Below are positions 1-64,000 of a stretch of 64,000 bases of DNA, piece after piece. Every line of letters starts with the position of its first letter. Within the stretch, counting starts at the first letter, position 1. The position numbers were made by a program, and so were the translations under genes. This DNA comes from Malurus cyaneus samueli (lineage: Eukaryota; Chordata; Aves; Passeriformes; Maluridae). The notes beneath the pieces were generated by a model. It was not told the DNA's origin and did not search any database. It was given only the letters and a program-made list of their open reading frames with translations. The stretch lies in assembly GCA_009741485.1 (NCBI GenBank), contig CM019236.1:44110118-44174117 (forward strand), read 5' to 3'.

Positions 1-3000
1 CTTTTAGTACTTTAGACTTCAAGGCTTCCTCAGTATTTTGAGTGTGAAGAGGCAGTATTACAGTTTGCCAAGCTTACAGGAACAGTTTTATGGATTGTGC
101 AACTACTGGATTTATAGGATAATGATAACCTAATTAAGTACAGGTTTTGGGGTGGATTTAACTTGTAAAACTCTAGCAGCAGAGGCACAATGAATGCTTA
201 ATGTCAAGTTTCTGTAAACATGGTTTGTTTTATTTGCTGACAGATAGGGGGGGAAAAATTACGTTTCCTAAAGAACAACTAAAGTAACCGACCTCACAGC
301 TTTCCAGTTTTCATTCTCTCTCCTATAAATGTAGACAATGTTTTCAATAATAAGCAGAACATTTCTGTTTTTTAAAGATTGTTTTTAAAGTTGTTTTTGG
401 CTGCAGCTGTTCCTGCTTTCAGGGGAGCTCTGAAAGTTTCAAGATAATCTACCTCTCTGCTTCTCAAGGGTATGGGAAAATGTACAGTTCAAGTTTGGGC
501 CATCTGTCATTTTTGAGGCAGTTTCTTCTTGTTGCTAGGACTTTGCAATAGACAAAAATGCATGACTGGACTTCAAAAAATAGGCTTGTGAATCAATGCT
601 TGGCAACAATAACAGAGCTTAATTTCTGTTTTGATACCCTAGTAGAAAAGCTTTCAGGTAAGATCCACTGAAACTTACAGTGCAGGCTAGAATGATATTG
701 TTTCAATCAGGTTATATTGCAACATAAACCACTGAAAATGCATATGGAAACAAATTCAGTCAGGGTTTGTGAGGGGAATAGACAAGTCATATCAAATAGT
801 TACAAACAGGAAACTGTTCACACCCTTGCTTTCTCGCAACTAGTTAAGTATGTAATGAAACAGTGAGACAATTACAATGGCAAGTAGTATTATGTTGTGA
901 TTGATGTCCCTATTCTGATGCTTCTCTAGCCATTTTACTGAAGTGGCTTGTCTGTAAAAATAAGATGTGACAATCAGGGACAGGATAAAAAAGAGCAGCT
1001 TAAAATCCAACTTGATTGAAAGTGCATTGAAGTTATTCAGTATTATGTGATGCCTAGATTTGATTTGAGGGGGACTCCAAATCCCTTGGTTGGAAAAGCA
1101 AGGGTCTTTAAATCTTTGTAAGACAATCATGAAGTACTGACAAGAGCTCTGCCTGAAGGCTATGGGGATATGAAGATGAGTGCAGGGTGCTCACTACTAA
1201 AACGAATGAGATGGGGCTAGTTCCTGATTTTCAAGGGGTGGAGTGGTGCTCTTGAGGGTAGTGAGCCTTGATGTGTAAGAGCTAGTGTCTACAGAGGAGA
1301 AATAAACCAGGTTTTCTTCTGCTATTAATTCTGTGGCATAAAATACTACATGAGATGAATTTGAAGGACTTTTGGGCTGTATTCTGAGAATGGGGCTCTG
1401 AGGTGCCTCAGTAGGACAACCTGCGTCTGTCTGGGCAATAGCTGGGATGGGTATGTACGCATCTCTACACTGGTGATCTGTATGAGGGCATACTAAGATG
1501 ATTTTGCTTATATAGAAAGCTTCAGAAAACTGTATTAAAACAATCATCAAGCATGCACATAAGAGGAAAAAAAATGAGTGAAAACATCCCAAATGTAATT
1601 ATTCTTTAGGAGTTGTTCTACTCTTAACTTCCATTTTACCATTTGCCTCGGTTATGTCTGTTGTACAGGTATTTGTTTGTATAGAGTTGTTGGAAGTGCT
1701 GTTTAAAATTACTTTTTTCTGAATTTTTGTGGAATGTATTGGCCAGAGGGCTTGGAGTAAACTCATGGCAGAGAAGTTTTTCCAGTAACCTTGTCCCTAG
1801 TGAGGTTATATTAAAACAGCTCTAATAGATTACTTCTTTAAGAAAGCCAGCATCAAACAGTAAATGAAACTGCTCTTAAGAGTGAAGCAATAGGACTAGT
1901 TTTGCCTTTTGCCTATAGCAAGTAGTTTAAAAAAGATTTTTTAAAAAGGGCCTTCACAATGTGCTCTAACTCCTTTCATATCCCAGAAAATCCATGCATT
2001 TAAATATGGTATCTTCTATAGTGCTGCAGTGGTAGTGAACCAAGCACTGCATGGAATGAGCTGTGTTGTATGGAACTGAATTGTGTTCAGGTGAGAGAAT
2101 GAAATGAAAGAACGGAAAAGAATGAAATGAAAGAATGGGAAACTTACCAGAAGCTGACGCTTTGAGAAGGGCAGCGTTGTAAAGGGTGAGCCTGTAGGCC
2201 ATTACAGTCAGATTCTCTATAAAGCAGGTGCAATGAAGTAGGAATTAACTAGACATGATACCACTGGCTTTTTCTCTGGATATACGCAAAGTTTAATGAA
2301 TTTTATTCTTTTTAGCAGTTCTTGATAAGAAGGTGCAATCACTGAAGTAAAAATGCATATTTTAAGCTAGTTATATACTCTCAAATTTCTACTATCTCTA
2401 TGAAGGTTTTCACAGTATTCTTGAGCAAAAGGAGATGTTTGAGAAAATAGATAGTTTGACAAAAGGATTTGGAAGGCAAATATTTAATGGAATATCAAAG
2501 TGCAATTTAGTAACAACATTACTGTTACTAGAATGTGTGGTTCAGTGCTTGAAAATGCTTTCTCATTTTAATACAGAGCCTGAATCATGACAATTATCTT
2601 AAAAATAGGAGGGTATATTTAACACTTATCCTTCTTGATTATTGCTGTTTTTTTATAGGATGTGTTAGCAGTGCAATACCAAAAAGTTTAATTGAAATTA
2701 CCAGGTAATATTGATTGTTCTGAATTTTGGTTTTATAAGGACCTTTTAAAAAATTGCTTTATAAGAAATCTGCTTATGCAGACTTGACAAAATGCAGGCA
2801 AGTAACAAAGTCAGTGTGCTCTTGGCATATGTATAAGAAAGGAATAGAATATGTGAACTCTTGTGTGTAGGTAACGATAACTCTTGACAAGATGCCGAAA
2901 AATACTTATGCTTGTTATGTTCAGAAATGTATCTAAATTCATGTATTGATTCTGTTGCGCTAAAAAAAAAAATGTACCTGAATTTTGGTATTAAAATGGG

Positions 3001-3023
3001 CTTTGTGTACCTTCTTCTTGTAG
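1..3023 (+). other. GAK: GAK intron 1, 3' part
   Basis: No coding exon is recognisable. The stretch is AT-rich and ends in a pyrimidine-rich tract and TAG at 3021-3023, directly before exon 2. Around 2096-2134 a 16-base purine-rich motif (GAATGAAATGAAAGAA) occurs twice. Minus-strand open frames here (up to 131 codons) resemble no known protein and are probably chance. The promoter and the first coding exon, which encodes the N terminus through the start of the Gly-rich loop, must lie upstream of the window. Confidence 0.75.
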
Positions 3024-3085
3024 GGGGTTTTGCTTTTGTCTATGAAGCTCAAGATCTTGGAAGTGGCAAAGATTATGCTTTGAAG
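3024..3085 (+). CDS. GAK: GAK exon 2: kinase Gly-rich loop and catalytic lysine
   Basis: Starts with two bases (GG) completing a split glycine codon, then reads [28 protein letters not shown] is the nucleotide-binding loop strand, and the lysine of YALK is the beta-3 ATP-anchoring lysine. Acceptor TAG at 3021-3023, donor GTAATA at 3086. The following intron (3086-4331) holds no recognised feature. Confidence 0.96.
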
Positions 3086-6000
3086 GTAATACTGATTTGC
3101 TTCACTGTAGGTTTATAGGGTTTGTCTTTTAGCAGACATTTAGCTTGATATTTCGACATGACATAATCCTTGATGTATGCCACTGAACAAGTAACTTGGA
3201 AAGATTGAGAATGATAGTGATGTTTGTAGTGCATTATTTAGAATGGTCATTCCACTTAAAACTCCATGCATCATAATTAGATGACAAACGTGGGAATTGG
3301 TCTTTTAGGTGCCACTGGTCTTTATTTTTCTATTTGGTTTGGAAATTCATTACCCAGTCCAAAACATTCTGTTGCATGGGTAAAAAGTATATTTTTCATA
3401 GTTACCTGAAATGGAGTACAAGAATATTTGTCACTTGTCAGAAGAAGGTTTAGCTACAGTCTTACTTTAAGTTCCCTTATTTCCTTACTAAAAATAATGC
3501 TCCACACTTTGACTCCTTGTTTAAACATTCAGCCTGGTGCTTTTTAGAGCCATTTCTCTGGATTCTTGTTTTCTAGAGGCTTCTGGTAATCAGCTGTGAA
3601 CAGGGTAGTTGTATGAGGAGTGAGAGATAAGATGGTGTTATACTACCAGTAATAACTTTGTCTGGTTTTTTGCATGTCATGCCATATCCTTACAGTAACA
3701 AAATATGTGGCCAAAGCCATATACTGTAAGTGTTCTAAAGGTCCTCTAGAAGGAAAACCGTTAAAAACTAACTGGTAAAAGGTGAACCATTACTTCCTCT
3801 GTTCTGGTACTTTTGTAGCAAATGCTCAGGCTGATTGTAGGCAAATGTAGACCAAATCCAGGCAATACTAGAAACAGTAATGCTTGATTTTGCTACTGAT
3901 TACACAAGTACCATTGAAAAAGCTGGGCTACATAGTTTGGAGGAGTTCTGTCTAGAGTGAGTTGAAGGTTATTAATGAATATTTCAGGCAGAAGGTGAAC
4001 CTTTCCTTGTTAAGCCCACAATGTTGCAGCCAGGATACTTCAGCATTTTATATACCAAAACTGTCAGAGTTGTTAAGTTTAGAGTGTCAAAAGTTGTAAC
4101 TGTTCAATTATCATTAAACCTGAATTGCTCAGGTAACCAGAAAACTGGGTATTGTTTATAGCAGAATGTTAAGTAAGCCAGCTGTGTTTACTGCCCCATT
4201 ACAGTTCCCTTCCCTAGGTTTTTGACTATAGCTTGTCCTTTATATTCTGTGAAAAAAAAAATCTATGGACTATTGTTATTCTGTAAGTTTTAGTAACTTT
4301 CTCTTCTCAATTATTTTGTTTTTTTGGACAGCGATTGTTGTCTAATGAAGAGGAAAAGAACAAAGCCATCATTCAGGAAGTTTGTTTTATGGTATCCTTT
4401 TCTGTAATATATTTTACTGCCTGATATTTCTGGGAAACAAAGGACTCCTGTACAGATTCTGTTATTCTCATGCCTAAGAGGACTGACATTCTAGGGTTCA
4501 TGGTTTGTTATAAATCTAGTACCAACATCCAGAAAATTCAGTTCTTCAAAAATTGCTGTAATACAATGTATGCAAATAACTTTTGTAACTAGTGTAGACT
4601 TCACTATGTACTTCTTGCAAGTGAAATGCTTATTTGAGCTTGTTTTCAGTCCTATGAATGTAGTCGAGACCTTTTGACTATTCACATGATACCTAGGTCT
4701 TAAATAGAATTCCCTCACATGCACTGGATTTATTGCTCTTCACTTTTACTCTCAATGTTTATTAATTTCTGCTTTAGATGCATATGGCTTTAAGAAGTAA
4801 TGCTGAACATTAAGGAAGTAATTTCAGTAGACTAAGAATCAAGAAGCACATGTTTCTCAGTGTCTTTGCTGTCCTTTTTTTTTTTTTTTTGCAGTGATGT
4901 CAGATAGTAGGGTATAATGTAATCTTAAAGTATTTTCAGGCTTTGATTTTAGTAAATTCAATGCCTGGTGTGTCTCCTCTTAGTCCCTCAGTTTGTTTGA
5001 AGTGTCAGTGAGTAGCTGTGGTATGCTCATGTTTTCTCCTTTGAACATTCAGCTTAATTTTGAATTAGCAGGCAAACCCACCTGCTACTCAAACATTTCC
5101 TTTTATGATTGCTGATACATTTGGTAAAACCTTAGCTTAATGACTACTTACTAGGACTGCACTTCTAAGAACTGAATTCCATAGCACTATACATTTTCTA
5201 TCTGTTCTATCTTTATTTGCCAAGAGTAAAGAACTCAATGTTCTTTGAATGTCTTTCACAGCTCAGAGTCCTTAAAGTATGTATACAACATGACCAAGGG
5301 TTAACTGTTGCTAACTTTCTGAGATAAAACTGAAATGCTATTAATTCCTGCAGCTCTAAATAGGAAGTTGTAAGGAGATGTGTAAGATCAGATTCATGCA
5401 ATTTTTGTGGATCCAACTTGCCATTTTTAAGTGGTTCTATTCTACTTAAAATGTCTTTTACTTTTTTCTCTTCAGACTTGGTGAATGAATCATGTAAACA
5501 GTTTGTCTTACAGGAATGAATCTCAGCATATGCACAGACAGGCATAATGCAACATAACTTCCACTGGCAGGAGCTGAGATCACTTATACTGTACTCCACT
5601 TTATATAATTCAAAAATGATACCTTGAGTTTTTGAACTGGACATGAAACATGATAAAGGTTTTAGAATGAAAAATTATTACTAATGCTGGAAGGATAAAT
5701 TCCTTGCCCTTTTAGACCTCTAGTTGTTTTGAACTTTATTTTAATTACCTAAAATTGAAGTATGGCATGCTTATTACTTCCTTAGGAAAGATAGGTGAGG
5801 AGACAATAGCCCTTTCTTGATCAGCCTTCTAGAGAAGCAGTTGATACTTAGAAGATATCTCTGCTACTCATGCTAGTCTCTTGTAGTCATTGTCAACAGA
5901 CAGTACTAGACCTGTAACTGAGTCCAGTTTTCTCAGAGCCTTAATCACAAGGAGTTTTTAATATTTTGTTTTGACTTTTGATTACTTTACCTTAGGTTTG

Positions 6001-9000
6001 TTTCTCAGATTTTTTACAGCTGAATTTTTACAGCTGGATTTCCCTGTTTTGCTTAGGGTATTGATTTCAGCTTTTATGCTTCCTGTGGTTTTAAGCTAAC
6101 ATTTCAAATTAACTACTGGTTGCACTAGTATCAATGAACTTGGCAGTCATCTTCCTTCAATGTGTTATCTCCAGAAAAAACTTTCAGGTCATCCCAACAT
6201 TGTCCAGTTTTGCTCTGCAGCTTCTATAGGAAAAGAAGAATCAGACACAGGACAAGGAGAGTTTCTTCTGCTTACAGAGCTGTGTAAAGGTAAACTTTAT
6301 TTCTTTTCCCAGAAGTGCACATTGCTTCTGGCAGCTGTTTTGCACAGGTTGCTTGTTAACTTATAAGCTTTGAATGACTGTAGAAGATAGCATGGTTCAG
6401 TGGAGCTAGAGTTCAACCTTATCTTTTATAGGATAAAGATCATAGTTTTTAGACTACAGTTTAACCTTGTCTTAAATATGAGGTAATCATTAAGTATATT
6501 TTGTTTGAGACCAGAGGAAAGAAGAGTAGTAGTGGTTCTTAGAGCACTCTTTCTTTTGGCACTGCAGTCAGTGTGAATTTGCCATTTTGAGAATATCTAC
6601 TTAATGCAACTCAAGACTGTAAAACTTTCTTGACAAGGGTCTATTTGTGTCAAGCTTTCGGAATTTGTGGTGTTCTCTCTATACTTACGTGCATTTCTCT
6701 TGATTTCCTGCAGGACAGCTGGTGGAGTTCTTAAAGAAAGTAGAATCCAAAGGACCTATCTCTTGTGACACAGTTTTGAAGATCTTTTATCAGACCTGCA
6801 GAGCAGTGCAGCATATGCATAAGCAGAAGCCTCCTATTATCCACAGAGACTTAAAGGTGTGTTACAATGTTTAAATAAAGGCTGAACTTCTAAACCAGCA
6901 AATGATCCTGTTGGGCTGCATCAGTGTTAAAAACTCTTGAGCATTGTGCTTAGGTCTGTTGTCTTGCCACAACTGCTGAGTATTAGGGAAGGCCATCACT
7001 GGTATACTTGCATCTCTTCAGGCAACATCTTTTCCTTCTGCTTGCAGTTATGAACTACTTGTATTCTATCTGAAACTAGCCAACAGAAAAGTTGTGTATC
7101 ATGTTTTGCTGATTAAATTAGCCTAAGTATTTTGGTTTTGATAAAATAGCCAGTTACAACTTGTGAATTGCAGTTCTGGGATAAGCAGGTGTCTAAATAA
7201 AAGGGATAAAGCTTTGAAGGAGAAAAAAGCTGAATTACCTGGATTACCTTGCTATTGTGTAGTAAGCTGTTACTTTTAGAACAGATAACTTGCATTGCCC
7301 TTCAGTACTTGTTTTTAATTTGAATTATAAAATTTGGTAGGCATAGTTCATGTTAGATTTTGTTTCTTGGGGCTTTTCTCTTTGTTTTATTAGCCTTTAC
7401 CTGAAGGCTATAGGGTTATGGTGTAGAAGGTGTTCAGGTGTTCTACCCTTAAGAGCTTTGGAGATTTACCTGAATCTGAATTTTGTATTTTGAAGACAGA
7501 GTACCTTTATGCGTTCATTATACCTTAGATAAAGAAAAACTAATCATTGGTGAGATTCTGCTGTAGTACAAATATATTTGAATTTTCATAAGCATAAAAA
7601 ATGAGAGAGAAGATTCTTATTTCTGGAACAGTGTCTGAATTTCACATGTGTCTGTATCCAGCCTGGTGTGATTTCATTTGAATATAAAAATAGGAAAATT
7701 TCTTCCTCCATAAGTAAGCTTGTACTGAATTACTTTGGGGCAGGAAAATATGACCACTCTTTAGAAGTAAATGTGCTAAGTGTTTTCAACGCTCTTGATA
7801 AAGGCTTTGATGTTAGCCATTAGTATAGCCTATAAATATAAACCTAGTTTTGGTGACAAAGCTGTATTTTTTCCCCATTTTTGACTTTTTAATTTTTTTT
7901 TTGTTTGCTTAGTAACATTGAACAGGCATTTAGGTTGTATCAGAGACATGTTAACTGTTTCTTACTGAAATTTCTATACACCAGCCCCTAGCTAGTAGAA
8001 AAGATGCACTTCTCTTCTGAAAAATAAAAAAGTAAAAAAGCCTATTTACAAATACAATTTCTTTCATAGCCAGCTTCATAGTTGTTCTGCTAATACTGTA
8101 ATTCAAGAACTGTTTTTTCTTCTCAAGGAATGTATGTTCCTGACAGATAAAACATGGGGGAAGAACAGGAATTTGGTTTTGTGTTGGTCTCATGTTGCAG
8201 AGGCTGCAAAGCAAGATTAAATGATTGTTGTGCTACAAGAGACAGAGGCCTTGCTACAGCCAAGAACCAAATAGGGCCCATTTATCTATGCTGCCCATTT
8301 TAGCAGGCTAAACCAAGGTCAGCAGCATAGAAAATTACAAGTGAAAAATTTTGAGCCAGTTAACTTGTACATGTTTTCCTAACTTCATGCAGAGGTACAG
8401 ATTTTATTTCTCAGCCCTTTTGTGATTGTGACTCCAAGTACGTCTACCCTGTACTTTTATAATTACCTTAAGTTTCTTCCACATTTCAATTAACATTAGG
8501 AAAGCTGGAATTTATGAAGTAAAAAAAGGCAGGGATAATTAACTGTGAAGGCAGCACGTGTTTCTCAAATAGCTGTTTTCTGTCTCTGCACAGGGTCACA
8601 GATCCCTCTTTATAGGTGTCTACTTGTAGCCTTTTTATCTACTAGTACCTTCCTGCTTAGTGTCTGTAACAGTCCTAACCTCCACTCCACTGCAGTTAAG
8701 CTAACAGCGTTCAGTTTTACATCTGAAAACATTTGGATTCTAAGACACTGCTTCTGCAAGTTCTTACCTAAAAAACTATCTTTTCTTAGGCTCTAATGAA
8801 TTTTCTTCCCCTCGAGTTTGTTTCTTGGTGTCCTGAATGTTTCCTGCTCATGGCGTGTTTGGTGCTTCCTTTTAAAACTTGGCTAGGTTGCTACCATATA
8901 GACAGTACTATCTGAAACCTTTGTGCTGCTGTAAACAATATTTTGGGTTAAATTGATTAGTTTTTAAATATATGCACAAGTAAGATAATGTGTAAAAGCA

Positions 9001-12000
9001 TGTGTGTTAGTGTACAGGACAAAAAAAACCAAATGTTTTTGATCTATTATTCTATTTTTTTTGAAGGTAGAAAACTTGCTTATTAGTAACCAGGGAACAA
9101 TTAAACTTTGTGACTTCGGTAGTGCTACAACTATAGCTTACTATCCTGACTACAACTGGTCTGCACAGAAGAGAGCATTGGTTGAAGAAGAGGTGAGACT
9201 ATTTAAAAGTGATACAATCTTAATATCAACAGTGGATTCATTTAATTGTTACTATTAATCTGGTATTAATTCATGAGACTTCTAAGGCAACTGAAAGTTG
9301 TTTCAGTTACAGTGTTATTTATAAAGTTTTGGTTTTGTATTTGTTGGGCAAAGTTCAAAAGCTAATTGCAGTTACAATCATGACTTGTAGTCTGTAGCTA
9401 CATATAGAAACACTGCTTCAGCATGGTCACTATCCATTCTGCAATCTGGTGTGAAAATAGAACTGATTACTAGATCGTCTTCTAATTGCACTCTTGACAA
9501 GCAGTCAGAAATTGCTGGACTGATTCCCATGTTCTGATCTGTTTTTCTGAGTTGAATGCTAGATAGAGGCAAGTCTGCTCAGCAGAATAGGAATGGGCAG
9601 TATTGCAGTGACTTGGACTACAGTGGCCATGTCTAGTGTGCAGTGTGCTTTTGCCAACTGCATTTGTTCTTGGTTTAGAGTTGAGAGTGCTGCTGGTAAA
9701 TCTAATGTGGTACATCAGTAGAAGAAATACACTTAAATTAGTTGGTGCAACTTCTTGACATCACAAGTCTCTCTAAGCTTCCTCTGTTTCTGCAATTTGG
9801 CATTCTTGGAAAACGCTCCACTAATTGCTGGTGAAATTTTGATTGGTATCACTGTCATGTATATTCTGTGCAAAAAGATGTTAGAAAAGGTCTTTTCAGG
9901 GATCCTTATGCCCATAAAGTTTCTCTTTGTATATATCTGCACTGTCATCATCTGTGCTGAGAAAGGGCGAGAGACATACTGGAGTGTGAATTCACTTATT
10001 GGCTTATTGTTAATTTTTGGTATTAGTGTTTCTCTCCATTTTTGCCTCATGTAGAACAGTCACTTTACTGTCCGGGAGGATTCTTGACTATCACAGTGTT
10101 ATCTGATTTCTACTGTCTTCATCTGACCTTATGTAAAAGCTGTTGTGATTATAGCAGGATTAAATTGATTGCTTTCTCCTTGACTGATGTGTCTGAAATT
10201 ATTTTAAAAATGAGAGTACTATTCATTCTGCATGGAGAGCTGTTTCCTTGGCTGAATGCCATTAGATCTCATTCTTCAAAATTGTTTCATTAAATTCTGT
10301 CTTCTCCAGATCACAAGGAATACAACGCCAATGTACAGGACACCAGAAATGATAGACCTGTATTCAAATTTTCCCATTGGTGAAAAGCAGGACATTTGGG
10401 TAAGAAAGGTGTTTTTTTTTTTCCTTGCTGCATGATAGTTGCTCGTGTCATAGTGAAACTGATTTTGCAGACTTCATGATAGTTTGTTGATTCAATAACT
10501 AAAGCACTGAAATAAATGTAGGATGCTATCTTATATCAAATTAAACTTAAATAGTAGAGGCTCTGTATCTCTATGTTAAAAGGAAGAGATATGGTTCAAG
10601 TTTTCTCCCAGGTCAAGCTTGACTTCTGTTTGAGAGGTGATCCTGAACTTCTCTAACATTCAGTACAACTGTTGCTTGGTTGGTGCTTGCAACCATAAGT
10701 TCAGAATACTTCGAGTCCTTAAATTGAAATTCTTGCATTTCATGCTCTGCCATGCAGATTATCCGGGGGCTGCCTATTGCTGAGTTCAAAGTGTTGAGGT
10801 ATGCTGTAGTTAAAACAGTGTCAGATAGCAAGGATGAGAACAATACAGATATCATTAATGCTTTATATAGAAAGGATGATAAGCTGTTCATGTTCACTAA
10901 AAGATCTGTAATGAGCATTGAAGGTGAACAGTAAATCCTCAGTTGAACCTGTTCCAGTTGCATAATATTGCAGTACAGAGGTGCTCCCCAGTAGTGTAGC
11001 GTCAGGGACTTAGTTTATGGGATGCTTTTTGCAGAGGCAGGTGTCAAGCTGTTCATTTCTTACCTGTATGGGCAGTGTGTCAAAGACAAATTTAGAAAAT
11101 ATAGTGCTGATGCTTTATTAGTTTTTATATGGAATGTTGGAACTCTATTCAGTTTATTAAAGTAGTTACAAGATCTTGTGGACACCCTTGTTCATCTTCT
11201 ACAGCTGTTGGTGATGTTCTTATGGCTTGAAAAGAAACACCAAGTAAAACACATTTTTCTGACCACTTGATCACTTCACAGGCATGAAATACTGAGCCAG
11301 GATTACATCTAGTTAAACACAGAATTAGGAATGTGTTTAATAAAAGCCTCATTCAAAAGGGCAATTGCAGTATACTTTTTGTTTCAAATAACTCTGTATA
11401 TATTAGCATTAACAGGGTGATGGGAACATCTATTTGATTTACTGTGCTTGGATTGGAACATGTTGTTCCACATCTTTTTGTTTATGCTTTGTGTTCAATA
11501 AAAATATGCAAAGTATTTGACAGTAGAATACGGCCCTGCCTCTGGAAGCATAAATGATTTGTTGTTTGTGATTAGGATAAACAAAGCAGTTTTCCAAAGA
11601 AAGCAGGTAGAGTGATTAACACTCATGTGTCTGTGCTTGTCACTGTGTGAGCTTAAAAACAAAGAAAGTAATGTCTGTCTTAGAACAGCAGGTTTTTGGA
11701 TTTTGGAAGAGAGTCGAGGGCAGTAGAGGTATTTAAAAGATGTAGTACTGAGAGACATGGTTTAGTGGTGGGCTTGGCCATGCTGAATTAACATTTGATT
11801 GAGGATGGTAAAGATCTTTTCCAGCCTGAATGACTCCCTGATTCTATGCAGTATGTCTGTTTGTCTATAGGCGCTGGGCTGTATCCTGTACCTGCTGTGC
11901 TTTAGACAACACCCATTTGAAGATGGAGCTAAACTTCGCATAGTCAATGGGAAATATGTCATCCCACAAAATGACACCCGTTATTTGGTATTTCATGATC

Positions 12001-15000
12001 TCATTCGTAAGTTCACAGTGCTATTTAATTTGGTGTCTGTATGGATACATGTTGTTACTCATAGTTGTTTTGCTGGTAGTTGAATGCTACTGACATGTGG
12101 TAGTGAAAAAGGTAAACTGCAGCAACTTCTTATTTTATTAACAATCTTAATCCTTTATCAAAAAAAAAATGAAATTTTATGTGAAAGTTGTTTTTGTAGT
12201 TCTGTTACCTGTCTTGCTTAGTATCTGAATTAGTCCATTGGCACAATTAGTGTTTTGATTTGGTTTCTTTGAACTTGCTTAAAAAATTCTATTTTCTTCA
12301 GCTTTCAAATAGATTATGGGAAATAGTAATTACTGTTCCAGAAATGTATCCAACAGTGTTAGACAGAGTTACCTCTGATGTTCTCTATTAAATCGTCCTC
12401 AAGTGCAGTCTTTGAAATATTGCTGACCCCAAGTAGTGTTGTTTTTTTTTTTTTGATGGATACCAATATGAGAGTTGTATTTAAATATTGATTTAGCAGT
12501 TTCTTCCCTCTGTTCATGTGTTTGCTTATTACATTGTAGTGTATTGAAGGTATTATCAGTTAGGAGAAAAGATCTGCAGGTTTTGTTATGTTTTTTGAAT
12601 CTCATTTTTTAGGCTCCACTTTGAAGGTGAACCCAGAGGAGAGGCTGTCAATCACTGAACTTGTGAACCAGCTACAGGAGATTGCAGCAGCTAGGAATGT
12701 CAACCCTAAATCACCTATCACAGAGGTAAAAATGTCTCATAAAGAGTATTATTGATAAGGCCTCCTTTCTATCCTCTGCAGTGTGTGTGCATTTAGCAAC
12801 AGATTTCAGAGTAGGTTCAGATTTTGAAAAATTTGCACTAACTTATTTTGAAGTTCAATTGAATTGATCAGTATCATTTGTAGGATCTTTGAAAATATGC
12901 CTGTTAAAGGACAGAGACATTAAAGGAAATTTAGTCTTTCATACTATTTCTTGAAAATCTTTTCATCCTCTTGGTTTATTCTTTAGTGTGCCGGCACTCT
13001 GTTTGACATGCTGTGCTTTATCATAATTAACTTGCACAGAAATATTTCGTATGTGAAGGCTCTGCCTACATTAACTCGAAAGCCAGTTAGGCATCTCCTA
13101 TTCTATGCTTAATTTGCACTGCAGGTGAGTCAGTGTATCTTAATTTCCTGGCTTTGTCCTGAGGTTAAGTTTGCTTGTTCTCAACCAAGTAGCAGTAATT
13201 TGCCAAGCATAGCAAGATGACTGAAGTAGCAAGAAGATGCTTATCATGAGTGTTATTCTCCTCAGCTCCTGGAACAAAATGGAGGCTATGGAAACAATGC
13301 TCAGCCTCGGACATCTGTGACCTCTGTTTCACAGAGCTCCAAGCCTTCAGGGCAGCTCAACAATTTGTACAATGCAGGTATGTTCAAAAAGAGATGTCAT
13401 TTTAGTGTAAAGACAATGGCATGTCTTCTGTGGGAGAAAAAAAATCATTTGGGGATTTTAGATACTTTGCACTAGTACTAGCTATTTGGTGTTTATATCT
13501 TTGCTTCTAACCTTACATTATTTTTTTTGTATGGTGTGATTTCATGTTGATACATGCAAATAGGAATTTCTCAAATTCATTGCTGTGCAACATAAAAGTT
13601 ATGTTTCCTGTGGAAAATTATTTAAAGTGCCCTATTGACTTATAGAGGCAGGAGTGTTGACATAAGTGAACTAAAACTTGATGGAAGTGTGAATATGAGA
13701 TGTAATGATGTTCTAAAGAATAAAAAGCTGGAGAGAGAGTCTTCACGTTACGACAAAGAGGTGAAAATAGCTTATTTTAAACCCTGAATTTTTTTAATTC
13801 AATGAGGCAGCAGTATTTGGAAGTGCATTGTCTAAGGAGTAGCATGTAAGAGGTGTTTCAATTTAAACTGTTAATAATATTGCGGTGCTCTGTTTTAGTT
13901 GAAACATTGTTACCTTGTGACAGAAGGTACTAAAATCAGAGCACGTCCTGAGTTTGTGTTCAACACTGGGTCTCTGAGGTAAAAAAGTGAGACTAACCTT
14001 TGCTTTTTAAGAAAAGCTATTTAATATCAGATGGGTTATAGCATAAAAAGATAGTGGCTGTTTGTGGCATATTGGTATCACTTTGTACTAAAATATTCTT
14101 CATGAGTGACAGATGAGAGAGATCAATAAATAAATGCAGAAGCAGTTGTATGGATTTTAACTGTGGACCGTAGTAGTTCAGTAATGCTAGGAAGTTGTGA
14201 CCTCATATGTGTTCATTTTAGACTACAAAAAGCCTGTATGAGGAAGAAATACTTCCATAAACATCTGGGTCCACCTCTCTTTCCTTTTCTTTCCCACCAA
14301 AAAGACTTTTGGTGTGCTCCTCCCACCCCCCATGATATTTTGAAGTGCATCTGACAGTGATTGTAGTCTAAAGTTATTAGTTTTTCAGTTCCAAAAGATC
14401 CATGTCTGACAGCCTCAACAGGAGAAGGCAGTAGTCTAAATTTGGTCTAGTGATTCCACAGTCAGCACTTTCAGATGCAGCTATAGCTTGTACTGCCTTG
14501 AGCCCAACTACATTGTGCAGGCCGGCCTTCAGGAGATGGTTGCACCATAGGACGTGGGTGGTGAGGAGGAGGAGGTGGGGCTCCACCTGGGAAAAATAGA
14601 GACTGGACTAGCAGAACTGAATGAAATCAATCAAAGCATGTCTCCAAAATGACGCAATTAAAAGCTGACACTTACTCTGTAGAAACGGAGATTCCAGAAT
14701 GCATTCAGTTGAAAATACTTAATATAGTAAAGAAAATAAGAAACTTGATAGGCTTATTTACATCTAGATTTTTCTTATTGTTTCTGCACCAATGTTGACT
14801 ATTGTATGTGAATATGGAGTTCTTCAATTAATGAAGAAGATACCTAGGGACTGTTTCATATTGTATTCAGTTTTTCTTCCAGCTTGATATTTCTTGCTGG
14901 ATATTAATTATGATGAGCTGTCAGTGAGACAAGAGATACTAGTTCTCATGGAGAAATGTTTAAATTGGGTAATATTTATTGCACTAATATTATGTGTATA

Positions 15001-18000
15001 CCAATTTCTGTGGAAAAATCCAGCTTTGTAATGTAATTATAATCAAAAGTCTGTCTGATCATCTTGTTTTGTGCAAGAATGCCTACTTGTATGCAATCAT
15101 ATTAATATCAATACTGTGCCGTGATGTTGTGCTCTCTGGAATGTTGTGTTTAAAATTTAGCCTTAACTATGCCAGCTGCTTTTGAAGCCCTGCATTAAAG
15201 TTTGTCTGCTGGAGGTGATTAAGTAGGTTTGCCAGTGATAAGCTGCACTTTAAGAAACTGATACTAAAGAATGGTAGTCTTTCGCTGCATTGACTGTATG
15301 AAACATATGCCTTACTTCCAGATTTTTTAAATTCTTTTTTCATTAAAACAGACAGCAGATTAAACAACGTGTTAAGTAGAACACTAGTATCTCCTGACTG
15401 CAGGAATTACTATTTTTTCAGTAGGTCAAAGTTAAGGAGAGGTTTAGAACTGTGAGCCTTACAGCAAGATGTAGCCTGTATGTGCATTCACTTCCAGCTT
15501 TATAGGCAACATACTTTATGTCATATCCTGGAATGGGCTCCATAATAAAGTACAATTATTTTTATTCAACTACTCTAGGCCTGGCCGTTGCGGAATGTGA
15601 CCAGACTTATGGAGGGTTCTTTGATATTCTGAGGGGTGGAACAGAGCGATTTTTCACTAATATTAAGGATACATCTTCTAAAGTTTATCCATCTGTGGCC
15701 AAGTGAGTAAAAAAAATAAAAATTGAAAGTTGTGTTGGTAAGAGTTTTAAATGAAGGCTCAAGGCTTTACTCCAAGAAATGTAAATTGAGCATATTTTTC
15801 CAAGTTTGAGCTGTAATAGCTGGTAGCTAACCTGAGATTTTGTGAATGATATTAATACAAAAGTTACTTCAGCAGTCATATTCTGGAACTGAGAATGTTG
15901 CGGCAAAAACTTGTCATAAGTACTGTTTGCTCTGCTGTATTTTAAGTATTAAAAACTTTTGAGAGATGAGCAGATGGGGGCTGGAGCAGCATGGAGAATT
16001 GAATTATTAGGTAGGACCTTCATGTATAAGGGTTGAATTCAAAAGATGGAGTGGTGAAAACTACAGATCAAGGGAATGTATGTAAGGCGGGAAAAACTGC
16101 CGGAAAATAAGGTCTTCAGGTGGAATCCTATGCCTTCAAGATGGTGTGAGAAGGATCTGCACTGTTTGTCTCCTTTACCCTGCATTGCATGGATAATTAC
16201 TCTCACGTTTAGATGTATATGTTTTCAGATTTGTGAGATTATTTTTTTCTAATCAAGTTGTCAGTCCCATTTCAAATGTTTCTAATACTTCCTTATCAAT
16301 ATTAAGCAGTCTGTACAATTTATACATTTTCATCTCATAATAAAATTCTGTGCCATGTTAAAGGGTTTTCTTAGCCCTAATAAGAGCAAGTAAGTCACTA
16401 CTGAATACCATGTCTGAACTAGAGCCTCCGAAAGAATACTGAACCCTATTTCTTATTGTAGGCTTTATGTCCCTTTAAATGGAATAGTCTTAAAGTGAAG
16501 TCTACTTCCTGCATAGGTTTTTTCAGAATTTGTTTGACTTGTGCATAGTCCTGCTCTAAAGTGTTTATAGTATTCTGGTAAATTGTATTTGTGGGTATTG
16601 CACCTCTGTAGGCACCTCAAGTGTATTTTTAGCTGTTTGCTCTTAGAATTAGTCTGTTTAAGCTTCCTTTGTATGGTTAAGAAAGGTGAGGTCCTCTGTT
16701 TTTTAAAGGCTGCAAAAACTGCACAGCTTTGGTTTGTCTTTAAGCTGTCTATAGAAGTAACTGGGACAGGGACATCAAACTTTTCTTACGGGGGAAACCA
16801 CACAGACACAGGACAGGGAGTGTACAAGGGGAACAAACTATTGCATGATGCAAAGCAGTTCTAATGAAGTTACAGTTCCCACTTTCCCGTGGCTGTGTAT
16901 TAGATCTTAATATGTTCTTGTTGTACACTACGTGCATCTGAAGTAATCCTGTGCTTCACTTTCTTATTTGCTTGTCCTCACATGGTGTTCTGGGTGTGCC
17001 TGCATCACTTAGTTATGTTTGAAGCAGTTTGCTCTTCCTTCTCTTGCAAGTGGTTTCTTCCTTAAAGACCACTGGAAGTTTAATTGCTTTTTTGAAATTG
17101 ATCTTGTGCCTTTTTTCCCTTTCCTGGTAGTGCTTTAGGACTGTCTAAAATTGTCTTTTTAATATGGAAAGGCTTGTGCTGTGCCTATACCTTATTTTTA
17201 TTTCTCTTACTTTACAGATGTGTGTAGCTTTTTGCTTTGTGTGGTTCCCTTTGCTTCCATAGTAAGTGTGGTGGGCAAGGAATAAAACAGTAGCTGTACA
17301 TCCAACCACATCTGCAGAGCTCATCTAGCAACTTCTGAAGTACTAGATAGTGCGTACTTGCTGTCTGAAAAGGTTCTGTTCAGTTTTCATGCTCTTCTGG
17401 CAGTTTGTTTAGATTATGGTGACTGCCCAAACTAGTATGCCTCTTCTCAGTTGGTATTTAGTGTTCTGTGGCTGAGCACAACAGCTTAGTGCATGGCTTG
17501 TGGAATTTCCTAAATATTAGTCAAAGGAAAACTCACTACTTCTACCTCTTGTTTGTTTGAATTACAGAAAGTCACATGTAGATGTTTACTAGAATTGACT
17601 CTCTTGAAAATGTAACTGTTTGACCTCCTAATTTGTTTGTTTTAATGGGTGGGTATATTGTCCCAAAAAAGATCAATTAGCCGAACCTTTTCAAACTAAT
17701 GAGAGATACACATTTGCATGGACTGTGGTGGATTGACAGAGGATTGTCAGACAGTGTATGTTGTGTCCTGAGATTTGTCATAAGGAGATCAGTCTGTCTC
17801 AGATATTTTGGAGGCGATTGGTTAAATAAGGGTTTGTGTTTAGGTTACTCTTGAACATAATCGTTGACTCAACATGTGAAACTGTCAAACTTTAAGTTCT
17901 CCACTAACATAACCCAGTCTTCGTGTTGTGGAGCACTTTCTGTCTCCATACAATTGTGGTTTTGTTTTCATGCGTTATCTGGGTGAATTTAGTCATTGTG

Positions 18001-21000
18001 CTGAGCAGTGGAAGAAAAAAAGAGAAGGGAATGCACCAAGCATGAAGTTCTGCTATAGAGAATCAGTTACTTTAATACTTATTTCCCAGTGACTGAAAGA
18101 GAAACTCTCTCCACTTGTAATTTACCAATATTATTAAAAAGCCCTGAGTTGTGTGGTTTTCATTCTTTATATTGCCTTTTATTTTGAATCCTTACTGTGT
18201 TTAACAGTTCAGTGAAATGGCAAAACATTAACATGACCAGTGTTCACTGTTTTGTTTGACCTAAGGTAGGCGCAGGTCCTCTAGTGTTTAACATTGTCAG
18301 CATTTAACATTCATTGTGCTGCTGAGAGTTCCACCACTGGGCTTGTGCATTCTTAAAACTGTGTTTTAATCAAGCTGAATTGTTAATTTTTTGTTTGCAT
18401 CTACTATAGGGCATGTCTGTTTCTGTCATGTTTCTCTGCCTTCACCAATCTGTGTTGTGGATACAGCTGATACAATTGGTGATGTGAGAATAGCTCTTCT
18501 GCTGTTGCATCCTTGACTGCCTTTCCAAAGCACCTCAACCAACATGAGAAGCAGACATTCTGAAAAAATTAAAATGTCTCTTCTTTGTCATGCATTTTCC
18601 TCATCCCACCTAAACACTTTTCATGTTGGAGTCTATCATTTCATTAGGTAGGAGCTCTCCTTCTTACGTATCATTGCTTTTCTGAATTATGGCGTTACCT
18701 CTTTTAACTGTAGACAGACTTCTCTCTCACTGGATCCAAACTGCAGTGTTAGATTTAAGTATTTTGTAGTTATGAACAAAAAAAGTAATTTTTTTCGTTT
18801 CTGTCGCTACTGCAGCGCAGCCTTTAGCATGATTCTGATTTTGGTCACTTGTTAATCCTAATAAATGATAAAATTTGAAAACTAAAACATCCATTGCTGG
18901 CTACTAGGAACAGGAGACTGAAGAAGGCAGTCCTCATTATTCCCCAGGCCACCTCAGTTGCAGGTGTCATAACCTTTGTTCCAGATTCAGGTCAGTGAAG
19001 CAGCAGCTTATAGTAACATGAGAGAGAACAGAGGTCCAACTGTCTTGTCACAAAGTGACCTAAAAGCAAGTACCACGGTGGAGATGGAGAAGATATGCAC
19101 TACTTTATGAAGGGACACCATCTGCACAGGCAGGAGCTTCAATCCAGCAGACGTGGCCATGTGTGCCTGAAAGCTCAACCTGCAGCTGTGCAGACTAGGC
19201 ATATTTCTGTTAGGCTCATCAGTTTCTCACTTGTGGAACTTCTTGACCAGCTTTTATGCTTATTGAGGCCTGCATCCATACAGTTTATAGATGCCCTACC
19301 AGAAAATATTTTAAGTGTTTGATCTTCACTGGTATTTGAAAGCAGCAGGCAAAACTTGTGGTCAGTCTTCCTTTGCCTTGTCAGAGCAATTTCTTTTGCA
19401 CAAGAGATTATAAGTAATCAGGGAACAATTAGCTGCCTTTTATGCTTGCCATCTTTGCTTTTGTGGTAATTTTGCTTCTTGTTTACTCCTGCATTTTATT
19501 TCATGGATCTTTGCATTTCGCTAGGTAGTTGAATGATTAATTCGGTTTTATGAAGCAGAACTAAATGGGAACAGATTGATTTGAATTTTAGTAAAGTTTT
19601 TCTTCCTGGTTTTTAAAAAATAAAACTGAAAAAACTAATGCATAGATAATTTTTTCTAATCCTGTAGTGGATGGTGGTCTGGGGAGAATACTTAGTGTAG
19701 GATAGTTACTTAAGATGATGGTTTTATAATGCTCACATTGTAGCCATGCTGGTTAGTCTCTTGTTCTTTGTTCTTTCTAATTTTCAGTTGTTAGTAAACA
19801 CAACATAACTATGCACTGTTGTAGAATTTTGTTCTGTATGTTTACTAGTTTATTTATGAATGGAAATTTAGTTACATTGTTTCTTAATATTTGCCTGGAA
19901 GCAGTCGCTGCTCTCTGGCAAGAGTGATATAATGCAACTATTTCACAGTTGAGGAAAGTTTTTATTTTCAACGTATGTTGTTCAAAATGCACTTTAGATA
20001 TTATTGTTTTGTTGAATTAACTTTTATAGTTATTGCAAAATGAGAATTTGTGTCTTATTTGCTACATTTCATAGAATCATACAGTGGTTTGGACTGGAAG
20101 CAGCATTCAGTTCTAATGGCAGAATATGGCAAGGATACCTTCAGCTAAACTAGACTAATATAAATCTGCCCTCTTTCAGTTTAAAGCTGTTTCTGTGTAT
20201 CTTACCATTATATGCCTTTCTAAAAAGTCCCTCTCCAGCTTTCTTGTAGGCCCCCATTAGATACTGCAAGGAACAAAAACGCATGCTTCCATAAACAGAC
20301 TACACTAATCTAGTCCAATCTCACTGTGAAGTAGTCCCAGCTTTGAGGTAGCCTTGTATCATCAGAAAAGTGACTAAATGTTGGTGTCATGTCATACTTT
20401 TTCAGGCCTGAAACCCTCTATATATGTCTATGTTTGCATGCTTTTCTTCTCTTATCACCTGCCAGCAAAACTGCTATGTAAATGACATTTCTGCTGTTAA
20501 GGATATGAAAGGTATATATCTTACTTGTGATTTTTAGTTAGTTTTATCTTGAAATGCGTAGGAGTGCTTATCAATGTGAATAATACACATTTTTTTCACT
20601 TTCTTACCATTTAAAGAAATCTCAGTTACCATTCTGATGTAAAACACTCCCCTGAAAACAGAGTACCTTCTGTTCAGGTCTTACTACTGAAATAGCTGTG
20701 AAATCTCAGAATAAAGTTCAATGAATAGTAACTCAAGGACATGGGGACATGTTCAGGAGACTTGCATTGATTTTGCTGTTAAGAAGATTCATTTTAATTA
20801 AAACTGTGCAAACATTCTGAAGCTTTTTCAGTGTAATAGACACCTGCTTGGAATTTTTCCTGCGAAATATAAAGATTGAGTTGGCTGAGTTGAGCTTTGT
20901 TGTTGACATACTTAACTGCACTTTTGCATCAATATGTGCATGGTGAGAACTGTGCTCCTGATGTTGCTTTTTAATTTAGACAAATATAACAACTCAAAGC

Positions 21001-24000
21001 TGAATTGAGTGGTGTTGCTAGTAAGAAGTCAATGTCTGAAAGTCTTCCCGAGGGAATGGGTGTGAGTACTGCTGTTTTTTTGCATTTTCTAGTTCTGTGC
21101 CTATGTTGCAAGTTGCTGATTAACCTTGGTGTTACAGCATTGAAGGGATAATGGTTCTGTGTTCTAGGGCTGTTTTATTAGTTGGTCTTTTATCTTGATA
21201 CCACAAAATAATGATATTAGAATGACTGCATGTTTTCTTGCTTGAAGCTGTTGAATATGAACAACAAATAACATTTGATGCTTCTCCATCGTATAAATCT
21301 ACTATGATCATCACCAATTTTCATAAGCAATTGTTATTAGTTCTGAATGTAAATTTCTGCCTTTATTAGTTTGTCTGCAACAGTATTACCACCTGAGCTT
21401 ACACAATGAAGTGTATCCTTCCAAATGTGCAAAAAAGTTTGAAATTTGAGGCCTTGTCTTATGCAGGAACCTTGCTTCCTTATGCAAGGTTTCTCAAGGG
21501 TAAGGGTTTTTTTGAATGTTTTGCTAGTGAGATTCAAACTGTCTTGTGGTTTCAATTTGAGACAGTGGCATTATTATTGTTAGGGCACTGATTATGCCAT
21601 TCTGCATAAATACTATCTAATGGCCTTGCATTCAGAAGATTTTTTCCCCCTAATCTAAAATCCTCCTGGCTATCCTATATTCAGTTGTCTTTTAATCAAT
21701 CCCTCTAACTTCCGTGATTACTAGCAAGCAGTAAAGAATCAAAACTTAATGTTATTTCTTGGCGTTTCAAAATTTGAGTGCAGTATCCATGGTCTGCTCT
21801 TTAAGTAATATCTTGAAACTTGTTAGGTTATAAAAGTTTTGTTAGTGCCTCTGAATTCATTAAAGATGCATCATAGTGTTTTGATGACATTTTGATATTC
21901 TGGAATTAAGATGCTACTGAGATATTTAAGTTAGGGATATCTAAAACAAATTCTGTTGGTGGATTTATTCTTATTTTACTAATCCAAGAGCGCAGACCTA
22001 TGTAGTAACATGCAAGGCTATTGGCCTGCACTGGATCTCTTCAGTTTTTTTCCCTTGCTTTTTCATTCTGCTACATAGATATTCTAGAGACAAAAAAAAA
22101 GTAGTGATCTTAAATTAGTAAATTATTGACATAAAGTGGATTATTAGGTAAATGTGCAGGGAGTAGGCCTAGAAAAAATTTAACGATTATGGGGGGCAGA
22201 TTGTTTCTTGAAAAGGCTGCTCTTCTAAACTGTGCACAGTTGTATGAGAGATGAGTAATGATTAATGCCTTGCTCACTATGAGAGTTCTGAAAGTGAATT
22301 TTTGGAAGAATGATTTAAATGAGGAAAGAGATTGAGGTACCCTCTGTGTTGAGTGCAGGTAGCTTGGGGTGCAGCTGCAGTGGGTGCTGCAGGTTCAGCT
22401 CTGAGTGGGAGCCTGAGGCAAGAGGTGAGGAACTGCTGAGAGCACACGACTTGTGATCCTACCAGGCGACTGGAAACTGAGACACAGCAGGAGCTGAAGA
22501 CTCAGCAGGAAGACCCCAGACTTGGGGAGGTATGAGCTGTGAGGGTCTGGAAGCCCATGGATTCCTTTATTCAGGAGTCCTTCCTGGGAGGCAGCAGCTG
22601 CAACTGTTACTGTTGCTGCACCAGGATTAAAGCGCTTCAAGCAACCAGAGATAGGAGACTCTGCTGTGGGAAACCTGGGGTCCAACTGGTGAGGAAGTCT
22701 GGTCTGAGCATGTGAATGGGGGGAGTGTAGGTTGTCAAGCAGGGCTCCCATTGGCTCACCAGCTGCAAAGGGGCTTCAGTCCTGGCGGTGACAAGTCTGG
22801 TGGAGTTGACTGCCAGAGTCCTTTCTGAATGGCCAGACAGGGAAGTGTTCCTAACACTTTTTCCATATGGAATTTGGATATTGGGCAGCATGACCATCTG
22901 TGCCAGATAGTAACATGCCAGAGTTGCATAATTTAAACTTTGATGTTTAAACTAGTAGTCTTTCTTTTAAGCATTGAGATATCCTCTATTAAACATGTAA
23001 ATGTATCCTCATTGGGCTTTCAAACTGACCCTCTGCAGTGAATTTTTATCAATAAAAGCAGGGCCTAGAGGAGTGAGTTAAAGATTAAAGGCATATGTAC
23101 AAAATCCAACAGATGGTTTTTGTTCAACTGATTGAAATGAGTAACTGCTTAAACACGGTGTCTGTTCTGAAATCTTGACATCTGAGGTAAAAAGCTTTAG
23201 ANAATGATACAGTATTTGTGGTGGTGGGTGCAATCTGAGAGATCCGGCTTTTACACTTGTAGTTGAATAGCTATGTCTCTCAGTGATAACACCAATGTGT
23301 TCTGTTTCAGTTACGCAAAAGGAGACTTGGATATATCATACATCACTTCCAGAATTGCTGGTATGTTAACTGTATCTTTCTTAAACATAATTTCTCATTG
23401 TTATTAGTATATAAAAAATTTCACCTGCTGTTTATTCTATCTTCAGTGATGTCCTTTCCAGCTGAAGGTGTAGAATCTGCCATCAAAAATAACATAGAAG
23501 ATGTGCGGTTGTGTCTTGACTCTAAACATCCTGGCCATTATGCTGTATACAATCTCTCACCAAGAACATACAGGCCTTCAAGATTCCATAACAGGGTGTG
23601 TATAGTTTTTGTGTTTTTCTCTAAAAAGCCTTGCAACACAATGTTTTCATTTTACCTTCAGCTTTTTATTATAGATTAGGTTAAAGTAGGTTATTAAAAA
23701 AGATTACAAAAATGGATATAAACACAAGTTCAAAGAGTAAGCTATTTTCTGCTTATCTTTGCTTTAAATTCAAACCTAACTGGTAAGTGACTAATCTTTA
23801 ATCTTACTGACTAAAACTTGTTTTTCTGGGATAATGTTATCTTTGAAAACATGCCCATGTACCTTATGTGTTTCAAATTTAAGTGGAGAATACTTAAAGT
23901 AATTCAAGTCTTACTAAAATTTCAATCTCTCTTATATTCTACTATCTTTCTTTCTCAAGGGCATGGTGACTGATTTGCATAACCTGTTCACTGGAGTTTC

Positions 24001-27000
24001 TGCTTGTCCCACTACATATCATTTGACTCCCATATGGCTCAGCCATAGCTGACGGATTGTTGCCACCATCTTCAGTAGTGTAGCTGAGCCTCCATTACCC
24101 TTTCTGGCAATATCTCTGATACTGACAGGAAGGCATTTGCCCATTTCAGGACCAAGGTACTGAGGACATCTTGTTAGGTGCTGAGATATTGGTCTTCAGA
24201 GTCTAACATAAATAAACCTCTATAAATAAACCTGTAAGAGGCTCAACAGTGGAGACTTACTGTGTTGTGAGTTGTCCAGCACTGGCCACAGAGATCTCAC
24301 CTTATGAGTCTGTAGTGATTTTGCCCCTTCCACACAACACTGTCTGCCGAGGAGAGAGTCTAGAACCATTATTTGTAACAGAATAATAAGGCCTTTTGGG
24401 CCTTATTATGCAGAGCCATCCTTAGTATTGCTTCGCTTATCAGTTGACTTAACATGTCAGACTGAGCTATGTTTAATGTATTCTTTCTAGTGCTATCACT
24501 TCTGTTTCCTTGTAAACAAGATAAAGCATTGTCACACCTGAAAGAAATCATTACTGCATTGTTGGTTGGATGAAGTCATCTTTCTTATCTGTGTCTGGTT
24601 CAGTATGAGGTTCAGACAGACTACTCAAGATGGAAGGCAAAAAAGCTTAATTATGCAGGAAACTGCCTGCATCATTATTTGTAGCAGGTTCCTCAAAGCA
24701 AAATGTTCAGCAATTCTTTTTAGCCCCAGATTGCTGGAAAGCCTATTGAGACTGATGTAGTGAACTGATTTATTCCTTGTCCTATGAAGTGATCAGTCTG
24801 TTTATGGAACGAAATTCCGTGTCTGGGAATTTACTTACGCAGGAAATGTTTTTTTGATTATGCAAGTTTGAGATGCCTGTACACCTGATATGTCTGATAT
24901 GTTGGTACCTAGAATTGGTAATAGGATCTTGGTTTTGCTGGGAGGTCGTATTAGGTTATAACTTGTGGAAATGTTTATTGTCTAGGAGTATTTAGGAAGG
25001 CAGCTATTTTACTTGGAAGCAAACTCTTGTATTTAGGAACTCTTACCTGCCTATTATTGAAATCGAGATATCCAGCAATACTAACTAACCTCATTGTTCG
25101 ATGCTGGCTGAGAGCACGAACCTAAAGAAGCTTTGTTTTCCTGAGTACCTGCAAGAGATGATTATGGCAAGCCTTAAATTTGATCAGAGAACAGCTTCTA
25201 AAATTCTAAATTTTGACACTTTGCTTAGAAGTTATTTTTGAAATCATGTATTATTGGTTTTCTGCTCTTTGGTATCTGTATGGAACTTCTATTTGTTTAA
25301 TCTTGGTTAAAATTAATGGTAGTTTTGAAGTTGTCTCTGGCTTTTAAATTCTGCTTGGAATAGGTTTCTCTAAGTTTGTGCACTATGCATCATTCTGCTA
25401 ATTATCAGGGCACTTTGAGCTTAAAACAGCCAAAGAAACAGAAAGTGATGTTGTTTTTGCTGTGTCTTGTAAGAAAACTAGTGTTTAAGTAAATGAAAAG
25501 GAAAAAACTCAGTACTTTTTGCTTTTCTGAATACACATGTTTTCCTAGGCTGCACTCTGGTCTGAAGCTGCAGAGCTTCAATATGATTCTTTTGCAATGT
25601 TGTGATTTAACTCCAGCCAGCAACCAAGCCCCACACATCTGCTTGCTTACTTCTCCCTGATAAGACCGGGGAGAGAATCAGAAGATAAATGTGAGAACTC
25701 GTGTGTTGAGATAGAGGCAAAGCAACACAAGGAATTCATTCACATTTTCCCATGGGCAGGCAGATATACAGTGATCTCCAGGAATGCAGGTCTCCATCAT
25801 GTGTAATGATTTCTTGTAAAGACGTATGCCATTGCTCTGAATGTTTCCCCTTCCCTTTTTTTTTGCCACACTTTCATGCTCAACCCATGATGTACTGTGG
25901 TATGGAACATTCCTTTGGTCAGCTGAGGTCAGCTGTCCTGGCTGTGTTTTCTCCTAGCTTTTTGTGCACCCTAAATCTCCTATCTTGTGAGGCAATGTGA
26001 GAGGCAGAAAAGATTTTGACTCTGTGTAAGCTCTGCTTGTCAATGAAAAAAACATCCCTGTGCTATCAGCACTGTTTTCCTGACAAGTACAAGACGCAGC
26101 CTCTTTTAAATACTATGGAGAAGATTACTCCAACTGAAACCAGCACATGCTATTATTGTAATGTTTGACATTTACTGAAGCCCTCATTGCATCCTGTAGT
26201 GAACGGGAATATAAAGGACTTTTTGCTTTAGCTTTTCTTTGTTTACTGGTGACTTTACATAAGCTTTCACTAACAGAGGAAGGTACAATTTAAATCTCTC
26301 ACAAAGTGACGGTTTCTGAAATGGCCTTATATTTTAATTAAAATACTAGAATACAACAAAAAGTTGTAGGAGACTTTGTCAGACTGTTTATTTCAGCCTT
26401 TTCTCTTGTGCTTGGCACAAACATAATTTTTGGTGGTAATCAGTTCAGGTAATTAATCTGAGAGTAACCTCTGAACTCTTTGTCTGTATAGGAGGATAAG
26501 GAAAACTTGGTCTTCCACATCTGCCAATTGCATTTTGGGATAAAAATTAATAGAAAAAGCTTGATTTTTGTCTTTGTTTTTTTTTTTGTCATCTACTCTT
26601 TAGGTGTTTCAACTGCCCCAGTAATCAAGTTTCATATACTACATCTTTACTGAACCATTGATTTTAAGGAGACAGACTCTTAACCGTGAAGCTGATTTTT
26701 TTGAACCACTAATTGTGGTTCAAACACACTGAACCATTCAAGCTCTTTGTAGAAAGGACAAATATTAAAAGAAGCCTAATCTTTCTGCTATTGGGCTTTT
26801 TGTTGTTTGGTTTATGATTTTGTTTTCTTACTTAAGTATATGTGCACAAAATTAAGTTGAAGGCTGTTTTACTTTATTCATTGCTTTAAGAATATTTCAG
26901 ATGGTAACTGAGTTGTTGATACTTCTAGTAGTAGATTTGTCGACAGGACTGAAGTTTTATTTATAGCACTTCATTCTAAAGGTGGAGTTTACACTGTGTA

Positions 27001-30000
27001 AGACTACTTTTCTTGATCATCTTGCTTAATTTCAACCTGAAGGTGCCATTAAAATGTAAAATTACATCTTAAACATTTGCATAACCTAAGTTATATATAT
27101 GTGACTATGTAACACTGCTTCTCATATCTGCTCTCTTATCTCTCACTGCAGGTTTCTGAATGTGGCTGGCCAGCGAGACGAGCGCCAAATCTTCAGAATC
27201 TCTATAGCATATGCAAGAACATGCATTTATGGCTGAAACAAGACCAGAAAAACGTTTGCATTGTTCATTGCCTTGTAAGAAATTTAAGTCTGAAGCACTT
27301 TGTTCAATAGAGCTTTAAATTGTGAATAAGTGTTCAAGTATCCATTCAATTTGTGACAGTTACTGTCTTTCTTTACTGGGACCCCTGGGCCTATTCCTTC
27401 CTGCTGTGTTTCTAGGGGCACTACTTGCATCAATTTTCTCATTAGGGAAATTAATAGGGTAATGTAGCCCTTGCTTACTTGCATTTAGAGTGGAAGGCAG
27501 TGTACACATGCTATTATGACAAACTAGCCTTTGGGAGAAAAAAAATTCTGCTCTATTGCTTCAGCATTTGCTCCATTTTGTGTGATTCCTGGGTCTACCC
27601 TGCATATCCCACTACTGTCCATTTAGAATCCGTAATCCGTAGCCACAGAAGTCTCACTAACTGAGACTAACTATGAGACTTCTGGCTTACTTGCTTTTAC
27701 TGGCTGCAGATTGCTCTGTAACTGACGCTATTCTCTGAGCCACCTCATGTCAAGCATGATGGAGGGGAGGAATCAATTTTGAGAGCAGTTACTCTGCTTA
27801 AGATTTGAAAATGAGGTCATTCTTATGTTTAGGAAAATTGCAAGTGAAATTTTTATATTCTTACTTTACTACAGAGTAAAAAGAGAAACATGACTCTGTG
27901 ACAATTATGCAGGAAAGCATTCAAAACCTGTCTGTTGATCTGGTATAGCAGTCAATAGGGAATATTGCTATCAGTATAAAAAAGAGGATTTTTATATCTT
28001 AATCTGACAAATCATACTGTGAGTTAATCTGACAAATTATACTGTGAGTTACACAGCATTTTGCAAATAAAAATCACTTAATGTCAGCTCCTGAAAACCA
28101 GTATAATTTCAGTGCTACTATGAGGTTAGGCATCAAATTCTATATTAATGTGATACTTCTGGTATCTCATTGCACATGATGACTGGTCAAGTAGGCAAGA
28201 AGATAATGTGATGAATTAGCACCAGTTTTTGTTACATCTTTCCCTTGAAGTGTTTTGTTCTAGGTACCTAACTCATTCCTTTTCCTCTCATGTGAGGGAA
28301 ACTTTAAGCCATATACGTGTCTGTGTGCCAGATGTGGTGTAGAAAGTGTACACCAGAATTACTAGAAGCAAATGATAAAAATTCTGTTCCATGTTGCTAG
28401 CAAACTAACGTGGGGAAGTCCTGTTCTGTCAACCATTACCTCTTCTGAATCTTCTGCTTTTTACAATATAGGGATATATCTGGAATATATATGTATTTGG
28501 GATTCCTACAGAAAGAGAGTCAGTGTTTTAATATCCTCTTGGCAAGCTGTTAATTGTTTTAGACAGAAGTCTAAAGAGTTTAGTCTGGTTTAATTCTTCA
28601 GAATCTTTGTACTTCTCTTTTAGTGGAAGTCCATGTCTGTCAGTCAAAAATAGCACTGATATGGGGTTACAGATAGCAGCCAGGAAACAAACCTAGAAAA
28701 TGGGCATTAGTGACAGTAAGGTAAAGAAAATCAGTTGACTATTTCAAATAGTGTTAAGTTACAGTAATTATTCACATTTGAGCAAGAAGGTAATATATGC
28801 TATCTTTTGTATTGTGTGGAAATTAAAAGAAGACCTTTCTCTTTCAAATACAAACTTCAAATAATGGCACTAAACCTTGAACATCATGACCTTAAATAAT
28901 GATAGGATATAGGTTACATAATAGGATGCTCTTTAGTAACTTGGATAATGTTTTTTCTACTAGGTTTACTAACAAAGCTACTTTTTAATTGTTTACTAGG
29001 ATGGAAGAGCAGCATCTGCTGTTGTAGTTTGTTCTTTTCTGTGTTTCTGTCGTCTCTTCACTACTGCTGAAGCTGCTGTTTATATGTTCAGTATGAAACG
29101 CTGTCCACCTGGCATTTGGCCTTCTCATAAAAGGTACTGTAAGGTACTGTAGTAGCAAGTAGCTATTCAGTTCTGAGTATGGTATTATTATGTGATTGTA
29201 ACTGGATGATCTAAGAAAGTTAAATTATTTCAATATGTCTGTGTTCAACCATCTGTTTTTCCAAGTGTCTTGCTGCATCATGAATAGAAAGTAGTTCTGA
29301 ATTTTCTGAGCCTATAAGTACCCATCAGAACTGGGTGAAGTATGACCTGTAGTGAACAAGTGTTAAGAATGAAAACAAGGGTATGCAGAGTTTTTGAATG
29401 CTTTCTTAATTGTAAATTCCTCTTCCACATTGTAAGACTTATTTCATGTTTCCTAGTTTATTATAATGGGTTTTATTGTGTCAGAACGCTCCATGTTCTG
29501 TGGGAATACAAGAAATCATTTTTGTCAATTGAGAAAAAAACATCTAGTGCTTTTTAAAGGAGTGTGTGCAGAGGTGGCTTGCTTATACTTTGACAAAAGT
29601 TTTAAACTGATTATGGTCATAAGATCTATCAAATTAAATCAAGTCTGAATAGCAAGTGACACTGGTAGTAAGGGTATATATACAAAAAGGATTAGATTTT
29701 GAGGGGTGAGAAGTGAAGTACTAGTTCAGTGTGACAGATTGTTTTTGTACACATTTACTTTGAGTATATTTAAGGGTTCTCCGTAAAATTATATATATTA
29801 TTCAGGACAAATTTAAAGCCTTTAGGAATATTTGATTGGGTTATCATTTTGATAATTTGATTGATTATCATTTTGTGTAAGATACGAAATAAATAGTTCT
29901 AGTTTAGTGTTTTAGGGCCTTTTGAACTAGGGGCTAGTTTATTTTGTAAGTCAATATATGTAAGGCTACAGACCCTTTTGTCATTCTGTCAGATTTGAAA

Positions 30001-33000
30001 ATCTATTTGCTGGAGGTGGCATTAAGTGTTCCCAGTGTTTTACTGCTAACACTCATCAATGCTTAGTGACTGAAAAAGAACAGAAGTAACTTGTTTATTT
30101 GTTTACCCATTTCTCAGAATTCTGTTGTCTGACTAAATGAGTATGTTCTGATTTTGGCAGATACATTGAATACATGTGTGACATGATGGCTGAAGAACCC
30201 ATTATTCCTCACAGCAAGCCCATCCTGGTCAGATCAATTGTCATGACTCCCGTTCCGCTTTTCAGTAAGCAGCGTAATGGCTGCAGGCCTTTTTGTGAGG
30301 TTTATGTGGGAGANNNNNNNNNNNNNNNNNNNNNNNNNCTAGCCAAGAGAATATAATCACATATAAAGGAGTCCATTTAAAACAGTTTTAAAGTAATACA
30401 TTTAAAAGGACACTTCAGAAGGCATGCAAAGATAGCGTTTTTTGTGCAACTTCAAGTCAGCCATCCATTCCAGACGAATTTTAGGGCTTTTCTGAACTGA
30501 CTATTTTAATCACTCAACTGCTGATAGAAAAACTACTTTCGCATTCCTGATGGGAATATGAAAGTCCAGAGAATGCTACTAAGAAGATGCATGAAGCTCC
30601 TGCTCTTACACAAATCCAAGTGACAGCTCACTGATAAAGGTAGCCTGTATTTGTTTCCTAGCCTTAGTCACAGTATCGGTGAAAAGTCTTGCCAGTGCTT
30701 ACGAGAAGTCATACAGTAATAGCCCAGAAATATGAAAAATAAAACTGATTATGAAATCTTTCCTTGTAAATGAGCATTTACTGAACATCATAGCCAGAAA
30801 TCAAGTAATACAAAAAGTTTTGCCACAGGTGATCCTTCCCTGTATTGGGCACCACTGGAGCCCACCTGTAATTTTGTGTCCAGTGCTGGGCTCCTTAGGA
30901 CAAGAAATATGGTCATACTGGAGAGAGTTTCCCTGATTCTTCCATCCCTCCCATTCCTTTCCTAGAAGATACACTAAACCCGCTCTCGAATTAGCTGTGA
31001 GCAGAAGACATTCACAATGCCCAGCTTCTAAACAGAGAACCGTTTCAAGGAGAAATCTTGAAACGTGGTAGATGATCTCTGTAAAATTTCTGCAGTGAAC
31101 TTCAGGGGGCAATTAACAGCACATACTAAGGGCCCATTGAATATCTTTCCATCAAACCTCCTAACCCAGAACACCACAAACACTGTTGATGCATCACATT
31201 TTAGCTGACAAATGAAAAAATTCTAGTCTTTTCTGATCAGTGAATAAATGGCAGAGCAGCCACAACAAAGAAACTCTATCATGAAAAAAAGTGATATTGT
31301 ACAAGGAGTATAACCTAAGCTTGGTTAAATTTTGACAGTTTTATGCCTTTTTCCAGAGGACACTGAACCATAGAGTAGTTATTTTTTGTGCATTAAGGGA
31401 TCACTCCATGGAGTTTTTCGTTTTAGGTGTTCTGGAAGGTCTTGCTGAACCTTACAAAGTGACAAGATTTGATGCTCACCCTCCTACTCACAAAGTAAAA
31501 AAGAACATAAGGGAAAGCAATTTCAGTAACAGTAATGATGTATGAACACACATGTATGTCCCACATGTACAGAAACTGGTTGAAGAACTGTCTGGATCAA
31601 TTTCCACAAAGCTTCAAGTTATTCTGTACTTTGCACTACTCCTCCTTATGTTTTACATGGATTTCCAAGTTTAATTTGGATTTATTATCTGGAGAAAAAA
31701 AGAACATGGCTCTCTTTAAAAATAATTGAAGACAGGCTTCATTAACAAGTTTTATTGATCTTGCAATGCATTTGCATCTGCAGGTGAATTAAAAAAGGAA
31801 ATATGCATTCTCCTCAGTTGAACAAAGACAAGTAAAAAAATGAGCTACAAAAATTGAACCTGACTTTAGAAAAAGGGAATAAAACTACATGAATTTTTTC
31901 TAGTTTGTTTTGTACAGGCAGTCTCTGGAATCCCACTTTTCTGTTGAGTGGTATTTTCTTTGTTCCAGTTTATCTATACAGAATTAACGAAGTCTGGCTT
32001 GTTGTGCAATTTAACAGATAATAACTGCTGCCTCAAAAAAACTCGCTAGGGGCTTTTCTCACAAATAAGATAATTACCAACACTGAAGTATTTCCAGAAA
32101 CGTTTTTCCAAAGCCCATCTATATGACAACATTTAGAGTGGGACATACTTCAGAAGGCTTGAAAAGTGGATTCATAAGTGAATGAAAACTTCAAACACTT
32201 GTCGTGAACAAAGAACAGTAAATAAGCACAGTACTTGTAGATAACCCAGTAGGATTAATTAAACTGTAACAAAAAAAAAAAAACAAAAAACCAAATCTCC
32301 ATTTGGCTCCTATTAAATTTATCATTACCTTGGCTTGCAGTCGTCCTCTAGAGTTTGTATCTGGCATATAGACACATGAGAACATCCTTGGACTTATACC
32401 AGTGGAATTTACTGCTTTCCATCTCATTTTAAACTCCCTAAAGAAAAAAAAATAACCACCACTTAATTTAGTTTAAAAAGAGATAAAAACGTGTATTTCT
32501 GATGTCTGCTTATTCTCCAGGGGCCTTTAGAAGCTAGAAAGCTAGAAGGACTTCAGTATTCTCTCATTTTTATGGTCTGTGTCTGTGATCAATCCTACAC
32601 CTGCGTACACTCTCTGCAATTTTGCGTGCAGACACAAGCTGTCTACAGGGGCTAATAAGCAGTACACCATTTGCACTGCATGTGCCGTGCGAGGATCACT
32701 ACCGTTTCCATGACTGAGACACGATGCTCTGCTCAGCACAAGTACATCAGATATCAATGTTCCCAGTCCTGCATCAAATTGAAGTGGAGAAGAGGCCTGC
32801 TCATGTTGCACGTGTCCCCACCACTGCTACCCCATCATCTCCCACTGTTCTGCCTAAATTCAGCGATCCAAGCTCTGTAACAACCACATCCCTTCCCCGC
32901 ATAGATTTCACTTTCAAGATCAAGCCAAAGGGGACAGAAGAATCAAAAAAAAAGTAACCACTGAATCTAAAAAACAATAACATTGCTGTTCAGAGGCAAG

Positions 33001-36000
33001 TCATACTCTGTACTTACTTCATTTTGTCATATTCCTGAGAAGTGGTGGTTACTCTTTCATGACCATATTTCTTGTCCTAAGGAGCCCAGCACTGGACACA
33101 AAATTACAGGTGGGGCTCCAGTGGTGCCCAATACAGGGGAAGGATCACCTGTGGCAAAACTTTTTGTATTACTTGATTTCTGGCTATGATGTTCAGTAAA
33201 TGCTCATTTACAAGGAAAGATTTCATAATTCAGTTTTATTTTATCATATTTTCTGGGCTATTACTGTATGACTTCTTCGTAAGCACTGGCAAGACTTTTT
33301 CACCGATACTGTGACTAAGGCTAGGAAACAAATACAGGCTACCTTTATCAGTGAGCTGTCACTTGGATTTGTGTAAGAGCAGGAGCTTCATGCATCTTCT
33401 TTAGTAGCATTCTCTGGACTTTCATATTCCCATCAGGAATGCGAAAGTAGTTTTTCTATCAGCAGTTGAGTGATTAAAATAGTCAGTTCAGAAAAGCCCT
33501 AAAATTCTGTCTGGAATGGATGGCTGACTTGAAGTTGCACAAAAAAGCGCTATCTTTGCATGCCTTCTGAAGTGTCCTTTTAAATGTATTACTTTTAAAA
33601 CTGTTTTAAATGGACTCCTTTATATGTGATGTATATTTCTTGGCTAGTCCATTGCACAATTTATTTTTCTGAGTGTACGTTATTTAGAAGAGTAATGATA
33701 GCTGTGCAGTTTAGTAAGATTCTGATAGTTTTTGTTTATTTGTTGGTGATGAGACACCTGACTCAAGGTCTTTTGTTTTTTTAGTGGCAGTAATAGATCT
33801 ATTTATGTTCTGTCTCAACTGCATTTAAATCTTTCAAGATGGAGTATACTTTCAAATAAATGGAAATTGTAGCAAAGCAAATGCTTTAAAATATTTTAAT
33901 GCTGATAGTACTTTGCATTATGTGAAAGTCACAACACTGTGCACACTGTTCATGTGGATTTATGCAGTTTCCTGAATTTCTTGTTTTTAACAGATGGCTT
34001 CAATGAAGATGTTTCAGATTCAGTTCCATACAGGTTTTGTGCCCCGAAATGCCACTACAGTGAAATTTGCGAAGTATGTTGACACCTCTTTGTACCAGAC
34101 TGGAAGAAGTTTTCTTTGAAACTGCTTAACCTGCCAGGGGGAGGAAATAGTGTGTGTAGGAAGCAGATGCCTTTGATTGCAATATGAGTGTTTTATTGAC
34201 TAACCTTAGGGAAACAAAATGTTTTGTTCATGATACCAGAAAAGCTAGGTATAACAATACCACATGTTTAAAATGGGAAAAGTAAACACATACAGCTTTT
34301 TTTGTGTCTTATACTAGTTGCTTTGAAGTTTTGTTTTGGACAGCAGTAGGTCTAGTCCAGTTAGCCATCAGTATCAAGAATCGACTTCTCTCTGTCTTTA
34401 CAGGTATGATCTGGATGCCTGTGACATTCAAGAAAAGTACCCTGATTTATTTCAAGTCAATCTGGAAGTAGAGGTGGAGCCCAGAGATAGGCCCAGCTGT
34501 GAACAGCCACCTTGGGATAACATGAATATAAAGGGGCTGAACCCCAAGATCCTCTTTTCCACTCGAGAGGAACAACAAGAGATTTTATCAAAATTTGGTA
34601 AGGAATCCCTTGAAAAAGTTGAGAAAGTAGACTAGAGAATGTGAAAAAGTTTTCAATGTTCTTAGTGTTTGAGGCTTCTGTTTTATTTTTGATATTCCAT
34701 TAATTTAAAGAAATGTAAAAAGGTGTTTTTTTGTAAGTACCAGTTAAAAATATTCATTCTGTGGAGGAGTATATTAAGTTATCCCCCAGTAATTCATTAT
34801 AATTATCCTTGTCTTACTTTTCATTGTACTTATATGTGCTTGCTTTAAACCTAGGAATATGCTATTTACAGGGAGGGACTTTAAGCAATTGGAATTGTAA
34901 CAGCAGTATTTGTAGGCAGTGTCCTGATTTGGCTAAACTGGCACCAGTATCATTTCACTTAAAATTATGTGAGCATTCCTTACAAATAGTTTTAGGGAAG
35001 AGTGTTTTTGTCAACATTATTATGCATATCCATGCATGCAATGCTGTAATTAATATCCTCAACCTTTTCCTAGGATGACTTTCCAGTAGATTTTTTTTGT
35101 TTAATCCTACATATTCAGTGCTTCATCTGTAGATGCCTTCATTAATTCCAGTTAATGCTATTCAGTATCTTTCTTCTTCTCCTGGTGTCAGTAATTAGCT
35201 TTGACATTTTCATTCAGGCTCTTAAACCTTCTGTGTGTTTTGAGGATAAGAAGCGTAATGAAGATTACTATGGTGATTTTAGTGATACATGAGATCTCAC
35301 CCTATGCTATTAATACACATACATCTCAAGTACATTTCTTTCAATGTAAGATGGTTGTTGCTGGCCTCTTTTCCTTGTGAGTGTTGTTTGTATTCTGACT
35401 TAGGCTATTTTCTGTTTAAGTTAACTTAATCCTACTGTGAACACAACTCTCAGCTCTCTAAAGCTAAGGTGTTTCATTGATGGTGAGGATCTGTGACAGT
35501 TACATTTTTTCTTAAGTCATTTCCCTTTTTCTGATTGTTACTTGAAATGTAATGGTTTCAGATTACACTGAAAGTATTAAGATTGGTGGGAAGGGAGTAG
35601 GACAACTGTGAAATGATTTTTAAAACTTGCTATTAAAATTGAATTTACTCTTGCATTAGTCATGATCTTTCTATAATATGTTGTCTGGGACAGACTATTT
35701 TTTCAGCATCTCCAAGCTAAAACTGAGAATGTGGAAGGAGAGTGAAAATTGCTCTACCAGTTGTGTATTTAAATTTAGACAAATAGGTTTCTCCCAGGCA
35801 TACATCCATTTTTTCAAACAGTGGATGAGTACTGACTAATTTAGGAAGTTGTCTTAATTTGCCTTAAGAAAACTTTGTTTTGAGAGATGATACAGTAGAA
35901 TGTAACTTTGCCCCACTCATCCTTACACAAGTCACGTAATACTGATTTCAGTAAAAGAAGAAATGTAATAAGCAGTTAATAGCAACATAACCCCTTCATA

Positions 36001-39000
36001 ATAACTTCATTTTATTCACTGGCTTTGTATACTCTGGGTTTTTCTACAGCTGCATTTGCTTTTTTTCTGTTTTTGTCTCTTATTGCAGTTGGAGACAGTT
36101 GCCTTCCTATAGCAGTCAGTCTGAAAGGCAAGTGTCAGCTGCCATGTGGGGGATTGAGAGGTTTCTCTGTAAGAGTTTGGTTTATGTCTTACAGGGAAAC
36201 CAGAATTGCCTAGACAGCCAGGTTCAACTGCACAATATGAAGCAGAGGCATCCCAGCTGGAGCAGTCTTCAGAAAGTGTACCTACTGATACAGAATCCCC
36301 ACACAGCAGTAGTACCGATGCAAATAACTTCTTTCACTCTCTGGACTGGAAAGGTACAGATTTTCTTCTGAAATAACTGCTTGGTTTATGTTTGTCTTGT
36401 ATGCCTTCCAGTGAATGCTTAAGCCTTCTTATGCAGCAAAAGTCTCTAATTCACTAACCATGAGGAAAAGCTATTTAAAGAGTGAGATCTTCAGAATAAC
36501 AAGACGTTATTCTGCTTCTTTTGGATAAACACCAAGTAAGGGGGTTTGGTGTTGAGTATAACTTAAATGCTGAGCTAAATTTTTCTTTTTCTGTAAAAAT
36601 CTTAACCTTAAAGGTCTGCAAGGAAGCTTTGCACTCCCACAGCCCCACTTTGGCTGAGGAACAGAGGAAACAAAGTAGACTAGCCAGTGGGGTCCAGATC
36701 AGTAAGTAGGACTAAGAACATGTAATTTTATATCACATGTGTAACTCCCTTTCCGGGCGCTGCTTTGTTGGCAAAAATGTCAGCAGCTGTTAATGTTTTC
36801 ATGGAGTGGAGCAGCAGTTACTGAGAAATCTTATAAGCTCTAAGTGGCAAAATAATCCGAGGTTAATGGCCAAGTCAGTCTCATTTTGAAAAAGTTCCTA
36901 ATGCCTAGCATTGTGGGGTGGCAAATGTGGTAGTCAGCTGCTGCTTTGTCTGCCCTGTACAGAGCTGGCAGGCAACTTAGTTCCTTTTTCATTGGTTCTT
37001 ATGTGAGTTTTGATTTTCTTTTTTTTTCCTCTCAAAGAAGGAAAAACTCCAGAAAGTGGAATAGAGGACAGTTCAACTAAAAATGATCGTATTCAGCTAT
37101 CTGATGACAGGGAAGAGAGTGATCCGTCAGATGAAGAGTTTCCTACATTTCCAGATGAAGGAAGTGCGGTAGTTGTTGATGAAAAAGACTCTACTCCAGA
37201 AGGAGAGTTGCTTTTTGAAGCCAGTTTTGAAGCTCCATCTGTACCGTTACAAAAATCTGTCCCTGAAGAGAATGTAGACTTGCTGGGACTAGACTCTGAT
37301 ATTTCAGCAGAAAAGAAACAACCTATCTCAGAAATAAATTCTTCACCAAGTAATGCCGACTTGTTGAACAATCTGTTTGTGAGTAGTGTGTCACAGGTTT
37401 CAGATGAACCTGCTGGAGATCTTCTGGGACAAGGAACTGATTTATTTTTCAGCAGTCAGTGTCCAGCTGCTACTCAGGGTACGTCTTCGGCAGCAGCCAT
37501 GTCTTCAGGTATGTGAGTTAAACATCAACACTCATCACCTGGGCAACTCATAAAACCTACTGCTTTTATTTTGCTTAGAAAATGATACTGTATTTCAACA
37601 GTGTGTTGAAGGCATCAGTCTGTAGCAAGAGTATGGATACAATAGGTATTACTTCTGCATGTAGGAAACAAATTCCGGTAAGTTATCCGGGCATTGTGTT
37701 TTGTTGCCAGATCCTATTAACTGTAAACTTTGTTAACAGAAAAGTATCAAATTTTGAATTTAAAGGTAATTCAGTATCTTGAAGAACTCTTACGTTGCCC
37801 ATGTGAATGTTACATGCTAGATCCTTCTCTGTATCCATAACTTTTCTTGCTAAGGCATAGAATTGTCATAATTTACTGCTTTCTTTAACTTTACGTGAAG
37901 CAGTGGCATTATATGTACTGAGCTGTGCTGCTGAGGTCAAATGTCTGCGTGGGATTTTTAAGTGTTAATCACATAAGACTTCTGAGCAACTGTAAATCCT
38001 GTAGATTGTTGTTCAAACCACTAGGATAATGACACTGTTAAAAGATGTTTTCTGCTGGTTTTACTAATGTTTTTGACAGGTCAATACCCTTAAAGAGAAT
38101 GCTGCGTAGTGCTATTTGGTATTTTAACAAGGTATCTTAGTTTAGAGGTTCTGTTCCTCTGAGCAGTGGGTACTGAGCTCTTTCCCAAAAATTTAGTGAT
38201 GTGACAATAACGATTCTCAGTCTGAAGTTAATGGTAAGATTTCTGGGAATATTAGTTGCATAACCTGGAAACTGTTATAAAGTTTTGTCTGTGCAAAAAC
38301 AATTCATAGGGACTAAAAGCTTTTACCTACAGACAACTGAAAAGTATTTTTAATGGAACATTTAGATGATTTAAAATATGTGCCTTTTTGAAGACAACTC
38401 ACTAAACTTTGTTACTGTGGTCAGTGAAGAATCTAGAATTCTAAGAAAGGGGACCTTTATTACTTAATTTTTTTTAACCATGTCTTCTGCATGAAGCTTC
38501 TGAGTAGTAGTTGTGTACCTCATTCTTATTCAATGTATTTCATTGAATTGTATTAAGAGAAAGATAATTACAGGAGTGAGAATATTTGGCCACTGTTATA
38601 TTTTGTCTTGCATGACAGGCTTATATTTGAGGTTCTATGTGTGATGCTACAGTTAGTTTGCTTGAAATGTTACTGAGTCCTGTACAATGTGGTCATTACC
38701 TGAGGATGTGCAGGGGTATTATAGCAGGATTATTCCTACTCTTCAGCTTCTGAATGAATATGGCAGGACTCCCTGGACTCTTGAGGGTTTTTGACCCTAG
38801 AGGGCAGCAGAAACAGGAAGATCTAAGGCTGTGATTCCAGCTGACTGTCACATGTTACTCCATGCTGACTATAAATACTCTTCCAGTTAGTTTTTTCTTC
38901 ACTGGGATCACCAGAGACCTGCTGAAGTCTCACTTCTATTGCTTTTCATTCTTGAATTTACGTGCTTTCTGCCCCAGAATCGCCAATGCCTTCAAGTCTA

Positions 39001-42000
39001 AATGGTAGTATGAATGTTTCACTTGATATTCTTTTTAATAGAATAATAGTCCTTTTTTATCAAATTTGTTGTAATTTTGGCATTATAGAATATTTAACAA
39101 ATGTAATTCTTCTGCGTGTATGCAGATGGTCACTCAAATTTAAGGTATGTCTTAGATGGATGAAATTAACATTGTTATTGAATTGTATGCAGTCTTGCTA
39201 GGGATTTGCATTTGAAGACTGTGGCTGTTCATTTTATCTACAGCTCAGAACCTTTTTGTACCAATGTAAAAGTTTGTTAGTCTAGAGGAAGGTGAGTGGA
39301 TACTCTGCCACAAAAAAATTTGCAGAAGACTGTTCTAATTACTAACATGAACTTTGCTTTTTGTCTGTACCTCTAGAGTAAGGCTTTTTCAGCCTCATTT
39401 GTTCTACAATTTGTCGTAAGATAATGTTGTTTTCTGTTTCTTTTTTAGCCGATCCATTTGACCCATTCACAATGTCAAGTTCGGAGAATCAAGCCCTGTC
39501 TGGTCCAGATCTCTTTGGGGACTTCCTTAGTCCAACTTCAACATCTACAGCTAATACAGTTCCTTCCACACAAAGTTCACTTCCACCTTCTTCCAGCTCA
39601 GATTTCTTAAATTTAGGTGAGTGTGCTTCTGATATCTGTTTCTGAACAGTTTCTTCTTCTCTGTTTGTCTTTCAGTTTAGTCAAGGTGGATTAGTGTCTT
39701 AATATATCCTCTTGTTGTGTTTACTGTTTTAATTAGCTCTGTATTCTGGAAATGCAGATGCAAATGCACCAAGAAGCAAGTGTTTCCTGTATAATGTCAT
39801 GTTATTATGTATTATATGAGAAAATTTCTAGTATTGCTGACCATATATTAGGTGATGGTGTTTCCTCTCAATGATATTATAACTGAGGATACACAAACAT
39901 CTGCAGACTTACTTTATATATGATAGTATGCCATGTTGACTGCATTCATATTTAAAGATATTCTGGAAACTTGGAAGAGAAATGAGCAAGTCAAGTTATA
40001 ATATAGCCTGTTCTTAAAGTGCAAACTGAGGCTAGCTTGCACCTTCTTGACCTGAATGCATTCTGGTAATATACTTAGAAAGTATGTTATGTAATCCTCT
40101 AATCTTATTTGTTCCATTTCTCTGATATATTCTTGGCGAAGCCTTTTCCTCATGCATTTATTTTAAAATCTATTGATCTTTAGATGAAAAACTTTGTGAT
40201 ATGTTTAGTCTTCCATCATTGTTTAAAGGCAAACAGGCATTTGTAAAAATGGTGGAATGTTAGAGTTATGACTGTTAGAGCTTTTTTTAAAATCTGACTT
40301 TGAAAAGAAAATTGTCGGAAGAGCCGAAGGAAGACAAGCACATCCGATGATGATCAGCAAGTCTCAATTTTATTTCAAGTCCTCCGCATTTTTATAATCA
40401 AGATAATAAGCTCATACATATTGCAAAAGCATAGCTCATCATTGGACAATGCAATACTGGTCAATCCCACCCCTATGTGCCCACTTGCGGTTACAGTTCC
40501 TCTTTCCCTCGATAATTTTATCCTTCTTACATCCTCATTCGCCTCTTGCTATTGTGTAACAGCAGGTCCAAAGACACACTGTCCTTGAAGTCCCCTCTAG
40601 CTTAATGCTAGCTCAACTAGCTGAATCTCATCATGTCCTCCTTTACTCAGCAGCCATTCCTCAACAACATTCCCCACACTAAGTGTGGATTCTTTCCCAG
40701 GAATATGAATTGTGGTCAGTCATAAAGTTCCTCTCTGCTGCTCTCTTGTTCTCCGCTTTCTGCATAGGTTCTACCCACAAGATAGAGTCCTTTAAGAACA
40801 TGGGTCTCTGTAGGGTGCTGTCCTTTAGGAAGAGATTGCTGCATGGACATGATTCTCCCTAGTGCTGCAGCTCCTGCCAGGAACCTGATGCTGTGCGTGC
40901 TGCTCTCCCTGGGCTGTGGCTTGATCCACACCTATGTAGGGTCTTCCACAGGACTGCAGTGAGAGTATTGGTTCTACTGTGGTCTTTCCCACGTATTGCT
41001 AGGGAATCTGTGCCATGTGGAGCACCTCCTCACATTCCTTCTCCACTGACCTTGATGTCTCCAGGGCTGTTTCTGTCACGCTTCTCTCCCTTTTCTTACA
41101 GCTGCTGTGCAGCATTTTTTGCCTTCTCTAAAGTGTTTTCCCAAAGAGGCCACCATCTAGTTTGGAAGGCTTAGCTGTAGCTTGTGGTGAATCTGTTGGA
41201 GCTGGCTCTGTCCAACACAGAAGCCCAGGTCTCTCCTCAGACAGACTCCTTACAATATGCAGGTAGCTAGGATTGGTGGTATCATGCACCTTATCCTGAA
41301 CCCAGAGTGGTTTCTTCCCAGAGCTTATTGCAGGCAGCTTTGTCTTCCCCCTCCTTGTTTAGGTCCTTTCTCTAGTTGACTGTGCCTCTGAGTGATGCAG
41401 CCTGGGTGTTAGTGTATTTTTTTCTCTCCAGTTTATCTGTGGCTATCTGTCTGATTAGAGGAGGTCTTCCTCTCTGAAATAAAAGGCTACCCATGATTGC
41501 CCTTTCTACCATATGGTTAATCATTATATTCCAGCTGTGGTTAATTCTGCTGAGAAGATTCCACTTACTGCCTCCGTTCCCGTATTTTTGCTCTGTCCTG
41601 TAGATAGTAACAGCTTTAAGTTTCAGTTGTATACTTGTAGGGCTGCTAGTTTTATGCCACTATTGCCATCACTGCCATGAGGTTACCAAACATGATAAAT
41701 TTTTTGCACAATAGATTTGATCAATATGATCAAATCATCTGGCCTGTGGAGCATTATCTCCACCAGATTCTGCACCTGGGATGGGGCAACGCTGGATGTA
41801 TAGGCAGACTGGGGAACAAGAGGCTGGAGAGCAGCCTTCAAGGAAAGGTACCTGGGAGTCTTGGTCAATGGCAAGTTAAATTTGAGCCAGCAGTGCCCTG
41901 GCAGCCATGAGAGCCAAGCATGTCTTGGAGGATATCAGGCACAGCTTTTCCAGCTGGGCAAGGGAGGGGATTGTCCAGCTCTGCTCTACACTGGGGTGAC

Positions 42001-45000
42001 CTCACCTCAAGTACTGGGGACAGTTTTGAGTGCCACAAGACAAAAAAGACATTGAGCTGTTAGAAAGTATGTAAAGAAGGGCCATGAGGATGATGAAGGG
42101 CCTTGAGGAGAAGCCATATGAGGGGTGGCTGAGGTCTCTTGATCTGTTCAGCCTGAATGAGACTGAGGGGAAGCCTCATGGCAGTTTGCAGCTTCCTTGT
42201 GAGGAGGAGGGGCAGGCACTGATCTTCTCTCTGTGGTGACCAGTGACATGACCTGACGTAATGGTCTGAAGCAGTTAAGGGGAGGTTTAGGTTGGATATC
42301 AGGAAAAGGTTCCTCTCCTAGAGGCCGGTTGGGCACTGGAACAGCCTGATAGGACTTCCAGAAGCATTTGGAAAACACTCAGGCATACGGTATGATTCTT
42401 GGAGTTGTTCTGTGCAAAGCCAGGAGCCAGACTCCATAATCCTTGTAGCTCCCTTGCAACTCAGCATATTTTGTTATCTCAGCCAGAATCTAACTTGAGG
42501 CACGGACCTCTGGAGATTTTCAGTTGTGATTGCTGAAGCATGTCAAAGGGTCAAGTAAAGCAGGCTGTTCAGGACACATCCTTGCTGGTTTTTACTATTT
42601 ACAGAGATACAGACTTTACAGCTGGGCAACCTGTGCCAGTGTTGGAGAGGAAAATAAGTATTTTTTTAATGGAGTTCCCTGTGTTATTCACTTTGTGCCC
42701 ATTTCCTCTTGTCCTTCCACTAGGCAACATAGAAAAGTATGTCTCAGTCTTTTTTTCAGTCTCTTAACATTAAATATTTTTACACATTTTTAAGATGGTT
42801 CCCAGTTCTTTTCTCCAAGTTAAAGAATCCTCATATCAGAGACGAGATAAAAACACTTTTATGTGTTAAATTTAAATTGGAAAAATAAAAATATGTATTC
42901 TCTTCACTAAATGTTTAACTACAACCTTAAGGAGATCGCCATCAATGTTCAGCTGTTAGGAACATTTGAACAAGAATAAAAAGGAATGTTCTTCCGTCTG
43001 ACTTCAATGCTTGTTATGTTTAATATGTTATTATTTTTTTATTATTATTATTTATGCTTCTCTTCTGATTTTGCTTGATAGCTTGCACCTTGGCAAGAGC
43101 ATTGGGATATCTTCTATTTTAATGCAATTTCTGGAGCTTTCTGCCCACATAGGAAAAGTTACTTGGAAGATTACCATTCTTTCAGCTTGTTTGTTTAACA
43201 GTATTTCTCTATTGCTATGCAGTAGCATACAATAGTCTTTAAAAACTGTATGGAAGAGGAGGAACTGGGGTAACATTTCATGCTCCTTTACATTTGTCTT
43301 TCAAATTAGAGCTTTTAATCTGTATTTAGCTGTTTATATATTTGAGTCTTTAGCATTATATCCAGTTACAGGTATCAATTTTATCAAGAAAACTAGGAGT
43401 ATTAATACTTATATTGCTTTTAATGTGAATTTGTGAGTCCTGAAGGAATAGGATCACTGGGACCCAGAGAAGAAAGGATGAATAATTCTCAAATGACGTA
43501 TTTGGAAAATTGTGTCAAGTGAGCAGAAGAAGGTGCAAACATGAGGTCATTAAAGTTAGGGAAAGAAATTTAAACTAAAAATAAATTAGTAGTAATGTCA
43601 GTGACTATTCAAAATGAGTTGCAGTAGTGAGATTTGATGAATCTACTGTTGGAACAGTAATAAGCATCTAGAGTCAAATTTTAGTGATGGATAAGCATTG
43701 TTTGTAGTTAATAATAAATGATTACTAAACTGCTATAGATACCAGGAGTAAAGTTGTTCCAGTGAACACAAGTTCAAGACTTAGAATTTTAAACTTGTAT
43801 TTCTCAAATGTTGGCTTGAAATTTAACATGATAGGAGTTTTTAAATGACTGTTCTTATGTAATATCTGGTCTCTTAACACATTCTGTCCTGCAATAGGAA
43901 AATGTACTGTTGCTGCTAAACAGCTGTGTATTAACAAGGTAACTTAATTTTCTTTTGGATTTTTCAAGTACCAGATTATCTTTAATGCAGGCTGAGTCAG
44001 AAATGTATTTCCTGAAAAGACAGCAGGAAAGAGATTTGGAAGGTGATCAAAGAAAACCTGAGTGATCAAATTAGTTTTGTCCTGAGTAGAAATTAGATTC
44101 TGTGAATTTGTATTCTCAGACAGGCTTTAGGCAAGGTTGAAAAAACCTTGCATCATACTAAACCAGCCTCTTGGTTCAAAGAAAATCCTGTTGTCATGTG
44201 TGATTAAAGGATTTCCTGTGGACATGACAAGTTAAATAAAGAAAACTTTATTGTGTGTAGAATATAGTAAAATGCAGTTCTCTTATTTTGGGAAACTGGA
44301 AAGTGTGATCTGATTACCACCAATTTTTTCTTGCATCTTAGGTTGATTTGAGCAGTGTTAGTAAAGAACACAATTTTTTGCCCTGACCTCCTATGGTTCA
44401 CTGCTGTATGGCTAAGGTTTATCAATGTGTGTATTAAAAAACTTAGAGGCAGCTATGTATGGGTCTGCATGCCCGTTACGTTAATTGCTTCCATTTTTGG
44501 AATATTGAGCTATGTTTTACCATTTCTTCTTGTGTTTTGCTCCTGTGTCTTAATGTGTCTGCATGAATTCCAATGTGTCAGTTACAAAAGTAGGGATTTG
44601 GTATGTAGTTTCATCCTACCTCTTCGGAATATGTAGAAGTCACAGTATTGTGTTGATAACACTGTTTCTTGATGTTAAAATCTCACATAATGCCCAGGTT
44701 ATAGAGCTAAAAAGCAGATGACATAAGTAGTTTTAGGAGGAACAGGTTATCTGTTTGGTGTATTGTACATTGCGTTATTTCAGATTTTTCTGCTATGTGT
44801 AGTGGATGTATATGAGCTTTTACTATTAATAGTGAGTTTACTGCTGTACATAGCAGTAGGCTACTTCCTGCTTAGTTAAGGGTGGGTGAGGCAATGAACT
44901 TGACTGTTCTTAAGCCAGCTATTACAAAACAGCTGATTCCCATAGTATGTTCTCAATCCTTCAAATGGATTCAACTGTAATTTATTTTTCTTATTTCTCT

Positions 45001-48000
45001 CTACTTATTTTCATAATAGCTAATTTCCTATGTTGTTGTTAATTTTCTTATGCCCCTGTAAAAAGAATTTTAATAGCAGAGATTGTAGGACAAAATAATT
45101 TCTAGTCTAAAAATCAGTATTAATACTAAAATTAATATGAATTCAATTCCTGATTAACTTTTGGGAGTGGTATGTGATAGAGTGAAGTTATAAACTGATG
45201 AATAGGTGCTGGTTTATAGCCAGTGACACTGCTGTGTAGCAGACAGCTGGAATCCTGAGTATTGAGGCAGGTATATGCTGTTCTCCCATGGCTTCAGAGG
45301 CAGAAAGATGAAGCTTAAGTCTGGAGCAAGGGCTGGAAATTGTGCATACTTCCTACATTTTATTCTGATGTTTTCCTTCACGTGCAGTGACGAATACTGC
45401 TGGAATATAGGCATTCAGCAGATATTTGTTGCACAGTATTTGATGTGCTTCACTGCAGCTCTAAGATCTAATTATAAATAGTATTACTAGACTGAGATAC
45501 TAGAGGGGTTTTTAATTTGCTTCTAATTATTTCCTCAACTAAGAGGATTTGATGTCAATATTCAGAATGTTGAGAAGCTGAGAGAAATGAAAGGCTGAGG
45601 TTTAGTAGTCGAAACATTGAAAGCGTCAAAATGTCACTGCTTTTGTAAGGACAAAAAGTTGGTTAACTTTCTAAACCCTATGTTTATGAAATGTCTTAGA
45701 GCACCACTGAATGTATTGGTTTTACTGAAAGACCGCCTCTCTCTGTAGCACTGACTTGTCATAGCATTAAAGAAGGCGTTACATTCAAAAACTGTCTTGC
45801 TGCACTGTGAGTCTGCACAAGCTGTGCTAGAGGAGAGTGCTCAGAGCTGGCATGCAGCTTTGAGTGTTCCATACATAGAATATCTCATTCTGAGGATGGC
45901 TCACCTTGTAGTTCATCTAAGTAAGTGCAGAATCATTTGCAAGTGTCAGGGATGGCAGTTATACCTTTGGGTGGGATATGACATTTTCCATCAGTTAGTG
46001 GAAGCACCCTTGTATGCTTTTAAATATGACTTATTCATATAGATGGCTTGATGATTTTGTTTTGCATATAGAAAAGTGGCTTTTGTCCAGGGAGCTAGAA
46101 TTTCTTAACCTTTTCTAAGAAAAAATGACTCTTCCCGTGTACTGCTCCTCAGTTTGTGTGTTACAGCTAAAGGGGTATATTAGTTGGCCAAGAGACCCGT
46201 TTGTCACAAGAGCCCTGGTTTAGGCAAACTTTCAGTTTGACCTGGCTTCACCTGTGTAGAACCCAGACTGCTGAGTGATGAAGAGCACCATTCATGGAGC
46301 ACTGCTGCTTTCTGCCTAACTGCTATGTTGTGAGGGCATGCCCTAGATCCATACCTGAGCTGGTCCTTTTGGTCAGGAGACCTAAGCTGTTAAATTCATA
46401 GCATTGCCTGTGCCTGAAAATAACTTATCTAGGAAATGTATGGGTTGTCTTAAAATAGAAATGGAGGAATTCCAGTGGTAAAACCCTTCTGAGTCCTGTT
46501 CAAGACTGCACTAGTGTTACCAAGAAATGTAAGCAAGCTGTGTGGCTGACAATGTGGTGCGTGTTCTGTTGGTATTAGCAAAATATATGTTATTACGATG
46601 GTTTTCTAAAGCATAAAAATGTTTCTTTGTTCTGCTGTAGGCAGCCTAACTCCAGAGCCACCTAAAATATCATCTTCTACAAGCCATCCAGATCTCTTAA
46701 GTGGATGGGATTCTTGGGCAGATTCCTCAACAGCCAGCAGTGTGGCGTCACCACAGCTGAAGCCTATTTCTGAAGGTATAATGAAATTAAGTTTTTTTTG
46801 TCTGAGGAATACTCCAGACTTTGTCAGTTTAATCACCTGAAACTGCTGAACGTGTCTTTATGCATTTTTGCTTTGTTGCCTAAATGCTTTAGTAAGGCAC
46901 TTGTGTAGTTTCTCAGATTTAGGTACAAGGAATTGAATGGTTTCAATTCTCTGTAGTAATGGTGATTCTTGTCATGATAAAAGATGGTGTGAAGCAGAAT
47001 GCTGGGGAGGTTTGCATGAAGTAGAGGTCTTACTTTTATTCTGTCTCTCAATTTCCAAATAGACCAGGTATGTGATGTGTCTGTTTATTATACAGGCCAA
47101 GCTTTTACCACTGTCAGCCAGTCCAGTATGTCTTCAGGTCTGTCTTTCAGCCAGGTGAAATCTCAGAACTTTGATCCTTTTGCTGATCTGGCCAATCTGG
47201 GATCTGGTCTTCCAGGTAAGAACTTAATTTTGATAGACTATACCTGGTACCTCTACTGTTTGATTTGCTTCTTGTACCAATAAATATTACTAGCCTATAA
47301 AGGAAGGTGTTTCCTTTTAATTGTTAACAACCAGCTGGCGATATTTGCTGAGAACTGGTGATTAGCAAAAGATTTAATTGTACAGATATTGTGTGAAACA
47401 TTCAGAATAATATTTCAGAAGATAATCACAGCTGTGATATAGAACCAATAAAAATAATGCTTCAGAATCTAGTTGAGATGGTAAGAGAGACCAGGAGTTG
47501 CTGATTCAGTAACTAAGTGTAAGGTTTCTTGCCTAGCATTGATTAATACTATTTTTGAAGGATTAAAAATGAAAACTGGATTAAATTAGTTAGGTTTGTT
47601 AGTTCCAAAGTAACAGTTGTTTTCCTGTTAATTTCATACTTTCCATTGAATTCAGTAGACCTTCATCGCTCTGCTATTCACATCTGCTATATTTGTACAG
47701 TGAACACAAATCAAGCCAGTATATGTACAGGAGAACCAAAAGCATTGTGAACATCTGTCGATATACAGTGGTGGGCATAAGGAGTTATGGAAGATAAGAC
47801 ATGTGCGGAGTAACACATATTCCAGTGTGTTCTATTGGCCTGAAATTTGGGAATTAACCCTGTAGCATTCTCAAAAGAGTTGGAAAAATGAAGAGCAGTG
47901 AAAAGAGCCGAGGTCTTTGCATTTCAAAGCCCACACTGCCATAACAAATGTGACCAGCTGCCCAGAGTACAAGGAATGGTTCAGAGCAATGTAGTATTGC

Positions 48001-51000
48001 TGAATTGCAGAAACATGTTTTTCTCTTAACTTGGAGCTGATGAAAGTTTTACCCTGTTGCCTTGGCAGTTAGGATTGTGTATTGAATTGAGTACCAGTGG
48101 AATTCTTATAGAAACACTAGGTAACATGCAGTGTTTGACTTCTTGATCTTGCTTGTGCATAATCACTGCAAAATTCTGGTGTTTAAGCTGCTTTGCAGTA
48201 AACAATTCTCTGAAATTTTGTAATTTAATAGTTCAGGTTAATACAGATTCTTTAATCTACAGATAGTGTGACAGTAAAAAAGTCAATTTATCTTTGATTT
48301 CAAGATGCATGTATAGCGTACAGTGAATGTAGTGAAAGAAATGGAACTAATTTTAGCAGGACTTAGGTCGATTCATTACTCTGTCAGTTAGCTTTCAATG
48401 GGAAAAATTACTGCATTAAAATGTAGCTGGATGTCATTGTCCTAGTTAATATTTTCAGACTTGAAATGAATTTTCAAGGCATCACAAGAACTGGAATTCA
48501 GACTGTTGAATTTTTCATAAGAGTTTTTTGGCTTCCACATGCAAGAGATTGTTCTGGAAGAAAATGCATGACAATGCAAGTTGCTTAAATTTAAGAATGC
48601 TATATAAGTGTAAATGAAACAGTAACTAGAAGTAGTTAATAGAGGTGTGTTGGGATAGTATTAGGATATCAGCAGTGTTCTGTGCTGGTTGGTTAACACT
48701 CTCTAGGAATGGTCTTGTATCAGAAAGTAGGACTGTGGTGTTGAAAAGTGTCTGTGAACAGTGAGGCCATGACTTGTCCTACAGGAAAAATTCGTTGGCC
48801 TTGAAAACTGGCATAATGAAAGTAGAATGCTTTGAAGGAATAGGAGAGAGAATTTTTCAGTGTGGGGGGTTATTTACTCTGACTAGTAACAATTTTTTTC
48901 TGTAAATTTCACAAGTTGTCAAGGGCTGAAGACTGAGTTGACTGCAATTGAGTGATTTCATGAAAAAACAGTGCATTCCTGGAATTTATTAGGTGTTGTA
49001 TTGCAATACTAGATTTTATCAGGTGTGGTATTTCAAGATAGTGTGTAGGACCTTGTATATGGCCCCGGGGAGATATCATCTTGTGCAGGTTAGAACTATG
49101 AGCAGCTGCTGTGAAAAAGAGGTAGCAGGAGAGCTGAAGTGTGAGGAGCCATTTTTCAAAGAGCAAACCAAGTTTACATTGCTGTGTATACCCAGACGAG
49201 CTTGGCCTATTCACAGTGGGGTGGTCACAGTATCTCCTGCAAGTTGCAATGCTTTTCTTGTGAATGCTAAAAATGTGTATTGTAGAATAATCTTCTCATC
49301 TTGCTTAAACAGTAGTACAAGGAGTCACTAGAGACCTTGAAAGCATTCATCTGAAAATATTTTCGTTCTATGACCTTAGTTTGTAAGTAAATATTTGTGC
49401 ACTGCACATTAGCAGAGGTGTACTGAAGTGGGAGGTAGAACTACTGTTACTTTATTATCTCCTGGCCTGACACATGCCTGACCCTTCAGATAAGAGTGCA
49501 TGTTTTTGCTCAACTGACAGTTGAGACGTTGAGTTGTAAAAGAAGACTTTCATGCCTCCAGTTCCTGCTCTTAAAGTTATGTTTTAATGAGACTCTTAAA
49601 TTCACTATACCCGCACTTTCCTGTTACATTTTCTCTTGTATGGTGGTATTCTGTGAGCTATGTGGTTATATATCAAGACCAAACTGACCTTGTATTGAAC
49701 AGGTAGCAGGCACTGACCTGATCAACTAACTTAGTATTTATTGTTAGGTTCATCCACTGGTGGACTCTTGGGTAGTGGATTTAATCAGAAGACTGTTCCA
49801 TCTCAGAAACCGGGAAATCAATGGCAGAAATCCCACAAACCACAAACAACTTCATGGCCATCCCAGACTAAGTCCAGCACAGCACCTAAGCCCAACTACA
49901 CAGTGAACTTGAGTGTTATCGGAGGACGAGAAGAAAGAGGAGTTAGAGCTCCAAGTTTTGGTAAGTTTTCTGAATGAGCTTTCTGAATTACTTCCAATGT
50001 TCCATGTGAATAAAAGTAAGGTCTCTACTTCTGCTGTTACCTACAGAAGCTCTTCCACCTTCATAATTTTATTTACATTTAGGTTGTCTCTAGTAAAAAA
50101 CAGAAAAAGACTTGGCAAGTCTGGTATTCTGCTTTTCCAAAGCTATCCCAGTACATAACAGATAAATTGACAGTGGCACAACTATATGTGAGTTTGGTCA
50201 TAAAGTTTCGAGGCCACTCACCCCCTGACCCACATGGGTACTGATTTTGTATCACTGAGTTTAGAAACATAAATTTGATCCATCTGGGCAGAGATGGTTG
50301 ATATTGTTGCTTCATGTTTGTGTGTTTGTGATACACAAGTAAAGGGATGCAGTGTTTTTCCTAGCTGAAGAAGAGTAGCTAGTCTTGAGAAAGATCGTGA
50401 TTAAAATAACTAAAAATTCTTGTGTTTGAAAGTGATATGGGGACAGGAAAAGGTGAAATCATACAGTCCTTTCAGATATTCCCACTGAATAGGCAAACCT
50501 TGAATTATAGAAGAGGCCAACCCTATTTCTTTATGATCTTTCTTGGAAAAATTTATTTTCTGGTGTTTTCATGTTGAGATTCTGCCTGCCTTAAACTGGC
50601 ATATAAGTGAACAGCAGGTACTTCTTAAAGTTGAAATTCTTCTGTTGGTCCATATTTGGAAAAAGGTGTCAGGATGAAAGGCAGTGATCATAGGTTGCAG
50701 CATGGCAGAGTCTGTAGAACAAGGCAAAAAATCAATTGGCATGATGAAATGCTGCAACAGGATGTTGTAATTCCTCTCCGTTGAAAACAGATGGACCTCA
50801 GCTGTACAAGGACCTAACAAAAGTAACTAGTTGTCCTTGTGTCGAGTGGGAATTGGACTAGGTAACATCCAGAGGCCTCTTCAGTTATTCTACAGTTGTC
50901 TGAAGTTTGTTGGTTCTGTAATGAATAATTATGTTGGTTATTTTATCCCTTCATTATTATGTATAAGTTTTAACATACTTAGATGTTGACTACATGTTTT

Positions 51001-54000
51001 CAACTAGAGTATTGGTTATATTCAACTGAGTGTATGGTTACTTGAAAAACTCCTGCACAGCATTTAGAACTAACTTAAAATGGAAGAATGGAATGATTTC
51101 CAAAATCATGGATAGATGTGTGATGCCTCAAATCTACTCAATTTTTTTTTAAAAAGGACATACAGGTATTTAGTCAGAGGTTAGCATGTGAGGTGGTCTG
51201 CTCTGCTGGACTGAAAATGTTTTCGTGATCCCTTTTATTTCTATGTGTAGTCTTGCGGCATTTGTTGTCACTGAAGAATATTTATCATGGTAGTGATAGA
51301 TATACCTGGAGGGTATGTAAGTGTAATATATTTCCCCTGTTAATGTATTCTCCTGTGTAACTTTTCATTTAATATTTTTTCTCCTTTCATAGGTCAAAAG
51401 CCAAAAGTTTCAGAAAATGATTTTGAGGATCTCTTATCTAATCAAGGATTTTCAGCAAAATCTGATAAAAAGGGACCAAAGACAATTGCTGAGATGAGAA
51501 AACAAGAGATGTCTAAAGACATGGACCCCTTAAAACTCAAGGTTGGTTTAACAGTGATTTTGATTTAAGTGAAAATCTGATTTTATGCTTAGAATTGCTG
51601 ATAACAGAGCAGAAGGATATAATGACTTACAGAGAAACTAATGGTTTAGCTGATGATACAAAAATATGCTTTAAAAATGAGTCATGTGAGAATAGCTGTC
51701 TTTAGTGTGACCATGTACTTTCATTTACTGGTTAATAAGTGCTGCTGCTGTTGTAAGAAGTTACTAGAGGGTGCACTTCTGGACTTAGGCTATATAACTA
51801 GTTTAGGAGGTGTTCTTGTTATTTTTGCTGTTCTTGTATATTTTTGTGACACATTAGTCATTCGTAACTTCACGTATTAATATACTTTCAGGTTTGTAGT
51901 CTGTATGTTTTGGTGCTTTAGTAAAGTATGTGAAAGGACTTAGAGGGACACTGAAACTTGTTTCTATGGGGTGTCCTGGCTGAAGAGAGCGTGCATTGCT
52001 TGCATGTTGGGTGCCTTTTAACACATATCGCCACAAATAGAAAAAAGTAGATAATTAGAAGCCACCCTCACTGGCGATATAGGGCAGAGATTTTCATACT
52101 GTGTAACTATCAATGAAGACACTGTATCCTCCTTATATCATGGCTTGAACATTGCTGTTAAAGTCTGCAAAGTTGTTGTAATTGACTGTGGGCGTATCTC
52201 AAAGATATGTGCACCTCTGCAAGTTGCTTAAGTAGACATTAAATATTAACAGACATGATCTTTTATAAAAAGCTTGTACAAAAGAAGTTTTAAAATATAT
52301 TTACACTTCTGTTCAAATAAAGTAATATTTCAGTGGCTGTGTCCTGACAGGGACCAGATTAATGTAATATCTAACAGGTATTTTTAATTATTCCTGTCAA
52401 TTCTCTTGCCATTACTTTTACATGGGTTTGTAATGTTTAACCATCTCAGTAATTCTCTTGCAATGAATTTCTGAATTTCTGCAATAAACTCGTCATAGTG
52501 ATCTATTCCCTAGTGGTAGATGCAAAATACCAATTTTTGGGTGGCTAGGATGATTGAATTTGGGGAGTGAGTGCAGTAGGACAATTGTACTTGAGTCTTT
52601 ATCATATGGTCTTGCAAAGAGTGAAGATTGTTTGCAGAGGCTGAGAATGCATATAGTGCTGCATTCAGTTCTATGTATTCTGATTTTTCCAGATTCTTGA
52701 ATGGATTGAAGGAAAGGAGAGAAATATTAGAGCATTAATATCCACTCTTCATACAGTACTTTGGGAAGGGGAAAATAAGTGGAAACCAGTCAGCATGGCA
52801 GATTTAGTGACTCCTGAACAAGTAAAGAAGTACTACAGGAGAGCAGTGCTTGTGGTTCATCCTGATAAGGTAAGCGTGTTCCTCTTTATTTCAGAAGAAA
52901 TACAGACTACTTTTACCATACCATGCTGGTCACTGGCAAATGCCTTGCTTCTCAATCAACACTCTAGATGCTCTTTAGTTTGCTTTTATTGTCTTCTCCA
53001 TGTAATGTCCTACTGTGTAATACAGGTAATACAGGATTATTGTCATCCTGACACAGCACAGAATTCAACAGACAAGTTTTAACAAAGGAAAGATCCCATT
53101 AAGGTTGTACTGAGTACCAAAGTCATGCTAGGTTCTGACTAACAGCTGATAGATTTAATGCTGATTAGTGGAATGTTTCATTTCTGTGAATTAGTCCTTT
53201 GGAACTAAGATGGAGACTCAGAGACTGTCACAGCAAAACTGGTAGGAAAAGCCTGCTGAACCTCATTTACCAAACCATTTTTACTTGTAAAAGTAAACTT
53301 GCTAGAATAAACGAATTATCAGATGAAAAGTATTTAATGAGTATTGCATTACAGTTGTTTTTTTAAAAATATTTAATGCATCCCAATGTATCAAGCTAGC
53401 TTCTTACTCTGAGCCATTGAATTACATATAAAGATAGGCATTGTTAGGATGTACTGGGTCTGAATTTTCAGGTTTGCATTCCCTAGTGTTTTGGTGAGCC
53501 ATAATCTAAACCCTATGTTGTTTTGTGCCCATACAGAAAAAAAACAAGTCAATCTGGTTTTTTTTTGTTCCCTCCTGTCCTTCAATGTTCTTGGCCATAT
53601 GACTTCTTCCATCTTTGTGGTGGTTTTTTTAGGTGTTTTCTGTAAACCCCTTAATGCATCAGTTTCGGAATGCAGCTCTTTAAGACATACTCATCTTCCT
53701 TGTTTTTTTTATTCCGCCACTTACCTGTTAAAGCACTCTCTAAACATGTCAATAAAGTACCAAATCTGGCAAAAACTAGGCAGCAGGAGAAAGGGAAGAA
53801 TACTGGAGGGCTCTGGGGCTTCTCTTTTTTGTTGGAAAAAACTATGTGTTGGGACTTTATTAACCATGAGGGTTGGGTTGTGTTGGCCCAGAGTCAGGGC
53901 TGCTGTGAAACAGGCAGGGAATTAGGAGTGTCCTGTCTTTGAGTTTGGAAGCAAAAACACACAGGAGGTGCTGTGTCAGTCATGTTGAAACTTAAAATGA

Positions 54001-54539
54001 TTTACAGCCAGCAAAAGATTTTTCTTCAGGGAATCCCATCCAAAAGAAGTTGTCTTAAATAGATTTTATCTTTATACACTACTGCAAGGTGTTTCAGGAA
54101 GCAATTCCAAAAATTACTTAATTTGATTATTAAATAATAATTAAAGCTATCTATGGAAAGAACAGCTTTGAAAACTGTTTTTAACTTAGTTGCAATTATT
54201 TGTGAACTATACGGAAAGCTTGAAGGTAGTGTAAGGAGATCAAGGATTTGGATTTGTTTAAAATACTCATGGCAAGGTTTGGATAAGGCTGGAGAGAATT
54301 CTGTGTATGTAAGGTTATTTTCACAAAGTAGTCTGTAGCTGTTGAATAAGACAACAAATATAAAAGGGGTAGTATATTTCCTAAGTGACCTAATTCTTAA
54401 TATTTTTATGCTTATGGTACATTCTCTTTGTTTCCAGGCCACAGGACAACCTTACGAGCAATATGCCAAAATGATCTTCATGGAATTGAATGATGCATGG
54501 TCAGAGTTTGAAAACCAGGGATCAAAGTCCCTTTTCTGA
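3024..54539 (+). CDS. GAK: GAK, cyclin G-associated kinase (auxilin-2), exons 2-28; 5' partial
   Basis: Multi-exon gene for a Ser/Thr kinase that is also the ubiquitous auxilin. In this family the kinase domain phosphorylates AP-1/AP-2 mu subunits, the PTEN-like/C2 region binds membrane phosphoinositides, the linker binds clathrin and AP-2, and the J domain recruits Hsc70 to uncoat clathrin vesicles at the Golgi and plasma membrane. Visible in order: Gly-rich loop (GFAFVYEA), catalytic lysine (YALK), HRDLK, DFG, MYRTPE, the degenerate phosphatase loop HCLDGRAAS, DPF/DLL adaptor motifs, and HPD near the C terminus. The exons found, including two inverted ones, sum to about 3.8 kb of coding sequence (about 1,270 codons). 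Adding the missing first exon gives a length close to human GAK (1,311 aa). DNAJC6 (auxilin-1) is excluded because it lacks the kinase domain. The order is broken at exons 16-17 by an apparent assembly inversion (30314-33647). Exon 1 and the promoter lie outside the window. Confidence 0.97.
4332..4391 (+). CDS. GAK: GAK exon 3: kinase alpha-C region
   Basis: Twenty codons, [20 protein letters not shown], covering the alpha-C helix, whose conserved glutamate (IIQEV) pairs with the beta-3 lysine. Phase 0 at both ends. The donor is GTATCCTTTT, a match to the minor-spliceosome (U12) 5' site, unlike the other donors of this gene. Confidence 0.96.
4392..6174 (+). other. GAK: GAK intron 3, probable U12-type (minor) GT-AG intron
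   Basis: The 5' end reads GTATCCTTTT, matching the U12 donor consensus RTATCCTTT. Near the 3' end TTCCTTCAA (6152-6160) resembles the U12 branch site TTCCTTRAC, with the candidate branch adenosines about 14-15 bases before the AG at 6173-6174, within the short distance typical of U12 introns. There is no long polypyrimidine tract before the acceptor (TGTGTTATCTCCAG). All of this is seen in the sequence; the classification is inferred from consensus rules. The intron also contains a poly-T run near 4877-4891 and a 143-codon minus-strand open frame at 5213-5644. Confidence 0.8.
6175..6289 (+). CDS. GAK: GAK exon 4: kinase N-lobe to hinge
   Basis: Encodes [16 protein letters not shown] through [10 protein letters not shown], that is beta-4, beta-5 and the hinge (LLTELC). 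The frame opens in phase 0 after CCAG and ends one base into a glycine codon (donor GTAAAC). The following intron (6290-6713) shows nothing recognisable. Confidence 0.97.
6714..6856 (+). CDS. GAK: GAK exon 5: C-lobe, HRDLK catalytic loop
   Basis: Reads (G)[16 protein letters not shown] up to [11 protein letters not shown]. The HRD aspartate is the catalytic base of the kinase. Acceptor CAG at 6711-6713, donor GTGTGT at 6857. The 2.2 kb intron that follows (6857-9066) contains only short chance open frames and homopolymer runs. Confidence 0.97.
9067..9192 (+). CDS. GAK: GAK exon 6: magnesium-binding loop (DFG)
   Basis: Forty-two codons from [20 protein letters not shown] to [10 protein letters not shown]. 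The asparagine of VENLL and the aspartate of DFG coordinate magnesium. The serine of DFGSA and the extended activation segment are typical of the Ark/Prk (AAK1/GAK) kinases. The acceptor is relatively weak (TTTTTTTTGAAG). The downstream intron (9193-10309) has overlapping chance open frames of about 100 codons on both strands at 9733-10054 but no exon. Confidence 0.96.
10310..10399 (+). CDS. GAK: GAK exon 7: activation segment and P+1 loop
   Basis: Thirty codons: [18 protein letters not shown] then [19 protein letters not shown] is the family version of the APE motif, and QDIW supplies the conserved alpha-F aspartate. Acceptor CTTCTCCAG, donor GTAAGA. The intron downstream (10400-11870) ends in a CR1 fragment. 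Confidence 0.96.
11720..11848 (+). mobile_element. CR1 LINE 3'-end fragment (sense)
   Basis: The segment around GAGAGACATGGTTTAGTGGT..., followed by GATCTTTTCCAGCCTGAATGA and ending in ATTCTATG, matches the well-known avian CR1 3' tail (GACATGGTTTAGTG..., GGTCTTTTCCAACCTAAATGATTCTATG). It is diverged, so old. It ends only about 22 bases before the exon 8 acceptor, so the branch-point region of intron 7 probably lies in or next to CR1-derived sequence. The 5' boundary is approximate. Confidence 0.8.
11871..12006 (+). CDS. GAK: GAK exon 8: kinase C-lobe
   Basis: Begins [20 protein letters not shown] and continues to VFHDLI, ending one base into an arginine codon. This is the alpha-F/alpha-G region of the kinase. 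Acceptor TCTATAG at 11864-11870, donor GTAAGT at 12007. The next intron (12007-12612) has A- and T-runs only. Confidence 0.97.
12613..12725 (+). CDS. GAK: GAK exon 9: end of kinase domain
   Basis: (R)[20 protein letters not shown] to NPKSPITE. The arginine of PEERLS is the conserved alpha-H/alpha-I arginine that closes the kinase fold. Phase 2 entry, phase 0 exit. The intron following (12726-13265) holds nothing recognised. Confidence 0.97.
13266..13377 (+). CDS. GAK: GAK exon 10: kinase to PTEN-domain linker
   Basis: Starts [15 protein letters not shown], followed by a Ser/Gln-rich low-complexity stretch ([13 protein letters not shown]) ending [15 protein letters not shown] is conserved with human GAK, but the remainder differs (the mammalian linker is Pro/Gly-rich), as expected for a disordered connector. 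The 2.2 kb intron 13378-15578 contains no exon I can support. Confidence 0.93.
15579..15702 (+). CDS. GAK: GAK exon 11: start of PTEN-like domain
   Basis: Reads [20 protein letters not shown] through SKVYPSVA and ends with AA of a split codon. [18 protein letters not shown] is the conserved entry to the auxilin/GAK phosphatase-tensin region. Donor GTGAGT. Confidence 0.96.
20069..20272 (-). mobile_element. CR1 LINE fragment (antisense)
   Basis: Opens with TCATAGAATCATACAGTGGT, the reverse complement of the CR1 3' terminus, and continues with AAAAAGTCCCTCTCCAGCTT and TCTTGTAGGCCCCC..., known CR1 antisense landmarks. It is truncated (about 0.2 kb) and diverged. The inner boundary is an estimate. 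Confidence 0.85.
22340..22870. repeat. GC-richer island in intron 11, possible old retroelement
   Basis: Base composition rises sharply against the flanking AT-rich intron, with CAG/GCTG-rich text and a 118-codon minus-strand open frame (22395-22751). ATTAAAGCGCTTCAAGCAAC near 22626 is reminiscent of the R region of an avian LTR, but I find no clear terminal repeats, primer-binding site or coding domain. Family unassigned; it could equally be an unusual unique sequence. Confidence 0.3.
23311..23360 (+). CDS. GAK: GAK exon 12: PTEN-like domain, short exon
   Basis: Fifty bases completing asparagine, then [16 protein letters not shown] plus one base of valine. Identical in sense to the auxilin-family PTEN-like core. 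It is followed by an intron of only 86 bases (23361-23446), by far the shortest in the gene. Confidence 0.96.
23447..23595 (+). CDS. GAK: GAK exon 13: PTEN-like domain
   Basis: [20 protein letters not shown] to [15 protein letters not shown]. Highly conserved with human GAK. Acceptor TCTTCAG, donor GTGTGT. The intron downstream (23596-27151) holds a perfect 11-bp hairpin (24383-24409), a short direct repeat (24208-24235) and a 9-bp hairpin (26701-26723). Confidence 0.97.
24383..24409. repeat. Perfect 11-bp inverted repeat with 5-base loop
   Basis: ATAATAAGGCC / loop TTTTG / GGCCTTATTAT in GAK intron 13. Seen directly. It could form a small hairpin in the pre-mRNA; no function is implied. Confidence 0.85.
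26701..26723. repeat. Perfect 9-bp inverted repeat
   Basis: TTGAACCAC / TAATT / GTGGTTCAA in GAK intron 13. Further GAACCATT copies occur nearby (about 26650-26740), so the stretch may be a decayed local repeat. Confidence 0.8.
27152..27274 (+). CDS. GAK: GAK exon 14: PTEN-like domain, first half of the phosphatase loop
   Basis: [20 protein letters not shown] to KNVCIVHCL. With exon 15 it forms HCLDGRAAS at the position of the Cys-x5-Arg phosphatase signature. The arginine expected six residues after the cysteine is absent, so catalysis is not expected, as in other auxilin-family proteins. Phase 0 at both ends. The intron after it (27275-28999) contains a 25-bp tandem duplication at 28001-28050. 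Confidence 0.97.
28001..28050. repeat. 25-bp tandem duplication
   Basis: AATCTGACAAATCATACTGT-GAGTT occurs twice head to tail, with one C/T difference. A recent local duplication in intron 14, and a possible length polymorphism. Confidence 0.9.
29000..29133 (+). CDS. GAK: GAK exon 15: PTEN-like domain, second half of the loop
   Basis: [20 protein letters not shown] through [10 protein letters not shown], ending with two bases (AG) of an arginine codon. The donor GTACTG at 29134 is repeated 10 bases downstream by a short tandem duplication (AAGGTACTGT twice), so two near-identical donors exist. Only the first keeps the frame into exon 16. The intron 29134-30160 has no other feature. Confidence 0.96.
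30161..30313 (+). CDS. GAK: GAK exon 16, 5' part: PTEN/C2 junction, interrupted by an assembly gap
   Basis: [20 protein letters not shown] to RPFCEVYVG, stopping inside the next codon (GA) where 25 Ns begin. This is the start of the C2 domain. The 42 missing bases of the exon, [14 protein letters not shown] plus a split codon, are on the minus strand at 33018-33059. The exon is intact in the animal if the gap reflects assembly only. Confidence 0.95.
30314..30338. other. Assembly gap (25 N)
   Basis: Exactly 25 Ns, cutting a conserved coding exon. A round number of Ns is a placeholder, not a measured length. Flanking evidence suggests the true missing length here is about zero. Confidence 0.95.
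30339..30916. repeat. Left arm of a large inverted repeat (probable assembly duplicate)
   Basis: The reverse complement of 33059-33647 along its whole length, ending at the same ATGGTCAT. The left arm is about 11 bases shorter, and the differences I checked are nearly all single-base losses in short runs (for example CAGACGAATT against CAGACAGAATT, CTAAGAAG against CTAAAGAAG, GAGCCCACC against GAGCCCCACC). That error profile is expected of uncorrected long reads rather than of evolutionary divergence, which would give substitutions. Confidence 0.95.
30917..32328 (-). other. GAK: Inverted GAK intron 17 sequence
   Basis: Read on the minus strand this follows exon 17 (32329-32437) and runs into the reverse complement of the left arm, which in the right arm leads on to exon 18. 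It is therefore inferred to be intron 17 in the wrong orientation. A plus-strand open frame with an acceptor-like start (about 31427-31545) is present but matches nothing I recognise. Confidence 0.7.
32329..32437 (-). CDS. GAK: GAK exon 17 on the wrong strand, with multiple small indels
   Basis: On the minus strand, between acceptor TTTCTTTAG and donor GTAATG, the exon starts EFKM and ends RGRLQAK, matching the ends of the C2-domain exon of human GAK (DFKI...GGRLQAK). The interior is scrambled at protein level. It is 109 bases against about 118 expected from the human protein, with several one- and two-base losses or gains that shift the frame and then restore it. The expected interior (GKAVIPLG, QGDVLI, YHARSTL) is only discernible by moving between frames. 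Probably a noisy consensus of an intact exon; a genuine pseudo-exon is less likely. Confidence 0.85.
32438..33017 (-). other. GAK: Inverted GAK intron 16
   Basis: Lies between the exon 16 tail (33018-33059) and exon 17 on the minus strand, bounded by GTAAGTAC and TTTCTTTAG in that orientation, so it is inferred to be intron 16 (580 bases). The plus strand carries a 77-codon open frame (32724-32957) ending [13 protein letters not shown], of unknown origin. Confidence 0.75.
33018..33059 (-). CDS. GAK: GAK exon 16, 3' part, on the wrong strand
   Basis: The minus strand reads T-GAA-AGA-GTA... giving [13 protein letters not shown] plus AA, then donor GTAAGTAC. Joined to the GA before the N gap it restores [15 protein letters not shown], matching human [15 protein letters not shown]. 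The split AA joins the G at the start of exon 17 to make lysine. The fragment begins exactly where the right inverted-repeat arm starts, marking the misjoin. Confidence 0.93.
33059..33647. repeat. Right arm of the large inverted repeat (GAK intron 17)
   Basis: The cleaner copy of the arm, continuous with the intron leading to exon 18. It duplicates, in inverse orientation, 30339-30916. After 33647 (TTGGCTAG) the sequence continues as unique intron to 33993. Confidence 0.95.
33994..34073 (+). CDS. GAK: GAK exon 18: C2 domain
   Basis: [20 protein letters not shown] to VKFA plus AA, donor GTATGT. C2-domain strands of the auxilin PTEN-C2 unit, implicated in phosphoinositide membrane binding. It follows LQAK of the inverted exon 17 in phase 0, which supports the corrected order. 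The next intron is 34074-34403. Confidence 0.96.
34404..34597 (+). CDS. GAK: GAK exon 19: end of C2 domain
   Basis: [20 protein letters not shown], then [11 protein letters not shown]..., and [19 protein letters not shown]. Near-identical to human GAK. Exits one base into a glycine codon. The intron 34598-36194 contains no recognised feature. Confidence 0.97.
36195..36353 (+). CDS. GAK: GAK exon 20: start of disordered linker
   Basis: [20 protein letters not shown], then a Ser/Thr/Glu-rich stretch and [23 protein letters not shown] is shared with the human protein; the remainder is weakly conserved. Donor GTACAG. Intron 36354-37037 follows. Confidence 0.95.
37038..37508 (+). CDS. GAK: GAK exon 21: large acidic exon with clathrin/adaptor motifs
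   Basis: The largest exon (471 bases). Acidic, Ser-rich and predicted disordered. Short motifs visible: [28 protein letters not shown], which are DLL/DLF-type elements of the kind that bind clathrin terminal domain and AP-2. The acceptor is AAG followed by AAG (TCTCAAAGAAGG), a NAGNAG pair allowing loss of one glutamate. The following intron 37509-39448 holds no supportable exon. Confidence 0.95.
39449..39616 (+). CDS. GAK: GAK exon 22: DPF adaptor-binding motifs
   Basis: [15 protein letters not shown], then [14 protein letters not shown] and SSSDFLNLG. The tandem DPF is a classical AP-2 alpha-ear ligand, and PDLFGDFL matches human PDLFGEFL. Donor GTGAGT. Confidence 0.95.
40313..41650 (-). 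repeat. GC-richer repeat-like block, possibly an antisense LTR/ERV remnant
   Basis: Composition changes abruptly at TGTCGGAAGAGCCGAAGGAA. TTTTATTTCAAGTC close to this end could be a reverse-complement poly(A) signal of a minus-strand LTR. Further on, CCTTCTCTAAAGTGTTTTCC and GTTGGAGCTGGCTCTGTCCA recall interspersed avian repeats. No matching second LTR, coding domain or target-site duplication was identified, so family and boundaries are tentative. Confidence 0.35.
41765..42475 (+). mobile_element. CR1 LINE, 3' portion (end of ORF2 and 3' terminus)
   Basis: Reads TGGGGCAACGCTGGATGTAT, GGCAAGTTAAATTTGAGCCAGC, GTGACCAGTGACATGACC, AGGTTTAGGTTGGATATCAGG, GTTGGGCACTGGAACAGCCT, AAGCATTTGGAAAACACTCAGG and GCCAGGAGCCAGACTC in order, all diagnostic of the avian CR1 reverse-transcriptase end and 3'UTR. 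About 0.7 kb, 5'-truncated, with stop codons and frameshifts, so long inactive. It belongs to the group of elements whose presence marks the genome as avian or reptilian. Confidence 0.93.
46641..46775 (+). CDS. GAK: GAK exon 23: linker, DLL and W motifs
   Basis: [20 protein letters not shown], then [10 protein letters not shown]... and [20 protein letters not shown] parallels human NPDLLGGWAAW. Phase 1/1 exon like its neighbours, so it can be skipped in frame. Donor GTATAA. Short intron 46776-47095 follows. Confidence 0.94.
47096..47215 (+). CDS. GAK: GAK exon 24: linker with DPF motif
   Basis: [20 protein letters not shown] and [27 protein letters not shown] matches human NPDPFADLGDLSSGL, an AP-2/clathrin ligand. 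The intron 47216-49747 has no recognised feature. Confidence 0.94.
49748..49960 (+). CDS. GAK: GAK exon 25: linker
   Basis: [15 protein letters not shown], a Lys/Gln/Trp-rich stretch, then [20 protein letters not shown] and APSF. The end ([18 protein letters not shown]) is nearly identical to human GAK and leads to the J-domain extension. Acceptor GTTAG, donor GTAAGT. Intron 49961-51392 contains a CR1 3' scrap at 50845-50905. Confidence 0.95.
50845..50905 (+). mobile_element. CR1 3'-terminal scrap
   Basis: GAATTGGACTAGGTAACATC, then CAGAGGCCTCTTCAGTTATTCTACA, resembles the CR1 tail GGACTAGATGACCTCCAGAGGTCCCTTCCAACC. Very short and diverged. Confidence 0.6.
51393..51541 (+). CDS. GAK: GAK exon 26: segment before the J domain
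   Basis: [35 protein letters not shown] and [16 protein letters not shown] is a conserved clathrin/adaptor-binding element and KTIAEMRKQ the approach helix to the J domain. The donor is AAG|GTTGGT, weaker than the usual GTRAGT. Intron 51542-52692 holds no recognised feature. Confidence 0.96.
52693..52869 (+). CDS. GAK: GAK exon 27: J domain with HPD motif
   Basis: [58 protein letters not shown]. The HPD tripeptide is required to stimulate Hsc70 ATPase, and the extra N-terminal helices ([16 protein letters not shown]) are specific to auxilin-type J domains. Acceptor TTTCCAG, donor GTAAGC. Intron 52870-54437 follows. Confidence 0.98.
54438..54539 (+). CDS. GAK: GAK exon 28: end of J domain and stop
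   Basis: [20 protein letters not shown] then [13 protein letters not shown] and TGA at 54537-54539. It aligns to the very C terminus of human GAK ([13 protein letters not shown]), so the stop is authentic. Confidence 0.98.
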
Positions 54540-57350
54540 AACTTCACCTTTCACAGAACTGCTTCCAGAAACTGGAGCTGAGCATTATGACTTTATTGCG
54601 CCTAAGATTTATGAAGCGCTTTTCCATGATTTCAGCACAGTTTCTAGTCATGCACTTAAATGTGGGGATGTATTTTGTAAGATGTAGAGTACAAAGCATT
54701 ACATAGATGTATTAAGAAAAAAGCTGCTGAGTACCTGTAGAAATCACAGTCTGGGAGTAAAGGTTTCTCTTCAGTTTTGTAAAAGAAAAATAGAATTTTA
54801 ATGAAGCTAAATAATTCCTGATAGGCTAGTATTAGTTATCAATCATTCCAACTTAATTGATCTTTGCTGTACGTCTACCTTCCCAAATTTGTCTGTTACT
54901 TTGAGTAGTTTTGTGATTCAGTTTTGATATCTGATGCTTGTCGCCCTCTTCAAAGTGCTTTAGTTAGCAGCAGTGATTTTGCTTGGCTTATCTCAAACCT
55001 AAGGGTGTATATTTTCATCTGTATTTTATATAACCAATCAGATAATAATTCTGTAAATAATGTTTTCTGGTAATATCTATGTTCCTTACAAGACAGTAAC
55101 AGTTGTTTGGCCAAAAAAAGACACAACATGTGAGAAAGTCAGAAAGAGTTGTTCCTGGTTTGTTTTTTTTTACATATCATGATTCTAAAAAGAAATTATG
55201 TCTTTAAAGTCTGCATGTTCCTGATGTTTTGTTATTTATTATTAATATTTGGAAATACTCTGACCTGTGCTTATTTTCCTAGTTCTTTGAAAGTCTCTTG
55301 CTTCTGATTTCATGGAACATTCCTTTTCATTGCACTTCAGATACTCTGATAGAAACAAAGTTACTCTGAAACTTGAAAATAAGCACAAACCTTTTATTGT
55401 GCTTTGATTTGTCTAGTATTAAATCACTCATTATCATATGGAGAGCATTTAAAGTGCTTTAACACATTTTGCTGCATGTTTGAACATCTATATTTTTGAC
55501 ATACGCGTGGCATCAGAGTATGTGAAAACATAGTGTGTTTTGGTAGACTGTTGAATTTCTGAGTAGAGACACAACTTGGTGACAAAACATGCCATGTTTT
55601 CTCATGCCTGTTCAGGAGGCACTTTTTCACTAGTGCTGGGGTGGATGATGCACATGACCAATGACTGTTATACTCTGTGTAATAACAAAATGCAATTTTC
55701 ATATCAAGTTTGAAAACATTGACAATTAGTGCTGGGATATTAAGTGTTCAGCAGCAGTCTCTTGATACAGTACAGTTGGGCATTCAAGGGGATATTTTGA
55801 TCACTTGCCTTTTTATACATTTTGCATGCTTAACTGAGAGGGAAACTGTATTATTAGCAGAGGTAACTGTTCAGCTGAGCAACATCGGAACAGGAAACAC
55901 GAGATTCTAATGCCACCTGAACCATCCGTGTTGGATGAGATTTTCCACTGATGCACCAGCCTGAAAGCTGATGGGTTAGAGGCTGCTGAACACTTGCAAT
56001 GTCTAGTCTCTAGCTCTGATACAACAGTTAATTACTAATTTCTGATCAAAGGTTTTGTTTGTGTATATTTGCATATATATTCGACTGCTGTGATTTTTTT
56101 TTTTTTAAAGATGAAGCTAAGATCAGTTATGGATCAGGAAGGTTATGTAATATTCATAACTGCCGTTGTATTTCAGTTACTGCTTTGAAGCAATCTTAAA
56201 TCTCAGTAGACTTCTTCATGAAAGTATGTAACTTGCTGTCTGATTTAAAGTAGTAGTTGATCTTTTTTCCTTTGGACACTTCATTAAATCTTTGTGTATG
56301 CTGTTTTTGCATCCATGGAAACTAAAGGCTTTTGCTGAATAGGATAAGTTTCTGGGAGACTGGTGTGGCTCTTTACAGTTCTAGGGCAAATGGCAAATGC
56401 TATAGTAACAGGTTTGAAAGGACAGACTGCAATCCTATATACATTTAAGAGATAAAGCATTTCTAAGGGAGTTGCTTCAAGTACAGAAGGAATGCTTTAA
56501 AAATCCACATTCATCCATATACAGACAAGTTAATTTTGAGGCATACATTTTTAATTTATCTTTCCTTGAAATACGTGTTTCAAAAATTTAAACATGAAAA
56601 TTGGGTGGAAAACATCTTCCTCTGCTTTGTACATTTGGTAGCATTTTCTGGATGATTTCTATGTTAATATTTTGTTAATTTCTGTACTCTTGCTTGCAAA
56701 ATTTTTTTGAAACATCAGAGAAGAACCTTGGATGTGATTTTAAGTAGGCAGGGAAAACATGAGTGCAAATACTTTACCTGGAACTGAAGACCTCTTGAAA
56801 TTGGCTTGTTCTTTTTTAAAATTATGGAAAATCAAGAGGTTTGGCTATGGATTCTTCCAAGAGCCAGTAGACAATTACTGTGTCTTCAGACAGAACTGTG
56901 CTCAGCTTATTTTATGGCTTAGTCAGCTCTGGTTCTCAGTGGGGGAACTGAATGATTTCTCTATCCTGCTCCTTTCTACATTATTGAATTTTGCTGCTAA
57001 GAATCTGGGAGAGGCTTGGTTTGGTAAATCATTGAATCTTGGCAATGAAGCTATTTCAGATAGAGTGTTTTGGGTTTATTTTCTGTAACTGTGCTATTCA
57101 TCTGTGTTACATACAAGAATGTGCAAACAATGGGGATTTCACTAAGATTCTGTAAGCAAACTGTGATTTCGATATTAAAAAAGGTCAAGTGGTGAATATG
57201 AACATAATAAACTGAAGTTTTGTTTTCTGTGGAACACAAAGGAGCATGAGGACCATTAAAGGTGTTTCTTAGTGCAAGGTATATATTAATTACAAGAACC
57301 TGGGAAGAAGGAAGTTAAAGTATGTTTAATAAAAGCTTGTATTGAGTCTT
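54540..57350 (+). other. GAK: GAK 3'UTR and immediate downstream sequence (end not fixed)
   Basis: No coding capacity resembling a known protein. Candidate poly(A) signals on this strand are ATTAAA at 55418 and 56283, and AATAAA at 57206 and 57328. Which is used cannot be told from sequence, so the transcript end is left open. Confidence 0.5.
57206..57211 (+). terminator. Candidate poly(A) signal AATAAA
   Basis: Canonical hexamer followed within 30 bases by T/G-rich GTTTTGTTTTCTGTGG, the expected downstream element. A second AATAAA lies at 57328-57333. This is a plausible distal GAK 3' end, but closer variant signals exist. Confidence 0.35.
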
Positions 57351-58529
57351 AATGCAACTTTTATAAAGGAGGGTCGTTTGGGGGAAACAGTCCAGCCATT
57401 CTGTATGGATTAATCTTAAAACAGTGATTTAAAGTGGTAGAAAATTTGGGAATGAGGGCTTTTCAACCTTTTGTATGCTTTTTACTTGGTTGTTTATCTG
57501 TCTGCTTTATGGGCTAGGAGTGCAAATGATGAAACATACATTTCACTATAGCTGCATTCTTAGTGTTCACAAACTGAAAAGCTTTTAGAACCGGCTTCAG
57601 AAAAAATTATTAATCAGAGACTTGGCTGGATTCTCTCTTTGCTTAAAATGTGTATTTTCATGGTAATTGTTCATTGTATAGTTAAGTTTTGACATGTTGA
57701 AGCCATGCCCTGAAAACTGGACTTCATATCTGCTTCTGCTGGCTATGAAGCTTGAAGCTGAGGTAGCTGGGTTGTTGACAGCAGGCAACAGGCTTTGCAT
57801 GTGGCACTTGAGGTTCTCTTGTGAAGCACTTCCTTGACTCTTGCAGCAAATCATGGTGCCTGGTCGCCCATGTTGGTTGTTCCTGTCTGAAAACAGCACC
57901 TGACTAATGTCGTGCAGTGTTTGCAGCCTACCAGGGCTCACTTTCCACAAGTATGTCAGCTGGCATGGTTATTGCAAGAACAAAGGGTAACAGCACAAGA
58001 TAGATTAAAGGAAGAGTAAAGAAGTACATCAGGGCTCTAAAGTGTCTGAAATACTGTTTTCTATTTCTCTTTCACTGACCTATTGCTACCTACCTCTGCT
58101 AAAAACAGGTCAAGACTAGCAGTGACAGCCTGGTTTGCAGCCTGCTTTTCCAGCCCTTTTACAATGCTGCTGACTGACTGTAGCAGGTGGGAGTATAAAG
58201 TCCTTAGCTTTTTTTTTCTTTACCCCAGAAGTTTCTATAAAGCAGGTTATGAAATAATTGGGCAGGTTTCCATTAGTTATTTTAGTTAAATTGCTTGTTG
58301 TTACATTGCTTTTAAATCGGGGAGTCCAGCAACATAACTTTTAAAACAGAGATCTGTGAAGAAGAATTGGTGTTCAGATTGTGTGTGGCTGGAGTCTGCC
58401 TAATAGAGACAAGTGATGTATTTGAAGGGTGTTGGAGGAAATGTCTTCAACCTCAGGCATGCCTGTTTGATGTTTCCTAGTCCTGTCAGAGTTCCTTAGG
58501 AGCAGGAAAGATGTTAGTTGTTAGTTAGC

Positions 58530-58535
58530 AATAAA
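58530..58535 (+). terminator. Candidate poly(A) signal AATAAA, distal
   Basis: AATAAA followed by GTTCGTTGTTATTTGGGT, a GT-rich stretch. About 4 kb past the stop codon, so it would imply a long 3'UTR or be unrelated to GAK. Confidence 0.2.
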
Positions 58536-60657
58536 GCCTGGAAGGAAAAGTTCGTTGTTATTTGGGTCATGTTCAAGTATTTTGCTAATCAGTGGTAGCT
58601 TCTCCAGCTAGTACAGAACAGAAAACCTCCAACAGTGCTGATGAAGTAAGTACATTTTTTTTGCAACAGTGGCAGAGTCCTTGGTGTTGTAGTTGATGGC
58701 AACAAGTGCTCATGAAAAATGCCTTGTTTACCTCCATTTTCTTGATAATTCTGGACAGTTCCTCCCATTTTGTCTGGCTAAGCACAGAGCAACAGTTCGT
58801 TTGTGAAAGCTATGTGCACAAGATTAATATTTTGCACAAACCAAAGCAGAGTTTGAGTGTGACAGAAATCTCATCAGGCCTTTGAGGCTGCTGGGTTCCA
58901 TGCACCATTCCACCTCCTGAGGCCAGGCTGCAGTTTCCCCAGCAGTGGCAGTGTGTTTGTATGCTTGCTGGCCGCCGCATTCTCTGCTGTTCACAGGCGC
59001 AGGGATTAAGCATAATTGTGGAAACCTTGTGGCTCCTCAGCTGTGTCCTTAATTGTCTAACAATTGCAGTGTCACAGCTGCTTTGTAAATAAGTTCAATT
59101 TAATCTTGTATGAGCCAGTTGATGTTTTCTGTTAAGATTTTGCAGGTGATTGACCTGCGACAGCAGTAAAAGGAATGTACATTTCTCACCCTTTGAGCCT
59201 GTCCCTGGTGCAGAGCAGCTCTTGCACCCAGAAGCCGAAAGGCAAGGAGCTGCGCTCTGGTTCTGAACTTGATCCATCTTGCAGTGCTTGCTTACTCTCT
59301 CTTTGGGTGAGCTTATCGTGGACTGCAGTTTTGACTGCGTTAAGCTTCCAACATATGCTCCAAAAATACGAATTCAATAATTTTTATGAAGGATACGTGT
59401 TGTCACAGAAGCTTTTATTACCAAAAGGGGATTAAGAGGCATCGTGAGAACTCCCAAAACTCTTTAGTGGAATGTACTGTATATTTGCAATGTAGATTTC
59501 TAGAAGTGATTGTCATCTCTCATAAGGTCTTGGCTTGCTCTGAGGTCCTTATTGTATTTACCTGTAGTTGTGATTGTACTTTCAATACCTGTGGGGTTTT
59601 TTTCTGATTTGGAGTGTGTGTAAGGACAGAGCAGACACTCAAGTCCTGTTTTTGCCATCTTTCAGGAAATGCAATGTACTGTGTAATTTTGCTACTGGTG
59701 AAATGAAACTTGTACCTGTATGTATATAAGGTAAAACTGTCAAATTAAGCCTTGTTTAAAAGTAGATTTAATGTTTGGTACAATGTCCTTGAACATAATA
59801 TTTTGCTTTGAAATGTACTACAATTTAACCAGTGATCAATTAAAGCAAACAAAATAACTTTGTAAGTTTCCTTCTTTACCACGGGAGAAACAGTCTGAAC
59901 ACCCAGAGCATTTCCACTGCCTCTTCCAGAACAGTACGTAAATGTTAGAGAATTGGTTCTCATTGGTATTTTCAGGTTGACTGAATCTTTTAGGAGGTAA
60001 GTGGCTCTTTAGAAGTGTCTCTCCTGTCAGAGAGACATCGCTGCAGTGTGCCTTGAGGTTTGGGAGCTGCATTTTTTAAGTGCCTGTATTGGATTGTGGA
60101 GGTTCTTGCACAGGATCTGGTGCAGTGCTCTTCCACTGCCCAATGGAAATTCTGGCCCAAGAGCAGAGCAGTAGTCAAAGGGAAGAGAGCAGGAGGACAT
60201 GGTCACACACGAGTGAGGCGTGAGAGAGGAATGAGCAGTCTGTAGGAATGGTGGAGAGGCACATCCAGCAATGAAGGACTGCTGGTGGCAGTAATCTGAG
60301 GGAATGTGGCTTGGCAAAGGGTGAGCTGCTGCTGGGAGCATACTGGCAAGGTGCCCAGAGGCATCTTTGGACTCCATACTCAACACAAGAATGGGCAAGA
60401 AGGATCTTCCATAGGTGGGAACAAGCCTCTTCGGTGACATAGAGAAAGTTTATTTTGAAGATAAAAGCACAGAACTATAGGCTTACCATTGGGGATCCCA
60501 AAGGAGAAGGGTGAGAACAGGGGAGAGATTTAAAAGGGGGAAGGACAGGCATGACCAAAGAAGGATGGGTGAAAATGCATGCGTAAAGAAAGATTAGCAC
60601 CAGCAAGCAAACCAATTGTCTTATGGAAAGGTCATTGCTGACTGGACAGTGGTTTGG

Positions 60658-60680
60658 TTTTTTTTTTTTTTTTTTTTTTT
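60658..60680. repeat. Poly-T run (23 T)
   Basis: Uninterrupted T tract; on the minus strand a poly-A tail-like run, but no retroposed body is recognisable beside it. Confidence 0.9.
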
Positions 60681-61549
60681 CATATTCTGCTTATTACTTT
60701 GGATAATTTGATGGGTTTCCAAGAATTTATGATAGATTATTCAGTGACAAGATGCTAAAGACCTTTCTTCGCATAAAGAACATACTACCACTTTTGCTGC
60801 TAATTGGTTTATTACTAACCTGCAAAGATGTGGAAAAAATGTAATGATACCTACTTCTGATCCTTCACCACTGCAGCAAAGAAGGATGGTGTTAGTCAAG
60901 TGTACTTCCTTGTGTATGCAGGGTTCTGGCTACTCTAATATGTAATTTAGAAAGCCTTGGGAGAACAGCAGTCCTGAAGAGTCAAGCTGGCAAGCATCAG
61001 TAATTACACTGGCTAGGTGAAATGCATTACAAAGTAATAGCATGGCCTAAATTCAGTATCAAGTAGAGTAACCAAAACAGTGGAGGATTTTAAAAGGCAG
61101 CAGAAACACTGCTGTGGTGTTGCAGAGCTAATCCTCTAAGCATTCAAGAGTTTCCAAGTTCTTGTACTGTGTGACAGCTGATCTGGTTACTGTAGCATTG
61201 TAGAGGCTCTTATTGGCCCTGCCTCAGCCCTGCCGTCTCTTTAAGGATGGGTGATGAGAACTTCTGGCAATGATTTTTTTGGGTACAAAACACTGTAAGG
61301 AGGGGGAATAAATCCATGTAGCTAGGTGAAGACTTGAACTAGATGGATCCCTGTTAGTACAAACTTATGAGAAACTCCTCATCTCTTTTAATCTGTAAAG
61401 CTGCCAGCCTGTTCTCATCAGTGACTCCTGGTCCTAATCAAAGCTCAGGGCACACACAGAATAATGCCTGAGAGGTTTTCTGGTGTGTGATGCTGCTGAG
61501 CTGACAGACCCAAGAATTTAATAGTTTTATCTGTGGTGCCAAGTGTTTT

Positions 61550-61597
61550 GGGGGGGGGGGGGGGGGTGGGCTGGTGCGTGGCGTGGGGGGGGGGGGG
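61550..61597 (+). repeat. Twin poly-G tracts, strong G-quadruplex motif
   Basis: Runs of 17 G (61550-61566) and 13 G (61585-61597) separated by TGGGCTGGTGCGTGGCGT. The + strand could fold into intra- or intermolecular quadruplexes. The exact run lengths are likely unreliable in the assembly. Confidence 0.85.
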
Positions 61598-62492
61598 CGT
61601 TCACTTATTTGATTACGGCCAGATTTATGAACTGGGGAACTGCAAAGTGCTTGCTTGCTTGTGCTGTGGTGGGTCAGTCAGGACCGCGTAGCCGAAACTC
61701 TGCAGGATGATGGCACTGGTGGGAGCGAGTGCTGTCGGCTCCCTGACTAATATGCAGTGTGGTTCAGTGACGCTTCTCATATGCATGATGAGGTACTTGA
61801 AAACAGCTCATCCAAGCTTGCTTCAGAGAAGCTAATTTAAATTACAACCTTGGGTTTTGCCACTGCAGCGTGCTGCTGTGTGTGCTGTGAAGCACTGAGT
61901 GTTCCATAGTGTAGTTTGAGTTTGGTGCTCCCACTGGGTCTGCTCCTCTCCTTATCACTGCTAGCCTAGTCTTGTCAGCCTCATGAGGGAGCTCAAAAAT
62001 GGTGCTGACAGCATTCCTAGACGCTGCCAGTGGAGTGTTTGACCCAAAGACTTCCTTCTTGTCACCGTTCCAAGATTTTGTCTTTCCCTGGGCCTCGAGT
62101 TTCTAAAGCAATGGATTCACTGGACTTCACATGGAAACTGACCTTCAGTGAAGCAGAACCAGAAATAGTCAAGCTACAGCATTTAGCTGCTGTGATGTCT
62201 CATAGCTCTTCCTTTCTTGCAGTGCGCCTGCTCTGTCCACATCCCAGCTGCGGCTCACCTTGGAGGCAAATAAGGCACCAGGTTCTGTTCTAGGGATGTA
62301 TGAACCACAGGAACTGCATTTCTGTGTGTTTTCTCAATGAATTGAATGAGGGCTGTTGAACTCTGTGTGTATTCTATGTAATTTCACACTGAGATGTTTT
62401 TTCTCGCCTCTTGTGCCTTTACTGACTCATCATGAAATCAGGGGTGAATGCAGGGGTTATAAAATTTTTAATTTTATTGCCAAACAGGTTTG

Positions 62493-62513
62493 TTTTTTTT
62501 TTTTTTTTTTTTT
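62493..62513. repeat. Poly-T run (21 T)
   Basis: Uninterrupted T tract followed by GTTTTT. No associated element was identified. Confidence 0.9.
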
Positions 62514-64000
62514 GTTTTTCTACTGTCTTCACTTAGATGGAAGCTGCACCCTCCCTCTTTCTTCTCCCACTCACTTTTCACTAAGTGTTTCTGCTGCTCG
62601 TACCACCAGGAGCCTAACAACCATTAAACCTGGAAATTCCTCACCTGCTGCTGTGCACCTGCTCTAGCTGTTGCCTCATATGTGCAAGGTACAAGCCTCT
62701 GTCAGACCTCTTTATTTCTTCTCTTGTGTGTGGGAGATCATGAGAACCACATCTCCTATGTAGAGTTGAACGGCAGCTGCTTACAATCTCCAGATGTAAG
62801 AAAGGATGTCTGGGGCTTTCTTATAAAGTCTTACAGGAATTCATCCAAAGGAGAGAGGCAGAAGGGATGTCATTCTGTACTCCGCTTTTTCTAATGCAGG
62901 CAGTTCCTTGGCCTGTGCTCAGCTCACCACCTCTCTGCCTTGTATCTTCTCGTGGTGGATGATAACTGCGTTAGTCTCCTGAATAAAATGCACCTGACTT
63001 CATGTGGAATTAGTTAGCAGCAGTAATCATGTTTCTTTGTTTTGATTGCCATCTGCTGGCAGAATGACAGGTTTGTCACCATTTCAGACTCGAACCACCT
63101 AGTTTTTGTTGGTACTAAGCATTGTGAATGTGTTTGTGCAGTTTGTATTTGGATGTTGCAAAAAAGGGCTGCTTTTGGATGTCTGAATTCTCAGGCTGAC
63201 AATGCCTGAGGCAGAGTTGACAGCTCTCTGGAGCTGGCAGAGCAGCAGAGGCAGCCAGCTCCTCCACCCAAGCGCTGCTGGAGAAGGAGCTGTGCAGCTT
63301 CTCCTGTTTCCAGACAAGGCCCATCTCTCACCAGGGTTACTGTGCCCCACCATGAGTGCCACTAAATTCATCTGGTCAGCACGTTGAATACTTAAACTCA
63401 GGTTCTGAATCAAGCTCTGTCCTGGAAAGTTTCCTGTCCGGAAAAAAAAAATGTCCACAGCTTCAAAAGAAAATCGATGTGAATTTCTTAATCCTTGTGC
63501 AGGATGGTACAAAATTCAGCTTAAATAACAGAAATTCACAAGACTTTGGTACCAACTAGACCTTAAAAGCAAAGTTTTCGCTTTACCTGCATGAATGATT
63601 GGAAACTGCCTTTTTAATATGATCAAGCATATTGTGTAGGGTAAATAAAATCAGATGAGCTTCAACTTTTAATTCCATTGCTGTCAAGTCTAATGCACCT
63701 ACTTCAACTGTGAAATGATAAATGCAGTTCTTTAATTTCAGTGCTATGCAAATACTATTAGAAGATTACTCCCGATGCTGGAAGATCAGAATCTGCTGAA
63801 TTTTTCAGCGGATTTTTAGCGTAGGCTGGAATTCCTGTTGCTGTGATCCATGGTGACATTCAATACTTTACATCCTTTTCCACAGATAGACTGACATGAA
63901 AATACATTTTCCCAAGGCATTTCTCCTAGCAATATTTGCAATTTCTACAGAAGCATGTGAGGAGAAGATGTTAGAAGACCATGCTCTTACCCTGCTTGTG

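Follow-up and report, generated by a model that had tools for sequence, protein, structure and literature searches.

The GAK locus and its inverted block

The window, the whole stretch of 64,000 nucleotides of Malurus cyaneus samueli (superb fairy-wren) that was analysed, carries GAK on its plus strand from the kinase domain to the last residue, at about 3.0 to 54.5 kb (tblastn with human GAK as the query). The best matches of the protein spliced from the window were bird GAK proteins. A query spliced from exons 16, 18 and 19 matched a single solved structure, auxilin (3n0a), which confirms the domain and is uninformative about exon order. Rfam gave nothing in the window at gathering scores, and 30339-33647 had no match in the phage collection.

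Exon 16, which opens in frame immediately downstream of a CAG acceptor, halts at a run of N. Its tail of 42 nt lies on the minus strand, where the same tblastn search with human GAK gave a match at 33064-33017, and is followed on that strand by a GTAAGT donor. This search found no match to exon 17 in the window; exon 17 was located by frameshift-tolerant alignment and splice signals. Both the exon 16 tail and exon 17 carry proper splice signals on the minus strand; from exon 18 on, the gene is back on the plus strand. In the minus-strand direction the block gives the exon 16 tail, intron 16, exon 17 and intron 17, and then continues at 33648. The features are as follows.

30161 to 30313, plus strand: first part of GAK exon 16, coding for YIEYM...CEVYVG, plus two bases of the codon after it (tblastn, queries human GAK and M. 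elegans P0060)
30314 to 30338, no strand: residual assembly gap of exactly 25 N (count of the N run)
30339 to 33059, minus strand: block of 2721 nt, almost certainly a misplaced gap fill (alignment and joining test)
30339 to 30916, minus strand: left arm, a piece of intron 17 that is reverse-complementary to the right arm (self-BLASTN and base alignment)
32329 to 32437, minus strand: GAK exon 17 (frameshift-tolerant alignment and splice signals)
33018 to 33059, minus strand: GAK exon 16 tail, which supplies the rest of the D codon of VGD, followed by ERVTTTSQEYDKM and two bases of the K codon (tblastn and alignment)
33060 to 33647, plus strand: right arm, intron 17 in correct orientation, running on into the downstream intron (self-BLASTN and base alignment)
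33234 to 33278, plus strand: intron sequence used as a false exon (FYFIIFSGLLLYDFF) by two public models (flanked by a CAG acceptor and a GTAAGC donor)
33994 to 34074, plus strand: GAK exon 18 (MASMKMFQIQFHTGFVPRNATTVKFAK), normal (tblastn and frameshift test)

Self-BLASTN of the window (E up to 1e-10), the trivial self-match aside, gave just one inverted pair of more than 150 bases, 33059-33647 against 30916-30339, which aligned in reverse complement over 590 columns with 97.8% identity, 13 gaps and no mismatches (E = 0). Base 33059 belongs to exon 16 and its match in the left arm is due to chance; thus the block spans 2721 nt (30339-33059), and 588 nt (33060-33647) remain as the right arm proper. 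The spacer between the arms is 2.1 kb long, and self-BLASTN found no long repeat in it. The first-pass annotation had described reverse-complement arms, a minus-strand order of the exon 16 tail followed by exon 17, and 25 N at one edge with the other edge gapless. All of these were found again, with N only at 30314-30338 and none at the junction 33059/33060. Its inverted block of 2.7 kb also stands, with the end refined from 33060 to 33059. Apart from the 25-N run, the sole N in the window is a lone one at 23202, amid called sequence.

Re-ordering of the block and exon order in other GAK proteins

For the re-ordering, 30339-33059 was placed in sense orientation after 30313 and one arm was dropped. 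In the resulting sequence, all 66 aligned residues of exon 16 (the first codon of which spans the splice acceptor) were identical to those of the Malurus elegans protein P0060 by tblastn, exons 18 and 19 followed in order, and no self-repeat was left at E 1e-10. The gene was restored at the left scaffold edge without loss or surplus, and the support at the right edge is a single observation, the continuity of the arm with 33648. These results bear out two earlier proposals, that re-orientation and removal of one arm would rejoin exon 16 with its own tail and that the intron would become continuous at 33648. Plain tblastn found no match of exon 17 in the re-ordered sequence, because of the indels that exon 17 carries.

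A comparison with related birds, which had been proposed as a check, was run at the protein level. Our GAK comparison set was the best 120 of 4965 matches. The contiguous pattern of exons 16, 17 and 18 was present in 113 of these 120 listed proteins, and three more fit it with one residue changed, giving the normal order in 116 of the 120, including that of the congener M. elegans. The four exceptions among the 120 are P0047, in which both exon 17 and the start of exon 18 are absent, P0053, which has exon 17 and no exon 16 sequence, and P0006 and P0008, both very probably derived from this assembly.

The last two proteins are UniProt A0A8C5UQ95 (P0006) and A0A8C5UMZ2 (P0008) of Malurus cyaneus samueli. 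Exact 9-mers of the plus strand of the window cover 99.9% of them, compared with 89.8% of the M. elegans protein, 81.6% of that of Onychostruthus taczanowskii and 66.3% of that of chicken. They also include peptides translated from outside the exons of the window (from 2927-3019 in both models and from 15506-15577 in P0006 only). This coverage and these non-exon peptides suggest that both models were very probably predicted from this assembly. In both of them the reading is CEVY-FYFIIFSGLLLYDFF-MASM, in which the right arm (33234-33278) supplies 15 residues and exon 17, together with the last part of exon 16, is absent. The FYFIIFSGLLLYDFF peptide occurs in none of the remaining 118 among the 120 listed GAK proteins. 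As separate observations on these models, 2927-3019, which serves as the N-terminus of both, is probably a false first exon, and the use of intron sequence 15506-15577 as coding in P0006 and not in P0008 is probably a second annotation error.

Error signature of the arms and exon 17

In the base-by-base alignment, the arms differ by 13 single-base indels and by no substitution: relative to the right arm, the left arm lacks 12 bases and has 1 extra. This alignment overruns the arms slightly, and one substitution and a 4-base gap in the overrun are not counted. Such indel-only differences between the arms are long-read error rather than divergence.

Exon 17 is 109 nt long instead of the expected 118 nt, with an intact splice acceptor (TTTAG) and donor (GTAATG). 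It reads EFKMRWKAVNSTGISPRMFSCVYMPDTNSRGRLQAK instead of the conserved sequence EFKIEDGKAVIPLGITVQGDVLIVIYHARSTLGGRLQAK, owing to the loss of about 12 bases and the gain of 3. M. elegans has this conserved sequence as its exon 17, and so do 92 of the 113 proteins that match the contiguous pattern. The query for the frameshift-tolerant alignment was a human GAK segment with the first residue set to the bird E, and it differs by one residue from EFKIEDGKAVIPLGITVQGDVLIVIYHARSTLGGRLQAK. About 15 single-base indels recovered 38 of its 39 residues; a count of 12 missing bases and 3 extra ones scored best at four penalties and is not a unique solution. With a penalty of -6, exon 17 scored 102, while 100 shuffles reached no more than 20 and 100 random windows no more than 15. 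At -4 the score was 132, against at most 49 in shuffles and 57 in random windows, and at -8 it was 72, against at most -4 and 1, respectively. The indels net to -9, so that the frame stays open by luck. Thus, the earlier claim that the phase is kept through exon 18 holds for the net frame and fails for exon 17 itself, which is frameshifted by about 15 indels.

The same frameshift test gave no indel in 10 of 11 control exon segments, among which the exon 10 control scored as indel-free although it is misread as KVYPSVA. The remaining control, exon 24, showed 3 events because its DNA stretch was set one codon (3 nt) longer than the peptide. Near the block, exons 14, 18 and 19 and the head of exon 16 had zero indels, and the exon 16 tail of 42 nt within the block had none either. 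The error density of exon 17 resembles that of unpolished long reads.

A separate observation concerns exon 10 (15680-15700), about 15 kb off. The window reads KVYPSVA here, and 113 of the 120 listed GAK proteins, including that of M. elegans, read KVIQSVA. Only P0006 and P0008, of the same assembly, share the reading of the window among the 120. A run of T has probably gained one base here and an A has probably been lost, which would make a compensating indel pair. Judging from the sequence, there may be a second unpolished fill at exon 10.

Origin of the block and comparison with known gap filling

The start of the block coincides exactly with the left scaffold edge and its end connects to 33648, and these limits fit a full fill of one gap. 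We are nearly certain that the inversion and partial doubling within GAK are an assembly artefact of long-read gap filling, and the inverted block is very probably not a biological feature.

Other explanations have some evidence on their side. Scaffolders do flip short contigs, and one side of the block borders a gap here, so that a short scaffold contig may have been wrongly oriented before any long-read filling. This is quite improbable, since there is no N on the other side, the block has the error density of long reads, unlike exons 14, 18 and 19 and the head of exon 16, and the left arm lies wholly inside the span of the right arm. A palindromic PacBio read, whose hairpin adapter was missed and which then served as the fill, would predict reverse-complement arms with indel-only differences. 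When an adapter is missed, however, the read turns back immediately and leaves at most a short adapter between the arms, whereas 2.1 kb without a long repeat separates them here. Nor does such a read predict a block that starts exactly at the scaffold edge in exon 16, and we consider this origin less probable again.

Template switching is known to produce inverted-duplication arms around an inverted middle. At face value the printed sequence shows just this arrangement, with no N at the 33059/33060 edge. Even so, a real germline inversion with a 0.58 kb inverted duplication, made by replication-based template switching in the sequenced bird, is very unlikely, and we rank it lowest among these explanations. 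The arms of a real inversion should differ by substitutions together with indels, or be identical, and none of the 13 arm differences is a substitution. The probability of such a count is about 8e-10 if substitutions are assumed to make up 80% of real changes, and 1.2e-4 if they are assumed to make up half. Moreover, exon 17 carries about 15 indel bases per expected 118 nt, like unpolished long reads, and one breakpoint falls precisely at the N run. A real inversion would also mean the loss of exon 17 from a gene that keeps its order in 116 of the 120 listed proteins. Equally unlikely is a true inverted-duplication rearrangement of GAK exons 16-17, perhaps heterozygous, that a noisy fill happened to overlie.

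If the block arose by long-read gap filling, the scaffold of Malurus cyaneus before filling would have had a gap of about 2.7 kb, from after 30313 (exon 16) to before 33648 (intron 17). Filling would have yielded two overlapping products, a full-gap fill of 2721 nt and a right-flank extension of 588 nt, whose overlap would have gone unrecognised. The full fill would then have been attached in the wrong orientation to the extension of the right flank, with a minimum-size gap of 25 N remaining at the left. Such a join would make the exon 16 tail and exon 17 look inverted, and would double 0.58 kb of intron 17 as inverted arms. We infer from this arrangement the role of the right arm as an extension of the right flank of the original gap, as well as the right extent of that gap, the separateness of the two fill products and an overfill of the PBJelly type with a slip of strand. 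PBJelly may have been the program used on this assembly.

Features of an overfilled gap are present here, namely a minimum-size gap beside the fill, an unmerged overlap of 0.58 kb and indel errors in the fill. The M. cyaneus assembly is reported to have been gap-filled with long reads, and polishing is also described in the relevant passage (PMC7757076). As a counterpoint, the reported polishing would be expected to mend exon 17, yet exon 17 is still unmended. The first-pass annotation had suggested that a gap-filling contig was inserted backwards and its overlap left unmerged, and this reading gains support from the re-ordered join, the indel-only arms, the errors of exon 17 and the reported gap filling.

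The misassembly would account for two public GAK models without exon 17 and with a false exon, and selection scans or exon-loss studies using P0006 or P0008 would be misled. The passages returned by a literature search for a reversed fill held no description of one. The fingerprint seen here, 25 N followed by unmerged, indel-only inverted arms and a frameshifted exon, may be used to spot further reversed fills in long-read gap-filled assemblies.

With regard to known systems, the printed architecture of the GAK block is similar to that of an inverted duplication with inversion made by template switching. However, a template-switch event would lack error-like indels, an N run and a breakpoint exactly at a scaffold edge, all of which the GAK block has. 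PBJelly defines a gap as at least 25 N, and the passages concerned describe overfilled gaps, in which the flank extensions have no identifiable overlap and jointly exceed the predicted size (English et al., 2012; PMC3504050). Among the causes suspected there for unexplained overfilled gaps are inversions in the input assembly. In a passage of PMC8848313, PBJelly fills made from simulated reads of fruit fly, thale cress and hummingbird had mean identities of 88.61-95.17%, so that a noisy fill is to be expected. The GAK block is like the PBJelly overfill of PMC3504050 in its 25-N unit, unrecognised flank overlap, fill larger than the gap and noisy fill. On the other hand, it would be a full fill on the opposite strand, which those passages of PMC3504050 do not describe. 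It is also like the overfilling in Trematomus borchgrevinki, where, according to the passage in PMC9635638, unmerged long-read extensions from both sides of a gap inflate the assembly and duplicated BUSCO genes go up. A hidden scaffolding error was proposed for T. borchgrevinki, whereas in GAK the scaffold order would be right and the fill reversed.
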